Shown: positions 1 through 64,000 of the stretch, in pieces | Position numbering within the stretch: the stretch's first letter is position 1 | Layout: each line of letters opens with the position of its first letter | NCBI RefSeq assembly: GCF_002161765.1 | Contig: NZ_NFIN01000001.1 | Coordinates: 124,001-188,000, forward strand | DNA length: 64,000 bases | Direction of reading: 5' to 3' | Origin: Bacteroides sp. An322 | GTDB lineage: Bacteria; Bacteroidota; Bacteroidia; Bacteroidales; Bacteroidaceae | The notes under the pieces: model-generated | What the model was told of the DNA's origin: nothing | Databases searched by the model: none | The model's input: the letters and a program-made list of their open reading frames with translations, nothing else | Translations under genes and position numbers: made by a program

Positions 1-192
1 CGGATTTTCATCTGATTTATCCGATGTTTCCGGATGAATTATCAGGATGTCTTCGCGGTAAACCACCTGATTCAGGAATTTGTTTTAATCAGTTGAAGAA
101 CTCGTATCGGGGAAAGAATACTTCATGGAGCGGTTGTGATATTTTGTATAGAATTAGATAAGATCTCATTAGTGGGGATTCATAAACTTTTG
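1..192. other. Unassigned left edge; possible 3' end of a gene
   Basis: A frame on the plus strand is open from position 3 to a TAA at 159-161 (52 codons, ending in ILYRIR). It could be the last part of a gene that starts before the window, but I recognise no family in it and its composition does not settle the matter. No terminator hairpin separates it from the promoter that follows. Confidence 0.25.
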
Positions 193-200
193 TACCTTTG
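193..200 (+). promoter_or_regulatory. Bacteroides -7 box TACCTTTG upstream of CE2 esterase
   Basis: TACCTTTG matches the Bacteroides sigma-ABfr -7 consensus TAnnTTTG. It ends 17 bp before the ATG at 218, giving a short leader. No convincing -33 TTTG is visible at the usual spacing. Confidence 0.6.
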
Positions 201-217
201 CGAAAACACATTAGATT

Positions 218-1327
218 ATGAAAATGCACAAGAAATCTGTTTATCGTTTTTGTTTGATGGTGGGAGCTTGGCTAGCTTGCACCTCCATGTTTGCCGGAAC
301 TCAGGGTGAAGGCAGCGTATTCATTCCGGCGGATGATGCACACATTGTTTATATGGGACGCATCAGCCACCGCATCCCGAAAGCCGTGACGTTCACTTAT
401 CCGGGTGTGAGCATCTTTGTCAACTTCGAGGGAACTTCGCTCCGCATGAAAGCCAAACCGGGAAGCGGGGATTTTATGGTAGAGATAGATGACCAGTTGC
501 CTTACCGCATCAGTTTTACAAAGGACGATTCGGTATTGACATTGGCAGAGGGATTGCCCGAAGGCGTACACCGTGCACGTATCATGTATATCTTGGAAGG
601 ATTCGAACTGAAGCCGGTGTTCGAAGGCTTCTACGTGGACGAGGGATGTTCGTTGGCTGAGGCTCCCGTATTGCCGGAACGCCGCATCGAGTTTATCGGA
701 AATTCCATTACCTGTGGCTATGGCGTAGAATCGAACGACCGAAACGACCCTTTCACTTACGAAATGGAGAATCATTTCTATACGTATGCGGCAAAGACGG
801 CACGTGCTTTGAATGCGCAACATTTGGTTGTGGCACGTTCGGGCATCGGCATTTACCGGAACTTCGGAGCACCTACTTCCGGAAGCAAAGACTGTTTGCC
901 GGCGATGTATGAACAAGTCATGTTTACCGACCCCACAGAGTTATGGGACCATAGTCTATATACCCCCGATGTGGTCTGCGTAAATTTAGGCACGAATGAT
1001 ACAGGTGACGGCAAGTATGATTTCGGTTTGTTGACCGACGGGTATCGGAAATTTGTCAGTCATTTGCGCGATATCTATCCGAAAGCCAAAATCGTATTAT
1101 TGAGCGGTTCGATGTTGAGTGGAAAACCATTGGACGATGTGAAGCGGGCTATGGATACGGTAGTGTCAGAACGTAAGCAAGCTGGAGATTCCGAAGTTTA
1201 CCGTTTCGATATGTCTCCTCAAACAGGTGCGCTGGGATATGGGGCGAATTGGCATCCCTCGATGCGCCAGCAACAGAAGATGGCAAACGAGCTTGCGGCG
1301 TATCTGAAGGAATTGATGAATTGGTAA
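218..1327 (+). CDS. Secreted CE2-type SGNH carbohydrate esterase
   Basis: Probable exported deacetylase acting on O-acetylated glycans. Residues 1-27 form a signal peptide (hydrophobic FCLMVGAWLACTSMFA). Residues about 35-150 fit the beta-sandwich N-domain of carbohydrate esterase family 2. The SGNH catalytic domain follows: block I GNSITCGYG with the nucleophile Ser at about residue 163, block III LGTND with Asn at about 260, and block V NWHPS with His at about 346. The length (369 aa) suits CE2 enzymes. The sialate O-acetylesterase gene follows after 46 bp in the same direction, so both probably share the promoter at 193-200 and remove acetyl groups from one class of glycan. The exact substrate cannot be read from the sequence. 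Confidence 0.8.
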   Translation: MKMHKKSVYRFCLMVGAWLACTSMFAGTQGEGSVFIPADDAHIVYMGRISHRIPKAVTFTYPGVSIFVNFEGTSLRMKAKPGSGDFMVEIDDQLPYRISFTKDDSVLTLAEGLPEGVHRARIMYILEGFELKPVFEGFYVDEGCSLAEAPVLPERRIEFIGNSITCGYGVESNDRNDPFTYEMENHFYTYAAKTARALNAQHLVVARSGIGIYRNFGAPTSGSKDCLPAMYEQVMFTDPTELWDHSLYTPDVVCVNLGTNDTGDGKYDFGLLTDGYRKFVSHLRDIYPKAKIVLLSGSMLSGKPLDDVKRAMDTVVSERKQAGDSEVYRFDMSPQTGALGYGANWHPSMRQQQKMANELAAYLKELMNW

Positions 1328-1373
1328 AAGATTATCAATTTGATATAATTTGTTAGGTTAAAAACGATTTGTT

Positions 1374-2795
1374 ATGAAAAAAAACATTGTAATGGCTTGT
1401 CTGTTAGTAGCTATGCAGACAGGTGCGTGGGCAAAAGTTGTCTTGCCCGACATTTTAAGTGACAACATGGTGCTTCAACAACAAACTGAAGTGAAGTTGT
1501 GGGGAAAAGCCAATCCGAATGCACAAGTGAACATCCGGGTATCGTGGAGCGGACAGACTTACACGGTTCAAAGCGATGCTTCGGGCAAGTGGCTGGCTAA
1601 AGTACAGACTCCTGCAGCTACTTACGAAGCACAAAGCATCACATTCTCGGATGGTGAAGAGACCAAACTAAGCAACATCCTTATTGGTGAAGTATGGTTT
1701 TGTTCCGGCCAGTCAAATATGGAAATGCCGTTAAACGGTTTCTGGAATTGTCCGATAGAAGGGGCGAATGAGACCATTGCTACCGCTTCGCAATGGAAAG
1801 GCATCCGGGTGGCTACGATTGAGAAAAACGGACAGTTGGAGCCTGTGGAAACCTGTCCTGGTAAATGGAAAGTAAGTAATCCGGAAAATGCGCCTGCTTT
1901 CAGTGCCACAGCATTCAATTTTGCCATGATGATGAATCGGGTGTTGGATATTCCTATCGGCATTATCAATTGCAGTTGGGGTGGTTCAACCGTAGAAGGA
2001 TGGCTTCCTGCAAGCATTGTGAAGAATTATTCTGATATTGACTTAAAACGTGACATCCGGAAAGAAGAGCCGCACGACTGGTGGCACTACATGAGCCCGA
2101 CCATTATGTATAACGGTATGCTGAAGCCTTTGCAGAATTATACCATTAAGGGATTCCTGTGGTATCAAGGCGAATCAAACGTGGGACATCCCGATTATGC
2201 CGAACGTCTGAAAACAATGGTAGACTTGTGGCGTAGCGAATGGGGATTAGGCGAACTACCTTTCTATTTCGTGGAAATCGCTCCTTTTGGTTCATACGAG
2301 GGGACAGGTAGCGCATTTTTACGTGAACAGCAGTTTAAGGCACAATCTATTATTTCGAATAGCGCATTGATTTCGACCAATGACTTAGTAGAGCCGTATG
2401 AAGCGAAGAATATTCACCCGAAGAACAAGACCGATGTGGGCAAGCGTTTGGCTTACTTGGCTTTGGCGAAGACGTATGGCGTGAAAGGCATTGCGGCTAC
2501 AGGTCCTTCGTATAAGTCAATGGAAGTAAAAGACGGCAGTGTTATCCTCTCTTTCAACAATGCCGAAGACGGATTCAGCCGTTTGAGCGATATGCAAGGA
2601 TTTGAAGTGGCAGGAAGCGACAAAGTATTCTATCCTGCAAAGGCAGAAGTGTACAATAATCTTCAAATCAAAGTAACATGTGATAAAGTTGCCGCTCCGG
2701 TAGCGGTCCGTTATTGTTTCCGCGATTTCCAGCCGGGCAATGTAGCCGGTATGCGTGAACTTCCGCTGTTCCCCTTCCGAACAGATAATTGGTAA
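1374..2795 (+). CDS. Sialate O-acetylesterase family protein (SASA domain)
   Basis: Secreted or periplasmic esterase of the sialic acid-specific acetylesterase family, which removes 9-O-acetyl groups from sialic acids so that sialidases can act. It has an N-terminal signal peptide (about residues 1-20, ending AWA). The catalytic motif is FCSGQSNMEMP with Ser at about 114; a second conserved block is LWYQGESN at about 263-269; the C-terminal active-site block NIHPKNKTDVG has His at about 348. At 473 aa it is full length. It follows the CE2 esterase closely and is followed by a strong hairpin at 2820-2858. Some family members act on xylan or other acetylated sugars, so sialic acid is the likely rather than proven substrate. 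Confidence 0.85.
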   Translation: MKKNIVMACLLVAMQTGAWAKVVLPDILSDNMVLQQQTEVKLWGKANPNAQVNIRVSWSGQTYTVQSDASGKWLAKVQTPAATYEAQSITFSDGEETKLSNILIGEVWFCSGQSNMEMPLNGFWNCPIEGANETIATASQWKGIRVATIEKNGQLEPVETCPGKWKVSNPENAPAFSATAFNFAMMMNRVLDIPIGIINCSWGGSTVEGWLPASIVKNYSDIDLKRDIRKEEPHDWWHYMSPTIMYNGMLKPLQNYTIKGFLWYQGESNVGHPDYAERLKTMVDLWRSEWGLGELPFYFVEIAPFGSYEGTGSAFLREQQFKAQSIISNSALISTNDLVEPYEAKNIHPKNKTDVGKRLAYLALAKTYGVKGIAATGPSYKSMEVKDGSVILSFNNAEDGFSRLSDMQGFEVAGSDKVFYPAKAEVYNNLQIKVTCDKVAAPVAVRYCFRDFQPGNVAGMRELPLFPFRTDNW

Positions 2796-2819
2796 TAAAA
2801 TATAAAACCAAATACCAAA

Positions 2820-2858
2820 AAATGCCAACTTGCCTTATAAACAGACAGGTTGGCATTT
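2820..2858. terminator. Bidirectional terminator hairpin
   Basis: AAATGCCAAC and GTTGGCATTT form a perfect 10-bp stem, extended by further imperfect pairs, around an AT-rich loop. A-rich and T-rich tracts lie outside the stem. It sits between the convergent esterase operon and the M13 peptidase gene and probably serves both. Confidence 0.85.
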
Positions 2859-2880
2859 CTTATATCTTATCAAGAAAGAC

Positions 2881-4920
2881 TTACCAAATGTTTACTCGAT
2901 TTTCTGGAGCCACATAAAGCGAATCATCTGGAGTGATATTAAATGCATCATACCATGCTTGAATGTGAGGCAAAGCACCATTTACACGCCATTCGCCCAA
3001 TGAATGCGGATCAATTTTAGTATATACACGGATTTGTTCATCGCGGATATTACCAGCCCACAAAGTTGCGTATGCTATGAAGAAGCGTTGTTCGGGAGTG
3101 AATCCGTCTTTCACTTCCAACGGAGCATCTTTAGTCGCATTTTGGAAAGCCAAGTAAGCGATGTTCAATCCTCCATGATCGGCAATATTCTCTCCTAAAG
3201 TCAATTGACCATTTCCGTGCAAACCTGGAAGCACTTCAATGTTATTAAAGAAATCCACCATCACTTGTGCACGTTCTTTGAAACGGTCTGCATCACCTTC
3301 TGCCCACCAGTCTTTCAAGTTTCCGTCTTTATCAAACTGACGTCCTTGGTCATCAAATCCGTGAGTCATTTCATGACCGATGACTACACCAATAGCACCA
3401 TAATTAGCAGCATCATCAGCATTCATGTTAAAGAACGGCGGTTGAAGAATTGCAGCCGGGAAGCAGATTTCGTTGGTAGACGGATTATAATAAGCATTTA
3501 CCGTTTGCGGAGTCATTAACCATTCGTCTTTGTCTACCGGTTTACCCAAACGGCTCATCATATCATTGAAGCCCCATTCTGCAGCACGACAAATGTTAGC
3601 CCAATATGAATCGTTCTTGATTTCCAGTTTTGAATAATCTTTCCATTTATCAGGATAACCTACTTTTACATGGAAAGCATCCAGTTTCTCATGAGCACGC
3701 ATTTTTGTACTATCGCTCATCCATTCTTGCGCATCAATACGTTCGCCCAAAGCTATTTGCAAATTCTTTACCAGATTAACCATACGTTCCTTGGCTGCTG
3801 CAGGGAAGTATTTTTCTACATACATCTGTCCGACCAGTTCTCCTAAAACGCCGTTTACCGAGTTTACAGCACGTTTCCAGCGCGGTTGGTTCACTTGGCG
3901 TCCCGACATCACCTTACCGTAGAAATCGAAGCGGGCAGCTACGAAATCATCGCTCAAACAAGATGCAGCTGCATCAAGCAAATTATATTGCAGGTAAGAG
4001 ATATGTCTAGAAAGCGGAAGAGTCGAAATCAATTTTCCAACTTCTTGAATCGGTTCGATTTGTTCCACATTCAGTTCGGCAGGAGCTTCGATGCCCAAAG
4101 CTTTCATGTATGCGTCCCAGTCGATACCTTTGATTTGCTTCTTCAATTCATCGTAAGACATTTTATGATAGTTAGCTTCAGGGTCACGGCGTTCAGTCGC
4201 ACTTTTCGATACCTTGGCAATAGCGGTTTCGATTTCCATTACATCTGCTACCTTTTGCTGAGCATCAGCTTCCGAGAATCCGGCAAGCGTAAACAATTTG
4301 CCGATGTATTTCTTATATTCGTTACGAATATTTTCAGTGATGCTATCGGTATCAAGATAATACGTCTTTTCACCCAAATTGATTCCGCCTTGGCTCATTT
4401 GGAATATATTGAGTGAACTATTCTTCGGATCGGCATATACATAACAACTGAAATAAGTGCCGATGCCCTGCGTACGCATCAATTCTGCAGAAGTCGGGAT
4501 AATTTGGGCTTTATCAGTCAATGCGGCAATTTTATCCAACATCGGTTTGATAGGAGTTACACCTTGTTCATTGAGAGCTACGCTATCCATTGCCAATTTG
4601 TACAAATCGCCTACTTTTTGAGCAGTAGTTCCCGCTTCATTTTGCTGTGCTGCTAATCCTTCAATTAACTCACGCAATTGTTTTTGATTGTTCTCAGCCA
4701 GTTCATCGAATGTGCCGAAACGTGAATATTCGGCAGTCAAAGGATGTGCGTCATTCCAACCTCCACATGCATAGCGGAAGAAATCAGTACCTGCGGATAC
4801 GGTAGTGTCCATATTCGCCAAATCAATGCCCGAAGTGTTCGTGGCATTCTTTTGTCCGGTGCAGCCTGCCATTGCCAGTGTAGCAAAAGCAGCTACAGCT
4901 ACATAATGTTTTGTTTTCAT
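2881..4920 (-). CDS. M13 family zinc endopeptidase lipoprotein (PepO/neprilysin-like)
   Basis: Zinc metallopeptidase that cleaves peptides outside the cytoplasm. A lipoprotein signal ends at LAMAGC (Cys about 20), so the mature enzyme is anchored to a membrane in the envelope. The M13 signature is complete: NAYYNP at about 475-480 (substrate binding), HEMTH at about 516-520 (zinc and catalysis) and GENIADHGG at about 576-584, whose Glu is the third zinc ligand. The length of 679 aa is normal for M13. It starts 18 bp after the ABC-F gene on the same strand, with no terminator between them, so co-transcription from the promoter at 6912-6919 is likely. The pairing with ABC-F has no evident functional meaning. 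Confidence 0.92.
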   Translation of the reverse strand: MKTKHYVAVAAFATLAMAGCTGQKNATNTSGIDLANMDTTVSAGTDFFRYACGGWNDAHPLTAEYSRFGTFDELAENNQKQLRELIEGLAAQQNEAGTTAQKVGDLYKLAMDSVALNEQGVTPIKPMLDKIAALTDKAQIIPTSAELMRTQGIGTYFSCYVYADPKNSSLNIFQMSQGGINLGEKTYYLDTDSITENIRNEYKKYIGKLFTLAGFSEADAQQKVADVMEIETAIAKVSKSATERRDPEANYHKMSYDELKKQIKGIDWDAYMKALGIEAPAELNVEQIEPIQEVGKLISTLPLSRHISYLQYNLLDAAASCLSDDFVAARFDFYGKVMSGRQVNQPRWKRAVNSVNGVLGELVGQMYVEKYFPAAAKERMVNLVKNLQIALGERIDAQEWMSDSTKMRAHEKLDAFHVKVGYPDKWKDYSKLEIKNDSYWANICRAAEWGFNDMMSRLGKPVDKDEWLMTPQTVNAYYNPSTNEICFPAAILQPPFFNMNADDAANYGAIGVVIGHEMTHGFDDQGRQFDKDGNLKDWWAEGDADRFKERAQVMVDFFNNIEVLPGLHGNGQLTLGENIADHGGLNIAYLAFQNATKDAPLEVKDGFTPEQRFFIAYATLWAGNIRDEQIRVYTKIDPHSLGEWRVNGALPHIQAWYDAFNITPDDSLYVAPENRVNIW

Positions 4921-4938
4921 ATTGTTATTAATTAAAAC

Positions 4939-6882
4939 TTAATTCTTCATTCTCAATTCTTCATGTTCAAGCGAAAGATTTTCCCATTCGGTTTCAGCTT
5001 CAGCTATCTGCTTTTTCAAGACCTGATGAGCTTCATAGAGTTTCATATCAGAAGCTCCTTCGGGAGTTGCCATTCTGGCTTCCAATTGAGCAACTTGTTC
5101 CTCCATATCACCGATAGAGTTTTCCAAACTCTCAATCTGTTTCTCCAACTTACGGATTTTGCGGTTCAACTCTTTTTGAGCTTCATACGAAAGTTTACCT
5201 TCGCTTGCAGGTTCTTTTTCTTCTTTTTCCTTCGGCTTGGAAAACGATGAAGAAAGTTGCAACTCATTCAAATTTTCCATATTTTTCTTTTGAAGGAAAT
5301 CGTAAATACCCCCAATATGTTCTTTCACCAAACCACCTCCAAACTCATACACTTTAGTCACTAAACCATCAAGGAACTCGCGGTCATGAGAAACAACAAT
5401 CGCTGTACCGTCAAATTCACGGATAGCGTCTTTCAATACATCTTTCGAACGCATATCCAAATGGTTGGTAGGCTCGTCCAATATAAGTAAGTTCACCGGT
5501 TCAAGCAGGAGCTTTATCATTGCCAACCGGCTCCTTTCACCTCCCGAAAGCACTTTTACCTTCTTGTCAGAAGCCTCGCCTCCAAACATGAATGCCCCTA
5601 AAATATCACGTATCTTCAACCGGATATCCCCTTTGGCTACTTGGTCAATCGTATCAAATACTGTCAGATTCTCATCCAACAATTGTGCCTGATTTTGTGC
5701 AAAATACCCTATTTGCACATTATGCCCAATAGTCAATTTCCCCTCAAAAGGAATTTCATCCATAATGCATTTCACTAACGTTGACTTTCCTTCGCCATTC
5801 TTTCCGACAAACGCCACTTTCTCTCCTCGATGAATCGTCAGATTTACATCGTGAAATACGACATGGTCCCCATACGCTTTTTTCAAATTCTCACATATTA
5901 CCGGATAATTACCCGAACGAATGGCAGGAGGAAATTTCAAGCGCAAGGCAGAAGTGTCTTCCTCATCAATTTCGATAGGGACAATCTTTTCCAATTGTTT
6001 GATACGGCTTTGCACCTGTACGGCTTTAGTGGCTTTATAGCGAAAGCGTTCGATAAATTCTTCGGTGTCTTTTATTTCTTTCTGCTGGTTTTCGTAAGCA
6101 CGAAGTTGCTGTTCCCGGCGTTCTTTCCGAAGAACGACAAACTGGTCGTAAGGCACTTTGTAATCGTAGATATGTCCGCAAGAGATTTCAATAGTACGAT
6201 TGGTTACATTATTAATAAAAGCCCGGTCGTGACTTACTAGCACAACGGCTCCCGGTTCCATTTTCAAGAAATTCTCCAACCATTGAATACTCTCAATATC
6301 CAGATGATTGGTAGGCTCATCTAAAAGCAAGACATCCGGATGACGCAACAAAAGTTTTGCCAACTCAATACGCATACGCCAGCCTCCGCTAAATTCACTT
6401 GTAGGGCGGTCAAAATCAGAACGATTAAAACCTAACCCCACTAAAGTACGCTCGATTTCTGCTTTATAATTTGTGCCTCCCATCATCAAAAAGCGTTCAT
6501 TTTCATGCGTAAAACGGTCTATCAATTCATGATAACTTTCCGAATCATAATCTGTACGATCAGCAAGTTCTTGATTCATTTTCGCTAACCGGTCTTGCAT
6601 CTCGAAAATATGTTCAAATGCCATTTCAGCCTCAGCCCTTACCGTACGTGTGTCGCTCAATATCATAACCTGAGGCAAATATCCAATGGTTATTCCCCGT
6701 TGAACAGCAACAACTCCTGCAGTAGGATGTTGAAGCCCGGCAAGAATCTTCAGCATCGTAGATTTTCCTGCACCATTCTTGCCGACCAAGGCTATACGGT
6801 CTTTCTTATTGATGACAAATGAAACATTTTCGAATAACGGAGTCACACCAAACTCCACCTTCAAACTTTCTACAGAAATCAT
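4939..6882 (-). CDS. ABC-F family ATPase (Uup/EttA-like)
   Basis: Cytoplasmic protein with two ABC domains and no membrane segments. Members of ABC-F act on the ribosome in translation or give resistance to ribosome-targeting drugs. The first nucleotide site has GKNGAGKST (residues 34-42) and signature FSGGW; the second has GKNGEGKST and LSGGERSRLAM; both domains have LLLDEPTNHLD-like Walker B motifs. A charged linker separates the domains, and a long C-terminal coiled coil (about residues 565-647) resembles that of Uup. It is the first gene of a probable two-gene transcript with the M13 peptidase. Which ABC-F subfamily it belongs to cannot be decided without alignment. Confidence 0.88.
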   Translation of the reverse strand: MISVESLKVEFGVTPLFENVSFVINKKDRIALVGKNGAGKSTMLKILAGLQHPTAGVVAVQRGITIGYLPQVMILSDTRTVRAEAEMAFEHIFEMQDRLAKMNQELADRTDYDSESYHELIDRFTHENERFLMMGGTNYKAEIERTLVGLGFNRSDFDRPTSEFSGGWRMRIELAKLLLRHPDVLLLDEPTNHLDIESIQWLENFLKMEPGAVVLVSHDRAFINNVTNRTIEISCGHIYDYKVPYDQFVVLRKERREQQLRAYENQQKEIKDTEEFIERFRYKATKAVQVQSRIKQLEKIVPIEIDEEDTSALRLKFPPAIRSGNYPVICENLKKAYGDHVVFHDVNLTIHRGEKVAFVGKNGEGKSTLVKCIMDEIPFEGKLTIGHNVQIGYFAQNQAQLLDENLTVFDTIDQVAKGDIRLKIRDILGAFMFGGEASDKKVKVLSGGERSRLAMIKLLLEPVNLLILDEPTNHLDMRSKDVLKDAIREFDGTAIVVSHDREFLDGLVTKVYEFGGGLVKEHIGGIYDFLQKKNMENLNELQLSSSFSKPKEKEEKEPASEGKLSYEAQKELNRKIRKLEKQIESLENSIGDMEEQVAQLEARMATPEGASDMKLYEAHQVLKKQIAEAETEWENLSLEHEELRMKN

Positions 6883-6911
6883 ATATTCGTCTTTACTTTA
6901 CAAAATGCAGG

Positions 6912-6919
6912 CAAAGGTA
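6912..6919 (-). promoter_or_regulatory. -7 box TACCTTTG for the ABC-F/M13 transcript
   Basis: Read on the minus strand, TACCTTTG lies 30 bp before the ABC-F start codon and matches TAnnTTTG exactly. Confidence 0.65.
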
Positions 6920-6958
6920 GCATTTATTTTTAGTATTTTGCGCATAAAACCAGAAAAT

Positions 6959-7085
6959 AAACGCAGAGACTCAAAAGCGCAAAGAATAAATTTAGAAAAG
7001 GCAAAGCTCACAGAGAATAAAAAAACCTGCGACCTTTGCCTCCTCAAAAAAATAAAAAACTTTGCGTTTCTGCGTCTCTGCGTTT
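6959..7085. repeat. Long imperfect inverted repeat (26-bp arms)
   Basis: The left arm (6959-6984, beginning AAACGCAGAGAC) pairs with the right arm (7060-7085, ending GTCTCTGCGTTT) with about four mismatches. Inside, AGGCAAAG at about 7000 and CTTTGCCT at about 7034 pair too. It lies just after the purA stop codon and could end that transcript. Similar CGCAGAnT-type hairpins occur at 35546-35622 and 48996-49070. Confidence 0.8.
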
Positions 7086-7097
7086 GCTTTCAAATCA

Positions 7098-8366
7098 TTA
7101 TTCGGTGTAACGTTCGATGGTCTGTGCACGGTCGGGACCTACCGATACAATCTTAATCGGTGTTCCGAGTTGTTCTTCCAAGAACGAGATGTATGCATTG
7201 AACTCTTCAGGGAATTCGTCTTCACTGGTCATCTTCGTCATATCGGTTTGCCAACCTGGCATTTCCACATAAACAGGTTCTACACCTTCTGTAATATCAA
7301 ACGGGAAATCACTGGTTTCTTCACCGTTTACCTTATAAGCTACACATGCTTTTACCGTAGGGAATCCGTCGAGCACATCGCTCTTCATCAGGATAAGCTG
7401 AGTAACGCCGTTCACCATAATCGCATAGCGCAACGCTACCAAGTCCACCCATCCGCAACGGCGTTCGCGTCCGGTTACGGCTCCGTATTCATGCCCCAAG
7501 TCACGGATGGTCTTGCCGGTTTCATCAAACAATTCAGTAGGGAACGGTCCTGCACCTACACGGGTGCAATAGGCTTTCATGATACCATATACTTCACCAA
7601 TCTTATTCGGTCCTAAGCCTAAACCGGTACAAGCACCTGCACAAATGGTATTAGAAGAAGTGACAAATGGATATGAACCGAAATCAACATCAAGCATCGT
7701 GCCTTGTGCGCCTTCGCACAATACGCTCTTACCTTCATTCAAGAGACGGTTTATCTCATGTTCACTGTCTACCAAATGGAATTGACGTAAATATTCAATA
7801 CCTTCCAACCATTGTTTCTCTACTTCAGTTATATCATATTCATAATTCAGACTCTTCAGAATCTTCTCATGACGTGCTTTAGCAGCAGCATATTTCTCAT
7901 CAAAGTTATGCAAAATATCCCCTACACGCAATCCATTACGACTTACTTTATCTGTATAAGTCGGTCCGATACCTTTCCCGGTAGTCCCTACTTTCGAATC
8001 GCCTTTAGCAGCTTCGTATGCCGCATCCAATACGCGGTGAGTAGGCAGGATAAGATGTGCTTTCTTTGAGATGTGCAAACGTTCTTTCAACGGATGTCCG
8101 CTTGCTTCGAGTGCTTCAGCTTCAGCCTTGAACAAAGCCGGGTCAAGCACCACGCCGTTTCCGATAATATTGACTTTATCTCCTTGGAATATTCCCGAAG
8201 GAATCGAACGGAGTACATATTTCTGACCTTCAAATTCCAGTGTATGACCGGCATTAGGCCCTCCTTGGAAACGAGCAACCACATCATAACGCGGGGTCAG
8301 TACATCTACGACCTTCCCTTTTCCTTCATCGCCCCATTGCAAACCTAACAATACATCTACTTTCAT
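7098..8366 (-). CDS. purA: Adenylosuccinate synthetase
   Basis: Catalyses the GTP-dependent joining of IMP and aspartate to adenylosuccinate, the first committed step from IMP to AMP, in the cytoplasm. The N-terminal P-loop-like motif GLQWGDEGKGKVVD (about residues 8-21) with catalytic Asp13, the GGPNAGHT block (His about 41), VGTTGKGIGPTY and VTGRERRCGW are all present. At 422 aa it is full length. The gene starts 12 bp after the Fur-family regulator gene, so the two probably form an operon driven from 8866-8873. The last codons (RYTE) lie next to the long inverted repeat. Confidence 0.97.
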   Translation of the reverse strand: MKVDVLLGLQWGDEGKGKVVDVLTPRYDVVARFQGGPNAGHTLEFEGQKYVLRSIPSGIFQGDKVNIIGNGVVLDPALFKAEAEALEASGHPLKERLHISKKAHLILPTHRVLDAAYEAAKGDSKVGTTGKGIGPTYTDKVSRNGLRVGDILHNFDEKYAAAKARHEKILKSLNYEYDITEVEKQWLEGIEYLRQFHLVDSEHEINRLLNEGKSVLCEGAQGTMLDVDFGSYPFVTSSNTICAGACTGLGLGPNKIGEVYGIMKAYCTRVGAGPFPTELFDETGKTIRDLGHEYGAVTGRERRCGWVDLVALRYAIMVNGVTQLILMKSDVLDGFPTVKACVAYKVNGEETSDFPFDITEGVEPVYVEMPGWQTDMTKMTSEDEFPEEFNAYISFLEEQLGTPIKIVSVGPDRAQTIERYTE

Positions 8367-8378
8367 ATATTTAAGTTT

Positions 8379-8846
8379 TTAAGTTTTTGAATTCTTTCTA
8401 CGTTTGGCTGCCATGCATTTATTACACAATCCATATATATATAAGGAATAATGCAATACATGAAAACCTTTTACCTTCGTATCCACAATAGCCTGTTTCA
8501 GATTCTCGTCTTCAAACTCGGACACTTTTCCACACGAAGTACAAATTATATGATGATGCGTCTCATTGTTGTACGAACGCTCATATTGAGAAGTGTTACC
8601 AAACTGATGTTTAATCACCAGCCCTGCATCAATCAACAAGATAATCGTATTATACAATGTCGCACGACTGACCCGGAATTTTTCCTTTTCAGCCATATAC
8701 GAATATAACATATCAATGTCAAAATGTCCCTTAATGGAATAGATAGTATCGAGTATAGCATAGCGTTCGGGCGTCTTTCGATGTCCGTTCTTCTGCAGAT
8801 AATCTGTCAGAATCTGTTTTACTTTTTCTCTGATATTCTCTTCCAT
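8379..8846 (-). CDS. Fur family metalloregulator
   Basis: DNA-binding regulator of the Fur/PerR/Zur family. The winged-helix part includes RVSRATLYNTIILLIDAGLV (about residues 57-76), and the dimer domain begins with the His-rich HHHIICTSCGK metal-binding segment. A second cysteine pair, CNKC, near the C-terminus completes the structural zinc site typical of Fur and PerR. The length (155 aa) is normal. It lies directly upstream of purA. Sequence alone does not say whether it senses iron, peroxide or zinc; in gut anaerobes both Fur and PerR types occur. Confidence 0.9.
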   Translation of the reverse strand: MEENIREKVKQILTDYLQKNGHRKTPERYAILDTIYSIKGHFDIDMLYSYMAEKEKFRVSRATLYNTIILLIDAGLVIKHQFGNTSQYERSYNNETHHHIICTSCGKVSEFEDENLKQAIVDTKVKGFHVLHYSLYIYGLCNKCMAAKRRKNSKT

Positions 8847-8865
8847 TCAGTCAGTCATTTGGGGT

Positions 8866-8873
8866 CAAAGTTA
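8866..8873 (-). promoter_or_regulatory. -7 box TAACTTTG for fur-like gene/purA
   Basis: On the minus strand TAACTTTG matches TAnnTTTG and lies 20 bp upstream of the regulator's start codon. Confidence 0.6.
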
Positions 8874-8913
8874 ATCTTTTTTACGTAATTCTGAAAAGGA
8901 TTCTTTGGAAATT

Positions 8914-9564
8914 TTAATTCTCAATTTCCAAAGCCAGCAAACGCACTTCGGGATTCTCCGATTTCAAATAGTGTGCCAATTGTCTTCTAAGCCCTTTACG
9001 GTGCTGCTCCGATTGCCCTGCATACTTACGCAATGCCAATGCAGCAGCTTTACGCACTGTAAAATACTCACTTTCAATCGAAGTCAACGCTTGGTCTAAA
9101 AATTCAGCTTCAGCACGTTCGTTCAGAACCAAGCCTTTACCCAACAGACGTGCCATGAGCAGGAAACCGCACAACTGGAAGTATTCACGTTCATCGGCAA
9201 TCCATTGAAAAACAACGTCTGAAGCGTACGGAAGGCGTTGAAAAAGATTCATTACAGTATATTCAGCCAATTCCGGATACCGCATGTCCTCTATCCATAT
9301 CTCTGCAATTTCAGGATAGAACGTCTCTACCGGTTGAAGCAAGCCTGCCATAATCTTACATTCACGGATATTTTCTTTCCATAATGCTTGAGCTAATTCA
9401 TGATTGGCTGCATATCCTGCCGCTATCTCTTTTATGCGAGGATATTCAATGCCGAAATTGATTTTATAGTCCATCCCTTTTTCTCGCATACTCTGCGATA
9501 CGGGTCCATTCATATACAAACGGAACTTTGACTTGATTTCTTTCAATATTTCATGTAAATCCAT
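8914..9564 (-). CDS. AlkD-like/HEAT-repeat protein
   Basis: Predicted alpha-helical protein of 216 aa resembling DNA alkylation repair (AlkD) ARM/HEAT-repeat proteins: repeated helix pairs such as EIAEIWIEDMRYPELAEYTV, and a C-terminal run FTVRKAAALALRKYAG. I start it at the ATG at 9564 (MDLHEILKEIK), which is preceded by AGAGGT, rather than further upstream inside the DPP III gene. It begins 7 bp after the DPP III stop codon. In some Bacteroidetes, including Porphyromonas gingivalis, DPP III is reported to carry an AlkD-like domain at its C-terminus, so this gene looks like the unfused partner. DNA glycosylase activity should not be assumed. Confidence 0.7.
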   Translation of the reverse strand: MDLHEILKEIKSKFRLYMNGPVSQSMREKGMDYKINFGIEYPRIKEIAAGYAANHELAQALWKENIRECKIMAGLLQPVETFYPEIAEIWIEDMRYPELAEYTVMNLFQRLPYASDVVFQWIADEREYFQLCGFLLMARLLGKGLVLNERAEAEFLDQALTSIESEYFTVRKAAALALRKYAGQSEQHRKGLRRQLAHYLKSENPEVRLLALEIEN

Positions 9565-9571
9565 ACCTCTA

Positions 9572-11530
9572 TTATAAATTCGAATATTCACGGCTATAGC
9601 GTAACATCTGTTCGGCATAACCTTCGGTATAAGACACTTGCACATCGGTCACATTGCCTTCCGCATCGGTTTGCAGCGTATAAACCGGATTAACAAAGCC
9701 TTTATAGGGAGCCAGATGAAGACGTTCGTAGCGTTGCAACACTTCGACATGCAATTCCGGGTCTACCTGTACGCCATAGTCTTCCACCAAACGGCGTGCT
9801 GCTTCATAATCCCCTTCGCTTTTGATGCGTTGCACTTCTGCCAATAATTTCCCGAACAAGACACGGAGCTGCATGTAATCATTGACCCGCACGTAGTTTT
9901 TCCCTTCACGTACTACCATTTCCACCACATTTGCTTCCCGTCCTTGTTCCAATGCCCAGCGGGCAATCAACTGGCGGTTCCGCATGTGAGCTTCTTCCAC
10001 TGTACGCCCAGGCTCTATCCGTACCAATTGAGTCATCAACCCGTTCATCATATACGAATAATATTCGGCTTTATAAGCTTCGGCATCGGGAACCAATCCT
10101 AATTCCACCAATTTAGCGTCAGCAAGATAATACAATCCGAACAAGTCGGCACGGGCTTCCTCAATGGTCGAGCCGTAAGCTTTCAGGGCATCTGCATCTA
10201 CCCCCGGAAGTAATTTGCCAGACCCGTGCCCCAAGCATTCGTGCAAGTCTGTATGCAAATCATCGGTTATATCCGCATAAGTATCCAATAGCTTAAGTTC
10301 TTCTTCACTATATACAAATTCTTCCCGGAATCCGTTGCCACGTGCGGCACGATTATAGGCTTCAGTCAGATTTCCAATTGTCACTGATTTCGAACCATGT
10401 ACACTCCGTATCCAATTTGAGTTCGGCAAATTAATGCCAATTGCCGTTGAAGGATATAAATCACCTGCAAGAATAGCCGCTGTTATGACTTTCGCCGATA
10501 CGCCTTTTACCGTCTCCTTCTTAAAACGTACATCTACCGGCGAATGGTCTTCAAACCATTGTGCCTGACTACTGATAATTTCAGTCCGCCGTGTAGCTTC
10601 AGTATCTTTAAAGTCTACTATCGATTCCCAACTAGCTTTCATTCCCAACGGATCACCATAACTTTCAATAAATCCGTTTACGAAATCGATATGCGATGCC
10701 GTATCTTTCAACCACGCAATGGAATAAGCATCAAACGTGTGCAAATCACCCGTACGATAAAAATCTATCAAGAGACGGATGACTTCATGCTGGGTTTCGT
10801 TTTCAGCGATTGCCTTGGCTTTCTCTAACCAATCAACAATCTTTTCAAGGGCTGCCGAATACATACCTCCCAATTTCCACACTTGTTCCTGCATCTGTCC
10901 GTTTTCTTTTACCAAACGGCTGTTCATCCCATACATAACCGGCTCTGTTTGACTTCCTTTTGCCTTTTGAACAGCATAAAACGCCTCTGCCTCCTCTTGC
11001 GTCACCCCTTCGTAATAATTTGCAGCCGAAGTCAATACCAAATCTTCCCCATCTACCTGATTTACTCGTTTCGACATGACTTCCGGATCGAAAATCACGG
11101 GAAAAAGTTTATCGCACATGTCCTGTACTGTTTCTCCTTTACCCAAAGGCAACACCGCCACCTCAACCGATGCAATCAAATCCGTAAGGTATTCTGCCGA
11201 GAATCCGGGAACAAACTTATCGCAAGCATAATGATGATGAATGCCGTTTGAAAACCATACCCGTTTCAGGTAGACTTCAAACTGTTGAAAATCTGCTGTT
11301 GTCCGGTCTCCTTGACAATGTATGTAAATGGCTTCCAGCAGTTTTCTGATTTGTAAGTTGTATTTCCCATTTTGGTCAAACAATATGTCCCTGCCTTCCA
11401 ATGCTGCCTGCGAAAGGTAGTATACCAGCATCTTCTGTCTCAAGGACAATTGTTCAAACCCCGGTACACGGTAACGCAATATCTGCAAGTCTGCAAACTG
11501 CTCTACCGTATAATGAAATGTTTCTTCCAT
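9572..11530 (-). CDS. Dipeptidyl peptidase III (M49)
   Basis: Zinc exopeptidase that removes dipeptides from the N-terminus of short peptides. The M49 motif appears as HECLGH (residues about 430-435), the bacterial version of HELLGH, and the second zinc motif EEARAD follows at about 457-462. At 652 aa it covers the family's catalytic region. No signal peptide is visible at the N-terminus (MEETFHYTVEQF), so a cytoplasmic location is likely. It sits between an AraC-type regulator gene (9 bp upstream) and the AlkD-like gene (7 bp downstream), and the three are probably one transcript. Confidence 0.92.
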   Translation of the reverse strand: MEETFHYTVEQFADLQILRYRVPGFEQLSLRQKMLVYYLSQAALEGRDILFDQNGKYNLQIRKLLEAIYIHCQGDRTTADFQQFEVYLKRVWFSNGIHHHYACDKFVPGFSAEYLTDLIASVEVAVLPLGKGETVQDMCDKLFPVIFDPEVMSKRVNQVDGEDLVLTSAANYYEGVTQEEAEAFYAVQKAKGSQTEPVMYGMNSRLVKENGQMQEQVWKLGGMYSAALEKIVDWLEKAKAIAENETQHEVIRLLIDFYRTGDLHTFDAYSIAWLKDTASHIDFVNGFIESYGDPLGMKASWESIVDFKDTEATRRTEIISSQAQWFEDHSPVDVRFKKETVKGVSAKVITAAILAGDLYPSTAIGINLPNSNWIRSVHGSKSVTIGNLTEAYNRAARGNGFREEFVYSEEELKLLDTYADITDDLHTDLHECLGHGSGKLLPGVDADALKAYGSTIEEARADLFGLYYLADAKLVELGLVPDAEAYKAEYYSYMMNGLMTQLVRIEPGRTVEEAHMRNRQLIARWALEQGREANVVEMVVREGKNYVRVNDYMQLRVLFGKLLAEVQRIKSEGDYEAARRLVEDYGVQVDPELHVEVLQRYERLHLAPYKGFVNPVYTLQTDAEGNVTDVQVSYTEGYAEQMLRYSREYSNL

Positions 11531-11539
11531 GTTGAGCTT

Positions 11540-12013
11540 CTAAATTTTTGAATTTACAAGTTTCCGTTTCCGGTAACCATTCGGAGTTTCCCCGACATTC
11601 TTATAAAAAGCAGCATAAAACGACTGGCGGTTTGAAAATCCAACCATGGCACTGATTTCTTCCACATTCTTGTCGGCATACCGTTTGTCAACCAATAAAT
11701 GCATCGCATCTTTAATACGATATTCATTTACCAGACACGAATAATTCATTCCAAAACGGGAATTAATCACTGCCGACAAATAACGTGTATTTGTTTTCAA
11801 CTCTTTCGCCAAATTTTTAGCTGAATATTCCGGATCTTTGTATTTTTTGTGCAATACCAAGATCTCTAGAATCTTATCATATAATTCATCTGCCAGTTCT
11901 GCGCGAATCATGTCACGGTAAGCAGCTTCTTTTATTTTACGTTCATGCATATTATAAGGTTTCCTCTCGGAAGTTACAATATGCTCCAATTCTTTTTTTG
12001 TTGTTTCTCCCAT
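11540..12013 (-). CDS. AraC-type DNA-binding protein
   Basis: Small regulator of 157 aa whose C-terminal half is an AraC/XylS double helix-turn-helix: the first helix pair is in SAKNLAKELKTNTRYLSAVI, and the second includes VEEISAMVGFSNRQSFYAAF followed by the typical ending GETPNGYRKRK. There is no recognisable ligand-binding domain; the N-terminal 60 residues are charged and helical. It starts the probable operon with DPP III and the AlkD-like gene. It may control that operon or respond to a partner protein. Confidence 0.8.
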   Translation of the reverse strand: MGETTKKELEHIVTSERKPYNMHERKIKEAAYRDMIRAELADELYDKILEILVLHKKYKDPEYSAKNLAKELKTNTRYLSAVINSRFGMNYSCLVNEYRIKDAMHLLVDKRYADKNVEEISAMVGFSNRQSFYAAFYKNVGETPNGYRKRKLVNSKI

Positions 12014-12138
12014 CTGTCTCTGTTTTTTATTGAATAGTTATATTTATACAAAAATCGCAAGTTTTTTTCTATTCTACAATAAATCCTTGGCTTATTTTTC
12101 ACAATACACTATTTTTTAGCAATAATTTCTATTTTTAT

Positions 12139-12146
12139 TATCTTTG
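12139..12146 (+). promoter_or_regulatory. -7 box TATCTTTG very close to recQ start
   Basis: TATCTTTG ends only 10 bp before the ATG at 12157. With initiation about 6-7 bp downstream of the box, the leader would be only a few bases long, or about 16 bases if translation starts at the second in-frame ATG at 12169. Confidence 0.6.
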
Positions 12147-12156
12147 TGCCCGATAA

Positions 12157-13989
12157 ATGAACGCACTTATGTACAAAATACTTAAATCCTATTTCGGATA
12201 CACCAGTTTCCGTCCTCTGCAAAAAGAGATTATTACCTGCATCCTTCAGAAAAAGGACACATTGGTATTGATGCCTACCGGAGGAGGCAAATCTCTTTGT
12301 TACCAAATCCCAGCTTTAATGACGGAAGGGACTGCTATCGTTGTCTCTCCCTTGATTTCCTTAATGAAAGACCAAGTAGAAGCCTTGCAAGACAACGGAA
12401 TCATTGCCCGTGCATTAAACAGCACGAATGACGAAACCGCCGATGCTGCCATCCGTTTCGAATGCCGTCAGGGAAGGGTCAAACTATTGTATATTTCTCC
12501 CGAACGCTTATTGAACGAAATCAATTTTCTATTGAAGGATATCCGTATTTCCTTGTTCGCCATCGATGAAGCTCATTGTATTTCCCAATGGGGACACGAC
12601 TTCCGTCCCGAATACACGCGCCTAAATATCCTTCGGGAACAATTCCCTCAAGTGCCCATTGTAGCCCTGACCGCTACTGCCGACAAAATTACCCGCCAGG
12701 ATATACTGAAGCAATTATCCATGCGTGACCCGCAAGTTTTCATTTCATCTTTTGACCGTCCCAACCTCAGCCTTGACGTAAAACGCGGTTATCAGCAAAA
12801 AGAGAAAAACCGTACGATTCTTGAATTTATCAACCGCCGTGCGGGAGAAAGCGGCATCATCTATTGCATGAGCCGGAACACGACCGAAAAAGTGGCTGAT
12901 ATGCTGGAAGAACACGGCATATCTACAGCGGTCTATCATGCCGGACTCAGCACAGCTGCCCGCGATGCAGCACAAGAAGACTTCATCAATGACCGTGTAC
13001 AAGTGGTTTGCGCCACAATTGCTTTCGGAATGGGTATCGACAAATCAAATGTCCGTTGGGTCATCCATTATAACCTTCCCAAAAGCATCGAAAGCTTTTA
13101 TCAGGAAATCGGACGAGCCGGCAGAGACGGCTTGCCCAGCGACACCTTGCTGTTCTATTCGTTTGCCGATATTGTATTATTGTCCCGTTTTGCCAATGAA
13201 AGCGGCCAGCAAGAGCTGAATATGGAAAAACTGAAACGCATGCAGCAATATGCCGAAGCCGATATTTGCCGAAGACGCATCTTATTGAACTATTTCGGTG
13301 AGAGCATGGAGCATGATTGCGGCAATTGTGATGTATGCCGTAACCCTCCCCAACGTTTCAACGGCACTATCTTGGTTCAAAAAGCATTAAGCGCCATAGC
13401 CCGCACCGACCAGCAGATAGGAACCAGCACCTTAATTGATATATTAAAAGGGGCAGCCAGTGCAGATATTATCGAGCGAGGATATGACAAACTGAAGACA
13501 TACGGCGTGGGACGAGACATCCCGGCACGCGACTGGCAAGATTACTTACTGCAAATGCTGAATTTGGGTTACTTCGAAGTGGCTTATAACGAAAAGAACC
13601 ATTTGAAAATCACGGAAGCCGGGAAAAAAGTACTATTCGGACACGAACAAGCCCAACTGGTGGTTATCAAGCGGGAAGCGTATGAAGCCAAAAACAAACA
13701 GAAAAAGAAAAGGGCTGAACCTCAAGCTCAAGCATTACCAATGGTATTTGAAAATGAAAACGACCAATTGTTCGAAGCGTTACGGGTACTCCGGAAAAAA
13801 CTCGCCGACCAGCAAGCGATTCCTGCCTATATCGTTTTGTCTGACAAAGTGCTTCACCTGCTCGCATCTTCCAAGCCCGTCACAATCGAGGCATTTGGCG
13901 AAATCAGCGGCATCGGCGAATATAAGAAAGAACGGTACGGAAAAGATTTTATCAAAGTCATCCGTCAGTTTGTCCCACAATCTGAATAA
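12157..13989 (+). CDS. recQ: ATP-dependent DNA helicase RecQ
   Basis: 3'-5' DNA helicase working in recombination and replication-fork repair. Domains in order: SF2 helicase core with PTGGGKSLCYQ (Walker A) and DEAH in AIDEAHCISQWGHDFR; helicase C-domain with QEIGRAGRDG; RQC zinc-binding region with CRRRILLNYFGE and CGNCDVC; and a C-terminal HRDC domain (about residues 530-605). The length of 610 aa is normal. Two in-frame starts exist, 12157 (MNALMYKIL) and 12169 (MYKILKSYF); the promoter position slightly favours the second. The gene converges on cdaA with 12 bp between stop codons. Confidence 0.95.
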   Translation: MNALMYKILKSYFGYTSFRPLQKEIITCILQKKDTLVLMPTGGGKSLCYQIPALMTEGTAIVVSPLISLMKDQVEALQDNGIIARALNSTNDETADAAIRFECRQGRVKLLYISPERLLNEINFLLKDIRISLFAIDEAHCISQWGHDFRPEYTRLNILREQFPQVPIVALTATADKITRQDILKQLSMRDPQVFISSFDRPNLSLDVKRGYQQKEKNRTILEFINRRAGESGIIYCMSRNTTEKVADMLEEHGISTAVYHAGLSTAARDAAQEDFINDRVQVVCATIAFGMGIDKSNVRWVIHYNLPKSIESFYQEIGRAGRDGLPSDTLLFYSFADIVLLSRFANESGQQELNMEKLKRMQQYAEADICRRRILLNYFGESMEHDCGNCDVCRNPPQRFNGTILVQKALSAIARTDQQIGTSTLIDILKGAASADIIERGYDKLKTYGVGRDIPARDWQDYLLQMLNLGYFEVAYNEKNHLKITEAGKKVLFGHEQAQLVVIKREAYEAKNKQKKKRAEPQAQALPMVFENENDQLFEALRVLRKKLADQQAIPAYIVLSDKVLHLLASSKPVTIEAFGEISGIGEYKKERYGKDFIKVIRQFVPQSE

Positions 13990-14001
13990 ATCCGTCACCT
14001 C

Positions 14002-14784
14002 TTAATCTCCGATGCTGGTTTCCGTCAACATGCGTTCCAGTTCTTCGGGAGTCAGGCGCAAATGGAATTCTCCTTGATAGGCTATGGAAATTCCCCCGGT
14101 CTCTTCCGAGACAATGATAGCCATCGCGTCCGTTTCTTGCGAAATGCCTAAAGCGGCGCGATGCCTCAATCCCAACTCTTTCGGGATATTCAGATTATGG
14201 GATACCGGCAAAATACAGCCAGCCGCCTTGATACGTTTATGGCTGATAATCATTGCCCCGTCGTGTAAAGGACTGTTTTTGAAGAAGATATTCTCTATCA
14301 GGCGTTGGTTGATACTGGCATCAATGATATCGCCAGTCCGGGCAATGTCATCCAACGGGAAGTCACGTTCCATGACTATTAATGCCCCCACTTTCCCTTT
14401 GCTCATATTCAGGCACGCCATAACGATAGGCATAATGTCTTCTTTTCCCCGTTCGCCTTTCTGCCCTCCTTTAAAGAAACGGAACAGGCTGCTGGTCCGA
14501 TGGCGCGAACCCAACGAAAGAAGAAAATGCCTGATTTCATCTTGAAACAATACGATAAGGGCTATGACTCCCACGCTTACCAATTTATCGAAAATGGAAC
14601 CTAAGAGCCTCATCTGCAACACTTGAGAAACAATGACCCAAATCACGATAAAAATCAAGATGCCTGTAAACACGTTGATAGAACCTGAGGCTTTCATCAA
14701 CTTGTAGGTCTTATATAACAAGAAAGCGACAAGCAAGATGTCAATGACATCCTTTACGGTAAGTATAGTAAAACTGAACGGCAT
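14002..14784 (-). CDS. cdaA: Diadenylate cyclase CdaA
   Basis: Makes the second messenger c-di-AMP from two ATP at the inner membrane. Three hydrophobic segments fill residues about 10-85, followed by the DAC domain with the two hallmark motifs, DGA at about 175-177 and RHR at about 207-209. The length of 260 aa fits the CdaA type. The gene follows folP by 16 bp on the same strand, an arrangement I recall as common in Bacteroidetes. Its 3' end meets recQ head-on with no terminator visible in the 12-bp gap. Confidence 0.95.
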   Translation of the reverse strand: MPFSFTILTVKDVIDILLVAFLLYKTYKLMKASGSINVFTGILIFIVIWVIVSQVLQMRLLGSIFDKLVSVGVIALIVLFQDEIRHFLLSLGSRHRTSSLFRFFKGGQKGERGKEDIMPIVMACLNMSKGKVGALIVMERDFPLDDIARTGDIIDASINQRLIENIFFKNSPLHDGAMIISHKRIKAAGCILPVSHNLNIPKELGLRHRAALGISQETDAMAIIVSEETGGISIAYQGEFHLRLTPEELERMLTETSIGD

Positions 14785-14800
14785 GGCTATGAACGTTTTT

Positions 14801-15652
14801 TTATTGGCTAATAGAAACAGGCTGGCGCATGGCGGATACGATTTTCACCGCTTCCGAAGCGGCTTTTACATCATGCACACGCAAGATAGCGGCACCTTTC
14901 ATCAAAGCAATGGCATGAACGGCTGTCGTACCGTTCAAGGCTTCTTCCGGTCCCCCTCCCAGCAGTTTATAAATCATGGATTTGCGCGATACACCGACCA
15001 GCACAGGAAGTCCGAACACACTGAATTCCTCTAACTGGTTCAACAATGCATAATTATGGGCTAACGTCTTTCCAAACCCGAAGCCTGGGTCGAGAATGAT
15101 GTCTTTTACGCCCAAATCACGCAAACGTTGCACCTTCTCCGAAAAATAGAAAAGCACATCTTTCACTACGTTTGCATAATGGGGATGCTCCTGCATAGTC
15201 TGGGGAGTCCCCTGCATGTGCATAATAATATAAGGTATACCCAAACGGGCTACTACAGAAAACATATCCGCATCCATATCGCCCGCCGAAATATCGTTTA
15301 TCAGGGCAACTCCATATTCTTCGGCACACATCCGCGCCACATCTGCCCGGAAAGTATCTACCGATACGATAGCATCAGGAATTTCCCGTCGGATAATATC
15401 CAATCCGAAACGCAAGCGCCGCATTTCTTCCTCAGAACTGACATCTGCCGCATTCGGACGCGAAGAATATGCGCCAATATCAATGATACTTCCTCCTTCG
15501 TTTACGATTTGGTGCACACGTTCCACAATATCCGCCTCACTCTGCTTGCGGCTTCCGGCAAAAAAAGAGTCGGGTGTCACATTCAATATACCCATAACCT
15601 GCGGTTGCGACAAGTCCATCAACCTTCCGTTTATGTTTATCTGATTCGTCAT
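14801..15652 (-). CDS. folP: Dihydropteroate synthase
   Basis: Joins 6-hydroxymethyl-7,8-dihydropterin pyrophosphate with p-aminobenzoate in folate synthesis; the target of sulfonamides. Signatures present are MGILNVTPDSFF (about 20-31), the second pterin-binding block IIDIGAYSSRPNA, LINDIS, DPGFGFGKT and the C-terminal RVHDV. At 283 aa it is complete. It is the first gene of a probable folP-cdaA operon with the promoter at 15689-15696. Confidence 0.96.
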   Translation of the reverse strand: MTNQININGRLMDLSQPQVMGILNVTPDSFFAGSRKQSEADIVERVHQIVNEGGSIIDIGAYSSRPNAADVSSEEEMRRLRFGLDIIRREIPDAIVSVDTFRADVARMCAEEYGVALINDISAGDMDADMFSVVARLGIPYIIMHMQGTPQTMQEHPHYANVVKDVLFYFSEKVQRLRDLGVKDIILDPGFGFGKTLAHNYALLNQLEEFSVFGLPVLVGVSRKSMIYKLLGGGPEEALNGTTAVHAIALMKGAAILRVHDVKAASEAVKIVSAMRQPVSISQ

Positions 15653-15688
15653 GCTTTGCTTTATTCCCTATTTTTCGTTTTACGTGCG

Positions 15689-15696
15689 CAAATGTA
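15689..15696 (-). promoter_or_regulatory. -7 box TACATTTG for folP-cdaA
   Basis: On the minus strand TACATTTG lies about 36 bp before the folP start codon and matches TAnnTTTG. Confidence 0.6.
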
Positions 15697-15790
15697 CGCA
15701 CAATAATTCGTTTTTTTATGTTTTCAAGACGTATTTTTCTTTCAAGCGCAAAGAAGTTTTGCCCCCAACGGGCAAGTTTATAAACGCATA

Positions 15791-15855
15791 CGGCTTCATC
15801 GCCTTACGAAGCCTGCTTCGATAGCTGATGAAGCCTGCTTCATCGGACAACGAAG
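15791..15855. repeat. Cluster of GAAGCCTGCTTC palindromes
   Basis: Two perfect stems with a 2-nt CT loop stand close together: CGAAGC-CT-GCTTCG at 15807-15820 and GATGAAGC-CT-GCTTCATC at 15827-15844. Flanking half-copies GGCTTCATCG (15792) and CGAAGCC (15851) suggest a decayed array of one short palindromic unit. It lies between folP (minus) and the next plus-strand gene, upstream of both. Confidence 0.75.
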
Positions 15856-15916
15856 CCTAATGTGTTTTCCTTAAACAATTATTCCCTTTTTTACTTCAAA
15901 AATTGAACGGAAAAAG

Positions 15917-15924
15917 TATCTTTG
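15917..15924 (+). promoter_or_regulatory. -7 box TATCTTTG
   Basis: TATCTTTG lies 30 bp before the ATG at 15955 and matches the Bacteroides -7 consensus exactly. Confidence 0.6.
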
Positions 15925-15954
15925 TCCTTAGAACAATTGTAAAACAATTCAACT

Positions 15955-17046
15955 ATGGAACAGGCGAATATAAAAGGCATTCCCTACGGCGTAGCGAATT
16001 TCGAACAAGTAAGAAAAGAAAACCTATACTATGTGGACAAAACGATGTATCTTCCCCTATTGGAAGAAGCTAGTAATTACTTATTCCTCATCCGCCCCGG
16101 TGCTGATATCGAAGCCATGCTGACGGAAATGAAGCCATGGTATAACAACTATTGTTTTGCGGAAGAATGCATAAACCAAGAACGCTTGTACAATTGCGAC
16201 ATGGTGCTTTATTATTTGCGTCATCAAATCTTATACAAATGTTCCCCAAAGGAAATGGTGGACAAGAACATCCGTACCGACTACAAGAAGTTGAAAATGC
16301 TGGCAGACATCGACCGAGGCAACCAGCGGGAAAACCGCATGAGCGTCATCGAAGAGATAGCCGCTACGGGGTCTATAGTGATGAACCTGAAGACATCTTT
16401 CCCTGCCGAATACGTGACTGACGATGACAACTTCCGAAGTCTACTTTATTATTATGGTCTGCTCACCATGAAGAAGAATATAGGAAGAAGAATCGAAATG
16501 ACCATACCGAACAACTGCATAAAGGAACAGTATTGGAACTTTATGAGAGACTTCTTCAATAAGAGTGTTACAATGAACATAGCCTACCTGCAGGACCAGA
16601 TGGACCTAATGTCTTTTGACGGAGAATGGAAACCTCTGCTCACCCGAATCGCCACGGCATACAAGGAAAACTCATCCGTGCGCGACAGCATCTTGGGCGA
16701 ACACAACCTACAAGGATTCTTTAAGGCATACCTTGCCCTGAACGGACTTTATTTAGTAGAACCTGAAATTGAACTGAACTATGGATACAGCGACTTCCTG
16801 ATGTTGCCCGACAAAGCGCGCTATCCAGATATAGCGCACAGCTACATCATGGAACTGAAATACGTAAAGCCCACCGCATCGGATGCCGAAATAGAGGAAA
16901 AGAGCAAAGAAGCCGATGAACAGTTAAAGAAATACAGCCAGGACAAGATTGTCATACGACTCTGCGAAGGCACACAACTCCATCTGCTAAAGCTCGTATT
17001 CCGAGGTGCAGAACTAGCTGTATGCATAGAAAACAATCCAAGTTAA
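15955..17046 (+). CDS. AAA-ATPase-like/PD-(D/E)XK protein lacking its P-loop region
   Basis: The ends match the large Bacteroidetes family with an N-terminal AAA-ATPase-like domain and a C-terminal PD-(D/E)XK nuclease-like domain (DUF1703 type). Residues 1-48 match the usual start up to YLFLIRP. In intact members that phrase continues into the Walker A segment (RRFGKS), but here it runs straight into GADIEAMLTEMKPWYNNYCF, which normally lies near the end of the ATPase domain. So an in-frame block with Walker A and B is missing at about 16096-16101. The C-terminal nuclease-like block, with Asp in GYSDFLMLPD and MELKY, is intact. The gene is 363 aa, against roughly 520 for the family as I recall it. 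It may be a decaying gene or a nuclease-only version. Confidence 0.7.
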   Translation: MEQANIKGIPYGVANFEQVRKENLYYVDKTMYLPLLEEASNYLFLIRPGADIEAMLTEMKPWYNNYCFAEECINQERLYNCDMVLYYLRHQILYKCSPKEMVDKNIRTDYKKLKMLADIDRGNQRENRMSVIEEIAATGSIVMNLKTSFPAEYVTDDDNFRSLLYYYGLLTMKKNIGRRIEMTIPNNCIKEQYWNFMRDFFNKSVTMNIAYLQDQMDLMSFDGEWKPLLTRIATAYKENSSVRDSILGEHNLQGFFKAYLALNGLYLVEPEIELNYGYSDFLMLPDKARYPDIAHSYIMELKYVKPTASDAEIEEKSKEADEQLKKYSQDKIVIRLCEGTQLHLLKLVFRGAELAVCIENNPS

Positions 17047-17210
17047 TGTCATAAAAATGCGAAGAATAGCTTACAAGGCAAAGTAAGTGCATTGCGTTTG
17101 AAAAGGCAATTAAGTAGGCAAATCGCGACGTTCAAATAGCATAAAAAAGTCAAATAAAAACCGCTTATTCATGCAGTATTCCGCCCCATTCCGCATTTAC
17201 CAAGAAAACG

Positions 17211-18296
17211 ATGAAATCTATGAAAGATTCACTCACACTACGGAAACGGTTGGGGCTGGAAATCAACCGCAAACTGACCGACAACCTGATAGCGGCGCAT
17301 CCGCTGAGGCAATTGTTTTGGGAATGTACTTTGCGATGCAACCTGCACTGCCGCCATTGCGGAAGCGACTGTAAGAAAATAGCCGGCTATCAGGATATGC
17401 CGAAAGAAGACTTCCTGCGGGTGCTCGATAACATAGCTGCCCATACCGACCCGCACAAAGTATTCGTCATCCTGACCGGAGGCGAGCCTTTGGTACGCGA
17501 AGACTTGGAAGACTGCGGACGGGCAATCTACGAAAAAGGATTCCCTTGGGGAATGGTAACCAACGGATTGTATCTCACTCCCGAACGGTTAGAAAGACTG
17601 CTACAGGCAGGCATGCACACGGCTACCGTCAGCTTGGACGGGTTCAAGGAAGAGCATAACTGGATGCGCGGGCATCCGCAAAGCTTCGACCGTGCCACGG
17701 CAGCTATCCGTATGTTAGCTGCCCTGCCCGGATTCGTGTTCGATGTAGTGACTTGCGTCAACAAGCACAACTACGCTTACTTGGAAGAACTGAAGCAATA
17801 CCTCATCGGCATCGGGCTGAAACGCTGGAGGCTGTTCACCGTATTCCCCGTAGGACGAGCAGCACACGATGCCGAACTGCAACTCTCTCCCGAAGAGTTC
17901 CGCGGAATGTTAGAGTTCATCAAACGTACCCGCCAAGCCAAAGAAATCCATATCAGCTACGGATGCGAAGGATTCTTGGGCAGCTACGAAGGCGATGTGC
18001 GCGACCATTTGTTCAATTGCCAGGCAGGTATCACCGTCGGCTCGGTACTGATAGACGGGTCTATTTCTTCATGCCCCAGCATCCGTGCCGACTATCATCA
18101 GGGCAACATCTATCAAGACGACTTTATGGACGTATGGGAAAACCGTTTCCACCCCTACCGCGACCGTGAATGGATGCGGACAGGCGAATGTGCCTCGTGC
18201 AAGTACTTCCGCTACTGTAGAGGAAACGGCATGCACCTACGCAACGAGAAAGGCGAACTGCTGTTCTGCCATTTACATAAACTGAACCAAAAATAA
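17211..18296 (+). CDS. Radical SAM/SPASM protein of an rSAM-lipoprotein cassette
   Basis: Probable cytoplasmic iron-sulfur enzyme that uses S-adenosylmethionine radicals to modify a protein or peptide. The radical SAM cluster motif is CNLHCRHC (Cys 43, 47, 50), followed by LTGGEPLVRED and a TIM-barrel region. A C-terminal SPASM/twitch region has Cys in FNCQAGITVG and ISSCPS, then CASCKYFRYC and a final Cys in LLFCH, enough for auxiliary clusters. The lipoprotein gene begins 10 bp after its stop codon. From memory this pairing matches the TIGRFAM families described as rSAM/lipoprotein systems, whose chemistry is unknown. ATG codons at 17211 and 17220 are both possible starts. Confidence 0.85.
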   Translation: MKSMKDSLTLRKRLGLEINRKLTDNLIAAHPLRQLFWECTLRCNLHCRHCGSDCKKIAGYQDMPKEDFLRVLDNIAAHTDPHKVFVILTGGEPLVREDLEDCGRAIYEKGFPWGMVTNGLYLTPERLERLLQAGMHTATVSLDGFKEEHNWMRGHPQSFDRATAAIRMLAALPGFVFDVVTCVNKHNYAYLEELKQYLIGIGLKRWRLFTVFPVGRAAHDAELQLSPEEFRGMLEFIKRTRQAKEIHISYGCEGFLGSYEGDVRDHLFNCQAGITVGSVLIDGSISSCPSIRADYHQGNIYQDDFMDVWENRFHPYRDREWMRTGECASCKYFRYCRGNGMHLRNEKGELLFCHLHKLNQK

Positions 18297-18306
18297 AACC
18301 AAGCGT

Positions 18307-18759
18307 ATGAAAACAAACAAGCTGATGATGCGCCTTCTTTCGGGCGCACTAATTGCATTGGGATTCACCTCATGCGAAGATATGGAGGATGAATACGGAT
18401 CTCCATCAAGGGATTTTCAAGTGAAAGGTGTAGTGACTGATGAAAACGGGAAGCCCATCGAAAACATTCGGGTCATCATTCGGGATGCCTACGAATATGG
18501 GTACAACCCGGATACGACCTACACCGATGCGCAAGGGAATTTTTCCAGCAACGTCATTCGTGATTACGGCTTCGTCAACGAACAGACAGCCTATTTCGAT
18601 GATGTGGATGGAGAAGCCAACGGAGGTGCTTTCCAATCGGACAGCACCAGCCTGAATGATATACCATCCAAGCAAACCGAAAAAGGAGACGGAAGCTGGT
18701 ATCAAGGCAAATACGAGTTCGAAGTGCAGCAAAAGCTGAAGAAAGAAGAAACCAATTAA
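18307..18759 (+). CDS. Radical SAM-associated lipoprotein, copy 1
   Basis: Lipoprotein of 150 aa with signal peptide and lipobox LGFTSC (Cys 23). The mature part starts with an acidic stretch and EYGSPS, then a carboxypeptidase-regulatory-like beta-sandwich (VKGVVTDENGKPIENIRVII), a loop DDVDGEANGG, and the ending GSWYQGKYEFEVQQKLKK. It is clearly paralogous to the next gene. The blocks kept identical in both copies (EYGSPS, PIENIRVIIR, FDDVDGEANGG, FQSDS, GSWYQGKYEFEVQ) are the best places to look for a site altered by the upstream radical SAM enzyme. No function is known to me beyond this association. Confidence 0.8.
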   Translation: MKTNKLMMRLLSGALIALGFTSCEDMEDEYGSPSRDFQVKGVVTDENGKPIENIRVIIRDAYEYGYNPDTTYTDAQGNFSSNVIRDYGFVNEQTAYFDDVDGEANGGAFQSDSTSLNDIPSKQTEKGDGSWYQGKYEFEVQQKLKKEETN

Positions 18760-18769
18760 TACATAGCCT

Positions 18770-19252
18770 ATGAAAACAAACAAATTGATGACGCGCTTCC
18801 TTTCAGGCGCATTGGTCGCATTGGGATTCACCGCCTGCGACAATGAGACTACAGATGACGTTTATCCGTTAGAATACGGCAGTCCGTCCGTAGATTATCG
18901 GGTGAAAGGCATCGTAACCGATGAAGCGGGAAACCCCATTGAAAACATCCGGGTCATTATCCGGAATGCGTGGGACAATACCCCTAACCCTTATGCCGAT
19001 GATACGGTTTATACCGACAAAGGAGGAGCTTTTGCCAATGAAATGACCGGAACTGTAGGCATCGACAAGCAGAAAGTCTATTTTGATGACGTAGACGGCG
19101 AAGCCAACGGAGGGCTATTCCAATCGGACAGTACAAACATCGCCGATATGGAAGCTACACTCGTCGAAGAAGGGCACGGGAGCTGGTATCAAGGCAAATA
19201 CGAATTCGAAGTGCAGAAGAAACTAAAGAAAAAAGAGGGTGTATCAAAATAG
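18770..19252 (+). CDS. Radical SAM-associated lipoprotein, copy 2
   Basis: Lipoprotein of 160 aa, lipobox LGFTAC (Cys 23), paralogous along its whole length to copy 1, with a longer acidic linker after the Cys and a longer central loop (NTPNPYADDTV). It starts 10 bp after copy 1, the same spacing as between the enzyme and copy 1, which points to one transcript and a duplication. The last codons (EGVSK and the TAG stop) lie within the left arm of the inverted repeat beginning at 19234, so its C-terminal tail was supplied by an intergenic element. Copy 1 ends instead in KKEETN. Confidence 0.8.
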   Translation: MKTNKLMTRFLSGALVALGFTACDNETTDDVYPLEYGSPSVDYRVKGIVTDEAGNPIENIRVIIRNAWDNTPNPYADDTVYTDKGGAFANEMTGTVGIDKQKVYFDDVDGEANGGLFQSDSTNIADMEATLVEEGHGSWYQGKYEFEVQKKLKKKEGVSK

Positions 19253-19386
19253 AAATAAGCTTTCATTTTGTCATCCTGAACGGAGTGAAGATTCTCGAAT
19301 ACACAAGCTGATGCACACGAGATTCTTCGCTATGCTCAGAATGACATTACTTTTTGATAGGCAATTTTCATTTTGAGACACCCTCT
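19234..19386. repeat. Outer inverted repeat (AGAGGGTGTxTCAAAAT), interrupted copy
   Basis: The left arm 19234-19250 and the right arm 19370-19386 are 17 bp with a single mismatch. A compact, uninterrupted copy of the same element stands at 26006-26053 (48 bp). Compared with that copy, this one is split by about 105 bp after GCTTTCATTTTG. The left arm overlaps the end of the lipoprotein gene. Confidence 0.85.
19271..19365. mobile_element. Small palindromic (MITE-like) insertion
   Basis: A 95-bp segment flanked by the 10-bp direct repeat TTTCATTTTG (19261-19270 and 19366-19375). Inside, 29-bp arms at 19269-19297 (starting TGTCATCCTGAA) and 19318-19346 (ending CTCAGAATGACA) pair with about six mismatches. 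There is no coding capacity. The flanking duplication and the intact related locus at 26006-26053 argue for insertion into the outer repeat. GTCATTCTGAGCG-type palindromes are widespread in bacteria. Confidence 0.65.
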
Positions 19387-19470
19387 ACCGAATGTTAAAA
19401 ACACGACTGCCCACATAGACTGATGCGAGCAGCCTCTTTCTCAATACATGCATTCACGATTACAATCTAC

Positions 19471-20952
19471 TTAGAACTGGAAGTAAATGAAAGGCTGGAT
19501 GTCGCTGCTCTTTACTTGAATCACAATGAATATCAAAGCAATGACCAGCAATGCCTGACCGACCAAAGGAAGGCGTACCACTCCCCTACTACACGTATCC
19601 TGCCAACTGTCGGGCAACCAATGAAGCACATAACCCACGCCCATCAAGGCAAACACTTTCCAATATCCCGTAACCAACTGCATGAACAGTTCGGGATGGA
19701 AAGACGTGAAGATTTGACGTATCATGGTCTGCGAACCTTCGAAAGTCGTATTGCGGAAGAATATCCAGCAGAAGCAAACGAAATGGAAAGTCAGGATGAC
19801 CGCAAAGAATTTCTTAATGCCCGTACTGCGGTAGGTCTTCGGACGATGCAACAAGCTGCGCAAGAACTTATGGATAGCCAATGCCGCACCGTGCAATCCG
19901 CCCCAAAGGATGAAGTTCCACGATGCTCCGTGCCACAATCCGCCTAACAGCATCGTCACAATCAAATTGATATACGTACGGATTTTCCCTTTCCGGTTGC
20001 CGCCCATCGAGATATACAGGTAGTCGCGCAACCACGTAGAGAGGGAAATATGCCAACGGTGCCAAAAGTCGGTCACACTGTCCGACTTGTAAGGCGAATT
20101 GAAGTTTATCGGGAAACGGAAACCCAACAACAAGGCAAGCCCGATAGCCATATCGCTATATCCGGAGAAATCACAATAAATCTGCAAGGCATAACCATAT
20201 ACTCCAAACAAGTTTTCAATGCCCGAATAAAGCCCCGGATTATCGAAGATACGTTCCACGAAGTTAATGCTGATGTAATCGGAGATGACCGCTTTCTTGA
20301 ACAAGCCGCTCACGATAAAAAAGATTCCCTGCCCGAACATCTCGTTCGTCACCGTCAAAGGCTGACGTATCTGAGGCACAAAATCACGGGCACGGACAAT
20401 CGGTCCCGCCACTAACTGCGGGAAGAACGACACATAGAAAGCATAATCCAACAGGCTGGACAACGGTTTCAAGTCGCCCCGATAGACATCCAACGTATAG
20501 CTTAACGACTGGAAAGTGAAGAAGGAAATACCCACCGGAAGGAAAATGTCGAGCGCTTCGAAATGTCCGTTCCATAGCGGGCAAAGCATCTCGTAAAAGA
20601 AATTGGTGTACTTGAAGTAGCACAACAAGCCTAAATTAATGCACAAGCTGGTCACGACCAACAGTTTCCGTTTCCAATGCGCAACGGTATGCACCATTTG
20701 CCGGGCAAGCAGGAAATCGCTCACCGTCACGATGCCCAACAAGAAGAAATAAATGCCGCTGCTCTTATAATAGAAGTAATAAGAGAACGCCGTGACGAAC
20801 AGCAAACGCGCCGTCATCTTCTTCTGCAACAATGCATAAACCAAGCTAAATCCTAAAAAGAGGAACAAAAACAGCCCGCTATTGAATATCATCGGTTGCT
20901 GAGGGTCGTAGGTCAACACCTCAGCCAACTTACTCCAATCTAATTGCCACAT
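19471..20952 (-). CDS. MBOAT family O-acyltransferase (AlgI-like)
   Basis: Inner-membrane O-acyltransferase of 493 aa with about ten hydrophobic segments. The MBOAT core is clear: DFWHRWHISLSTWLRDYLYI, GGNRKG and the catalytic-histidine block LLGGLWHGASWNFILWG. Such proteins pass acyl (often acetyl) groups across the membrane for glycans outside. It overlaps the upstream SGNH gene by 23 bp. That overlap depends on the start MWQLDWSKLAEVL at 20952, which I keep because related proteins share this N-terminus; MIFNSGLF at residue 21 is the alternative. Together with the two SGNH proteins it resembles AlgI/AlgJ-AlgX or PatA/PatB pairs. Confidence 0.9.
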   Translation of the reverse strand: MWQLDWSKLAEVLTYDPQQPMIFNSGLFLFLFLGFSLVYALLQKKMTARLLFVTAFSYYFYYKSSGIYFFLLGIVTVSDFLLARQMVHTVAHWKRKLLVVTSLCINLGLLCYFKYTNFFYEMLCPLWNGHFEALDIFLPVGISFFTFQSLSYTLDVYRGDLKPLSSLLDYAFYVSFFPQLVAGPIVRARDFVPQIRQPLTVTNEMFGQGIFFIVSGLFKKAVISDYISINFVERIFDNPGLYSGIENLFGVYGYALQIYCDFSGYSDMAIGLALLLGFRFPINFNSPYKSDSVTDFWHRWHISLSTWLRDYLYISMGGNRKGKIRTYINLIVTMLLGGLWHGASWNFILWGGLHGAALAIHKFLRSLLHRPKTYRSTGIKKFFAVILTFHFVCFCWIFFRNTTFEGSQTMIRQIFTSFHPELFMQLVTGYWKVFALMGVGYVLHWLPDSWQDTCSRGVVRLPLVGQALLVIALIFIVIQVKSSDIQPFIYFQF

Positions 20953-21874
20953 AATCGTTGTATGCCTTTATAAATGCTTCGTGAAGCAATAACCCTTGTA
21001 ATATATATCCTTCTCTCGTGAAATGAATTTTATCCCGTTGGAAAAGATTTGCACCGTTCCAGTTCAGGCAAGCGCAGCTCTTTCCTCCGACAATATCGTA
21101 TAAATCCCAAACGGCAATCCCATTCTCACGGGCAAACTTCAGTTCGTTGTTTACCACCAAAGGTGTCCTCGGATTGATGACCCGCGGACCGCGTCTTCCG
21201 TTTCTTACGTATGCACCCGGAGGCGTAGTCAGCAGGAAAGCCGCATCGGGACACGCTTGTTTCAATGCAGACAGCATCGTTTTCAGGGCTTCTGTATGTT
21301 CCGAAGCCGAATAACGCCGCCCGTGTGCCTCGTTGGTGCCGAAAGAAACAATCACCAAATCGGGATGCAAACTTGCCACCTTTTCCAAACGTTCGGGCGT
21401 GGAATACGAAGCGCAAGTGGCTCCATTCACTCCCAAGATATGATAAACCACTCCAGCCCTGCCCGTCTCTACCGCCAATCCCGAAGTCTGGTAAGACACC
21501 GGAAGGTCCTCGACCGCCTTTGCCCCGAAATCATCTTCCAGACAACGGCGCATCACATACGGAAAGACATGCCCACGCACATGAGAATCGCCGATATGCA
21601 CAATCCGTACCGGACGGTCTAACCGCTTCAGCTTCGTCCAAAAAGACGCTAAAGAAGCCGTCGGATCCATCAAAACATTATCTGTAGTCTGCAAGAATTG
21701 CTCCGGCATCGGATTGTCTACGGCTATAAACTCCATCAGCCGGGTCATTTCCTCACTGGAATAAATCGGTGCCGAATGCCTGTCCGGTTTGGGCTGAATG
21801 GGTAAAGTATCTTGCGCGTATGCCCATTGCCCTATCAGAAGGAGCAGCGTCAGAATATATTGTAACCTATTCAT
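20930..21874 (-). CDS. SGNH/GDSL hydrolase-like protein (332 class, exported)
   Basis: Exported SGNH-fold protein of 314 aa, with the hydrophobic signal YILTLLLLIGQWAYAQ. It has block I HIGDSHVRG, a GTNEAHG block and the C-terminal DKIHFTREGY with the Asp-His pair, so the catalytic set appears complete. I choose the ATG at 21874, which overlaps the upstream stop as ATGAATAG and has GGAAGG nine bases before it; ATG at 21880 is also possible. Placed between another SGNH gene and an MBOAT gene, it probably transfers an acyl group to a cell-surface glycan rather than acting as a degradative esterase. Confidence 0.8.
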   Translation of the reverse strand: MNRLQYILTLLLLIGQWAYAQDTLPIQPKPDRHSAPIYSSEEMTRLMEFIAVDNPMPEQFLQTTDNVLMDPTASLASFWTKLKRLDRPVRIVHIGDSHVRGHVFPYVMRRCLEDDFGAKAVEDLPVSYQTSGLAVETGRAGVVYHILGVNGATCASYSTPERLEKVASLHPDLVIVSFGTNEAHGRRYSASEHTEALKTMLSALKQACPDAAFLLTTPPGAYVRNGRRGPRVINPRTPLVVNNELKFARENGIAVWDLYDIVGGKSCACLNWNGANLFQRDKIHFTREGYILQGLLLHEAFIKAYNDYVAIRLE

Positions 21875-23243
21875 TCTCATAAGCCTTCCGTTTCTCATGC
21901 TGTTCCATTCCGTACACCAACGACTCAAATAACAATTCAGCCAAATGTTTTCCTCCTCTGAAATTGATATGGGTATAATCGTAATTTGCCATTTGAGGTT
22001 TGCTCTCCACTAACTTCACCATGCTTCCTTCGCCTCCCATAGCTTGGTAGAGGTCCCAAAAAGCGATGTGTGTTTCGGCTGCCAATGCCTGTTGGTAACG
22101 CACCAGATTCTTCACTCCCGGCATCGTACGCAAATTTCCAGCCTCATCCTTCGACTCGCGGTCGCCGATGCTGACCAGCAGAATGGAAGCTTGAGGAAAA
22201 GCCTCCTTCAAGTGATTGATGACCCGTACCATGTCGGATGTATAATAACGGTAGTTCGTGATGCCTTCCGATGCCACGTTCAGTCCGTATTGCAAGACAA
22301 TCAAGTCGTATGTCCGCAAGCGGTTATAAGCCTTCAATACCGGCATCGGCACCCCGCCTAACTGCTGGCCGCTGCTGCCCCGCGTACTGAAATTATCTAC
22401 AACCACTCCGTCGCTTCCATCCATGGTCACGCCATAACAAACGGCAGCAGAATCGAATCTCTCAACCGTCCATTCCACATTCCGGATATTCCCGCTTACC
22501 GTAGCCACCTGCAAGGCACCGTTGCCGGGGAATGCATACGAAACCGTATCGCTTTGATTCGTCACGGCAGACAACCAAATAGAATCGGAAGCCACGAAGA
22601 AGAAAGAAGATTCATCGCATGACTCCAAATGAGAAGCATACACTCGTTGCCCCTTCAGCGCAACCTTTGCCCCGGCAGAAGGGACATAATAATGATTGGA
22701 CAAATCCTGTAGCTGGCGGTTAAAACCGATAGAATCTGTCACGGAATGCGATTGCCAACCCGAAAATTCATGCCGCACCGTAGGACGGAAACCGGCAATA
22801 CGAGAAGTTATCGGCACATAACCGACCCCGCATCCGCCGAAACGCGACTGAAGCATCGCACGCAAATCGGCAGTCAATATATCGCCCTCGATAAACGAAT
22901 CGCCGAAATAAGCGATGCGCACCGGACGGCGGGAAGAAGCACGCTGCGCCAAAGCGTCATAAAAACGCGACATTCCACGCATAGTCGAATCGGAATAATC
23001 TTCGATGCAAACCATGCCGGTCTTGCAGGTATCTACAAACACCGGCTTGACCACGGGAAGCAACTCCAACGAATCGGAGTCACACAACACTTCCTCTACA
23101 GGCTCCGGACGCAGGTCGGACAACAAATCGACCTTGCGCAACGTGTACCCGTCAACTTTCAGCGTAGGAAGAAAATACATCGCCAATAAGCCGCCTGTCA
23201 CCAACAAAGCGAAAACAAACGTGGCTGTCACTTTATTTTTCAT
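21867..23243 (-). CDS. SGNH hydrolase-like protein (458 aa, membrane-anchored)
   Basis: First gene of the O-acylation operon. An uncleaved or N-terminal membrane segment (VTATFVFALLVTGGLLAMYF) is followed by an SGNH domain: FGDSFIEGD (block I), a long insert of beta-rich sequence, IVLQYGLNV in the block III position and THINFRGGKHLAE with the final His. The usual block III Asn is seen as GLN rather than GTN. The promoter box is at 23267-23274. Both SGNH genes and the MBOAT gene overlap, suggesting translational coupling and a working complex. Confidence 0.8.
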   Translation of the reverse strand: MKNKVTATFVFALLVTGGLLAMYFLPTLKVDGYTLRKVDLLSDLRPEPVEEVLCDSDSLELLPVVKPVFVDTCKTGMVCIEDYSDSTMRGMSRFYDALAQRASSRRPVRIAYFGDSFIEGDILTADLRAMLQSRFGGCGVGYVPITSRIAGFRPTVRHEFSGWQSHSVTDSIGFNRQLQDLSNHYYVPSAGAKVALKGQRVYASHLESCDESSFFFVASDSIWLSAVTNQSDTVSYAFPGNGALQVATVSGNIRNVEWTVERFDSAAVCYGVTMDGSDGVVVDNFSTRGSSGQQLGGVPMPVLKAYNRLRTYDLIVLQYGLNVASEGITNYRYYTSDMVRVINHLKEAFPQASILLVSIGDRESKDEAGNLRTMPGVKNLVRYQQALAAETHIAFWDLYQAMGGEGSMVKLVESKPQMANYDYTHINFRGGKHLAELLFESLVYGMEQHEKRKAYENE

Positions 23244-23266
23244 CGTTCTTTACTCTAAAAACGCGG

Positions 23267-23274
23267 CAAAGATA
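23267..23274 (-). promoter_or_regulatory. -7 box TATCTTTG for the SGNH/SGNH/MBOAT operon
   Basis: On the minus strand TATCTTTG lies 23 bp before the start codon at 23243. Confidence 0.65.
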
Positions 23275-23401
23275 ACAGATTTTCAGGAGACAGGCATAGA
23301 AACTACTCATAAAACTTCCCAACAGAGCGTTAGCATAAGAAGATGCTTGCCCCGCTCCCCGATTTTCTTTATCTTCGCAAACAACTTCTAAAATAACGAA
23401 T

Positions 23402-23908
23402 ATGATCACCGAAAAAGACGCTATTGATTTAATCAACCTTGCTGAAAGCTTGGAGATAAATGTTTTCATCGACGGCGGATGGGGCGTGGACGCCTTGCTG
23501 GGCGAACAAACACGGGAACATCAAGACATTGACCTGTTTGTGGAGGAAAGACAGGCGGCGCGTTTCATCCATGCCTTGCACCAAGGGGGATTCAAGGAGC
23601 GAACCGAAGCCTACTCCACGCCTAATCATATCGTTTTTGCAGATGCGGATAGGCGGACAGTGGACCTGCATTTGTTTAATTATGACGCAGATGGCTGCAT
23701 TGTCTTTGAAGGAGAAACTTATCCGGCGGATACGTTCAGCGGGGAGGGTTATATCGGCAAGAAGAAAGTGTCCTGCATCCCTCCGCAGGCACAAGTCGCT
23801 TTCCATACAGGATATGCTTTTGATGACAATGATATCAGAGATGTGCTTGCCTTATGCCGCCGTTTTCATCTCCCCGTTCCAAATGAATATCTGCCTTATG
23901 CAGATTAA
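23402..23908 (+). CDS. Lincosamide nucleotidyltransferase-like protein (Lnu family)
   Basis: Nucleotidyltransferase-fold protein of 168 aa. The motif DGGWGVDALLG (about residues 24-34) followed by REHQDIDLFVE matches the LnuA/LinA-type active site with paired Asp residues, and CIPPQAQVAFHTGYAF matches the conserved C-terminal block of that family. Such enzymes add AMP to lincosamides, but chromosomal members often have unknown substrates. A near-consensus box TATCTTCG lies at 23370-23377. There is no mobile-element sequence next to it except the tandem repeat downstream. I consider drug resistance possible but unproven. Confidence 0.75.
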   Translation: MITEKDAIDLINLAESLEINVFIDGGWGVDALLGEQTREHQDIDLFVEERQAARFIHALHQGGFKERTEAYSTPNHIVFADADRRTVDLHLFNYDADGCIVFEGETYPADTFSGEGYIGKKKVSCIPPQAQVAFHTGYAFDDNDIRDVLALCRRFHLPVPNEYLPYAD

Positions 23909-23970
23909 TCCTAAATCTCCTAAATGACTTCTTGCCCACGTCAAAAAATCTTCCAATCCGCCCCGACAAC

Positions 23971-24147
23971 CGCCGTCCCCAGCGGGGACAACGCTAAAAA
24001 TTTTCTGTAAGCATCGTCCCCGGCGGGGACAGTGCTAAAAAACTTCTGTAACCTCCGTCCCCGCCGGGGACAGCATTAAAAATTTTCTGTAAGCGTTGTC
24101 CCCGCTGGGGACGGAGTTAAAAAACTTCTGCAACTATTGTCCCCGGA
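23971..24147. repeat. 41-bp tandem repeat with palindromic core, four copies plus a partial
   Basis: Complete units start at 23971, 24012, 24053 and 24094; a fifth starts at 24135 and is cut after GTCCCCGG. Each unit contains the palindrome GTCCCC-nG-GGGGAC followed by a spacer. The spacers alternate: AAAATTTTCTGTAAG in units 1 and 3, AAAAACTTCTGyAAC in units 2 and 4, so the true period may be 82 bp. The spacers are repeated rather than unique, so this is not a CRISPR array. It occupies the gap between the Lnu-like gene and the DUF6261 promoter. Confidence 0.92.
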
Positions 24148-24171
24148 TTTGGCTGGCTGCTCCGAAATCGC

Positions 24172-24179
24172 TATATTTG
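24172..24179 (+). promoter_or_regulatory. -7 box TATATTTG upstream of DUF6261 gene
   Basis: TATATTTG lies 22 bp before the ATG at 24202 and directly follows the tandem repeat array. Confidence 0.6.
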
Positions 24180-24201
24180 CGTTAACCAAAATTTTAATTG
24201 T

Positions 24202-24941
24202 ATGAAAAAGATTGTTACATTAAACGTCAAGCAACTTCGCACCGAAGAATGCTCGGCTATCTGAAACTCGTCCTCGCCGAGACTGAAAACCTGCCGAGCG
24301 AAGAACCCCCATCTATCCTCACCACTTCCGTAAACACATATACGGATAAATTCAACGGCTACGACACTGCATTGAAAGCGTCAGCTGTAAATCCTGCCAC
24401 CGTTTCGGTGACCGCGACTGATGCGGGACGCGACGATGCGTGGCGCGGGGCGAATGCCTACGTGAAGGCGATGTGCAACCACCCGACCGCTGACGTGGCA
24501 AGCGCGGCTGCCGAGGTGAAGTCGCTCTTCGACAAGTACGGCGACCCGACATCGCTGGCGCAGACCGAGGAAAGCGGCGTATTGCACAATCTCTTACAAG
24601 ACTTGGAAGCGTTCGATTCCTCGAAACGCACTTTGCTTGCTCTCGATGTGTGGATTACCGACTTGAAAACGAAAGAAGAAGCGTTCCTTGCCGCAGCCGC
24701 CGCACGCACGGAAGCCGACGCAGCCCGTCAGGTGGGCATCGTGAAGGAAACGCGCACCGCAGCCGAAGCCGCCTACCGCTCGTTGGTAGATACGGTGAAC
24801 GCGCTGGCGATGATAAACGGCGATACGGATTATGCCACCTTTATTGACCACGTGAACGCGATGATTGAGCGTCAGAAAGCTATCTCGAAGGCTCGCTCCA
24901 CGCGGGCGAAGAAGGAGGACGAGGAAAAACCGTCGCTCTGA
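24202..24941 (+). pseudogene. DUF6261-like gene with a 5' frameshift
   Basis: The main frame (through 24941) encodes an alanine-rich helical protein from MLGYLKLVLAETENLP to EEKPSL, resembling Bacteroidetes DUF6261 proteins. The natural ATG at 24202 gives MKKIVTLNVKQLRTEE, the expected N-terminus of that family, but this frame stops at 24262-24264. The two parts join if one base is added near 24250. A TTG at 24198 lies in the main frame but gives an unrelated N-terminus (YEKDCYIKRQ). I therefore read a frameshift, from mutation or sequencing error. Function of the family is unknown to me. It is notably GC-rich compared with neighbours. Confidence 0.7.
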
Positions 24942-24964
24942 TATTCAGAAATAAATCAATAGGG

Positions 24965-25002
24965 AAAAGGAGGTTGTATCGGTTTGAAACGACCTCCTTT
25001 TT
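24965..25002 (+). terminator. Terminator after DUF6261 gene
   Basis: AAAAGGAGGT and ACCTCCTTTT (with an inner G-T pair) form a stem followed by a T-run on the plus strand, 24 bp after the stop codon. Confidence 0.85.
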
Positions 25003-25100
25003 GTGTGCTGTATCTCCGTGTTTTATGTTTTCCACAGAAAATCCACGAATCGTGAAAATATCCCGACGCATTATGTAACGCCTTTCCGCATCAAGCCGTG

Positions 25101-25108
25101 TAAATTTG
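25101..25108 (+). promoter_or_regulatory. -7 box TAAATTTG for aldo/keto reductase
   Basis: TAAATTTG lies 19 bp before the ATG at 25128 and matches TAnnTTTG. Confidence 0.6.
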
Positions 25109-25127
25109 CGACATCAACAAAAAGACA

Positions 25128-26000
25128 ATGGATATGAAAGAAGTAAGATTAAACAATGGTGTCGAAATGCCCCTGATGGGCTACGGCGTCTGGCAGATTG
25201 CTCCCGCGGAATGTGAGCAATATGTATCGGAAGCCTTGAAAGCCGGATATCGCTCTATCGATACGGCTCAGGCTTATTATAATGAGGAAGGCGTGGGCGA
25301 AGCCATCAGCAAAAGCGGCATTCCACGACAGGAATTGTTCCTGACTACCAAAGTTTGGATAAGCAATGCGGGTGAAGAGAAAGCGGCACGAAGCATCGAC
25401 GAGTCGCTTCGCAAACTGAAGACAGACTATATCGACCTGCTGCTCATCCACCAGCCATTTGGTGATTACTACGGAACTTATCGTGCCATGGAAAAGGCAT
25501 ACAAGGCAGGAAAGGCGCGTGCTATCGGACTGAGCAATTTCTACGATGCCCGTTTCGTGGACTTGGCTGAAAATATGGAAGTAAAACCTGCCGTAGTACA
25601 ACTGGAGACGCACGTTTTTTCCCAACAGGTAAAGATGCGTGAGTTGATGAAGGAATACGGCACACGCCTGATGGCTTGGAGTCCGTTGGCGAGAGGGATG
25701 AACAACCTCTTCGGCAATGAAATGCTGAAAGAGATTGCCGACAGGCACGGCAAGGACATCGCCCAAATCTGCCTGAAATTCCTGACGGATGAAGGCATTA
25801 TCGTCATTCCTCAATCCACCAAGCCGGAACGCATAAGAAGCAATTTTGCTCTTGATGATTTCGAACTGACGGACGATGAACAGAAAGCCATCCGCCGTTT
25901 GGATGCGGGACATCCTTTTGCAGCCGACTTCAATGACCCGGCATTGGCAAAGTATCTGCTTGGCTATGACAAGCAATTCAATCCCAATAACCAGAAATAA
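25128..26000 (+). CDS. Aldo/keto reductase
   Basis: NAD(P)H-dependent cytoplasmic oxidoreductase of 290 aa that reduces carbonyl compounds, similar to 2,5-diketo-gluconate reductase-type enzymes. The catalytic tetrad is visible: Asp about 45 and Tyr about 50 in SIDTAQAYYNEEGVGEA, Lys about 75 in LTTKVWI and His about 108 in LLLIHQPF. The C-terminal cofactor block IVIPQSTKPERIRSN is present. It is a single gene with its own promoter and ends at the palindrome 26006-26053. Alternative start at 25134 (MKEVRL) cannot be excluded. The physiological substrate is unknown. Confidence 0.9.
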   Translation: MDMKEVRLNNGVEMPLMGYGVWQIAPAECEQYVSEALKAGYRSIDTAQAYYNEEGVGEAISKSGIPRQELFLTTKVWISNAGEEKAARSIDESLRKLKTDYIDLLLIHQPFGDYYGTYRAMEKAYKAGKARAIGLSNFYDARFVDLAENMEVKPAVVQLETHVFSQQVKMRELMKEYGTRLMAWSPLARGMNNLFGNEMLKEIADRHGKDIAQICLKFLTDEGIIVIPQSTKPERIRSNFALDDFELTDDEQKAIRRLDAGHPFAADFNDPALAKYLLGYDKQFNPNNQK

Positions 26001-26005
26001 GAAAA

Positions 26006-26053
26006 AGAGGGTGTCTCAAAATAGAAATAGGCTTTCATTTTGACACACCCTCT
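26006..26053. terminator. Compact palindromic element, likely terminator
   Basis: The arms 26006-26022 (AGAGGGTGTCTCAAAAT) and 26037-26053 differ at one position and enclose 14 bp. A-rich and T-rich tracts flank it, and it lies between convergent genes. It is the uninterrupted form of the element split at 19234-19386. Confidence 0.85.
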
Positions 26054-26079
26054 TTTCAATATCAGATGAACCGCTCTGT

Positions 26080-26847
26080 TTAGTGGATAATACCCAACTT
26101 AGACGATTCCACAAACTGAATGATGTTATCGATTTCCTTGCTATGCGGAACCTGTTCGCGGATTCGGATTAACGCATCGTGTTGTGAAGTATTCGCCTTA
26201 TACAGGATGCGGTATGCCTGCGCAATGTGCTTAATCAAGGTTTCCGAGAAACCGAAACGCTCCAGCACAATCGTATTGATGCTATAGAATTCAATCGGTT
26301 CGTGAGCCGCTACGATATAAGGAGGAATATCACGCACGAAACGGCATCCGCCTTGTACTACCGAGAAACTGCCCAAACGGGTATTGCCCTGCATCAATAC
26401 ATTCGATGTCAGAATCGAATAGTCATAAATAGTACAGCAACCTGACACTTGCGAGCCATTACCAATGATGCATTTGTTGCCGACTGTCACATCGTGCGAC
26501 AAACGTGCACCTGTCATAATGAAATTTCCGTCACCGATAGAAGTCTCATGATCGGCGTGTGTACCACGGATAATCACAGCATTCTCACGAATCACGTTGT
26601 TATTGCCGACACGTGCAATGGTATCTTCACCTTTGTAAGCAAAGTCCTGCGGAACAGCCGCAACGACTGCTCCCTGATAAACTTTGTTTCCGTTCCCCAT
26701 GCGCGTACCGCTCATCAAGCTGGCGTAAGGCATGATTTCATTGTCATCGCCTATCTCTACATTCTTGTCGATATAGGCGAACGGATGTACCGTTACATTG
26801 TTGCCTATCTTTGCAGACGGGTCAACATAAGCTAAAGGGCTAATCAT
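26080..26847 (-). CDS. LpxA-like UDP-GlcNAc acyltransferase paralog
   Basis: Left-handed beta-helix acyltransferase (255 aa) with hexapeptide repeats from the N-terminus (IGNNVTV, IGDDNEI, MGNGNKV) and the LpxA-specific blocks PQDFAYKGE, IRENAVIIRGT and SHDVTVGNKC, whose His at about 118 corresponds to the catalytic His of LpxA. The helical C-terminus is present. LpxA starts lipid A synthesis by acylating UDP-GlcNAc. There is no lpxD or lpxC-fabZ nearby; instead the gene sits 25 bp after the outer-membrane factor gene of an efflux operon. It may be a second LpxA-like gene with a different acyl chain or substrate. Confidence 0.8.
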   Translation of the reverse strand: MISPLAYVDPSAKIGNNVTVHPFAYIDKNVEIGDDNEIMPYASLMSGTRMGNGNKVYQGAVVAAVPQDFAYKGEDTIARVGNNNVIRENAVIIRGTHADHETSIGDGNFIMTGARLSHDVTVGNKCIIGNGSQVSGCCTIYDYSILTSNVLMQGNTRLGSFSVVQGGCRFVRDIPPYIVAAHEPIEFYSINTIVLERFGFSETLIKHIAQAYRILYKANTSQHDALIRIREQVPHSKEIDNIIQFVESSKLGIIH

Positions 26848-26872
26848 AGTTGTTCATATTTTAAGGTTAGTA

Positions 26873-28258
26873 TTACTGTCTGCCTCCACCCAATGCACTA
26901 TACAGGTTGATGACAGCCTGCATACGCTGGAAGTTATCAGAAACTTCAGTCAGTTGCGCGCTCAACAAGTTCTGTTGTGCCGTCAGGATTTCCAAATAAG
27001 TAGCGTCTCCGCTTTGGAACAAGGCTTTGGTATAAGTCACCGCCTTATCCAATTGATCTACCTGATTGCGGTCGTGACCCAACTTCTCGTTCTGAGTATC
27101 ATACAGGTGAAGCGCGTCGCTCACTTCCTGACCTGCTTCTAAGATGGTCTGCTGGTAATTCATACGAGCAATCTCCTCTTCAGCTTTCGAAACTTTCAAG
27201 TTAGCCACCAACTTACCGTTATTAAAGATAGGCTGTGCCAACGAAGCCAATGCCTGAAACATGAACTCAGCCGGATTAGCAACCGAAATTCCTGAACCAT
27301 TGGTCCAACCTGCAGTACCCGTGATGTTCAATCCCGGATAGAATGCTGCCCGTGCCTGATTGGTCGTATAATATGCACTTGCTAAAGTCATCTCAGCAAT
27401 CTTCACATCCGGACGGTTTTCCAATAATTGCAAAGGAACGCCCACTGTCAAGTCTTCCGGCATCACCTGCTCATCCAACGTATTACGATCTATCGGTTGA
27501 GGAGCTTTCGCCAACAATACACAGAGTGAGTTCTCTGTTTCACGCACTTGACGTTGCAGGTCAAGTAATGAAGCCTGTACTTGAGAATAAGCCGCACGCA
27601 TCTGAGCTACAGCAGCTTCGGTAGTCATACCGGCAATCTTCATGGCTTCCATCGTACGCACGTTCTCCTTATAGATATCTACCGTCTGACTGGTAATCTC
27701 CACCTGACGGTCGAGCATCAACAAAGAATAATACATATTCGCAATGCCACAGATGATTTGCGAACGCACAGCTTGTTCAGAATATTGACTTTGAAGATAA
27801 GCCACTTTCTGTCCACGCTTTGTATTCAGAATCTTACCAAAGAAGTCAAGTTCCCAACTGGCTGCAACCGGAAGCGTATAAGCTTTTACATAACTTCCTC
27901 CGTCCATGCTGGTTGCAGTTCCCTGCGGAGCCAAATTGATAGAAGGCAAATAAGATAATTTGGCAGCAGTAAGCATTACTTTTGCCTCTTTCACCCGAAG
28001 GGCAGCCGCCTGCATATCCACATTGTTAGCCAATCCTTCTTCAATCAACGCCTGCAGCTTGGCATCGCGGAACACTTCCTGCCAAGGCAGGTTTCCCATA
28101 TTCGTTGTATCGGTCGCAGCCAATGTATCCGTAGGCGAAACCGGGTCACGGTAGATGCCCGAGGCATCTATCGTTTCCGGACGGTCGTATGATTTATAGA
28201 TGTGGCAGCTGCTCATCATAGCAGCTACACACACGATTCCTATTATTTGTTTCTTCAT
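26873..28258 (-). CDS. Outer-membrane efflux factor (TolC/OprM type, NodT family)
   Basis: Channel component of a tripartite RND pump, an outer-membrane lipoprotein of 461 aa. The signal MKKQIIGIVCVAAMMSSC places the lipid-modified Cys at residue 18. Two repeats of the OEP domain follow, with the typical long amphipathic helices (for example LEAGQEVSDALHLYDTQ) and LTAQQNLLSAQL near the end. I start at the ATG at 28258, 7 bp after the permease stop codon; the longer reading begins inside the permease gene. Third gene of the adaptor-permease-channel operon. Confidence 0.92.
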   Translation of the reverse strand: MKKQIIGIVCVAAMMSSCHIYKSYDRPETIDASGIYRDPVSPTDTLAATDTTNMGNLPWQEVFRDAKLQALIEEGLANNVDMQAAALRVKEAKVMLTAAKLSYLPSINLAPQGTATSMDGGSYVKAYTLPVAASWELDFFGKILNTKRGQKVAYLQSQYSEQAVRSQIICGIANMYYSLLMLDRQVEITSQTVDIYKENVRTMEAMKIAGMTTEAAVAQMRAAYSQVQASLLDLQRQVRETENSLCVLLAKAPQPIDRNTLDEQVMPEDLTVGVPLQLLENRPDVKIAEMTLASAYYTTNQARAAFYPGLNITGTAGWTNGSGISVANPAEFMFQALASLAQPIFNNGKLVANLKVSKAEEEIARMNYQQTILEAGQEVSDALHLYDTQNEKLGHDRNQVDQLDKAVTYTKALFQSGDATYLEILTAQQNLLSAQLTEVSDNFQRMQAVINLYSALGGGRQ

Positions 28259-28265
28259 TATCATC

Positions 28266-31200
28266 TTATTTAGTAGGAGTATACTGTTCAATTTCGGATT
28301 CAACTTCGCTTTCGTCCAAGCTATCCCATTCCATCGGTTTAACCTTTTCTTGCAACCACTGGAACACCACGAACAAGATAGGCACGATGAAAATCTGGAA
28401 AATCATACCGATTAACATACCACCGATAGCAGAAGCACCCAATGTACGGTTACCGTGGGCACCTACACCGAAGGCGAACATCAACGGAAGCAAACCGATA
28501 ATCATTGCCAAAGAAGTCATCAAGATAGGCCGCAGACGGGCAGAAGCACCAAGGACAGCCGCCCAAGAGATACTCATGCCTTGCTTACGGCGGTCGAGCG
28601 CGAACTCTACAATCAAGATGGCATTCTTAGCCAACAGACCCATCAACATAATCAACGCAATCTGCATATAGATGTCGTTCGACATAGTTCCCAATACCAT
28701 CTTCAATGCCGGGATGCTGCCCAATGCCGAGAATCCGTTGACAAACAAGAAGCTACCCAACAGACCGCAAGGAATAGAGAGCAACACAGCCAATGGCAAC
28801 AAGTAACTTTCGTACTGCGCACTCAGCAACAGGTAAACGAATACCAAGCAGAGTACGAAGATGATTCCGGTTGTATTGGTAGTCTGAGCCTCTTCACGTG
28901 CCATACCTCCCAACTCGTAACCGAAACCGGCAGGCAAGTTATCGTTAGCCACTTCGGCAATCGCCTGCAAAGCCTGACCGGAAGAGTAACCGGCAGCCGG
29001 AGAAACCATCACCTGAATAGAGGTATACAGGTTGAAACGGCTGATGACATCCGGACCGTAAATCTTCTTCAACGATACGAACTGCGAAATCGGTGCCATT
29101 TCACCGTCGCTGCTGCGTACCTTGATGCCGTTCAACGATTCAAGATTCTTCGTAGCATCGGGTTCTGCCTGAATCATGACACGGTACATCTTACCGAAGC
29201 TATTGAAGTTTGAAGCGTAAATACCGCCGAAGTAACCTTGCATCGTGGTCAAGATGTCGCTCGGGCTGATACCTGCTTTCTTACAAGCAGCCGCATCGAT
29301 ATCCAACTGATATTGCGGGAAGCTCGGGTTGAAGTTGGTAGAAGCCGAATTGATTTCCGGACGTTCCTGCAAAGCGGCAATGTAATCATTTACCACTTGG
29401 AAGAAGTGATCCAGACTACCACCGGTCTTATCCTGCATGTTCAACTCGATATCGGTTGAAATAGAATATCCCGGAATCATCGGAGGAGCGAAGAACAATA
29501 CCTGCGCATCCTTAAAGAGTTTCTGTGAACGCATGAACAACGTGGCGACCACAATATCCGAACTCTGCTGCGTACTTCGTTCTTCCCAGTCTTTCAGCTT
29601 GATAATGATAGAACCGTAAGAAGGTCCCTGACCGCTACCGATGAAACTAAATCCGGAAATCACGGTACGTGACTGAACAGCTGGTTCGGCTGCAATCAGA
29701 CTGTCCACCTGTGCCAACACTTCACGCGCACGTTCTTGAGAAGTACCGGGAGGCAAAGTCACCGAACCCATGATGGTACCCGTATCTTCATTCGGAATCA
29801 TACCGGTCGGCGTAATGCTCATAAAGACAACCAGCAAAGCAATCGTACCGGCAACCAATCCCATAGACAGCCAACGCTTGTGGATAAAGAACACAACACG
29901 TTTCTTGTACTTGCCCAACAACGAATTATACGACTTGTTGAACGAAGCCTTAAACTTATCAGTCGTCATGCCGGCAAAAGCCAAGATAGCGATGATAATC
30001 ATCAGCACGCAGATTACCGGATGTTCTTCGAAACTGAATAGACCGAAAATCATACCCAAAATGGCAACTATTGTAAAGAGAATGACAATCTTCGGATTCA
30101 TCCACTTGCCAATCGCATCGGTATAACGTGCCACCATAATCTTACGAGATTCCTTATAGGCTGTACCCATGCGTTCTTTCAACGTAGCCTCTGAATTGTG
30201 CGGCTTCAAGAACAAGGCACACAGTGCCGGAGAAAGCGTCAAGGCGTTCAAAGCCGAGAAACCGATAGAGATAGCCATGGTCAAACCGAACTGTTGGTAG
30301 AACGTACCAGCCGTACCGCTCATGAAACTTACCGGGATAAACACGGACATCATCACCAAGGTAATGGAAACGATAGCGCCACCCAATTCGCTCATGGCAT
30401 CGATAGAAGCCTCACGGGTCGACTTATACCCTTGGTCCAACTTGGCATGGACACCCTCGACGACGACTATGGCATCGTCGACCACTATGGCAATCGCAAG
30501 CACCATTGCAGACAGGGTCAGCAAGTTGATACTAAAGCCGATTAACTTCAAGGCGAAGAAGGTAGCAATCAACGCTACCGGGATAGCAATCGCCGGAATC
30601 AACGTAGAACGCATATCCTGCAAGAAGATATACACCACGATGAACACCAAGATAAAGGCTTCAATCAAAGTCTTGACTACCTCATGGATAGAAGCGAACA
30701 AGAAGTCGTTAGCACTCTGTGCAATATTGATACCCAAACCTTCGGGGAGGTTCTTTTCATAATTGGCAAGCACCTTTTCCAAATTGGCAATAGTTTCCGT
30801 CGCATTGGTTCCCGCCATCTGGTAGACAATACAAGATACCGCCTTGTGACCGTTTACTGTATTGTTGAAGTTATAAGTCAAACGGCCCAATTCCATCTCA
30901 GCTACATCTTTCAAGCGAAGCAATTCACCGTTCGGCAACGATTTGATAACGATGTCACCAAATTCGGTTTCGCTCGACAAACGTCCCTTGTAACGGATGG
31001 TGTACTGGAACGACTGGTTACCGCGTTCACCAAATTGTCCCGGAGCGGCTTCCACGTTCTGTTCTGCCAATACTCCCGTAATGTCGCTCGGCACCAACTT
31101 ATATTGTGCCATCACGTCCGGTTTCAACCAAATACGCATAGAGTAGTCGGTACCCATCACATTGGCATCACCCACACCACTTACACGCTTGATTTCCGGA

Positions 31201-31691
31201 ATCAAGTTGATACTTGCGTAGTTTTCGAGGAACTCGATGTTATATTTATCCTCCTTATCATATACGGAGAAAATCATCAACATGGAAGTCTGACGTTTCA
31301 TCGTAGTCACACCGACTTTGGTTACTTCGGCAGGCAACAGACCTTGTGCCTGAGTTACACGGTTCTGTACGTTGACCTGCGCCATATCCGGGTCAGTACC
31401 TTGATTAAAGTACACCGTGATACGTGCCGAACCGTTGTTAGTAGCGGTAGACTGCATGTACATCATGTTTTCCACACCATTGATCTGGTCCTCCAACGGA
31501 GAAATCACAGAGTTCAATACGGCTTGCGCATTGGCGCCCGTATAAGTCGCGCTCACCGAAACGGTAGGAGGCGCGATGTCCGGATATTGGGTAATAGGCA
31601 GTGTGGCAAGTCCGATGATACCCAAGATTACCAACAAGATAGAAATAACGGTTGATAATACCGGACGGTTAATAAATTTATCTAGTCTCAT
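28266..31691 (-). CDS. RND efflux permease (HAE1/AcrB family) with central insertion
   Basis: Proton-driven inner-membrane pump. It has the HAE1 hallmarks: start MRLDKFINRPVLSTVISILL, transmembrane helix 4 with paired acidic residues in AIVVDDAIVVVEG (about 401-413), and helix 10 with LLAKNAILIVEFA. At 1141 aa it is about 90 residues longer than usual. The excess lies at about residues 500-600 between helices 6 and 7, where two additional hydrophobic stretches (KIVILFTIVAILGMIFG and VICVLMIIIAILAFAG) flank a short loop. The acidic C-terminal tail (ESEVESEIEQ) is also unusual. Substrate range cannot be predicted from the sequence. Confidence 0.95.
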   Translation of the reverse strand: MRLDKFINRPVLSTVISILLVILGIIGLATLPITQYPDIAPPTVSVSATYTGANAQAVLNSVISPLEDQINGVENMMYMQSTATNNGSARITVYFNQGTDPDMAQVNVQNRVTQAQGLLPAEVTKVGVTTMKRQTSMLMIFSVYDKEDKYNIEFLENYASINLIPEIKRVSGVGDANVMGTDYSMRIWLKPDVMAQYKLVPSDITGVLAEQNVEAAPGQFGERGNQSFQYTIRYKGRLSSETEFGDIVIKSLPNGELLRLKDVAEMELGRLTYNFNNTVNGHKAVSCIVYQMAGTNATETIANLEKVLANYEKNLPEGLGINIAQSANDFLFASIHEVVKTLIEAFILVFIVVYIFLQDMRSTLIPAIAIPVALIATFFALKLIGFSINLLTLSAMVLAIAIVVDDAIVVVEGVHAKLDQGYKSTREASIDAMSELGGAIVSITLVMMSVFIPVSFMSGTAGTFYQQFGLTMAISIGFSALNALTLSPALCALFLKPHNSEATLKERMGTAYKESRKIMVARYTDAIGKWMNPKIVILFTIVAILGMIFGLFSFEEHPVICVLMIIIAILAFAGMTTDKFKASFNKSYNSLLGKYKKRVVFFIHKRWLSMGLVAGTIALLVVFMSITPTGMIPNEDTGTIMGSVTLPPGTSQERAREVLAQVDSLIAAEPAVQSRTVISGFSFIGSGQGPSYGSIIIKLKDWEERSTQQSSDIVVATLFMRSQKLFKDAQVLFFAPPMIPGYSISTDIELNMQDKTGGSLDHFFQVVNDYIAALQERPEINSASTNFNPSFPQYQLDIDAAACKKAGISPSDILTTMQGYFGGIYASNFNSFGKMYRVMIQAEPDATKNLESLNGIKVRSSDGEMAPISQFVSLKKIYGPDVISRFNLYTSIQVMVSPAAGYSSGQALQAIAEVANDNLPAGFGYELGGMAREEAQTTNTTGIIFVLCLVFVYLLLSAQYESYLLPLAVLLSIPCGLLGSFLFVNGFSALGSIPALKMVLGTMSNDIYMQIALIMLMGLLAKNAILIVEFALDRRKQGMSISWAAVLGASARLRPILMTSLAMIIGLLPLMFAFGVGAHGNRTLGASAIGGMLIGMIFQIFIVPILFVVFQWLQEKVKPMEWDSLDESEVESEIEQYTPTK

Positions 31692-31729
31692 TCTATATAT
31701 ACCTTATTATATATAACGATTCAGGTTTA

Positions 31730-32935
31730 TCAATTAAATGCTGTAGCCAAATTTCCTTCACGCTGGTCTTTCAAAGCTTGCTGGTATTTGGCTTCCTTCT
31801 GTGCCGGGGTAATCGGAGTAATCTTCATACCGTCGTTCAAACGGGTTACGCCTTCTACCGCAATCTTATCGCCCGACTTCAGACCATCAAGCACAATGTA
31901 ATTCTTTCCGTCGTTCAGATTCGAGATTTGGATTTCCGTGTATTTCACGGTGCTGTCCGGTTGTAATACATACACGAACTTCTTGTCCTGAATATCTACC
32001 GTAGCCGACTGCGGAACCAGCAATACGTTTTCCATAGTGTAAGGGAAGATGACATTCGCCATACCTCCGCTTCGCAAAATATTCTGCTTGTTCGGGAAAA
32101 TGGCACGCATACTTACCGAACCGGTAGTCTGGTCGATAACACCACTCACGGCATCAATCTTTCCTTTTTCTGCATAGATGCTTCCGTCAGCCAATTCCAA
32201 CTGCACTTCCGGCATCTTTTCCAATTGTTCTTTCAATGTGCCGCCCGCTCTGGTCAGGTTCAGCAATTCTTTCTCAGTCAAAGAAAAATACACATACATA
32301 TCACCGATTTGAGACACCGTGGTCAACGGTTCTGCAATGGATGCGCTGACCAATGCGCCGATACGATACGGGAATGTACCGATAACGCCGTCCGAAGGAC
32401 TGGTCACCGTGCAGAATCCCAAGTTCTGCTTAGCAGCTGTATACGAAGCTTCCGCTTGAGCTAGGCTTGCTTTTGCTGTCAACAAGTTATTAACAGCTGT
32501 CTGATATTCAAAATCACTGATAATCTTTTGCTCGTGCAGCATTTTCTTGTTGGCTTCCGTTTCGGCCAAAGTCTTCAAATTCGCCTTTGCCGATTCCACT
32601 CCGGCAGCAGCTTGATCGAAAGCAGCTTGATACTGAGTCGGGTCGATTTGGAACAACGCCTGACCTTTACGAACCGTTGCGCCTTCGTCTACACACAACT
32701 TCACAATGAATCCTGATACTTGCGGACGTATTTCGATATCCTGCAAACCTTTGATAGTCGCCGGATACTTCGTCACTTGGTTACTGGAAGTCGCGGTAAT
32801 CTCTTTTACCGTGAACTCATTGTCACCCATTTGACCGCTTTGACCGCCACATGCAGTCAATACCGATATACCCAATGCCATAAGGGCTATCCGGCTAGAA
32901 GAAAAACTTCTGTTTTTTTTCATGCTCATATTCAT
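31730..32935 (-). CDS. RND efflux periplasmic adaptor (MFP/AcrA type)
   Basis: Membrane-fusion protein linking the permease with the outer-membrane factor, 401 aa. It is probably a lipoprotein (lipobox ISVLTACGGQ). The order is barrel-sandwich lipoyl half, a helical hairpin (about residues 100-175, QAAAGVESAKANLKTLAETE), the second lipoyl half with VTSPSDGVIG, then beta-barrel and membrane-proximal domains. It is first in the operon, 38 bp before the permease, with the promoter at 33010-33017 and a leader of roughly 70 nt. No TetR or other local regulator gene is nearby. Confidence 0.93.
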   Translation of the reverse strand: MNMSMKKNRSFSSSRIALMALGISVLTACGGQSGQMGDNEFTVKEITATSSNQVTKYPATIKGLQDIEIRPQVSGFIVKLCVDEGATVRKGQALFQIDPTQYQAAFDQAAAGVESAKANLKTLAETEANKKMLHEQKIISDFEYQTAVNNLLTAKASLAQAEASYTAAKQNLGFCTVTSPSDGVIGTFPYRIGALVSASIAEPLTTVSQIGDMYVYFSLTEKELLNLTRAGGTLKEQLEKMPEVQLELADGSIYAEKGKIDAVSGVIDQTTGSVSMRAIFPNKQNILRSGGMANVIFPYTMENVLLVPQSATVDIQDKKFVYVLQPDSTVKYTEIQISNLNDGKNYIVLDGLKSGDKIAVEGVTRLNDGMKITPITPAQKEAKYQQALKDQREGNLATAFN

Positions 32936-33009
32936 ATAATATAACTATTAGTGTTTTCTAACTTGCTTTTGATTACGAAAAATGATAAACGCACTTGTTT
33001 TTAGCAGTG

Positions 33010-33017
33010 CAAAGATA
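33010..33017 (-). promoter_or_regulatory. -7 box TATCTTTG for the efflux operon
   Basis: On the minus strand TATCTTTG lies 74 bp before the adaptor start codon; the gap is enough for a regulated leader. No palindromic operator is obvious to me. Confidence 0.55.
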
Positions 33018-33197
33018 GAAAAAAAAATCACACCTAAGGAGGGGCGTTTAACTAAGTATAACCATAAAATAAAGAAGTTATTACATTTAGTCCTATTATT
33101 CCGACCAATTGACAAATCTTACCGACCAAATAAAAAAGCAAATTCAACAATTTACAGTTTTTTAAGCTGAAAAATCGTCTATTTGTTATTTTATTCC

Positions 33198-33205
33198 TAC
33201 ATTTG
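33198..33205 (+). promoter_or_regulatory. -7 box TACATTTG for maeB
   Basis: TACATTTG lies 31 bp before the maeB ATG. It is divergent from the efflux promoter, about 180 bp away. Confidence 0.6.
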
Positions 33206-33236
33206 CACAGCACATTAACGATAAATCTATAAGAAG

Positions 33237-35525
33237 ATGGTGAAAATAACAAAAGAAGCTGCCTTGCTCTACCATTCGCAAGGCAAACCAGGTAAAATTG
33301 AGGTCGTTCCGACCAAACCCTATCAAACCCAACGTGATTTGTCTTTAGCTTATTCTCCCGGGGTGGCAGAACCTTGTTTGGAAATCCAGAAAGACCCTGA
33401 CACCGCATACGACTACACAGACAAAGGAAACTTGGTAGCGGTTATCTCAAACGGAACTGCCGTTTTAGGATTAGGTGATATCGGTGCCATGAGTGGCAAA
33501 CCGGTAATGGAAGGTAAAGGATTGTTGTTTAAGATTTATGCAGGCATCGATGTTTTCGATATCGAAGTCAACGAAAAAGATCCGGATAAATTTATCGAAG
33601 CGGTAAAAGCGATTGCCCCGACATTCGGAGGTATCAATCTGGAAGATATCAAAGCTCCTGAATGTTTCAAAATAGAACAACGTCTGAAAGAAGAACTGGA
33701 TATTCCGGTCATGCACGATGACCAACACGGAACTGCCATTATTTCAAGCGCAGGCTTACTAAACGCATTGGAAGTAGCAGGCAAGAAAATCGAAGATGTA
33801 AGAATCGTTGTAAACGGAGCAGGAGCGTCTGCCATCTCTTGTACAAAACTTTACATTTCATTAGGCGCACGGTTGGAAAATATTCTGATGCTGGACAGCA
33901 AGGGAGTCATCACCAAACAACGTACCGACCTGAACGAACAGAAAAAATACTTCGCTACAGACCGTACCGATGTACATACTTTGGCTGAAGCCATCAAAGG
34001 TGCCGATGTATTCTTAGGCTTGTCAAAAGGGAATGTCCTTTCACAAGACATGATACGCAGCATGGCTGACCACCCGATTGTATTCGCCCTTGCCAATCCG
34101 ACTCCGGAAATCTCTTACGAAGACGCCATGGCGTCACGTCCCGATGTATTAATGTCTACCGGACGCTCCGACTATCCGAACCAAATCAACAACGTTATCG
34201 GTTTCCCGTATATCTTCCGTGGAGCACTTGACACCCGTGCCACCGCTATCAATGAAGAGATGAAACTGGCTGCAGTACGCGCCATTGCCGGACTGGCAAA
34301 GAAACCGGTACCCGATGTCGTAAATAACGCTTATCACGTAAATAACCTGACATTCGGTCCTGATTACTTCATCCCGAAACCCGTAGACCCGCGCTTGATT
34401 ACCGAAGTGTCTATGGCTGTAGCCAAAGCTGCAATGGATTCGGGTGTGGCACGCAAACACATTACCGACTGGGACGGATACAAGAATCATTTACGCGAAT
34501 TGATGGGACAAGAAAACAAGCTGACCCGCCAATTGTATGAAACAGCACGCCAAAATCCGCAACGTGTTGTATTTGCAGAAGGTATCCACCCCAATATGCT
34601 GAGAGCTGCAGTAGAAGCTAAATCCGAAGGCATCTGCCACCCGATTCTGTTGGGTAATGAAGAACGTATCGAAAAACTGGCAAAAGAATTGGATTTAAGC
34701 TTGGAAGGCATCGAAATCGTCAACTTGCGTCATGACCGTGAGGCAGAACGCCGCGAACGTTATGCACGTATCTTGAGCGAAAAACGCGCCCGCGAAGGTG
34801 CTAACTACCAAGAAGCCAACGATAAGATGTTCGAACGCAACTATTTCGGTATGATGATGGTAGAGACCGGCGAAGCAGATGCTTTTGTAACAGGTCTGTA
34901 TACTAAATATTCTAACACCATTAAAGTTGCCAAAGAAGTCATCGGCATCCAGCCTGAATATAAACACTTCGGCACCATGCATATTTTGAACTCAAAGAAA
35001 GGGACTTATTTCATCGCCGATACGCTTATCAATCGTCATCCCGATACAGATGCATTGATTGATATAGCCAAATTGTCTGCAAAAGCAGTCCGTTTCTTCA
35101 ACCAAGAACCGGTTATGGCAATGCTTTCTTACTCAAACTTCGGTTCCGACCAAGAAGGAAGTCCGGCTAGAGTACATGAAGCTGTAGCTTATATGCATCG
35201 TGAATTCCCTGATTTGGCAATCGACGGTGAAATGCAAGTGAAATTTGCATTAAACAACGAACTTCGTGACGAGAAATATCCGTTCACCCGCCTGAAAGGC
35301 AAAGAAGTCAACACATTGGTATTCCCGAACTTGACTTCAGCTAATGCCACTTACCAACTCATCCAAAACATGAGTGAGACAGAAGTGATTGGCCCGATTC
35401 AAATGGGGTTGAACAAACCGATTCATTTCACCGACATCGAAAGTTCTGTACGCGATATTGTAAACATCACCGCTATCGCCTGCATCGATGCCATTGTAGA
35501 AAAGAAGTTGCATAATCAAGAATAA
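33237..35525 (+). CDS. maeB: NADP-dependent malic enzyme with phosphotransacetylase-like C-domain
   Basis: Converts malate to pyruvate and CO2 with NADP reduction, linking the C4 pool to acetyl-CoA supply. The malic enzyme part (about residues 1-430) has RDLSLAYSPGVAEPCL, MHDDQHGTA and the nucleotide-binding block VVNGAGASA. The C-terminal part (about 430-762) is a phosphate acetyl/butyryltransferase-like domain, usually regulatory and binding acetyl-CoA in MaeB proteins. The length of 762 aa is standard for this fusion. It stands alone with its own promoter and is followed by the inverted repeat at 35546-35622. Confidence 0.95.
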   Translation: MVKITKEAALLYHSQGKPGKIEVVPTKPYQTQRDLSLAYSPGVAEPCLEIQKDPDTAYDYTDKGNLVAVISNGTAVLGLGDIGAMSGKPVMEGKGLLFKIYAGIDVFDIEVNEKDPDKFIEAVKAIAPTFGGINLEDIKAPECFKIEQRLKEELDIPVMHDDQHGTAIISSAGLLNALEVAGKKIEDVRIVVNGAGASAISCTKLYISLGARLENILMLDSKGVITKQRTDLNEQKKYFATDRTDVHTLAEAIKGADVFLGLSKGNVLSQDMIRSMADHPIVFALANPTPEISYEDAMASRPDVLMSTGRSDYPNQINNVIGFPYIFRGALDTRATAINEEMKLAAVRAIAGLAKKPVPDVVNNAYHVNNLTFGPDYFIPKPVDPRLITEVSMAVAKAAMDSGVARKHITDWDGYKNHLRELMGQENKLTRQLYETARQNPQRVVFAEGIHPNMLRAAVEAKSEGICHPILLGNEERIEKLAKELDLSLEGIEIVNLRHDREAERRERYARILSEKRAREGANYQEANDKMFERNYFGMMMVETGEADAFVTGLYTKYSNTIKVAKEVIGIQPEYKHFGTMHILNSKKGTYFIADTLINRHPDTDALIDIAKLSAKAVRFFNQEPVMAMLSYSNFGSDQEGSPARVHEAVAYMHREFPDLAIDGEMQVKFALNNELRDEKYPFTRLKGKEVNTLVFPNLTSANATYQLIQNMSETEVIGPIQMGLNKPIHFTDIESSVRDIVNITAIACIDAIVEKKLHNQE

Positions 35526-35545
35526 AGGATTTATGCTTTCCTTAT

Positions 35546-35622
35546 AAACGCAGATTAACACAGATTTATGCAGATTAATTAAAACAAAAGACATCCGCGT
35601 AAATCTGCGTTAATCTGCGTTT
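35546..35622. repeat. Long inverted repeat of CGCAGATT type
   Basis: The left arm 35546-35571 (starting AAACGCAGATTAAC) and the right arm 35597-35622 (ending GTTAATCTGCGTTT) are 26 bp with two mismatches. The sequence is internally repetitive (CAGATTnA units). It probably ends the maeB transcript and belongs with the similar elements at 6959-7085 and 48996-49070. Confidence 0.88.
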
Positions 35623-35650
35623 CTTTTATCAATATAATAATCCAACCATC

Positions 35651-35833
35651 ATGCGCAAACCCCTTACCACTTCACAATGTGTCGTGCTTGCCTTGTTTTG
35701 GGCGGCACTTTGCTTTATTGTCCTTACTTCCAGCCCGCAAATTGACGGCATGCTTATCCTTACGATACTCATTTCGGGCGCTTTGGTGTTCATTCCTATT
35801 GTCAAAGCGTTAAAAAAGGGACGAAACAAGTAG
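35651..35833 (+). CDS. Small membrane protein, unknown
   Basis: Possible 60-aa protein with two transmembrane segments (about residues 10-28 and 33-53) and a basic C-terminus (KALKKGRNK), so the tail likely faces the cytoplasm. I do not recognise the family. There is no clear promoter of its own between the repeat and its ATG. The hydrophobic pattern with a positive end supports a real gene, but the short length keeps this uncertain. Confidence 0.45.
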   Translation: MRKPLTTSQCVVLALFWAALCFIVLTSSPQIDGMLILTILISGALVFIPIVKALKKGRNK

Positions 35834-35902
35834 TCATTTCCACACAAAAACAAAACAAAAACAGCTTTTTGATGTTTTTTCTTCAATTCCCTTAGTAAAT
35901 TG

Positions 35903-35933
35903 TTGCACAAATAAAAAATAATCTATACTTTTG
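35903..35933 (+). promoter_or_regulatory. Promoter of gdhA (-33 TTG, -7 TACTTTTG)
   Basis: TTG at 35903-35905 and TACTTTTG at 35926-35933 are separated by 20 bp, the normal Bacteroides spacing. The start codon is 50 bp downstream. Confidence 0.7.
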
Positions 35934-35983
35934 CCACATCAAACAACAGCGAAAATAATTTATAACCTCTAATAATTTAAAGA

Positions 35984-37318
35984 ATGAATGCAGCTAAAGT
36001 ACTGGAAGATCTGAAAAGAAGATTTCCGAATGAACCTGAGTACCACCAGGCAGTAGAAGAAGTGTTAGGTACAATCGAAGAAGAATACAACAAACATCCC
36101 GAGTTCGATAAAGTGAATCTGATTGAACGTTTGTGTATTCCAGACCGTGTTTATCAGTTCCGTGTGACCTGGATGGACGATAAAGGCAACATCCAGACTA
36201 ATATGGGTTACCGCGTACAACACAACAACGCCATTGGTCCCTACAAAGGCGGTATCCGTTTCCACAGTTCTGTAAACCTCGGCATCTTGAAGTTCTTGGC
36301 TTTCGAACAAACATTCAAGAACTCATTGACTACACTCCCGATGGGTGGTGGTAAAGGTGGTTCAGACTTCTCTCCGCGTGGTAAGTCAAACGCTGAAGTA
36401 ATGCGTTTCTGCCAAGCTTTCATGTTGGAATTGTGGCGTCACATTGGTCCTGAAACCGATGTTCCTGCAGGCGATATCGGCGTAGGCGGACGTGAAGTAG
36501 GCTATATGTTCGGTATGTATAAGAAACTGACCCGCGAATTTAGCGGTGTATTGACCGGTAAAGGACGCGAATTCGGTGGTTCTCTGATTCGTCCCGAAGC
36601 AACAGGTTACGGAAACATCTACTTCCTGCTCGAAATGCTGAAGACCCGCAACATCGACATCAAAGGCAAGACTTGCTTGGTATCAGGTGCAGGAAACGTG
36701 GCTCAATATACAGTAGAAAAACTGATTCAATTGGGAGCAAAAGTTGTTACCATGTCCGACTCAGACGGTTATATCTACGACCCGGACGGTATCGACCGCG
36801 AAAAATTGGATTACATCATGGAATTGAAGAACCTCTACCGTGGACGTATCCGCGAATATGCAGAAAAATACGGATGCAAATACGTAGCAGGCGCACGTCC
36901 TTGGAACGAAAAGGCAGATATCGCCCTTCCTTCTGCTACTCAGAATGAAATCAACGGCGACGACGCGAAAGCATTGATTGCAAACGGTGTATTTGCCGTA
37001 TCGGAAGGTGCAAACATGCCTTCTACTCCTGAAGCTATCCGCGTATTCCAGGAAGCTAAAATCCTCTACGCTCCGGGTAAAGCAGCCAACGCCGGCGGTG
37101 TATCGGTATCTGGTTTGGAAATGACTCAGAACTCTATCAAGCTGAGCTGGAGCCAAGAAGAAGTGGACGAAAAACTGAAGAGCATCATGAAGAACATCCA
37201 CGAAGCTTGCGTGAAATACGGAACAGAACCCGATGGTTACATCAACTACGTGAAGGGTGCCAACGTTGCCGGATTCATGAAAGTGGCTAACGCCATGATG
37301 GCTCAAGGCATTGTATAA
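35984..37318 (+). CDS. gdhA: Glutamate dehydrogenase (NADP-type)
   Basis: Assimilates ammonia by reductive amination of 2-oxoglutarate to glutamate, a main nitrogen entry route in Bacteroides. The hexameric 444-aa form is recognised by GYRVQHNNAIGPYKGGIRFH, the catalytic-lysine block PMGGGKGGSDF, the PAGDIGVGGRE block and the Rossmann motif VSGAGNVAQYT. It has its own promoter at 35903-35933 and a strong terminator at 37344-37379. An orphan gene without nearby glutamine synthetase or regulator. Confidence 0.96.
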   Translation: MNAAKVLEDLKRRFPNEPEYHQAVEEVLGTIEEEYNKHPEFDKVNLIERLCIPDRVYQFRVTWMDDKGNIQTNMGYRVQHNNAIGPYKGGIRFHSSVNLGILKFLAFEQTFKNSLTTLPMGGGKGGSDFSPRGKSNAEVMRFCQAFMLELWRHIGPETDVPAGDIGVGGREVGYMFGMYKKLTREFSGVLTGKGREFGGSLIRPEATGYGNIYFLLEMLKTRNIDIKGKTCLVSGAGNVAQYTVEKLIQLGAKVVTMSDSDGYIYDPDGIDREKLDYIMELKNLYRGRIREYAEKYGCKYVAGARPWNEKADIALPSATQNEINGDDAKALIANGVFAVSEGANMPSTPEAIRVFQEAKILYAPGKAANAGGVSVSGLEMTQNSIKLSWSQEEVDEKLKSIMKNIHEACVKYGTEPDGYINYVKGANVAGFMKVANAMMAQGIV

Positions 37319-37343
37319 TCAGCCCGCACATGCGACATATTCC

Positions 37344-37379
37344 AATCCGGTTCTCTGCAAAGGGGACCGGATTTTTCTT
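37344..37379 (+). terminator. Terminator after gdhA
   Basis: AATCCGGT (37344-37351) pairs with ACCGGATT (37366-37373), followed by a T-rich run on the plus strand, 26 bp after the stop codon. Confidence 0.9.
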
Positions 37380-37440
37380 TTTCCTCCTCTTCCCGTCTCT
37401 TTTTAACATTCTACTTATCCATACCTATCAGTTATTTCAT

Positions 37441-37448
37441 TACCTTTG
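37441..37448 (+). promoter_or_regulatory. -7 box TACCTTTG for the PCMD lipoprotein gene
   Basis: TACCTTTG lies 28 bp before the ATG at 37477. Its position also shows that the longer open frame from 37330 is not the true start. Confidence 0.6.
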
Positions 37449-37476
37449 CATCCAAATATTTACCAAAAAGACGATT

Positions 37477-38586
37477 ATGAACTTCAGAACATGTGCGGCA
37501 GGTTTTCTCCTGTCACTCTTTACCGCTTCGTGTATTCAGGACGAAGTGCCCAATGTAGAAGCAGCTATTGACGGCTGCACCGGAGCGAATATCCAATTAG
37601 CAAGTATTGATGCCACACACAAAGAAATTGAAATCTATGTGCTTGACGGCACGGACATATCAAGACAAGAACTGAATTTTACCCTTGCCGACGGAGCAAC
37701 CATCCAAACCGACGAACAAGAGGCTGGTGACCAACCGCCTTATTACAACTTCAGCCAACAACCATTACGCCGCTTTACCGTAACGTCCGAAGATGGAAAC
37801 ACCCAAGCGACATACATAGTCCGCATCAACAAAATGGAACTTCCAACCCATTTTTCATTTGAAAACCTGCGGGCAACTACTCCTTATCACATATTCTATC
37901 TGACCAACGAATCGGGCATCATGCAATGGGCAAGCGGAAATCCCGGATACGAACTGAGCGGTATGGCACTCAACGAACTAGAATATCCTACCACACAACA
38001 CCCTGTAGGATATAGCGGAAAATGTGTCCGCCTTACCACCAGCGATACCGGTTCTTTTGGCGCCCCTATCGGTATGCCCATCGCAGCCGGCAACTTATTT
38101 ATCGGCTCGTTCGATGTGCAAAATGCTGTAATGGATCCACTTGGAGCCACCCGCTTCGGCTTTCCTTTTACCAAAAAGCCCGCACGCATCACTGGCTGGT
38201 ATAAATATAAAAAAGGAGAAACCTTTACAGATGAAAACAAAAATGCAGTAGAAGGGAAAACAGACATGGGCGACATCTATGCGCTTCTTTATGAAGCTCC
38301 TACCAGCGACTACACTTTGGCAGGAGACGCACTCCCTCTAGTAGGTGCCATTAACGGAAATATCGCCCTCATGGCACGCATCGACAATATGATAGAAACG
38401 GATGAATGGACCTATTTCGACCTACCTTTCGAACCGCAAAATGGCAAGACTGTAGATGCGGAAGGATTGGCAAACGGCAAATACAAACTGGCTATCGTCT
38501 TCTCTTCCAGCATCGAAGGAGCTTATTTCCGCGGAGCTATCGGAAGCGAACTATACATAGACGAAGTAGAAGTCATCTGTGAATAA
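37477..38586 (+). CDS. PCMD-type surface lipoprotein
   Basis: Lipoprotein of 369 aa; I use the start MNFRTCAAGFLLSLFTASC (Cys 19). An N-terminal beta-rich part (about 30-120) containing RRFTVTSEDGNTQATYIV resembles the DUF5018-like domains of Bacteroides surface proteins. The rest matches the putative carbohydrate metabolism domain (PCMD) with GYSGKCVRLTT, KPARITGWYKYKKGE and the ending ELYIDEVEV. The same C-terminal domain occurs in the gene at 40447-42039. It is followed by an outer-membrane barrel gene (26 bp), which suggests a surface complex. Its ligand is unknown. Confidence 0.65.
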   Translation: MNFRTCAAGFLLSLFTASCIQDEVPNVEAAIDGCTGANIQLASIDATHKEIEIYVLDGTDISRQELNFTLADGATIQTDEQEAGDQPPYYNFSQQPLRRFTVTSEDGNTQATYIVRINKMELPTHFSFENLRATTPYHIFYLTNESGIMQWASGNPGYELSGMALNELEYPTTQHPVGYSGKCVRLTTSDTGSFGAPIGMPIAAGNLFIGSFDVQNAVMDPLGATRFGFPFTKKPARITGWYKYKKGETFTDENKNAVEGKTDMGDIYALLYEAPTSDYTLAGDALPLVGAINGNIALMARIDNMIETDEWTYFDLPFEPQNGKTVDAEGLANGKYKLAIVFSSSIEGAYFRGAIGSELYIDEVEVICE

Positions 38587-38612
38587 AACAACCTTCAAAC
38601 ATGTAAAACGAT

Positions 38613-39395
38613 ATGAAAAAATACATACTTACTCTCGTTGCAATCTTCACGCTTGGTTTTGGTACAGCCCAAGCGCAATGGTCTGAACACAAAGGCTTGA
38701 TTTGGTCAACCTTACACGGGCTGGAATACGAATTCAAGGCAGGCGTAAACATCGGAGGCACCTCCCCTCTTCCGCTTCCGCATGAAATCAGAAGTCTGGA
38801 CAGCTACAGCCCAGGGCTTGCTATCACCATTGAAGGAAACGCTACCAAATGGATAGACGAAGCAAAAAAATGGGGCGTAAGCGTAGGACTTCGCCTCGAC
38901 AGCAAGAGCATGACAACCGAAGCCACCGTAAAAAACTACGGTATGGAAATCCTGAGCGAAACCGGTGGGAAAATCCAAGGATTATGGACCGGAGGCGTAA
39001 AGACCAAAGTGAAAATGTCACTCCTCACCGTACCGATTCTTGCCAATTACAAAATAGGTGAACGCTGGAAAATGGTATTCGGTCCCTACTTCTCCTACAT
39101 GATGGACGGCGATTTCAATGGAAACGTCTACGAAGGCCATCTCCGCACTCCCGATGCTACCGGAAGCCGCGTAAACTTTTCAGGAGACAACATTGCGACA
39201 TACGACTTTTCGGAAGACCTTCGTCATTTCCAATGGGGATTGCAGTTAGGCGGCTCATGGAGAGCTTACAAACACCTCACTGTACATGCCGACCTTACAT
39301 GGGGACTGAACGACATCTTCCAAAAGGATTTTGAAACCATCACCTTCGCCATGTACCCCATTTACCTGAACTTCGGGTTCGGATATGTATTCTGA
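38613..39395 (+). CDS. Outer-membrane beta-barrel protein
   Basis: Signal peptide MKKYILTLVAIFTLGFGTAQA and a mature domain of alternating hydrophobic strands (WGVSVGLRLDS, WKMVFGPYFSYMM, FQWGLQLGGSWRAY) ending in FGFGYVF, whose C-terminal Phe is typical for barrels inserted by the BAM machinery. At 260 aa it would form an 8- to 10-stranded barrel of the PorT/OmpW-like class. It follows the PCMD lipoprotein gene by 26 bp and is probably co-transcribed. The precise role is unknown. Confidence 0.75.
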   Translation: MKKYILTLVAIFTLGFGTAQAQWSEHKGLIWSTLHGLEYEFKAGVNIGGTSPLPLPHEIRSLDSYSPGLAITIEGNATKWIDEAKKWGVSVGLRLDSKSMTTEATVKNYGMEILSETGGKIQGLWTGGVKTKVKMSLLTVPILANYKIGERWKMVFGPYFSYMMDGDFNGNVYEGHLRTPDATGSRVNFSGDNIATYDFSEDLRHFQWGLQLGGSWRAYKHLTVHADLTWGLNDIFQKDFETITFAMYPIYLNFGFGYVF

Positions 39396-39441
39396 AACAT
39401 CCTAATCTACAGGCTTAAACATGCCAGTCCTCCCCTAATCC

Positions 39442-39524
39442 TACTAGGGTAGGACTGCAGTCCTACCCTAGTAAAACAGCAGTACTGCCCCATACCAAAC
39501 AGCAGTCCTACCGAGGTAGGACTG
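39442..39524. repeat. GTAGGACTG palindromes
   Basis: Positions 39442-39473 are a perfect 32-bp palindrome centred on CTGCAG (half-site TACTAGGGTAGGACTG). A second hairpin, CAGTCCTACC-GA-GGTAGGACTG, stands at 39503-39524. Fragments CAGTCC (39425) and CAGTACTGCC (39480) suggest a worn tandem array. It separates the barrel gene from the convergent DUF6078-like gene and may end both transcripts. Confidence 0.9.
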
Positions 39525-39559
39525 AAAATTCAACAATTTAACCGTTGTGCCACAAGCGG

Positions 39560-39988
39560 TTAATTCCTCCAATTATACCGTTGCTCGTAAGCGTCGAACT
39601 TAAACTCCACTTCCACCCCTACTTGTTGGGCAACATCCACAATCTGCTGCTGTTCGGCAGGCGAAATCAGCCGCTTACCGTTCCTACGTTCAAAATAAGG
39701 ATTCCGTCCGAAGTAAGGGATAAGTTTCCACATAAAAGCATTATATTGTTCGGGCAACATCCGCTTCTGCATCTGAGTAAACCCACGGGCAAAATTCACT
39801 GGACCCGCATCACGGAAATAAGCACATTGCCCATCCTTCGTACAAAACCGTGGATTTACCACCGTAAATACTTTTACCGTTTCTGCCTGCTGAAGATAAG
39901 CCCGATGACGCAAACACCCCTCAGCACAAAGGCATTCCGCCTCCCCGCATAAAGCAAAACCATGCGGAATCTCTAATTTCTGGTTCAT
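39560..39988 (-). CDS. DUF6078-like protein
   Basis: A 142-aa protein rich in cysteine at its N-terminus (FALCGEAECLCAEGCLRH), followed by CTKDGQCAYFR, and then a basic, Tyr- and Arg-rich part (RNPYFERRNGKRLISPAEQQ). The spacing of Cys residues suggests metal binding. It resembles Bacteroidetes DUF6078 proteins as I recall them; their function is unknown. No signal peptide. The gene is alone between a palindrome cluster and about 450 bp of non-coding DNA. Confidence 0.6.
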   Translation of the reverse strand: MNQKLEIPHGFALCGEAECLCAEGCLRHRAYLQQAETVKVFTVVNPRFCTKDGQCAYFRDAGPVNFARGFTQMQKRMLPEQYNAFMWKLIPYFGRNPYFERRNGKRLISPAEQQQIVDVAQQVGVEVEFKFDAYEQRYNWRN

Positions 39989-40377
39989 TGTATCCTTGTT
40001 TTAAGATAAACGAATAAAGGCTTCCCGATGAAGCCGTCTGCGAATGTAATGCTTTTATTTCAAAATCCATGCACAAAGCACTCCAATTTTTCATCCGCCA
40101 ACACAGTTCTTTCATTTAAAAATATAATGAGTGTCCGCTTTTTATCAAATTATTGGTAGGGGTGTATTGTAGCATTCATTATGCTTTAAATGAAAGAGCC
40201 GTGTACTCCATGCAGAAAAATGTACCAACTATATGGAACAAATTGCTTTATAACAACTTATAGAACATGCCGAACGATATTCGATGCTGCCATATAAAGT
40301 GCAAGCCAATTTGACTAACATCCCGCTTTATGCGGTGTAAGAGCAAATAAGGCTTGCCTGAATATTAAATAAAAGGA
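39989..40377. other. Non-coding stretch upstream of DUF6078-like gene
   Basis: About 390 bp, AT-rich, with stop codons in all frames and no recognisable gene. The only structure I see is the large stem-loop 40109-40196 listed separately. It must also hold the promoter of the DUF6078-like gene, but no clear TAnnTTTG box stands out close to its start. Confidence 0.5.
40109..40196. repeat. Large stem-loop with 24-bp arms
   Basis: The left arm 40109-40133 (starting CTTTCATTTAAA) and the right arm 40173-40196 (ending TTTAAATGAAAG) pair with a few mismatches; ATAATGA is the second conserved block. The loop is about 39 nt. There are no T-runs placed for a terminator, so an RNA structure or a small mobile palindrome are both possible. 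Confidence 0.7.
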
Positions 40378-40424
40378 AGAGGCATGAAAGCGAAACCAAC
40401 GCGCTTGCTTTCATGCCTCTTTGT
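40378..40424. terminator. Terminator hairpin
   Basis: AGAGGCATGAAAGC (40378-40391) and GCTTTCATGCCTCT (40407-40420) form a perfect 14-bp stem with a T-rich tail on the plus side. It lies 22 bp after the end of the minus-strand lipoprotein gene and probably ends that transcript. Confidence 0.88.
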
Positions 40425-40446
40425 TGTTTACAGAAATAAGTTCAAA

Positions 40447-42039
40447 TTATTCTGCTACGGCTTCTACCTCAATATTGTCAATCCACAATTTACTGCCGAC
40501 TGCACCTTGAGCTGTAGCTCCGTTTACACTTGACTGGCAAACAATTGCCAATTTATAAGACTTGGCAGAATCGTAAGTACCGAGTTCTTCGAAGGGAATA
40601 GAAACCGTCTTCCATTCTCCGTTTGTATCGCTGACTCCTTCTGCACCTTCTACCCATGCACTCATTACATGATACTGTGTGTCAGCAAGTGTGCTTCCAT
40701 CCAAATGAAAATCAGCACCTGCAGCATCAACAGCTTCATACAGAACGGCAACGATTAAACCTTTATCTTCTTCAGTTCCGGTCTCACCGCCCACATATTC
40801 AGCACCTTTTTCATATTTATAAGTAACATTCAATGTCGCGGGTTTACCTTTAAAAGGAACACCAAAATGAGTCATTATCAAATAATTTCCTTGAAGACCT
40901 GCCATCATATCAAAATCAAAAGAACCTGTATAAAGACTTCCAGGAGTGATAACAGGAGCAGGACTATAATCTTCTGTATCTAATGTTTGAAGCAATACAG
41001 CAGAACCATCTTGTCCTTCACCCTTTACCATTGCCCAATCACCAGCATATCCCAAAATCTTCATACCAGCCATTCCTTCATTCGCACTAGCCCACATATC
41101 TACAGGTGAAGGAGCTTCCCATGATGAACTTTGAGTCAAAATATTTGTTCCTGAAATAGTCTCCCATGTATTGAAGTCATTAGCCAATGTAGTAGGCACG
41201 TAGGTCAAATTAGCCTTTACAGTCCATTCCGTTTTCGTAGTACCGTCTTCTGCCGTTACCGTAATAACTACAGAATTGTTTTCACCTAAAAAGTCCATAA
41301 CTTCGCCTGATGCAGGAGTGCTTATAGCCTTTTCAGATAAAGTGAAAATAGGATACAGGTTAGCCAATGCATCTGCATATTTCTCAGTAGCCAGCGAATC
41401 ACGGTCTACATTGAATGTAATAGTATGAGTTTCTGCATCAATAGCTACCGAATTGGCAATAATTACTTGATGCATCGGATGAGCGTCATAATCAGTATCA
41501 AAACTGAATGCGGTAATATCTGCTTCCGAACTTGCCGTTTCTACCGTTACACCACGTTCACCTGTAAAAGTCACCTCTACACTTTGCTCCATGCCTGCCA
41601 ATTGAGCGTCGATACCCAAGTTCAAAGTTAAGATTTCATTTACGATTGAGCCGCTATTCAATGTTACCGTACAAGTCATTTGTCCGTCTTTCGAAGCCAA
41701 TTCGAATGGTTCTGCGGTAAAGCTATACGCATTCTCTCCGGTTGAAGTCAATGCACAATTATTCAAGTTAATATCACCTACCTGAATTTTGAGAAAAGAG
41801 AAATCAGTTATAGATAAAGAAATCGCATTATCACCCGCTTTAGTCACACTTACATTCTGGGCAATACCATCACCCGAAATAGGTTGACCCATCAATTTAA
41901 TATCCAGCTTACCACCATAATTTCCGGCAATTTCTTCATCCACCGGAATCACTACCGGAGCGTCGTCATCACTACATGAAGTGAAGAGAGGCATCGTGCA
42001 CAGCACGGCAAACAAATAAAAAAACAAATTCTTTTTCAT
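40447..42039 (-). CDS. Multi-domain surface lipoprotein (calycin-like + PCMD)
   Basis: Lipoprotein of 530 aa; start MKKNLFFYLFAVLCTMPLF with lipobox FTSC and acidic SDDD after the Cys, a signal for surface export in Bacteroidota. The first domain (about 35-165) is a calycin-like beta-barrel also found in the neighbouring gene at 42208-42711 (AGNYGGKLDIKL, ILTLNLGIDA). A middle beta domain (about 170-280, ending TEWTVKANL) follows. The C-terminal domain is PCMD-like, with KPATLNVTYKYEKGAEY and the ending GSKLWIDNIEVE, as in 37477-38586. I use the ATG at 42039; the longer frame has no signal peptide at its start. Ligand unknown. Confidence 0.65.
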   Translation of the reverse strand: MKKNLFFYLFAVLCTMPLFTSCSDDDAPVVIPVDEEIAGNYGGKLDIKLMGQPISGDGIAQNVSVTKAGDNAISLSITDFSFLKIQVGDINLNNCALTSTGENAYSFTAEPFELASKDGQMTCTVTLNSGSIVNEILTLNLGIDAQLAGMEQSVEVTFTGERGVTVETASSEADITAFSFDTDYDAHPMHQVIIANSVAIDAETHTITFNVDRDSLATEKYADALANLYPIFTLSEKAISTPASGEVMDFLGENNSVVITVTAEDGTTKTEWTVKANLTYVPTTLANDFNTWETISGTNILTQSSSWEAPSPVDMWASANEGMAGMKILGYAGDWAMVKGEGQDGSAVLLQTLDTEDYSPAPVITPGSLYTGSFDFDMMAGLQGNYLIMTHFGVPFKGKPATLNVTYKYEKGAEYVGGETGTEEDKGLIVAVLYEAVDAAGADFHLDGSTLADTQYHVMSAWVEGAEGVSDTNGEWKTVSIPFEELGTYDSAKSYKLAIVCQSSVNGATAQGAVGSKLWIDNIEVEAVAE

Positions 42040-42207
42040 TTCTTTCAAATTAAAGTTTAGTCTGTTTTTAAGTTTTGCTGCAAAGTTGGTATAAATTACG
42101 CACTTACGCAAGAGTCAACTTCAATATTTATGGTCTATTCTTAAAAACAGGACATAAAAAACACGGAAGTAAAGACTAATAAGCATTTTACTTCCGTGAA
42201 TTATTTA

Positions 42208-42711
42208 TTAGTTTCCGGCAACTTTTGTGCCTTCGTATTTTACATCTACTGTATAGGTAACGTCATTTCCGTCCAATGCAATATCGGTAATATCCAAATT
42301 CAAAGTCAATGTATTGCCTGAAAATTCACCTGTTCCATTGACCGTAGCCGAAAGCATACCAACTACATTCAAGTTTGAAGAAGCCGTAAAATCATATACA
42401 CCGTCTCTGACCTCTGTCAATTGGCAATTCTTCAACTCAATATTCCCCAAATCCATACCGATAATCGAGAAGCCTTGAATACGCAAATCAACCGCCGCAT
42501 CGGTCACCTTAGTCACTTCAACCGTTTCCTCAATATCTTTACCAACCGATACCGACATACCTCCCATATCCATAGCAATATCCAATGTACCGTCATAATC
42601 TCCAGCTACAATTTCAGCTAAAGAAACCGCATCGTCATCATCACTACAAGAAGTGAACAAGCTCATCGTGCAGAGCACGGCAAACAAATAAAAAAACAAA
42701 CTCTTTTTCAT
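42208..42711 (-). CDS. Calycin-like surface lipoprotein
   Basis: A 167-aa lipoprotein with a signal peptide nearly identical to that of the downstream gene (MKKSLFFYLFAVLCTMSLFTSC), an SDDDD stretch after the Cys, and a single calycin-like beta-barrel domain (VAGDYDGTLDIAM to TYTVDVKYEGTK). It corresponds to the first domain of the 530-aa neighbour, so one arose from the other by duplication with gain or loss of the later domains. A 168-bp gap separates the two genes. Confidence 0.65.
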   Translation of the reverse strand: MKKSLFFYLFAVLCTMSLFTSCSDDDDAVSLAEIVAGDYDGTLDIAMDMGGMSVSVGKDIEETVEVTKVTDAAVDLRIQGFSIIGMDLGNIELKNCQLTEVRDGVYDFTASSNLNVVGMLSATVNGTGEFSGNTLTLNLDITDIALDGNDVTYTVDVKYEGTKVAGN

Positions 42712-42800
42712 AATTCCATTAATTTAAGTCTAAGAATAAGCAAGGCTGCATTCCTGCTAAGCCGAAGAATGCAGCCTATTATATAATAAGGAGTATCCTA

Positions 42801-43367
42801 TTAAGCCTTCACGCGGCCTACGTATGAACCGTCGCGGGTATCTACTTCGATGGTTTCATCTTGGTTGATGAACAAAGGCACACGTACCGTAGCACCGGTT
42901 TCTACCGTAGCCGGTTTCGTAGCGTTGGTAGCGGTATCGCCCTTCAAGCCCGGCTCGGTGTAAGTAACCTTCAACTGAACTTTTACCGGAAGTTCGGCAA
43001 ACAGGATCGTTTCGGTAGAAGCATCCGACACAACGTCTACCACCATTTCTTCTTTCAGGAAGTCAACGCCTTCAATCAGGTCGTGAGCGATAGGCACTTG
43101 CTCGAAAGTTTCCTGGTTCATGAAGATATAGTCTTCGCCTTCTTTATAAAGGAACTGATACGGACGACGTTCTACACGTACATCTTCCAATTTCTCACCG
43201 ATGTTGAAACGACGTTCCAACACATAACCGTCTACTACGTCTTTCAGCTTCGTACGCATGAACGTGTTTCCCTTACCCGGCTTTACATGCAAGAAATCGA
43301 TGCAAAAATACAACTTGCCATCCATGCGGATAGCGGTTCCAATCTTAATGTCTTGAGCATTAATCAT
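42801..43367 (-). CDS. efp: Elongation factor P
   Basis: Relieves ribosome stalling at polyproline stretches. It has the three beta domains of EF-P in 188 aa; the loop HVKPGKGNTFMRTKL contains the conserved lysine at the tip, and the C-terminal signature ATVRVPLFINQDETIEVDTR is intact. Promoter box at 43426-43433. No modification enzyme gene (epmA, ymfI or similar) is nearby. It is divergent from rpmH. Confidence 0.97.
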   Translation of the reverse strand: MINAQDIKIGTAIRMDGKLYFCIDFLHVKPGKGNTFMRTKLKDVVDGYVLERRFNIGEKLEDVRVERRPYQFLYKEGEDYIFMNQETFEQVPIAHDLIEGVDFLKEEMVVDVVSDASTETILFAELPVKVQLKVTYTEPGLKGDTATNATKPATVETGATVRVPLFINQDETIEVDTRDGSYVGRVKA

Positions 43368-43425
43368 AACTAAAATCTTTATTTATTGTGATTATTGAAT
43401 TATCTTCTCACTCTCAAATCGGGTG

Positions 43426-43433
43426 CAAAATTA
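43426..43433 (-). promoter_or_regulatory. -7 box TAATTTTG for efp
   Basis: On the minus strand TAATTTTG lies 58 bp before the efp start codon. Confidence 0.6.
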
Positions 43434-43483
43434 ATCTAAATCAGGGAAAAACACAAAAAGATTTGTCTAAAAATGATTTACCG

Positions 43484-43515
43484 TTTGGTTTATTAAAAAA
43501 AAGTCACTACTTTTG
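43484..43515 (+). promoter_or_regulatory. Promoter of rpmH (TTTG-N20-TACTTTTG)
   Basis: TTTG at 43484-43487 and TACTTTTG at 43508-43515 are 20 bp apart, the most complete Bacteroides-type promoter in the window. The ATG follows 41 bp later. Confidence 0.85.
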
Positions 43516-43556
43516 CAGCCCGAACGCATGGAATAATAACATAATAGATACGAAAG

Positions 43557-43718
43557 ATGAAAAGAACTTATCAACCCTCGAACAGAAAGAGAAGAAACAA
43601 ACACGGTTTCCGTGAAAGAATGGCAACCGCTAACGGTCGCCGCGTATTGGCTGCACGTCGTGCTAAAGGTCGTAAGAAACTGACCGTCTCTGACGAATAC
43701 AACGGCGTAAAAGCATAA
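43557..43718 (+). CDS. rpmH: 50S ribosomal protein L34
   Basis: A 53-aa, very basic protein starting [20 protein letters not shown], the L34 signature, then [20 protein letters not shown]. It binds 23S rRNA in the large subunit. The C-terminus ([12 protein letters not shown]) is slightly longer than in E. coli L34, as is common in Bacteroidota. It has a very good promoter and a hairpin after it. The usual dnaA/rnpA neighbours are absent, so it is not near the origin in this genome. Confidence 0.97.
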
Positions 43719-43728
43719 GCCTGAGAAA

Positions 43729-43784
43729 GAAAAAAGCAAAGAGCCGCAAGATGCTGAGACAGTGTTTTGTGGCTTTTCTTTTTT
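43729..43784 (+). terminator. Terminator after rpmH
   Basis: An imperfect stem between AAAAGCAAAGAGCCGCAA and TTTTGTGGCTTTTCTTTTTT, ending in a T-run on the plus strand. Confidence 0.7.
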
Positions 43785-43812
43785 GATGCTCACCCCAAAC
43801 CAATTATGAATT

Positions 43813-44454
43813 ATGATAAAGCTGAAAGACTTTTTTTCGTTCAAACATAACCGTTTCTTCTGGTTGAACCTCATCGGAATGGTAATTGCCGTTATCGGAT
43901 GCATCGGCGGAACGTTGTTCTGGCTCGATGCTTACACGCATCACGGACAATCGTATGTAGTGCCCGACATCAAGCACAAATCACTGGAACAAGCCCAATT
44001 CCTGCTCCAGAACCAGCAGATGCAAGGCATAGTGGTGGACTCTACGTTCGTAAAAGAACTCTCTCCCGGCATTGTCCTCGAACAAAAGCCCGAAGCCGGC
44101 ATGAGGGTAAAAGAAGGGCGGACGGTCTATCTGACCATCAACACGCGCGAAGTGCCCCGCGTAAGAATCCCCGACATCATCGACAACAGTTCCGTGCGCC
44201 AAGCCGCCGCCAAGCTGAAGGCGATGAAGTTCAAGCTGACCGAACCCGAACTGGTGCCCGGAGAGCAAGACTGGGTATATGGCATCAAATACCGAGGACG
44301 GAAACTGAAGTCGGGCGACCGGGTGCCTTTCGAAGCCCTGCTCACCCTCTGCATCGGGAATACCCACCTGCGCGACTCGCTCACGACCGATTCGCTCAAT
44401 TTCCAACTCAACCGGGAGGAAAGCGAGGCGCAAGTAGATGAATCGTGGTTTTAA
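43813..44454 (+). CDS. PASTA domain membrane protein
   Basis: A 213-aa protein with one N-terminal transmembrane segment (FFWLNLIGMVIAVIGCIGG) and a periplasmic part of PASTA repeats: the first at about 45-112 (VVPDIKHKSLEQAQFLL...GRTVYLTIN), the second at about 118-185 (VRIPDIIDNSSVRQAAAKL). PASTA domains bind peptidoglycan or beta-lactam-like groups. It begins the cluster PASTA-rluD-ddl, an order that recurs in Bacteroidetes as I recall, and its link with ddl fits a role in the cell wall. It carries no kinase or transpeptidase domain. Confidence 0.85.
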   Translation: MIKLKDFFSFKHNRFFWLNLIGMVIAVIGCIGGTLFWLDAYTHHGQSYVVPDIKHKSLEQAQFLLQNQQMQGIVVDSTFVKELSPGIVLEQKPEAGMRVKEGRTVYLTINTREVPRVRIPDIIDNSSVRQAAAKLKAMKFKLTEPELVPGEQDWVYGIKYRGRKLKSGDRVPFEALLTLCIGNTHLRDSLTTDSLNFQLNREESEAQVDESWF

Positions 44455-44481
44455 TATAGGTGAATAGACAAACGCATATAG

Positions 44482-45561
44482 ATGAATAGCCTCATGGAGA
44501 TAGATGACCTAACCGAACTGGACGAATCGCTGGACGACATCGAGCCGGTAGGCTCCTCGCCCGAACTATACGAACACTTCCGCGTAACGGTAGACAAAGG
44601 GCAAGCCCCGATACGTATCGACAAGTATCTGTTCGAACGCATCGTCAACGCATCGCGCAACCGCATCCAGATGGCTGCGGATAATGGATATGTCATGGCT
44701 AACGGGAAACCCGTAAAAAGCAGCTATAAGGTGAAGCCGCTCGATGTATTGACGGTGATGATGGACCGCCCGCGGTATGAAAACGACATTATCCCCGAAG
44801 ACATCCCCTTAGACATCGTTTACGAAGACGATGACTTGATGGTGATAAACAAGCCGGCAGGGTTAGTGGTGCATCCGGGTTGCGGAAACTATCACGGCAC
44901 CTTGGTGAACGCCATTGCCTGGCACCTGCGCAACGTGCCTACGTATGACCCGAACGACCCGCAAGTGGGATTAGTGCACCGCATCGACAAAGACACTTCG
45001 GGCTTATTAGTCATAGCCAAGACTCCGGACGCCAAGACCCATTTGGGCTTGCAATTCTACAACAAAACCACAAAGCGTGAATACAACGCCTTGGTATGGG
45101 GCATCATCGATGAAAACGAAGGCACCATCGAAGGAAACATCGGACGCAACCCCAAAGACCGGATGCAGATGGCGGTGCTGAGCGACCCTACGCAAGGAAA
45201 ACATGCCGTTACCCATTACAAGGTATTGGAACGTCTGGGCTATGTCACCCTCGTGAAATGCGTGCTCGAAACCGGTCGCACGCATCAGATACGTGTACAC
45301 ATGAAACACATCGGACACGTGTTGTTCAACGATGAACGGTACGGAGGGCACGAGATATTAAAAGGAACTCATTTTAGTAAATACAAACAATTTGTAAACA
45401 ATTGCTTCGCCATTTGTCCCCGGCAAGCCCTGCACGCCAAAACATTGGGATTCGTACATCCCCGCACGGGCAAGGAAATGTTCTTCTCTTCCGAATTGCC
45501 CGAAGACATGACACTCTTACTGGAGAAATGGAGAGCATACATCAGTAACAGAGAAATATAA
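44482..45561 (+). CDS. rluD: RluD family 23S rRNA pseudouridine synthase
   Basis: Converts uridines to pseudouridine in 23S rRNA helix 69 or a similar site. An N-terminal S4 RNA-binding domain (about residues 40-95, RIDKYLFERIVNASRNRIQ) is followed by the catalytic domain with HRIDKDTSGLLVIAKT, containing the catalytic Asp, and TGRTHQIRVHMKHIGH. It is 359 aa, with an acidic N-terminal extension. It starts 27 bp after the PASTA gene and ends 2 bp before ddl. Confidence 0.93.
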   Translation: MNSLMEIDDLTELDESLDDIEPVGSSPELYEHFRVTVDKGQAPIRIDKYLFERIVNASRNRIQMAADNGYVMANGKPVKSSYKVKPLDVLTVMMDRPRYENDIIPEDIPLDIVYEDDDLMVINKPAGLVVHPGCGNYHGTLVNAIAWHLRNVPTYDPNDPQVGLVHRIDKDTSGLLVIAKTPDAKTHLGLQFYNKTTKREYNALVWGIIDENEGTIEGNIGRNPKDRMQMAVLSDPTQGKHAVTHYKVLERLGYVTLVKCVLETGRTHQIRVHMKHIGHVLFNDERYGGHEILKGTHFSKYKQFVNNCFAICPRQALHAKTLGFVHPRTGKEMFFSSELPEDMTLLLEKWRAYISNREI

Positions 45562-45563
45562 GT

Positions 45564-46538
45564 ATGAAACGTATTATTGCAATCGTAGCAGGAGGAGACT
45601 CGTCGGAACACGATGTCTCCATGAAAAGTGCAGAAGGAATCTATTCTTTCATCGACAAGGATATATATAAGGTATATGTAATCGAATTAGGGCGCAAAGG
45701 CTGGAACGCCCTGTTGGAAGACGGCTCGAAGAGTGCGGTAGACAAGAACGACTTCACCTTCATGGAGAACGGGCAAAAGATAAAGCCCGATTTCGCCTAC
45801 ATCACCATCCACGGCACTCCGGGCGAGAACGGCATCCTGCAAGGTTACTTCGAGTTGCTCGGAATCCCTTATTCCACCTGCGATGTATTGGTTTCGGCAT
45901 TGACGTTCAACAAGTTCGTAACCAACCAATACTTGAAAAGCTTCGGTGTACGGGTTGCCGAGTCGATGTTGGTACACAAGCGGAACGGCATCAGCGATGA
46001 AGAAGTTATCGAAAAGATAGGCTTGCCTTGCTTCATCAAGCCCAATGCCAGCGGTTCGAGCTTCGGCGTAACCAAGGTGAAGACCAAAGAACAAATCCAG
46101 CCTGCCCTGCAAGCCGCCTTCGCCGAATCGGACGATGCCATGATAGAAGCCTTTATGGACGGCATCGAATTAGCAAACGGATGCTACAAGACACGGGACA
46201 AGTCGGTGGTATTGCCTATCACCGAAGTGGTGAGCAAGAACGAGTTTTTCGACTTCAACGCGAAATACAACGGGCAAGTGACCGAAATCACTCCCGCACG
46301 CCTCAGCCCCGAATTGACCGACCGGGTACAAAAACTCACCTCTGCCATTTACGACATCTTGGGATGCCGGGGCATTGTGCGTGTGGACTACATCATCACC
46401 GAAGGCGAGAAAATCAATTTGCTTGAGATAAACGCAACTCCCGGAATGACCGCCACCAGCTTCATTCCCCAGCAAGCCCGTGCCGCCGGCATTGATATGA
46501 AAGAAATTATGACCGACATCATAGAAAACGCTTTTTAA
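45564..46538 (+). CDS. ddl: D-alanine-D-alanine ligase
   Basis: ATP-grasp enzyme making the D-Ala-D-Ala dipeptide of peptidoglycan. Motifs: GGDSSEHDVSMKSA (N-terminal domain), PCFIKPNASGSSFGVTKV (ATP-binding), and the C-terminal Mg/ATP block GIVRVDYIITEGEKINLLEI followed by NATPGMT. At 324 aa it is complete. Its start is 2 bp after the rluD stop codon, so the two are translationally close. The palindromic element at 46541-46700 begins just after its stop. Confidence 0.95.
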   Translation: MKRIIAIVAGGDSSEHDVSMKSAEGIYSFIDKDIYKVYVIELGRKGWNALLEDGSKSAVDKNDFTFMENGQKIKPDFAYITIHGTPGENGILQGYFELLGIPYSTCDVLVSALTFNKFVTNQYLKSFGVRVAESMLVHKRNGISDEEVIEKIGLPCFIKPNASGSSFGVTKVKTKEQIQPALQAAFAESDDAMIEAFMDGIELANGCYKTRDKSVVLPITEVVSKNEFFDFNAKYNGQVTEITPARLSPELTDRVQKLTSAIYDILGCRGIVRVDYIITEGEKINLLEINATPGMTATSFIPQQARAAGIDMKEIMTDIIENAF

Positions 46539-46540
46539 AT

Positions 46541-46700
46541 TAAAAATTAAGAATTATATGAATATCCGCAAACAGCCCATGTAGGGGCGTATCGCATACG
46601 CCCGAAGATACTTACTAACCCACAGGGATGTTTTCAGGGCGTATGCAATACGCCCCTACATAATTAGGTAAATGCGGATATTCATAATTTTTAATTTTCA
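46541..46700. repeat. Nested palindromic element GTAGGGGCGTATCGCATACG
   Basis: Two levels of inverted repeat. The inner arms 46580-46603 and 46637-46660 (24 bp, one mismatch) contain GTAGGGGCGTATCGCATACG. The outer arms at about 46541-46570 and 46673-46700 (GAATATCCGCA against TGCGGATATTC, plus A/T-rich ends) also pair. There is no ORF. Palindromes of this kind are scattered through many Bacteroides genomes; a MITE-like origin is likely, and here it may end the ddl transcript. Confidence 0.85.
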
Positions 46701-46725
46701 ATTTTCAATTCTCAATTTAAAGAGT

Positions 46726-46733
46726 TATCTTTG
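46726..46733 (+). promoter_or_regulatory. -7 box TATCTTTG for the PlsC-like gene
   Basis: TATCTTTG lies 24 bp before the ATG at 46758. Its last three bases form an in-frame TTG, which should not be taken as the start codon. Confidence 0.65.
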
Positions 46734-46757
46734 GGACAAACTTTAAAACCAAGCATT

Positions 46758-47912
46758 ATGAACATTCCTGCTGAATTCGACGAGATACGTCCGTATACAC
46801 CCGAAGAACTTCCGCAAGTATTCGAGGAACTTCTGGCTGACCCTGCTTTTCAGGCGGTTGCCCATATCATCATGCCGGGAGTCCCCCTCGATGCGCTTCA
46901 CCAGCGGCTACATCAATGCAAAACCAATTTGGAGGTGCAAGCCACGATATTCTACCCTATCCTGCACAAAATCATCGAAGAACATAGCGACGGATTTACC
47001 CTGAACGCTTCTTCATTGCCCGATAAAGGGAAGAATTATACATTTATCTCCAACCATCGCGACATCGTGCTCGACCCCGGTTTCCTTTCGGTCGGACTAT
47101 TGGAAAACCACTTTCCTAATACCGTAGAAATCGCCATTGGGGATAACCTCCTCATTTATCCATGGATAAAGAAATTAGTGCGGGTAAACAAGTCGTTCAT
47201 CGTGCAGCGTGCGCTCAGCATGCGCCAGATGCTATTGTCATCGGCACGTATGTCACGCTACATCCATTTCGCCATTACCGAGAAAAAAGAAAACATTTGG
47301 ATTGCCCAACGCGAAGGACGTGCCAAAGACTCGAACGACCGCACACAAGAAAGCGTATTGAAAATGTTAGCATTGGGCGGGAAAGAAGATGTCATCGACT
47401 CCTTAAAAGAGCTAAACATTGTCCCGACCTCTTTATCGTATGAATACGACCCCTGCGATTTCCTGAAAGCCAAGGAAATGCAACAGAAACGGGACATCGA
47501 AGGATTCAAGAAAACGCAACAAGACGACCTTATCAATATGCAGACGGGCATCTTCGGATATAAAGGCAGAGTCTATTTCCAAACGGCTCCCTGCCTCAAC
47601 GAAGAACTGGAGACTTTGCGCGGATTGCCGAAGAACGAGATTTTCGTAAAAGCAGCCCAACTTATCGATCTGCACATACACCGTAATTACCGCTTATATC
47701 CTGGTAATTACATCGCATACGACTTGCTGGAAGGGAAACACGAATTTGCCGGAAAGTATGACGAGAAAGACCAAGCGAAATTCGAAGCATACCTGCAAAA
47801 GAAACTCGCCCTGATTGATTTGCCGAATAAGGACATCCCGTTCTTGCGGCAATGCATCCTGACCATGTATGCCAATCCGGCCATCAACCACCTGAAAGCA
47901 TTAGAGGCATGA
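46758..47912 (+). CDS. PlsC-like glycerolipid acyltransferase
   Basis: A 384-aa acyltransferase of the 1-acyl-glycerol-3-phosphate/GPAT superfamily, probably in phospholipid or surface-lipid synthesis. The acceptor block FISNHRDIVLDPGFL (about 97-111) contains the catalytic His, but the spacing to the next Asp is HX5D rather than HX4D (HRD also fits). A second block IWIAQREGRAKDSNDRT (about 180-196) corresponds to the EGTR-like substrate motif. No transmembrane helix is obvious. The NigD-like gene overlaps its stop by ATGA, so they are translationally coupled. Confidence 0.8.
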   Translation: MNIPAEFDEIRPYTPEELPQVFEELLADPAFQAVAHIIMPGVPLDALHQRLHQCKTNLEVQATIFYPILHKIIEEHSDGFTLNASSLPDKGKNYTFISNHRDIVLDPGFLSVGLLENHFPNTVEIAIGDNLLIYPWIKKLVRVNKSFIVQRALSMRQMLLSSARMSRYIHFAITEKKENIWIAQREGRAKDSNDRTQESVLKMLALGGKEDVIDSLKELNIVPTSLSYEYDPCDFLKAKEMQQKRDIEGFKKTQQDDLINMQTGIFGYKGRVYFQTAPCLNEELETLRGLPKNEIFVKAAQLIDLHIHRNYRLYPGNYIAYDLLEGKHEFAGKYDEKDQAKFEAYLQKKLALIDLPNKDIPFLRQCILTMYANPAINHLKALEA

Positions 47913-48574
47913 ACAAACGGATACTCCCTATCGCCTTTCTTCTTTGCCTGCTTCTTGCCGGAAGCTGCAAAGAAGAAACGTATGTCTACCCCAATGTCAT
48001 TACCGAATTCATTGATATCCAGACAGACGAAAGCGGAACAATCACCCACTTGGTGGCAGACAATGGGAAGCGTTATGCCGTGCAGCCTCGTGAAGGTCTA
48101 AACGGACTTCACGCCGACACCATCTACCGCACCGTATCTATTTATCAGTTTCTAACGGAAAAAACCAATTCAAGCGAAGCGGAAGTAATGCTCTATTCCA
48201 GCAAAATCGTCATTTCACCCTATCCGGCTAAAGCATCCGAATGGAAAGACAGCATCTATACCGACCCGGTGGATATTCAGAGTATATGGCTTTCAGGCAA
48301 TTACCTGAATCTGATAGCAGAAGTAAAACGGAAAGACCAGGCACATGCTTTCCATTTCATTGAAGACAGCATCTCTACCGATTCTCAAGGCGTACGTACA
48401 TTATACCTACGGCTTTTCCATAATAGCAACCAGGATTACGAAGCATTCACCAACCTGACTTACCTCTCCGCTCCGCTTCGGAACTACCAAGACACCCTGC
48501 GCACCGGAGACAAAATATGCTTCCGCATCCATACTTATAAAGAAGGACAAACCTACAGAGAATTCACCTATTAA
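47909..48574 (+). CDS. NigD-like lipoprotein
   Basis: A 221-aa lipoprotein with signal MNKRILPIAFLLCLLLAGSC (Cys 20). The N-terminal part (YVYPNVITEFIDIQTDESG) fits the OB-like domain, and DPVDIQSIWLSGNYLNLIAE with HAFHFIEDSI fits the C-terminal beta-sandwich of NigD-like proteins. NigD was named from a bacteriocin-linked locus in Prevotella; most members have unknown roles. It overlaps the upstream acyltransferase by 4 bp and precedes the rhodanese gene by 14 bp, forming a three-gene operon. Confidence 0.8.
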   Translation: MNKRILPIAFLLCLLLAGSCKEETYVYPNVITEFIDIQTDESGTITHLVADNGKRYAVQPREGLNGLHADTIYRTVSIYQFLTEKTNSSEAEVMLYSSKIVISPYPAKASEWKDSIYTDPVDIQSIWLSGNYLNLIAEVKRKDQAHAFHFIEDSISTDSQGVRTLYLRLFHNSNQDYEAFTNLTYLSAPLRNYQDTLRTGDKICFRIHTYKEGQTYREFTY

Positions 48575-48588
48575 AAAATTCCCTACTT

Positions 48589-48987
48589 ATGATTAAACCA
48601 CTCTATTTCTTTTTCTTCGTAATCGTCTGCCTGCTCGGACTAATGGCATGCAGCGCAAAGCCTCAAGACAAGTTCAAGAACCTAACCGCCGATGAGTTCG
48701 ACCGCCTGATACAAGACGAGGACGTGCAACGCCTGGACGTGCGTACCGTTGCGGAATATAGCGAAGGACACATACCGGGCAGCCTGAATGTCAATGTATT
48801 GGAAGACCATTTCGCCGCAGCCGCCGAAGAAGTACTCGACAAGAACTATCCCGTAGCCGTATATTGCAAAAGCGGACGCCGAAGCCGGAACGCCGCACGC
48901 ATCCTTACCAACTTAGGCTACAAGGTCTACAATTTAGATAAAGGATTTGACAATTGGAAAGAATACGGCAAGGAAGTGGAAAGATAA
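48589..48987 (+). CDS. Rhodanese-like lipoprotein
   Basis: Single rhodanese domain of 132 aa exported as a lipoprotein (lipobox GLMAC, Cys about 21). The active-site loop is YCKSGRRSRNA, with the persulfide-forming Cys; RLDVRTVAEYSEGHIPGSLN is the N-terminal signature. Exported rhodaneses probably handle sulfur or thiol exchange in the envelope. It ends the acyltransferase-NigD-rhodanese operon and is followed by the inverted repeat at 48996-49070. Confidence 0.9.
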   Translation: MIKPLYFFFFVIVCLLGLMACSAKPQDKFKNLTADEFDRLIQDEDVQRLDVRTVAEYSEGHIPGSLNVNVLEDHFAAAAEEVLDKNYPVAVYCKSGRRSRNAARILTNLGYKVYNLDKGFDNWKEYGKEVER

Positions 48988-48995
48988 ATATAAAA

Positions 48996-49070
48996 ACTCA
49001 CCACAGATTACACAGATTTAATCAATAAATTCATTTTCACTAATCAAATCCGTGTAATCTGTGGTGAACT
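48996..49070. repeat. Long inverted repeat of CACAGATTACACAGATT type
   Basis: The left arm 48996-49019 (CACCACAGATTACACAGATT core) pairs with the right arm 49046-49070 (AATCCGTGTAATCTGTGGTG core) with about two to three mismatches. It lies exactly between the ends of two convergent operons and probably terminates both. It belongs to the same loose family as 35546-35622. Confidence 0.88.
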
Positions 49071-49075
49071 CTATA

Positions 49076-50038
49076 TTACAACGCTTGCAACATACGCTTC
49101 AGCACTACCGTAGCGGAGATTTCACGGTTAGCGGCTTCGGGGATAACCAATGAAGTGGGTGCTTCAATTACATCATCGGTCACAATCATGTTGCGGCGCA
49201 CCGGAAGGCAATGCATGAAGAAGGCATCGTTCGTAACCTTCATGTGGTCGGTATCTACCGTCCAACTCATGTCCTTGCTTAACACTTTACCATAATCGGC
49301 TGGATTGGTCACGCCCGGACATGCCCAGTTTTTTGCATAGATGAAGTCAGCCCCTTCGAAGGCTTTCATTTGGTTGTATTCCACCTTAGCTCCACGCACG
49401 AACTTCGGGTCGAGTTCATACCCTTCGGGATGTGTAATCACAAAGTCCACATTGGCTTCGTTCATGAAATCGGCAAACGAGTTAGGTACGGCTTGAGGCA
49501 AGGCACGCGGATGAGGTGCCCAAGTCAATACCACTTTCGGACGTTCCGTTTTCTTGTATTCCTCGATGGTTATTAAGTCGGCAAATGCCTGCAACGGATG
49601 TCCTGTAGCCGCTTCCATCGAGAACACCGGTTTACCCGAATACTGAATGAACTGATTCAATATCTTTTCGGTATAATCGTCTTCGCGGCTTTCGAAACGG
49701 GCAAACGAGCGTACACCGATGATGTCGCAATAGGATGCCATTACCGGAATGGCTTCCAATAAGTGTTCACTCTTGTCTCCGTCCATCACCACACCTCGTT
49801 CGGTCTCCAGCTTCCATGCTCCTTGATTGACATCAAGTACAATCACGTCCATACCCAAATTGCGTGCCGCTTTCTGTGTACTAAGGCGTGTACGCAAGCT
49901 ATTATTAAAGAATATCAGCAAACACGTGCGGTGCTTGCCCAACGCTTCGTATTTATAACGGTCTTTCTTAATCTCAAAAGCTTCTGCAAGAGCGGTTTTC
50001 AAATCGCCCAAGTCAAATACATTTGTGTAAGTTCTCAT
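49076..50038 (-). CDS. argF': N-succinyl-L-ornithine carbamoyltransferase
   Basis: Transfers a carbamoyl group to N-succinyl-ornithine in the succinylated arginine pathway found in Bacteroides. The carbamoyl-phosphate motif is seen in the altered form FNNSLRTRLSTQKAARNLG (classical STRT is replaced), and the C-terminal HCLPVRRN is intact. It is 320 aa from the ATG at 50038 (MRTYTNVFDL); the longer frame reaches into proA. It follows proA by 14 bp. The proA-argF' pairing is typical of the genus and couples glutamate-derived proline and arginine synthesis. Confidence 0.92.
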   Translation of the reverse strand: MRTYTNVFDLGDLKTALAEAFEIKKDRYKYEALGKHRTCLLIFFNNSLRTRLSTQKAARNLGMDVIVLDVNQGAWKLETERGVVMDGDKSEHLLEAIPVMASYCDIIGVRSFARFESREDDYTEKILNQFIQYSGKPVFSMEAATGHPLQAFADLITIEEYKKTERPKVVLTWAPHPRALPQAVPNSFADFMNEANVDFVITHPEGYELDPKFVRGAKVEYNQMKAFEGADFIYAKNWACPGVTNPADYGKVLSKDMSWTVDTDHMKVTNDAFFMHCLPVRRNMIVTDDVIEAPTSLVIPEAANREISATVVLKRMLQAL

Positions 50039-50052
50039 GTTGTTATCTTCAT

Positions 50053-51300
50053 TTAATTTCTTATTTGTCCATTTCCTTCTATCAGCCACTTATACGTAGT
50101 GATTTCACGCAAGCCCATCGGACCACGGGCATGCAATTTCTGAGTGCTTATACCTATCTCGGCTCCTAACCCAAACTGCGCGCCATCGGTGAACGATGTG
50201 GGGGCATTGACGTAGACACAAGCCGCATCCACCATGCGCTGGAAATAAGCGGCGGTGTCTTTATCTTCGGTCACGATGCATTCGCTATGCTTCGAACTAT
50301 ATGTATAGATATGCGCAAGCGCTTCTTCGATGTCCGAAACGGTACGGATAGCCATCTTATAATCCATGAACTCCGTCCCATAGCTTTCGGGTGTCGCGGG
50401 GCAAAGCAACTCTTCCGGATAATGCCCTTGGAGCGCCTGATATGCCGGTTCGTCTGCATAAAGCGTGACATGCGATGCCTGAAGAGGCGCACACAATTCG
50501 GGCAAGTCCGCTAAACGCACTTGATGCACCAACAAACAATCCAATGCATTGCATACGCTTACCCGCCGGGTCTTGGCATTATTCACGATGGCGGCACCTT
50601 TCTTCAAGTCGCCCTTGGCATCGAAATACGTATGACACACGCCCGCTCCGGTCTCGATAACCGGAATGGTGGCTTCACGGCGCACATAATCTATCAATCC
50701 CTTGCTTCCGCGAGGGATAATCAAGTCGACCAATCCTTCGGCATGAAGCAATTCCGTAGTAGCTTCCCGCTCTACCGGAAGAAGCTCCACGATATGTTCG
50801 TCCAAATCAAAACGCCTCAGCACTTCGTGAATCAACGCCACGATGGCACGGTTCGAACAATCCGCATCGTGCCCTCCTTTTAATACACACGCGCTTCCGC
50901 TCTTGAAACAAAGCGAGAACACATCGAAGCTCACATTGGGACGCGCCTCGTAGATGATGCCGATGACACCGAAAGGCACACTCACCTTCCGCAAGCGCAA
51001 CCCGTTGGGACGCACCGTTTCTTCCAAGATCCGATTGAGCGGAGAAGGCAACGAAGCTACGTTCATCATATCCGAAGCAATGCCTTTCAGACGGTCGGGT
51101 GTCAACTTCAACCGGTCGTATTTCGGGTCGGAAGGATTCATGCGCCGCAAGTCTTCCGCATTGGCTTCCAACAAGACATCGGTACGGTTGAGAATCATCT
51201 CCGATACCGCACGAAGCACTTCATTGATACGTTCTTCTTCTAACAGAGGCAAGGCGCGCGACGCCTGCCTTACCTGTAACAAAGTGTCGGTAATACTCAT
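50053..51300 (-). CDS. proA: Gamma-glutamyl phosphate reductase
   Basis: Second step of proline synthesis, reducing gamma-glutamyl phosphate to the semialdehyde with NADPH. Signatures are [29 protein letters not shown] and GGAxVCHTYFD-like [16 protein letters not shown] with [17 protein letters not shown], which contains the catalytic Cys. It is 415 aa from the ATG at 51300 ([12 protein letters not shown]). The glutamate 5-kinase gene proB, which I expect just upstream in this genus, is missing; instead there is a private promoter (51322-51329) and then the mobile-element junction. Confidence 0.95.
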
Positions 51301-51321
51301 AACTATCAATTTAAATCCCTG

Positions 51322-51329
51322 CAAAAATA
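51322..51329 (-). promoter_or_regulatory. -7 box TATTTTTG for proA-argF'
   Basis: On the minus strand TATTTTTG lies 21 bp before the proA start codon, so the two biosynthetic genes have their own promoter at this locus. Confidence 0.55.
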
Positions 51330-51392
51330 AGATTCTTTCCAACATTCCGATACTTTTTCCCCGTTTATTTTCATTATTCTAAAAACTTTTCT

Positions 51393-51400
51393 TATCTTTG
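51393..51400 (+). promoter_or_regulatory. Orphan -7 box TATCTTTG pointing into the junction
   Basis: TATCTTTG on the plus strand is followed only by a three-codon frame (ATGGATAAT TAA) and then by sequence without a gene. It may be the promoter of a chromosomal gene displaced by the mobile element, or belong to a short RNA. Confidence 0.4.
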
Positions 51401-51546
51401 GTTATGGATAATTAAAAAAGCTGTATCTGATTGATACACAGAATGGAATTGAAGAGTGTGAGATTTTAGGTAACGATTTAGCGACATTCAGAACGCTCTG
51501 ACTTGCTGCGGTTTACCTCATAGATTCAAACAACTCTTTCGTATTT

Positions 51547-51556
51547 GCAAAGATAC
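51547..51556 (-). other. Candidate attachment-site core GTATCTTTGC
   Basis: Read on the minus strand, GTATCTTTGC fits the GTAnnTTTGC core described for CTnDOT integration targets. It lies between proA and the element's first recognisable sequences. The same bases also contain a TATCTTTG promoter box, and the third base (A) is that of the chromosomal rather than the element-end consensus on the side where the element lies, so the assignment is tentative. Confidence 0.35.
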
Positions 51557-51681
51557 ATTTTTTATCCCATAGCACCAAATCATTACCTATTTTTTAGGGA
51601 TATTGCCGTTACCTCGTTCTGAAAACGGCTTCCGGCTTGATGTGCGTAAGCCCATTTCAGAAACGGCACAAGCAAAGAAAA

Positions 51682-51729
51682 GCCCACGACGACCACAATG
51701 TCACAAGTGACACCGCCATCGTCGTGGGC
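51682..51729. terminator. Strong hairpin near the element end
   Basis: GCCCACGACGA (51682-51692) pairs perfectly with TCGTCGTGGGC (51719-51729). Within it TGTCAC-AA-GTGACA (51699-51712) forms a second perfect stem. A T-rich stretch (CTTCTTTTAT) follows on the plus strand. It could insulate the chromosome from the element. Confidence 0.7.
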
Positions 51730-51752
51730 ACTTCTTTTATATGCTTGTGCAG

Positions 51753-51768
51753 AACGGACAAGTCCGTT
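51753..51768 (+). terminator. Short hairpin AACGGAC-AA-GTCCGTT with T-run
   Basis: A perfect 7-bp stem with a 2-nt loop followed by TTAT and a pyrimidine-rich tract, typical of an intrinsic terminator on the plus strand. Confidence 0.6.
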
Positions 51769-52200
51769 TTATCCATTTTCTTTTTCTCGTCTTCTTTTGG
51801 CAGCCGAAATGCCGCCGGATGCAGGGCACGGCAAGCGTGAATCTGCACCTGCGACTATTTCCGGCTGTCATGTCTTCCCTGTCCTCAAACCGTCTTGCCA
51901 TGCTTTTGCCAAACCGGGCATGGCAGACAAGACCGTTTGAAGACATGTGCCGTCGGCAGAAAACTTGCAACCGCAAGCCATGCACGCATGACAATGACGG
52001 TTGCAGGACTTCTGTCACGGCGGCAGGAAAGCGGGGCTTTCCCCTTGTCCGTTGCGCCGCCCTTTGAACTTCCCCGTGGCGCATTGCGCCATCCTCTATG
52101 CTTCCCCTTTTCCTTCCCGCCTCTCCAGCAAGTATGCCGATATTCCCATGCCGCCATTCCAGACGGCATCAGTGGGTCATTTTCGTTGCAGGGGCAAAGG

Positions 52201-52455
52201 TAAAGACGGGATTAGGAACACAAATTTTTTAGCCACAATCTCCACACTTCGCAAGCTCAGGTAGTATTCTGTCGTAAAAATTTGCTGAACCTACTCCCTA
52301 ACCTTTGCATGGCCCCCGAAACGAAAACGACCGATGCGCGGTCGGAAGACGTCACAAGGAAACATCGGACATACGGAGAGGCGAAAAGAAAAAGGACTCG
52401 ACCCGACCTCCCCATCCGAGCAAGACAAGTAACAACAACTTAAAAATTGGAAGAT
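52201..52455 (+). other. Leader region of the accessory cluster
   Basis: This 255-bp stretch has no gene that I trust. A promoter-like TAACCTTTG (52299-52307, one base longer between TA and TTTG than consensus) with TTTG at 52281 could start transcription of the accessory genes, leaving a leader of about 140 nt. On the minus strand TTACCTTTGC at 52194-52203 also resembles a promoter or an attachment core. The frame open from 52305 is rejected as a gene start because it changes character after 52686. Confidence 0.35.
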
Positions 52456-52674
52456 ATGAGAATGACATTGAACGATATCGGAAAGGCTTTGCGGAAAGTA
52501 TTGTCCGCAGTAGCGAGAGCGGCATGGGGCATTACCCTTTGCGCAGGAGGTTTGGCGGTAGGCATCGCAGAGGAAATCCTATTGGGCGTGTTGAACTTCA
52601 TGTTCGGCATCCTCACCGCACTACTTTCAATAGTGACAATTATTTGGACATTCATTTGGTTATTAACCCTTTAA
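52456..52674 (+). CDS. Small hydrophobic ICE protein
   Basis: A 72-aa protein starting MRMTLNDIGKALRKVL, with an amphipathic, basic N-terminus and two hydrophobic stretches (WGITLCAGGLAVGIAEEILLG and FGILTALLSIVTIIWTFIW). It is probably an inner-membrane protein. I do not recognise a function. It is first in the plus-strand accessory cluster; the TTG at 52447 is a less likely start than the ATG at 52456. Confidence 0.6.
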   Translation: MRMTLNDIGKALRKVLSAVARAAWGITLCAGGLAVGIAEEILLGVLNFMFGILTALLSIVTIIWTFIWLLTL

Positions 52675-52685
52675 TTCATAAGGAT

Positions 52686-52907
52686 ATGGCGAAAAGAAAC
52701 AGCAAGACGGCAGCGCAGCAATGCAGGTTTTACGAGGTGGACAACATCTTTGAGTATATGGTGGAAACGTACATCAACGGCAATTTCAGCACATTCCGAG
52801 AAATGTACAAGGAGTTGTGCAAGGATGCAAGAAAGGATTTCATAGACTTTCTTTTAAGCGAGGTAGAGCCAGTCTATTGGAGAGAGATTTTGAAAGAAAC
52901 CATTTGA
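52686..52907 (+). CDS. Small charged ICE protein, unknown
   Basis: A 73-aa soluble protein, MAKRNSKTAAQQCRFYEVDN onward, ending VYWREILKETI. The ATG at 52686 is 11 bp after the previous stop, which fits operon spacing better than the far-upstream frame start at 52305. Predicted all-helical. No family recognised. Confidence 0.6.
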   Translation: MAKRNSKTAAQQCRFYEVDNIFEYMVETYINGNFSTFREMYKELCKDARKDFIDFLLSEVEPVYWREILKETI

Positions 52908-52929
52908 CGACCCTTTAAGACAGAAGATT

Positions 52930-53526
52930 ATGAGAACGGAAACAAGGACATACAATGTTTATAAGGTGGACGAGCTTTCATTCACGGCAAAGGAAAATGC
53001 TTACAACCGATGGTTGGCAGGGTATGAATATCCGTGGCAGAGCGAGAACATGGCAACGCTGAAAGCCTTTGAAGGCATATTCAACATACGTGTATATGAT
53101 TGGAGATATGACGGCTGCACGTGTTACTACCGTTTCACCTCCAATTACAGCGAGGAAGAGGAAGAACTTTGCGGTGTGCGGTTATTGAAATTCATCGTGA
53201 ACAACTATTGGCACAGCCTTTTCAAGCCCAAGACCTATTGGCACGGAAAGGACTTCAACAAACAACGCAGAAGCCGCATATCCGTAACCGAGGATTGCGT
53301 GCTGACAGGCTATTGTGCTGACATGGACATCCTGAAGCCCATATACGACTTTCTGAAAGCACCCGACAAGCATACGAACCTGCATGACCTTATGGACGAG
53401 TGCATCGGCAGTTTCTTCCGCTTTTGCAGCAGGGACGTTGAGGATTGCATCGATGAGGAAGCCTTCGAGCATGACTGCGAAGCCAACGGATATGAATTCT
53501 TATCAGACGGAACACTTTTCAACTGA
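52930..53526 (+). CDS. ICE accessory protein of unknown function (198 aa)
   Basis: Soluble protein rich in aromatic residues and cysteine (YDGCTCYYRF, WHSLFKPKTYWHG, CIGSFFRFCSRDVEDC) with an acidic C-terminus. The acidic, aromatic composition could suit a DNA mimic such as an antirestriction protein, and genes in this position of Bacteroides elements are sometimes called so, but I see no ArdA or KlcA motif. No signal peptide or membrane segment. It starts 22 bp after the preceding gene. Confidence 0.7.
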   Translation: MRTETRTYNVYKVDELSFTAKENAYNRWLAGYEYPWQSENMATLKAFEGIFNIRVYDWRYDGCTCYYRFTSNYSEEEEELCGVRLLKFIVNNYWHSLFKPKTYWHGKDFNKQRRSRISVTEDCVLTGYCADMDILKPIYDFLKAPDKHTNLHDLMDECIGSFFRFCSRDVEDCIDEEAFEHDCEANGYEFLSDGTLFN

Positions 53527-53533
53527 CAGCCTT

Positions 53534-53782
53534 ATGAACAGGACAACGGAAAAGATACCCACATGGAGTTTGGGGTACATCATCAACGGTGACATGACGG
53601 GACTGACGGACGAGGAAATCCGCATGATTGACGAGTGGCAGAGCAAGTGGAACGTGCAGATTGTCTCACCCCTTACGGACGAAGAAGGCAACGCACAGCC
53701 CTATTTCTCACGTTATCCCCTTTTCGGACTTCCAGCCGAAGTGGAGGACTGCGACATACTTTACACGAATGACAACATCTAA
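53534..53782 (+). CDS. DUF6926-like small protein
   Basis: An 82-aa protein starting MNRTTEKIPTWSLGYIINGD, with TGLTDEEIRMIDEWQSKWNV and PYFSRYPLFGLPAEVEDCDI, resembling a Bacteroidetes family I recall as DUF6926. Function unknown. The ATG at 53534 lies 7 bp after the previous stop codon; the longer frame begins inside that gene and is rejected. Confidence 0.6.
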   Translation: MNRTTEKIPTWSLGYIINGDMTGLTDEEIRMIDEWQSKWNVQIVSPLTDEEGNAQPYFSRYPLFGLPAEVEDCDILYTNDNI

Positions 53783-53793
53783 AATCTGACGAT

Positions 53794-54210
53794 ATGAACA
53801 AGACAACAGACCATTTCAAGCGTACAATCCAAGCCTATCTGGACAACCGTGCAGCGGAGGACAAACTGTTTGCAGCAAATTACAACAAGCCTAACAAGAA
53901 CATGGAGGATTGCGTGACCTATATCCTCAATTGGGTACAGAAAAGCGGCTGCAACGGCTTTACGGACGGTGAAATCTATTCCCAAGCCGTCCACTACTAT
54001 GACGAGGACGACATTGAAGTGGGCAAGCCACTGCAATGCCAAGTAGTCGTGAACCATACGGTAGAACTGACTGACGGGGAAAAGGCGGAAGCACGGCAGC
54101 AAGCCATCCGCCAATACCAAGCCGAGGAACTGCGCAAGTTGCAGAACCGCAACAAGGCTAAGGCGAGCCAAAAGACAAATGTACAACAAGTTGAACTCTC
54201 ATTATTCTGA
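53794..54210 (+). CDS. PcfK-like protein
   Basis: A 138-aa protein related to PcfK of the enterococcal plasmid pCF10 gene cluster, a family found next to PcfJ-like proteins in Bacteroides elements. It starts MNKTTDHFKRTIQAYLD and contains NMEDCVTYILNWVQKSGCNGFTD-like sequence (about 40-62) and a basic, Gln-rich C-terminal helix (EELRKLQNRNKAKASQK). Role in transfer unknown. Next gene (pcfJ-like) begins 4 bp after its stop. Confidence 0.75.
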   Translation: MNKTTDHFKRTIQAYLDNRAAEDKLFAANYNKPNKNMEDCVTYILNWVQKSGCNGFTDGEIYSQAVHYYDEDDIEVGKPLQCQVVVNHTVELTDGEKAEARQQAIRQYQAEELRKLQNRNKAKASQKTNVQQVELSLF

Positions 54211-54214
54211 ACTT

Positions 54215-55549
54215 ATGAAACCAAAGACATCCATACAGAAAGAAATCATCCGTTTGAGCGCAAACCTGCCCGAACTGACAGACGCACAGAGAACCTACGC
54301 TTTCCGACATTGCTTCAAGCACTACGGCAGACGAACGGCAAAAGGTATCATCACCTGCACGGAGTGCGGACACGCATGGAAAAGCGGACACAGCCTTGCC
54401 GACACCCTTTGCGGATGCTCCTGCCCGAACTGCGGAACGGCATTGGAAATCGTGGACACCCGAAAGAGGGTGTTCACGGATAATGAGTATTTCTCTATCC
54501 TCGCCACCTGCAAAGGCTACCAAGTGATACGTTTCTTTTTCGTCAGAAGCCGTCAGAAAGTCGGGCAAAAGGCGGAGTATTCTATCTGTGAGGTGGTACA
54601 ACGGTGGATAGCCCCCGACGGCAAGTCCGAGACGGTGGCACGGCTGCGTGGCATGTCTCCCCTTTACTATGACTTGTGGGTTGAGGACAGCCCGATGGAA
54701 ATCCGCAAGAACAACCAACATAGGGTGTACGACATAGACCCGATATGCACCTACCCACGTCAGCGGATTATCCCCGAAATCAAGCGTAACGGATTTGACG
54801 GTAACCTGCACGGCATACCGCCTTACAGCTTATTCACGGCTATTCTTTCAGACAGCCGTGCGGAAACCCTGATGAAGTCGGGCAACATCGAGCATTTGCG
54901 CTATTTCCTCTCCAAGCCGCAAGCACTTGACAGGTGTTGGCACTCGTACAAGATAGCTATGCGGAACAAATATGCCATAACCGACATTTCATTATGGTGC
55001 GACCTTCTATATCTGTTGGAGAAATTGGGAAAAGACTTGCGCAACCCCCATTTCATTTGCCCGACCGACCTCAAGGCGGCTCACGACCGATATATGGAGA
55101 AACGGCAAGCCCAATTGGAGCGTGAACGGGAACGGCGGCGCATGATATGGGAAGCCGAGCGGTTGGAGCGTGAGCGGAAGCGTTTGGAGGATATGGCGAA
55201 AGAGAAAGACGAGTATATCCGAAAGAAAGCCGCTTTCCTCAACCTTGTACTGACGGACGGACTAATCATTGTAAAGGTATTGCAAAGCGTGGATGAGTTT
55301 TACGAAGAAGGGAAAGCCATGCACCATTGCGTCTATACCAATGCTTATTACAATGATGAAAACTCTCTGATACTGTCCGCACGGATTGACGGAAAGCGCA
55401 TCGAGACGGTGGAGGTGGACTTGCTAACACTGAAAGTGGTACAAAGCCGTGGCGTATGCAACTCCAACACCGAATACCACGACCGTATCATCAAATTGGT
55501 GGAGGACAATGCCGAGCAGATACGGCAGCGGATGAAGCAGGTGGCATAA
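54215..55549 (+). CDS. PcfJ-like protein
   Basis: A 444-aa protein. Residues about 40-80 hold a zinc-ribbon-like region (CTECGHAWKSG, then CGCSCPNCGT). A long charged helix rich in Arg and Glu (about 285-345) separates it from the PcfJ signature, GKAMHHCVYTNAYY and EVDLLTLKVVQSRGVCN, in the last 110 residues. The family accompanies conjugation genes, but its job is not established. I start at the ATG at 54215 (MKPKTSIQKEI) because the longer frame would overlap pcfK by 32 bp. Zinc and nucleic-acid binding is an inference from the ribbon. Confidence 0.8.
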   Translation: MKPKTSIQKEIIRLSANLPELTDAQRTYAFRHCFKHYGRRTAKGIITCTECGHAWKSGHSLADTLCGCSCPNCGTALEIVDTRKRVFTDNEYFSILATCKGYQVIRFFFVRSRQKVGQKAEYSICEVVQRWIAPDGKSETVARLRGMSPLYYDLWVEDSPMEIRKNNQHRVYDIDPICTYPRQRIIPEIKRNGFDGNLHGIPPYSLFTAILSDSRAETLMKSGNIEHLRYFLSKPQALDRCWHSYKIAMRNKYAITDISLWCDLLYLLEKLGKDLRNPHFICPTDLKAAHDRYMEKRQAQLERERERRRMIWEAERLERERKRLEDMAKEKDEYIRKKAAFLNLVLTDGLIIVKVLQSVDEFYEEGKAMHHCVYTNAYYNDENSLILSARIDGKRIETVEVDLLTLKVVQSRGVCNSNTEYHDRIIKLVEDNAEQIRQRMKQVA

Positions 55550-55576
55550 TCGTATAACAAACTAATAGTTAATGAT

Positions 55577-55834
55577 ATGGAAGTGAAAATAGAAAATATG
55601 ATTTTCGGATGGCACGAGGAACTGCCCGAAATGTTCATCGAACTGTTGAACACGCTTGTGCTGACAAAGAACGAGCAGGATGTAAGGGGTGTAATGGAGG
55701 TGTTCGCCCGAAAGGAACTTTTCAATGTCCTTTTCGCCTTTGGGTATGGCGCACACCATTTATGGGTGACGCAGAAGAAGGCATCCGACCCCGACCAATG
55801 TTTGGAGAACAGACTACTGATTGTTGAATTTTAA
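55577..55834 (+). CDS. Small ICE protein, unknown (85 aa)
   Basis: Soluble protein MEVKIENMIFGWHEELPEMF to LENRLLIVEF, predicted helical with no motif that I know. It lies 27 bp after pcfJ and 11 bp before the DUF3873 gene, so it is part of the same run. Confidence 0.6.
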   Translation: MEVKIENMIFGWHEELPEMFIELLNTLVLTKNEQDVRGVMEVFARKELFNVLFAFGYGAHHLWVTQKKASDPDQCLENRLLIVEF

Positions 55835-55845
55835 TTGATAAGGCT

Positions 55846-56067
55846 ATGACAACGAGAATGACCATTAACGGAGTAAGCACCTGCCAAGCGGCAGGAACGG
55901 AGAAATACGAGAGTTTCCAAATGAGTATCGGCAGGAAAAGGCGCACTTTCGTGCAATACGACTACCGCCATACGGACGGAGAGTTGTTCTCCTGCGTGAA
56001 GCCCACGCTGGACGAGTGCAGGCGGTTACGTGACGAATGGATTAAAACGAAGGAGGACAGGCTATGA
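55846..56067 (+). CDS. DUF3873 family protein
   Basis: A 73-aa protein with the family's core MTINGVSTCQAAGTEKYESF and QYDYRHTDGELFSCVKPTL, found in Bacteroides conjugative elements. Function unknown. The next gene starts within its stop codon (ATGA overlap). Confidence 0.75.
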   Translation: MTTRMTINGVSTCQAAGTEKYESFQMSIGRKRRTFVQYDYRHTDGELFSCVKPTLDECRRLRDEWIKTKEDRL

Positions 56068-56309
56068 CAGCAGGCTATGACACGCTGATTGTGACATTCA
56101 GCGACCCCATTTGTGTGTTGGACAGAATGTTTGCCGATGCGGACGCATGGGGAACTGACACCCTCAAAGGATGGGTGGAGGACTATGAAAGTACGAGGTT
56201 TACGCAAATAAACGAGCATACGGCAGTCATCACTTCCGAATACAACATGCCCTGCGTAAAGGAATGGCTCACACACTGTACGACTATCGCTGATATGAGA
56301 GAATTTTGA
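56064..56309 (+). CDS. Small ICE protein, unknown (81 aa)
   Basis: MTAGYDTLIVTFSDPICVLD to TTIADMREF. It overlaps the DUF3873 gene by 4 bp (ATGA), which supports translation as a coupled pair. It has a beta-alpha pattern but no known motif. Confidence 0.6.
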   Translation: MTAGYDTLIVTFSDPICVLDRMFADADAWGTDTLKGWVEDYESTRFTQINEHTAVITSEYNMPCVKEWLTHCTTIADMREF

Positions 56310-56367
56310 GTGCGTGGCGGTGGACACCACCGCCCACACTTCCAACACCATTAAAAGAGAAGGCATC

Positions 56368-56574
56368 ATGAAATACTATTTTATACTGACAGACGGCAAG
56401 GACGCATGGATGCAGTTCGTTTACCTCCCTTCGGGAGACTATGTGTCCGGCTATATCCGTGACCTGCGGAGCGTGGGAATATCCGTGCATGACTATGACC
56501 TTTGGACAAAGGACACACGCCCCATTGCCGAGCGTACCCTTGAACGCATACAGAAGCGTATAATGGCAGGATGA
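56368..56574 (+). CDS. Small ICE protein, unknown (68 aa)
   Basis: MKYYFILTDGKDAWMQFVYL to RIQKRIMAG. I use the ATG at 56368 because the 54 bp before it (in the longer frame) encode an unlikely N-terminus. It is last in the accessory run and is followed by the hairpins at 56605-56726, where it meets the tra operon. Confidence 0.6.
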   Translation: MKYYFILTDGKDAWMQFVYLPSGDYVSGYIRDLRSVGISVHDYDLWTKDTRPIAERTLERIQKRIMAG

Positions 56575-56604
56575 CCCTTTGGCGGGTGGCAGGAATTGCC
56601 GCCC

Positions 56605-56647
56605 GCTACTTTCTTTCATGAGCAGGACAGGCGGATAAGAAAGTAGC
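56605..56647. repeat. Inverted repeat GCTACTTTCTT/AAGAAAGTAGC
   Basis: A perfect 11-bp inverted repeat (56605-56615 and 56637-56647) with a 21-nt loop. Just before it, GCGGGTGGC and GCCGCCCGC (about 56583-56605) pair with one bulge. It lies in the convergent gap between the accessory cluster and the tra operon. Confidence 0.75.
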
Positions 56648-56684
56648 AAAGAAACCGTTACTTTCCATCTTCGATAATATGGAA

Positions 56685-56726
56685 AAATCCGATGAAGTCA
56701 CAAAAGGCACCATCGGATTTTGTTTG
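56685..56726. terminator. Terminator between accessory cluster and tra operon
   Basis: AAATCCGATG (56685-56694) and CATCGGATTT (56711-56720) form a perfect 10-bp stem with A- and T-rich flanks, placed 20 bp after the end of the lysozyme gene on the minus strand. Confidence 0.85.
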
Positions 56727-56746
56727 TTGTACAGCCAACCATAGCC

Positions 56747-57268
56747 TCACGGCTCATACAGCAGCAGGAACTCCATTTTGCGCCGCCGCTCTATCGAGCG
56801 GACGGTTTTGCCCTTGTACCGGCAGTAGGCTGTGTATTCACGGTAAATGTCCCTGTTCCCGGCTTCCAGCTTGCGGACAAGCCCGCTTTTCGGATGCCCG
56901 CCATGACCGAGCAGTACCCCTTGCCCTACGTTGTAGCTTAGGACGGTCAGGAGCAAGGCGTCTTTTCCATACTTGCGGAACAGCCTGTAACGCACCGCCA
57001 AATCCTTGCGGAGCAGGGCTTCCGCTTCCGCCTCCGTCATACCGTAGGACAGCTTCTCGTTCGGCAGCCTGCGGTGTCCGTAGCCGTAATACGGGTAGTC
57101 GGAACGGTCATGCAGCCCCTCGTATTTTTTCACCAGTTCGACGGCAATGTCGGCTTTCGGGTGGCTGTTGAACAGCGCCAGCAGCCGTGCCGTTTCATCC
57201 GTATGCTGTGCCGGCAGGCTGCCACAGAGGGCAGCCGCCAGCAGCAGGAGCAACGCCTTGCGCATCAT
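56747..57268 (-). CDS. Exported GH24-like lysozyme
   Basis: Probable lytic enzyme of the transfer apparatus that opens the peptidoglycan for the mating channel, comparable in role to VirB1. It has a signal peptide (KALLLLLAAALCGSLPAQ) and the phage-lysozyme-like segment VELVKKYEGLHDRSDYPYYG followed by GYGHRRLPNEKLSYGMTEAEA; the Glu in KKYEG is the likely catalytic acid. It is 173 aa from the ATG at 57268, which overlaps the traQ stop as ATGA; MRK at 57265 is equally possible. Last gene of the tra operon. Confidence 0.8.
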   Translation of the reverse strand: MMRKALLLLLAAALCGSLPAQHTDETARLLALFNSHPKADIAVELVKKYEGLHDRSDYPYYGYGHRRLPNEKLSYGMTEAEAEALLRKDLAVRYRLFRKYGKDALLLTVLSYNVGQGVLLGHGGHPKSGLVRKLEAGNRDIYREYTAYCRYKGKTVRSIERRRKMEFLLLYEP

Positions 57269-57756
57269 CGGCTGACGTTCAAGGTGTCCGACACCGCCAC
57301 ATCCGCATCCGAGTCGTTGTTGAACTCGACTTCCCACTCGAAGGCATTGCCGAAATTGTCCTCCACCGTGATGGTCAGGCTCTGCGACTCGTCGCACTCC
57401 GAGGTGTAATACAGGCGGAACTTCTCGTTCTCCAACAAGTAGCGGTCGTTGGGCAGGAATACCAAGCCGTTATCCAGCTTCAGCGTGCCTTCGCCGTCAA
57501 ACTGGAAGTAGCGGATGGTATAGACCGCCCCGTCAAACTCACCCTCACGCACCAGCTCGCAGCGTATCTCCGCCGTTTCGCCCTGCGCCAGTTCCTTCGG
57601 CACGGGCATGGTCTCCACCGTGAACGGGTAGGCTTGCGTCACGTCCAGCCCGTCGTCGCAGGCGGTGAAGCCTATGGAGAGCATACCCACGCAGAGGGCA
57701 GCAAAGGTTCTTACTATGTTTCTTTTCGCTTTTTGGTTCAATTTATTCATGTTCAT
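57265..57756 (-). CDS. traQ: Conjugative transposon protein TraQ (DUF3872)
   Basis: A 163-aa exported protein, probably a lipoprotein or periplasmic (SIGFTACDDGLDV, with Cys at about 33). The rest is a beta-rich, Ig-like domain (ETAEIRCELVREGEFDGAVY, YYTSECDESQSLTITVEDNFG). It matches the TraQ/DUF3872 family of Bacteroides conjugative transposons by position and sequence. The role in mating is unknown. It follows traP by 6 bp and overlaps the lysozyme gene by 4 bp. Confidence 0.85.
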   Translation of the reverse strand: MNMNKLNQKAKRNIVRTFAALCVGMLSIGFTACDDGLDVTQAYPFTVETMPVPKELAQGETAEIRCELVREGEFDGAVYTIRYFQFDGEGTLKLDNGLVFLPNDRYLLENEKFRLYYTSECDESQSLTITVEDNFGNAFEWEVEFNNDSDADVAVSDTLNVSR

Positions 57757-57762
57757 AATCTG

Positions 57763-58674
57763 TTATAGTCTGATGGATTTGTTTTTCTTTTCGTTCTCGC
57801 TTTGAGCCTGCCTTTCGGCAAGCACCCTTTGCAGGTGCTCGTTCAAGTCCTTGCACCCGTCATAAATGCCGGAGCAGTTCGATACCCTATCGCCGTAACG
57901 TGCAAGCAAAGCCCCCAGCGTCCGCCGTCCGGCTTCGTCATTGTCAAGGTAGCACTTTATCCGCCCGTAGCCGTCCAGATGGCGGTACGCCCTCGCCACG
58001 TTGGACACCGAGTTGAGCACGAGGTGGTCTTCCTTGCCGCCGATGCCCAGCGCACGGGCGGAGAGGTAGTCCATGAAGCCCTCGTACACGTTGCAGGTCG
58101 CCGAGCCGACCGACAGCAGGGTCACGTCCTTCGGCGGCACGCAGCCCTTGAAGAACGGGTTGCGTATCTCGTAGCCGCCGCCTTCGTTGCCGAAAGCCAC
58201 GGCGAAATACCGCTTGCCGTGCGTGGTGTAGCGCATCTCCTTGCAGTTCGCAATGGCGACGGCGGACGGTATGCCCCTCTCTTGCAGGTAATGGAGCAAC
58301 GCCCGGTTCTGTAAAGGCAGCACCTCCACATCCTCGAAGCTGTGTCCGTCGGAACGGTGCGTATCAACGGCATTTTGCAGCTTATGGTCCTGTACCGGCA
58401 TACCCGCCACTTCCGCCACATACCTCGCTTGCGTGAGGAAGTCGCCCGTCTTGATGAACTCCCCGGCAAGGGCGAAGATGTTGCCACCCTTGCCTTCGCC
58501 GAAGTCAAACCAGAGGTTTTTCTCCGGGTTCACCTTGAAAGAAGGCGTCTTCTCCTCCCGGTACGGCGACCTGTACCAAATTGCATTGGCACGCCTTTGC
58601 ACGGGATGATGTCCCAGCCGGGCGAGGAAGTCCTCTATCGGAAACCGTTTCATCGCTTCTATGTCCATAGGCAT
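57763..58674 (-). CDS. traP: TraP primase-like protein (Toprim)
   Basis: A 303-aa protein with the layout of a small DNA primase: an N-terminal zinc-finger-like part, where NAIWYRSPYREEKTPSFKVN matches the CHC2 primase block but lacks its cysteines, then GEGKGGNIFALAGEF, and a C-terminal Toprim domain with VYEGFMDYLSA and IKCYLDNDEAGR. It may prime the complementary strand in the recipient. Loss of zinc ligands is odd and is discussed as an observation. It starts 3 bp after traO. Confidence 0.85.
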   Translation of the reverse strand: MPMDIEAMKRFPIEDFLARLGHHPVQRRANAIWYRSPYREEKTPSFKVNPEKNLWFDFGEGKGGNIFALAGEFIKTGDFLTQARYVAEVAGMPVQDHKLQNAVDTHRSDGHSFEDVEVLPLQNRALLHYLQERGIPSAVAIANCKEMRYTTHGKRYFAVAFGNEGGGYEIRNPFFKGCVPPKDVTLLSVGSATCNVYEGFMDYLSARALGIGGKEDHLVLNSVSNVARAYRHLDGYGRIKCYLDNDEAGRRTLGALLARYGDRVSNCSGIYDGCKDLNEHLQRVLAERQAQSENEKKNKSIRL

Positions 58675-58677
58675 CCG

Positions 58678-59235
58678 TCAGTTGATGATGAACTTGACAC
58701 CTATCCCGTACTCCGTATGGCATACCCCTATGCTTCCACCCCAGAGGAAACGCTCCCTGAGCGAAGCCGTCAGCGCGATGAAGTCCGCGAGGTACACCTC
58801 CATGTCCAGCGTGGCGGCACAGCCATAGACGAAGGCGTCCCCGTTGTTCAGCCGCGCCCCGTCGTACAGCGTCTTTTCGCCCCAGTTCACCGTCTCGTAC
58901 CCGGCAAGGGCTGACGCGCCCGCATAGAGGAACACCACCTTTTTCGCGTCCGACAGGAAGTTGTAGTAGAAGCCGCCCTCCGCCGTGAACTGCGCCGCAG
59001 GGATGGTCGTACTCCTATAATCATGGTTGGTTTGCAGATATTCCACCCCGTACACCCACTTGTTGCCGCCTTTGGCATAGCTTGACAGCGTGGCTCCCAG
59101 CACATAGCCGTCCGCCCCGTTCAGCCCGGCTTTCAGTTCGATGCCCCGCATCTTCGGCAGGCACCGCTGGGCTTCCGCCCGTCCTGCCAGGAGGACGGAC
59201 AGAAGCGTTACAATAAACAGTACCTTTCCTTTCAT
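58678..59235 (-). CDS. traO: Conjugal transfer protein TraO
   Basis: A 185-aa exported protein (signal MKGKVLFIVTLLSVLLAGRAEA) with an outer-membrane barrel-like pattern of aromatic strands (WVYGVEYLQTNHDYRS, GGFYYNFLSDAKKVVFLYAG) and a C-terminal YGIGVKFIIN. It matches the TraO family of CTnDOT-like elements, thought to belong to the mating pore in the outer membrane. It overlaps traN by 4 bp. Confidence 0.85.
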   Translation of the reverse strand: MKGKVLFIVTLLSVLLAGRAEAQRCLPKMRGIELKAGLNGADGYVLGATLSSYAKGGNKWVYGVEYLQTNHDYRSTTIPAAQFTAEGGFYYNFLSDAKKVVFLYAGASALAGYETVNWGEKTLYDGARLNNGDAFVYGCAATLDMEVYLADFIALTASLRERFLWGGSIGVCHTEYGIGVKFIIN

Positions 59236-60230
59236 CGCACACGCAACTCGTTGATGGTTTCAGCCTGTACCAAGTCCTCGTTCTCCACGGTAAACGTTTG
59301 GTGGCGTCCGCCGTCCTTCTCGTTCATCTCCACCACGAGCTGCTTGCCGTCGGGGATGGTAAACTTCGGAAGGCAGAACACCGTGCGTTCGGACCGCTTC
59401 CCGGCTACACGGACGGCGTAGTTGTAGGCGCGGAGCGGGAACAGCACCTGTTCCTGCATGGCGGTACGTTTCGCCACCTTCTTGTCCACAATCTTGAACG
59501 TGATGTAGTCCACGTCAAACGGCACGTTGCTCTGGTTCTTGATTTCCGTGTGGAAATACAGCAGGTCATTGTGGACATATATTCCTTTCAGCAGGTACTG
59601 GATGCCGAAACGCTTGCAGCCGATGTGCTTCACCTTGCGCTTGTCCTCCTTGTGCAGCGACTTCATGATGAGGTGTACCAGCATCGGGCTTTCGCTGCCC
59701 AGTTCCTTCAGGTAGATTTCCTGCGCGTTGTTCGGTCGGTTCACCGTGCTGCCGTCGTGGATAAAGTCCTTCATCTCCACGTTCAGGATAAGCGGTTCGT
59801 CGGCGTACTTCACGTTAAAGGTATAGAAGCTGCCATCCTCCGTGATGACGCTCATGTTCGTCTCGCTGCGGAAGTCCCTGACCGTCGCCTTCACGCGGAT
59901 GACGTTCTCCGCGCCGTCCGCCTTGCCCGCTATCAGGTTGGGCGAACCCAGGTCCACGTAGCGCACCGCCGCCGGAAACAGGATGTGGACGGTCTTGTCA
60001 TACGTGACTTCCAGACCGTGCGGCGGTATCATGCGGTCGAACATCAGCTTCTTCGTCAGACCGTGGTACAGGTCGCCGTCCTCCTCCGTCTGCGGATAGA
60101 CATCCTTCACCAGTTCCAGCCCGTCCTCCTTGGCGGTGGCGGTGCTGTCGTTCGTCACTCCCTGCGCGTAGGTCGCACAGGCGATGCCCATCAGCAGGGC
60201 AAACATTGTCATTACTTTCTTGATACTCAT
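59232..60230 (-). CDS. traN: Conjugal transfer protein TraN (DUF4138)
   Basis: A 332-aa exported protein with signal peptide VMTMFALLMGIACATYAQG and beta-rich domains (HILFPAAVRYVDLGSPNLIA, FNVKYADEPLILNVEMKD). It fits the TraN family that serves as the VirB9-like part of the channel in Bacteroidetes elements. An 80-bp gap separates it from traM, with a T-rich tract but no clear terminator. C-terminal end (ETINELRVR) overlaps the traO start. Confidence 0.85.
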   Translation of the reverse strand: MSIKKVMTMFALLMGIACATYAQGVTNDSTATAKEDGLELVKDVYPQTEEDGDLYHGLTKKLMFDRMIPPHGLEVTYDKTVHILFPAAVRYVDLGSPNLIAGKADGAENVIRVKATVRDFRSETNMSVITEDGSFYTFNVKYADEPLILNVEMKDFIHDGSTVNRPNNAQEIYLKELGSESPMLVHLIMKSLHKEDKRKVKHIGCKRFGIQYLLKGIYVHNDLLYFHTEIKNQSNVPFDVDYITFKIVDKKVAKRTAMQEQVLFPLRAYNYAVRVAGKRSERTVFCLPKFTIPDGKQLVVEMNEKDGGRHQTFTVENEDLVQAETINELRVR

Positions 60231-60311
60231 TTTACGTTGGATTTAGTGGTAAATAAAAAATGGTTTGTTGATTATTTTTTTTCTTTTTTCGCCTTTATGT
60301 TTTTGGACTGT

Positions 60312-61634
60312 TCATTCCTTTTCTTGGTAGAGCAATACCCTGTACCCTGACTTCAGATGTACCTTGACCGTGCGCATCCTTTTCGAGATGTACTGCGAGA
60401 TGCCCTGTATCGCCCCTCGCCCCAAGTCGGAGGCGAGCTGCGCCCCCGCGTTGGTCGATATGTTGATGCTGCTTCCGAGCGAGCTGCCCATGTTCGCCCC
60501 GATTTCCTTTGCCGCGTCTATCTCCATCGAGCCGGGTATGAAGATCCCCGCCTGCCCGTCGCTGTCGTACACCTCCAGTTCCACCGGGATGATGCTTCCC
60601 CCGTGTTCCAGCGAGGTGATGCCGATGCCGAGCCTTTCGCCCTGCAACCGTGCCGCGCCCACAAGGAGCGTGTTCCGGGGAATGACGCGCCCCGACACGC
60701 GCATCGGCTCCAGCAGCCGGAGCTTCACCGTCTGCCCGTCCGTAATGGTCTGGTCGCCCTGCACGCAGGCGGCGATGGTGTTCTTTTCCGAGGCTTCCGC
60801 CGTGCCGATGGCGGTGTGGAAGCCGTAGTTCCGTTCACCCGCGTAGTCCGCGATGAAAGCCGAGTCCGTCATGGGCTGCGGCAAGGCGGACACCACCGCC
60901 GGACGCACCCCGCTTACCGGTTCCGCCTTCATGCTCCTTTCGTCAGCCTTGGCGGATGTTTCCGTCCCTTCGGACCGTGCGCTCTGCCCGGCATTGCTCT
61001 TCCCGTTCTGGTATCTTGCCGCCAGTTCGTAGGACTTTTCCAAGAGCGCGACCTGTTCCTCCATTGAGGACGGCTTGCCCTCCTGCGCCATCAGCATGGC
61101 TTCCAGTTCATCGATGCGTTCCCGAAGCTCCTCCTTTTCCCGGTCCTCCTTCGGCGGCTCGTAGAACGTGCCCAGCGAAGTGCTCAGCCGCTCATAGGCG
61201 GCAGCGGAGGTGCGTATGCCCGCCTGTTGCTTATCGGCACGCTCATTTTCGGACGGTTCCGTCTGTGTCAGGCGGTAGTCGTCCGATGCAGCCGCCGTGT
61301 CTGGCTTTTCCGCGCCGTCGTGCCAGAACGAGGACAGGTCGCCCACCATGCCCCGGCGTTCCTTCTGCCGGTTCTCCAACTGCAACTGCTCGTAGGCCTT
61401 CGCCTTGTCACCGATGATTTTCGAGTCTTCGGGCAGGGGCATGTCCGTGTTGAATCCCTGACCCTGCTTTGCCTTCTCCCTGTCCTCGGAGGACGGTGCG
61501 AAGATGAGCCATAGGCAGCCCAGGAACAACAGTCCCATCAGCGGATAGACCAGCATCTTCTTGCGTTGCTGCCGCTGCTGTTCGGTCAGCGGCTTCTTCT
61601 CTTTCGTTTCATTCTTCTTCTGTTCCTTTTCCAT
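60312..61634 (-). CDS. traM: Conjugative transposon protein TraM
   Basis: A 440-aa protein corresponding to VirB10: a short cytoplasmic N-terminus (KKKPLTEQQRQQRKKML), one transmembrane helix (about 28-45, YPLMGLLFLGCLWLIFA), a charged helical linker with EELRERIDELEAMLM, and a periplasmic C-domain (about 290-440, TVKLRLLEPMRVSGRVIPRN and GSMEIDAAKEIGANMGSS). The start is MEKEQKK at 61634; MYM at 61640 is possible. Both overlap the end of traL, by 26 or 32 bp. Confidence 0.88.
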   Translation of the reverse strand: MEKEQKKNETKEKKPLTEQQRQQRKKMLVYPLMGLLFLGCLWLIFAPSSEDREKAKQGQGFNTDMPLPEDSKIIGDKAKAYEQLQLENRQKERRGMVGDLSSFWHDGAEKPDTAAASDDYRLTQTEPSENERADKQQAGIRTSAAAYERLSTSLGTFYEPPKEDREKEELRERIDELEAMLMAQEGKPSSMEEQVALLEKSYELAARYQNGKSNAGQSARSEGTETSAKADERSMKAEPVSGVRPAVVSALPQPMTDSAFIADYAGERNYGFHTAIGTAEASEKNTIAACVQGDQTITDGQTVKLRLLEPMRVSGRVIPRNTLLVGAARLQGERLGIGITSLEHGGSIIPVELEVYDSDGQAGIFIPGSMEIDAAKEIGANMGSSLGSSINISTNAGAQLASDLGRGAIQGISQYISKRMRTVKVHLKSGYRVLLYQEKE

Positions 61635-61893
61635 ATACATTATTATAAAGGTTCATACTTTCCTGCATCGGCAGGTCCAATTTCTCGATGTGCCGTATCT
61701 CCATTGCCCCGTTCCCCTTGCCGAAACCGGCGATGGCGGTGACGGTCATGTACAGGCAAAGGACGGCGAAGAGGGCAAATGCCGTGAGGACTATCCCCAG
61801 ACGCGCCTTCGGCGGCAGGGCTTCCAGTTTTCCACGCAATTCCTTCTTGAAATTGGTGGTGTACTTTTCAATGAGATTTTTCATCTTTCCCAT
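61609..61893 (-). CDS. traL: Conjugative transposon protein TraL (DUF3989)
   Basis: A 94-aa protein with one transmembrane helix (about 34-56, IVLTAFALFAVLCLYMTVTA) and a basic N-terminus (NFKKELRGKLEALPPKARLG). Position between traK and traM and the hydrophobic pattern identify it as TraL. Its 3' end overlaps traM. It starts 7 bp after traK, and MKNLIEKY (61884) is an alternative start. Confidence 0.85.
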   Translation of the reverse strand: MGKMKNLIEKYTTNFKKELRGKLEALPPKARLGIVLTAFALFAVLCLYMTVTAIAGFGKGNGAMEIRHIEKLDLPMQESMNLYNNVYGKGTEEE

Positions 61894-61900
61894 ACGCGCA

Positions 61901-62524
61901 TCATCTTTCTATGGTCCGGATGTCCTTGTTCTCCAGCACCGTGAAGCCCTCGATGGTAAATCCGTTCGGATTGTCGTCCGAGCGGCTTGCGTTGAGCAGG
62001 CGGCAGGCGGTCACGAGCGTGCGTTCCGTCACGTTGCTCTCGCGGATAATCATCTGACGGGCGTATGTCCGCGCCTCGTAGGGGTAGCGGTCAAAGTTGC
62101 ACACCACGCTGTCCACCTGAAGCACTTGGTTGATGTTGCCGGCGATGATTCGGTTGTAGAAGCCCTTTTCGGCGAAGTCGGCGTAGTAGTTGTACGCGCT
62201 CTTGTCCGCCAAGAGCAGGGCACGCTTCACGTTGTGTTCTATCGCGCTTTTCTCCGGCGAGAGCGTGAAGAACAGCTCATGGAAACGGCGCACGTGTTCC
62301 CTCGCTTCCGCCGGACGGTTCTGCGACAGGTCCTGCGAGAGCGCGAGCATCAGGCTCTTGCCCCCGTCGAGGACGTATATCTTCTGCCGCTGTGCCTCGG
62401 CGAAGCGGAAGGCGCACACCACCGAGCAGACCACCACGAGGGCACAGGCTGCCGTATAGACGATGCCGAACAGACGTATCTGCCGGAAACTCGTCTCGAT
62501 GTTCTTTAGTGATTTGAATTCCAT
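61901..62524 (-). CDS. traK: Conjugative transposon protein TraK (VirB8-like)
   Basis: A 207-aa inner-membrane protein with one N-terminal transmembrane helix (about 18-40, LFGIVYTAACALVVVCSVVC) and a periplasmic alpha-beta domain, like VirB8 of type IV secretion. Characteristic TraK sequence includes YVLDGGKSLMLALSQD, RRFHELFFTLSPEKSAIEHN and FTIEGFTVLENKDIRTIE. It is separated from traJ by an unusual 127-bp gap containing hairpins. Confidence 0.9.
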   Translation of the reverse strand: MEFKSLKNIETSFRQIRLFGIVYTAACALVVVCSVVCAFRFAEAQRQKIYVLDGGKSLMLALSQDLSQNRPAEAREHVRRFHELFFTLSPEKSAIEHNVKRALLLADKSAYNYYADFAEKGFYNRIIAGNINQVLQVDSVVCNFDRYPYEARTYARQMIIRESNVTERTLVTACRLLNASRSDDNPNGFTIEGFTVLENKDIRTIER

Positions 62525-62579
62525 TTTCTTTTCGTCTTTCTTTTTCTGTTTGTAAAATCATGTTTCGGTATCCTTTTTC

Positions 62580-62638
62580 CGAAGTGGCACTTCGGGGAGG
62601 TCAGAGTGGCACATAGGCAACCCCAAAGTGCCACTTCG
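62580..62638. promoter_or_regulatory. Competing hairpins between traJ and traK
   Basis: CGAAGTGGCACTT (62580-62592) pairs perfectly with AAGTGCCACTTCG (62626-62638). The left half can alternatively fold on itself (CCGAAGT-GGC-ACTTCGG, 62579-62595). A further GTGGCAC stands at 62606-62612. Such mutually exclusive structures inside an otherwise tightly packed operon suggest attenuation or RNA processing. Confidence 0.6.
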
Positions 62639-62651
62639 ACCGTTCCGGCTG

Positions 62652-63677
62652 TTACCTCTTGAACACCTTTCCAGCCGTTCCCTTGATGAGCTTCCCGGCA
62701 CGCCCCGCCATGTTTCCTGCGGCTGCACCTGCCACGCTGCCGCCCAAAGCCCCGGCGGTCCCGATGTTCTTGTTGTAGCTGCCGATGCCGCCTCCGGCTT
62801 GGATAATCCAGCCCGCCACCGTCGGTATGGTGAAATACCCCACGATGCCGATGATAAGGAATACGATGTACACCCCGTCGCTTGCATCCAGCGAAAAGTT
62901 CGGGTCGGTCTGCATACGCTCGATGTCCTGCTGGAGCATCAGTATCTGGATTTTCGCCAGTATGGTGCTGAACAAATCCGACACGGGAAGCCAGAGGTAA
63001 ATCTGTATGTAGCGGCTGAACCACGCCGAGAGCGTCGAGTGGAAGCCGTCCCACACGGAGAAGGCGAAGGCTATCGGCCCCAGTATGGACAGCACCACGA
63101 GGAAGAACGTCCGTAGCGTGTCGATGATGAGCGCGGCTGCGGCGAACATCAGTTCAAGCAGTTCGCGGAACCAGTCACGCACGCTTTTCTTGATGTTGTA
63201 CGCCGCCCGGTCCATGTACATCCCCGTCATCGTCAGGAGATCCGAGGGTGACCAGCCCAGCTCGTCCAGCTGCCGGTCAAACTCCTCGTCCGAGGCGAGG
63301 TAGGCGGTTTCCGGGTTGCGCATCAGCGCCTCGTACTCCAGTTTGTCCTTCTGCTCCCGGTACTCGTTCATGTCGAAGGTCTGTTCTTCGAGAATCCCGT
63401 GTACGCCCTGCACGATGGGACTCAGCACGCTGTTCATCGTGCCCAATACGATGGTCGGGAAGAACAGGATGCACAGACCTAATGCAAAAGGTCTCAGCAG
63501 CGGGTACACGTCTATCGCTTCGGCTCGTGCCAACGACTGCCATACGCGCATCGCCACGTAGAACAGTGCGCCCAGCCCGGCAAGCCCTTTCGCCACGCCC
63601 GTCATGTCCGCGCAAAGCGGCATCATCTCGTCATAGAGCGAAAGGAGTATCTGGTGAAGGTTGTCGAACTCTCCCAT
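62652..63677 (-). CDS. traJ: Conjugative transposon protein TraJ (VirB6-like)
   Basis: A 341-aa polytopic inner-membrane protein with about six to seven hydrophobic segments (for example GLAGLGALFYVAMRVW, PFALGLCILFFPTIVLG, AAAALIIDTLRTFFLVVLSI and VYIVFLIIGIVGYFTIPTV) and a Gly/Ala-rich C-terminus. It corresponds to VirB6/TrbL, the inner-membrane channel part. Signature GEFDNLHQILLSLYDEMMPL at the start is typical of TraJ. It starts 3 bp after traI. Confidence 0.9.
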   Translation of the reverse strand: MGEFDNLHQILLSLYDEMMPLCADMTGVAKGLAGLGALFYVAMRVWQSLARAEAIDVYPLLRPFALGLCILFFPTIVLGTMNSVLSPIVQGVHGILEEQTFDMNEYREQKDKLEYEALMRNPETAYLASDEEFDRQLDELGWSPSDLLTMTGMYMDRAAYNIKKSVRDWFRELLELMFAAAALIIDTLRTFFLVVLSILGPIAFAFSVWDGFHSTLSAWFSRYIQIYLWLPVSDLFSTILAKIQILMLQQDIERMQTDPNFSLDASDGVYIVFLIIGIVGYFTIPTVAGWIIQAGGGIGSYNKNIGTAGALGGSVAGAAAGNMAGRAGKLIKGTAGKVFKR

Positions 63678-63680
63678 AGG

Positions 63681-64000
63681 CTACCAGTACCTTTCGTTAG
63701 CCGTTCCGTACAGCGACATCACCCGGTCCATGTCGTTCTTCTTCCTTGCCCGCAGGTAGCTCACCGAGATGGTCTTGCCCGTGTAGTAGCGCACGAGGTT
63801 TCGGTAGTTCATCAGGCTGCGGTAGGCATTGTCGATGATTGCCAGCCGTTCCGCGTCCGAGAGCGACATCCCCGTGACGTTCACCACGTTCTTCAGGTCC
63901 TGCAGCACGTCCGAGCTTTCGTCTATCAGCATGGCGTAGCCCGACGAGATGGCGGCAAGCTCATCGGGGGTATAGTTCTCGTCCGAGAGCATCTTCTGGT
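63681..64000 (-). CDS. traI: Conjugative transposon protein TraI (DUF4141), 5' end beyond window
   Basis: C-terminal part of TraI; the frame stays open to the window edge (QKMLSDENYTPDELAA and on), so the ATG at 63992 is internal. The visible part is helical (DVLQDLKNVVNVTGMSLSDA, SYLRARKKNDMDRVMSLY). TraI is a periplasmic protein, comparable to VirB5 in position, with unknown exact role. It ends 3 bp before traJ. Confidence 0.85.
   Translation of the reverse strand, partial: QKMLSDENYTPDELAAISSGYAMLIDESSDVLQDLKNVVNVTGMSLSDAERLAIIDNAYRSLMNYRNLVRYYTGKTISVSYLRARKKNDMDRVMSLYGTANERYW

Follow-up and report, generated by a model that had tools for sequence, protein, structure and literature searches.

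A ~55 kb CTnDOT-like ICE, with ends at about 51.40 kb and 106.41 kb (coordinates continued past the window, the 64,000-nucleotide stretch analysed here), contains ten head-to-tail + strand ORFs at 52456-56574 (g1-g10, Table 1). This run, described in the initial annotation as convergent with tra, was confirmed, as was its tight packing (gaps of 4-58 bp and a single 4 bp overlap). It faces - strand genes for phage-lysozyme-like, TraQ and primase-like proteins (Pfam). PcfK and PcfJ had been listed as the sole named proteins of the run; that list was too short, as Pfam also matched DUF6926, DUF3873 and DUF6956. The g6 start was placed at 54215 as the probable one, though a longer frame opens at 54179, because Met13 of the latter is invariant among 20 PcfJ relatives.

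Table 1. Features at the left ICE end and in the ten-gene run.
Feature	Position	Strand	Basis
Left ICE end, shared core TTATCTTTG, junction with proA promoter region	51392..51418	.	empty site
Conserved operon leader, AATCTCCAC..GGTAGTATT..CCCTAACCTTTG..GAAACGAAAACGACCGA, ~120 bp	52225..52345	+	alignment
g1, 72 aa, probably a membrane protein (C-terminal part hydrophobic)	52456..52674	+	ORF, hydropathy, sister-ICE homologues
g2, 73 aa	52686..52907	+	ORF, best-kept small protein of run
g3, 198-aa protein, phrog_10310 family	52930..53526	+	PHROG, phage homologues, AF2 model
g4, DUF6926	53534..53782	+	Pfam E 2.7e-40
g5, PcfK-like	53794..54210	+	Pfam E 3.3e-57
g6, PcfJ-like, Zn-ribbon N-terminal half and GNAT-like C-terminal fold (predicted)	54215..55549	+	Pfam E 7.9e-40, AF2, VIA-align 2
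g7, 85 aa	55577..55834	+	conserved neighbour
g8, DUF3873	55846..56067	+	Pfam E 1.7e-35
g9, DUF6956	56064..56309	+	Pfam E 1e-40
g10, 68 aa	56368..56574 (or GTG start 56314)	+	ORF, homologues
Convergent junction, empty here, slot for defence cargo in sister ICEs	56575..56749	.	anchor spacing, PADLOC
tra operon 3' end: lysozyme-like, TraQ, primase/toprim	56747..58674	-	Pfam

The ICE ends were assigned from an empty site (genome G016, L014), to which the left flank aligned up to position 1527 and the right flank from position 1501, with an overlap of 27 bp. Both ICE junctions carry TTATCTTTG; the empty site carries TATCTTTG. The insertion core is of the GTANNTTTGC type except for its first base; a GTANNTTTGC-type core is the CTnDOT-like insertion motif. 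Ends placed at GCAAANNTAC (51547 and 106088), and then at GATTTTAGGTAACGA, were wrong and were superseded by those from the empty site. A tyrosine recombinase is encoded at one ICE end (L005:834-2066, - strand; Arm-DNA-bind_5, Phage_int_SAM_5 and Phage_integrase), and Pfam matches within the ICE included P-loop_TraG (E 3.1e-207), TraQ (E 2.7e-58), Relaxase (E 2.5e-31) and YWFCY (E 4.1e-50). An adjoining hybrid histidine kinase and sigma-54-type response regulator resemble RteA/RteB by type. From gene order, oriT is expected at ~71 kb, between the traA and relaxase genes and 14-19 kb from the run. The TraQ-ending tra operon, the relaxase with a YWFCY coupling protein, the tyrosine recombinase, the two-component regulators and the TTTG-type insertion core are familiar from CTnDOT/CTn341-type conjugative transposons; differences lie in the cargo and in the precise right end, and the likeness was drawn from these features.

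The run has the same gene order in Bacteroides, Parabacteroides, Prevotella, Alistipes, Porphyromonas and others, and g2 retained 55-100% identity in 33/43 loci. dN was lower than dS in every comparison with both values estimable (34 of the 35 comparisons made; g1-g10), which points to purifying selection acting on g1-g10. Conservation of sequence and order between genera, together with dN values lower than dS, sets these genes apart from chance ORFs and, judged by these comparisons, the run is an operon conserved among Bacteroidales ICEs, whose ten genes would be carried on one transcript. g3 and DUF6926 come and go among sister loci, and sequence comparison of the interior of sister operons revealed exchange of alleles and genes. 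None of the ten proteins matched a known anti-defence family in searches that included Pfam, PADLOC and PHROG.

Of the 1.1 kb upstream of g1, the leader stretch alone was alignable in distant ICEs. Its core was located upstream of 38/48 related (DUF6956) operons; in seven whole genomes, 17 of the 20 matches to the core with at most one mismatch lay upstream of a DUF6956 gene on the same strand. A conserved RNA or ssDNA structure found little support as the basis of the leader: RNAalifold gave -1.63 kcal/mol with no two-sided change and no shared structure, and DNA folding equalled that of shuffled sequences in the window and in L057 but was strong in L050 (z -5.1). Rfam returned one chance match below threshold, and a search by eye for the canonical Bacteroides -33/-7 promoter found none with the right spacing. 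The leader may be active in the recipient.

The interval between the anchors flanking the convergent junction is 179 bp in the window and reaches 5.3 kb elsewhere. PADLOC (E ≤1e-3) matched 18 of the 24 distinct filled slots tested, several of them weakly or generically (L205, AbiP, E 1.7e-5; L174, AAA ATPase; L202, lone methyltransferase; L178, intron reverse transcriptase and mad2-like; L061 and L065, Ppl-like; L063, Stk2-like), and 0/10 chromosomal window proteins in a small control. In the family set, 16/41 distinct slots exceeded 700 bp, and 8 of the 13 put through PADLOC were matched; in the g3 set, 15/22 informative slots exceeded 1 kb, and 11 of 12 were matched. The combined total is 18/24 because one locus is common to both sets (L046 = L196). 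Slots of L191 (contig stretch same as L183), L081 (false anchor) and loci ending before the slot were dropped, and the 24 also leave out L059, L060 (ORF start identical to L061), L073, L194, L200 (like L198) and L216. In these sister ICEs the gap between the operon and tra is, as read from gene content, a slot in which defence systems change between two conserved genes, a feature that is new here. It resembles the defence hotspots of phages, satellites and genomic islands (e.g. Pseudomonas islands) in being a fixed place between conserved genes with changing defence systems; it differs from them in its setting, a Bacteroidales ICE in which tra and a leader operon converge on the slot. Defence systems could be sought in this junction. 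The initial annotation had overlooked that the material gathered next to the run in sister ICEs is defence cargo. A methylase pair in L048 lies beyond the lysozyme gene, outside the slot, and was left uncounted.

ardA, identified in sister ICEs by Pfam (E 1.7e-21 and 2.7e-24), was the first gene directly behind the same leader in 9/48 DUF6956 sister loci, 140-142 bp after the leader core. It was also found at full length between pcfK and pcfJ in 12/43 g3-family loci, with one further fragment, and was absent from the operon of the window ICE and from most sister operons. The proposal that the run is an anti-defence island was upheld in part, by association with ardA in sister operons; its DNA mimic (see below) and positional arguments were not. 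According to the latter, clusters at the element end that enters last or first are often anti-defence islands; it is not supported, as transfer starts at oriT, expected from gene order 14-19 kb away, and not at the integrated end. Since relatives carry ardA and adjoining phage-defence systems, the run probably helps the element to settle in new hosts. Anti-defence islands in plasmid leading regions (Samuel et al. 2024, PMC11541004) are similar in combining small genes of unknown function with ArdA relatives and an own promoter region on a conjugative element. Those islands adjoin oriT on the first-entering side, whereas the run lies beyond the tra operon; a promoter active on ssDNA is a further feature of such islands.

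The reading favoured here, tentatively and at slightly less than an even chance, is that the run serves a CTnDOT-like ICE as an accessory 'establishment' operon, with fixed members and exchangeable barrier-countering genes behind one leader. One conserved leader would drive a set of small genes; the fixed members (g2, pcfK, pcfJ, g7, DUF3873 and DUF6956) would serve the element after transfer, and the interior would take up exchangeable genes (g3, DUF6926, ardA and pcfK-pcfJ alleles) directed against restriction and other immunity of the recipient. In PcfJ, a variable Zn-ribbon half could recognise a target and be coupled to a GNAT-like half. We infer that g3 and PcfK-PcfJ may counter host defences, and that they may do so in this manner. 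Several observations weigh against the establishment reading: a near-universal operon in the ICE family would also suit a core role in conjugation or maintenance; the run is distant from the expected oriT, and its neighbours in sister ICEs are defence rather than anti-defence genes; no known anti-defence family is represented among the ten proteins, ardA is missing here and g3 is optional. Bacteroidales ICEs carry genes through gut and oral communities, and the basis of their settling in new hosts is little known; the leader before ardA in sister elements offers a means of picking out candidate anti-defence genes in Bacteroidales. An open-access literature search returned no paper with a record describing the operon, its leader or the defence slot.

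Instead, the operon could be a donor-side auxiliary, needed in the donor, whose proteins would adjust exclusion, the expression of tra or the stability of mating pairs. This is unlikely, though it deserves serious attention: the operon is near-constant at the tra 3' end in the ICE family, and g1 resembles a small membrane protein, as exclusion proteins often are. Such a role is at odds with an own leader on the strand opposite to tra, with ardA behind that same leader, and with relatives of g3, PcfK and PcfJ in phages, which do not conjugate.

The genes for PcfK and PcfJ lie 4 bp apart as a cassette of two. Among 52 close pairs, which are not independent events, identity of the PcfJ N-terminal half fell below 60% in 14 while g7 and g9 stayed at ≥93%; PcfK identity was below 85% in 10/52, its alleles being exchanged together with those of PcfJ. 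Swapping of the N half alone was ruled out as the general pattern, as it occurred in 2/14 divergent pairs, and the C half stays constant in just some of the exchanges, because the C end also diverged (<60%) in 10/52. PcfJ is thus predicted, from sequence and an AF2 model, to combine an exchangeable N-terminal half with a C-terminal half resembling GNAT acetyltransferases, which is new here. With VIA-align 2, all 50 matches listed for residues ~346-456 were GNAT or GNAT-like (best Z 8.7, rmsd 3.2, 106 residues); Foldseek gave 1yre_B at probability 1.00 yet E 0.081, and lower E-values belonged to unrelated folds at low probability. The acetyl-CoA loop of GNATs is Q/R-x-x-G-x-G/A; in the PcfJ segment Q422-S-R-G425-V-C, Q and G are invariant in 20 sequences, and the final position is C versus G/A. 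Catalysis by this part is doubtful because the strands after the third helix are missing from the AF2 model.

PcfK-PcfJ might be read as a maintenance module, a toxin-antitoxin-like or replication-linked pair keeping the excised circle or the element. The tight cassette, its jointly exchanged alleles and the GNAT-like fold, a fold used by some toxins, are in keeping with this, but the missing strands and the lack of any toxin match in PADLOC or Pfam make it improbable. A run of plain cargo that plays no part in transfer and persists by hitch-hiking would explain why no member has a known function and why g3 and DUF6926 come and go, but it is a poor candidate given purifying selection on g1-g10 and the same order across genera.

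The 198-aa g3 protein had been called aromatic and acidic: its F/W/Y content is 17.2%, and its acidity proved mild (pI 4.87, net charge -12). Conservation is centred on a CxLTGxxxD motif (C123-x-L-T126-G127-xxx-D131), and 11/35 acidic positions stayed acidic in ≥70% of 55 sequences. Net charge was -2 to -13 (mean -7.6) in 38 ICE homologues and -14.2 on average in 35 phage homologues, compared with -31 to -38 in sister-ICE ArdAs (-31/-32 in g3 operons, -32 to -38 behind the leader). None of 55 family members gave a significant Pfam match, whether to PF07275, to another antirestriction profile or to any other family. Structure prediction, named initially as a check, gave a confident AF2 model (pLDDT 92.1) with no match in a PDB fold search (best Foldseek E 1.2, best VIA Z 2.7), which does not prove a new fold. 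DNA mimicry by g3 in the manner of ArdA or Ocr, as suggested, is thus highly improbable: its acidity and the more acidic phage homologues speak for it, whereas the weak charge of ICE homologues beside ArdAs of the same operons, the poorly kept acidic positions, and the lack of a family or solved-fold match speak against it. The likeliest mechanism for g3 would be protein binding through its conserved C123-D131 surface. As g3 was missing from 41/47 distinct sister loci of the DUF6956 set (window excluded; seen in three, L195, L196 and a second operon on L183), it is optional.

A bolder form of the establishment reading, to which we give a low probability, would make PcfK-PcfJ and g3 an unrecognised counter-defence system, in which a recombination-swapped Zn-ribbon half reads a host factor and a constant GNAT-like half acts, the leader is switched on in the recipient, and ardA is one interchangeable tool.

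g3 matched phrog_10310 over its full length (PHROG E 2.7e-39); the members of that family are phage proteins of unknown function, whereas g3 sits in an ICE. Phage relatives were found in 35 of 50,697 records (E ≤0.1), and in three phages mapped they lay among small hypothetical genes, 2-5 kb from a record end. Neighbours shared across the phages carrying g3 relatives occurred in clusters of near-identical phages only, and neither PcfJ nor ArdA was encoded nearby. Close to one phage relative of g3 (L091) lay a weak relative of g2.

The initial annotation had described ten same-strand genes convergent to tra, and this was confirmed: the ORFs are real, lie on a single strand and are spaced by 4-58 bp, with one overlap. 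It had also taken PcfK and PcfJ to be the only named products, but Pfam additionally gave DUF6926, DUF3873 and DUF6956; searches of Pfam and NCBIfam returned no significant match for the remaining five proteins. Purifying selection on the genes was found by comparison with four sister operons, from related Bacteroidales ICEs. In one-per-species genomes, 43 loci had a relative of g3 (the 198-aa protein), most keeping the order g2, PcfK, PcfJ, g7, and many also with DUF3873 and DUF6956; lysozyme, TraQ and primase genes faced the operon wherever the locus extended far enough. DUF6956 was present in 29 of 251 genomes of the window's family (49 places altogether) and in none of 14 well-known control genomes. 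The 48 places fetched, the window's own being left out, had the same layout, with g3 present or absent. The operon was found on plasmids too. On one contig of genome G430 (L183, also L191), two copies stood face to face about 6.7 kb apart, each adjoining a partial lysozyme match.

Positions of the features discussed; those beyond 64 kb are counted on past the window
Feature	Position	Strand or direction
ICE	~51.40-106.41 kb	
Region folded as RNA	51640-51770	
Imperfect palindrome	51666-51750	
Leader part alignable to distant ICEs	52228-52338	
Ten-gene run	52456-56574	+
Sharp divergence from sister ICEs	52.9-54.85 kb	
g3	52930-53526	+
pcfJ	54215-55549	+
tra genes	from ~70.9 kb	leftward
Relaxase genes	from ~71.5 kb	rightward
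Lipoprotein-like ORFs	83.2-91.1 kb (L003 19.2 kb to L004 7.1 kb)	-
Tyrosine recombinase	104.8-106.1 kb	

Of the 1.1 kb preceding g1, just one short stretch, the leader, could be aligned to distant ICEs (25 sequences, 54 invariant columns). Its core, GAAACGAAAACGACCGA, was found with at most 2 substitutions upstream of 38/48 operons; it stood there at loci without g3 too. A search of 295 genomes of the order for the exact 17-mer gave 12 that have it, the reversed control giving 2, and 17 of 20 core matches in seven whole genomes lay upstream of a same-strand DUF6956 gene. A fold shared between leaders was looked for and none was found, for which reason a promoter or operator would be favoured over an RNA.

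The best evidence for an anti-defence role came from ArdA in sister operons, which is an association and not a function. The 176-aa gene between pcfK and pcfJ in Prevotella-type ICEs was assigned to ArdA (Pfam E-values 1.7e-21 and 2.7e-24) and was full length in 12 of the 43 g3 loci, with a fragment in one more. In a second sub-family (9/48 loci) ArdA was the first gene, 140-142 bp behind a leader core, and the leader ahead of it was recognisably that of the window. No ardA was found in the window's own run. The operon type to which the run belongs carries antirestriction in sister ICEs; at slightly under even chances, the run is a putative establishment module. One half of the proposed anti-defence reading is upheld in this way; the arguments from DNA mimicry and end position fell, and the adjoining slot is one of defence.

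A DNA mimic of the ArdA/Ocr kind had been suggested for g3 and was rejected. In 38 ICE homologues the net charge ranged from -2 to -13, and in a further 35 relatives from -4 to -27, against -31 and -32 in two ArdAs measured beside g3 homologues. More probably g3 binds a protein. The structure prediction proposed initially gave a confident AlphaFold2 model (pLDDT 92.1, pTM 0.80) without a structural match in the PDB; against a viral library there were five matches below E 1e-3, all without assigned function. Along its length g3 matched phrog_10310 (E 2.7e-39), and Thr126, Gly127 and Asp131 were invariant, and Cys123 nearly so, among 55 family sequences. With tblastn, 35 out of 50,697 phage records showed a relative, that of Brevibacillus phage Sundance being 42.5% identical and those of Chi-like Salmonella phages about 30%. 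Among 72,556 plasmid records there were 2 with a relative, and 35 viral contigs had one. In the three phage maps opened, small hypothetical genes surrounded the relative, which lay 2-5 kb from the end of the record. Phage relatives exist for PcfK and PcfJ as well. Viral contig L091 held a weak g2 relative at 2640-2810 (E 3.7e-5, 33% over 57 aa), followed 2.2 kb downstream by a g3 relative at 5001-5633.

Sister ICEs 95-99% identical to the window elsewhere diverged sharply inside the operon, where g3 was present, absent or replaced. PcfJ residues 1-200 contained blocks down to 22-50% identity, the remainder being 90-100% (L195, L192), and pcfK with most of pcfJ was divergent in L199 and L193. 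Among 52 close pairs (29 operons), the N half of PcfJ was below 60% identity in 14, in two of which the C end was at least 85%. The N-terminal half is read as being exchanged between ICEs that are otherwise almost identical. The PcfJ model (pLDDT 88.4, pTM 0.65) comprised two parts, a Zn-ribbon and a C-terminal one. The 50 alignments listed for the latter were all to GNAT acetyltransferases, the best of them with Z 8.7 and an rmsd of 3.2 Å over 106 residues. Foldseek gave GNAT hits probabilities up to 1.00, with E-values no better than 0.08, and the chain stops short of the last GNAT strands; as a lead, the modelled C-terminal domain may resemble the GNAT fold.

The junction slot (56575-56749 in the window) separates the last run gene from the lysozyme gene; anchor to anchor it measured 179 bp in the window ICE, without a defence system, and up to 5.3 kb in sister ICEs. 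Its cargo there included, not exhaustively, Hachiman HamAB (L057), a TIR effector with a CBASS cyclase (L190), HerA and SIR2 (L058, L070), AbiEi-AbiEii (L076), PD-Lambda-3 (L062), Lit-like peptidases (L046/L196, L050), ThsB-like and caspase genes (L077, L218, L063) and bSEFIR (L185). Of the 24 distinct filled slots run through PADLOC, 18 gave a match (E up to 1e-3); none of 10 chromosomal control proteins did. On these matches, the convergent operon end is a spot where defence systems swap in and out of Bacteroidales ICEs.

The 266.8-kb contig continued past the window with ICE genes for a relaxase, YWFCY coupling protein, TraG and ParA-like TraA, and for a hybrid kinase accompanied by a sigma-54-type regulator. 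In G016, a genome of the same genus with an empty site, the proA side is joined directly to the opposite flank; the two overlap by 27 bp, and the crossover holds TATCTTTG. This delimits an ICE of some 55 kb whose left end lies about 1 kb before the run. The tra and relaxase genes diverge, which places the expected oriT in the 650 bp that separate them. An argument had been built on the element end entering last or first; it does not hold for the integrated end, and from the run the expected oriT is 14-19 kb away by the tra side or 36-41 kb by the other. Within the element, 260 bp from its left end, lies a strong imperfect palindrome, A-rich ahead and T-rich behind (RNA fold -54.2 kcal/mol, z -7.75); it looks like a two-way terminator and was retained in sister ICEs (e.g. 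L046, L056, L211, L217). ICE cargo included several lipoprotein-like ORFs that, judged by eye, resemble fimbrillin/Mfa-like proteins.
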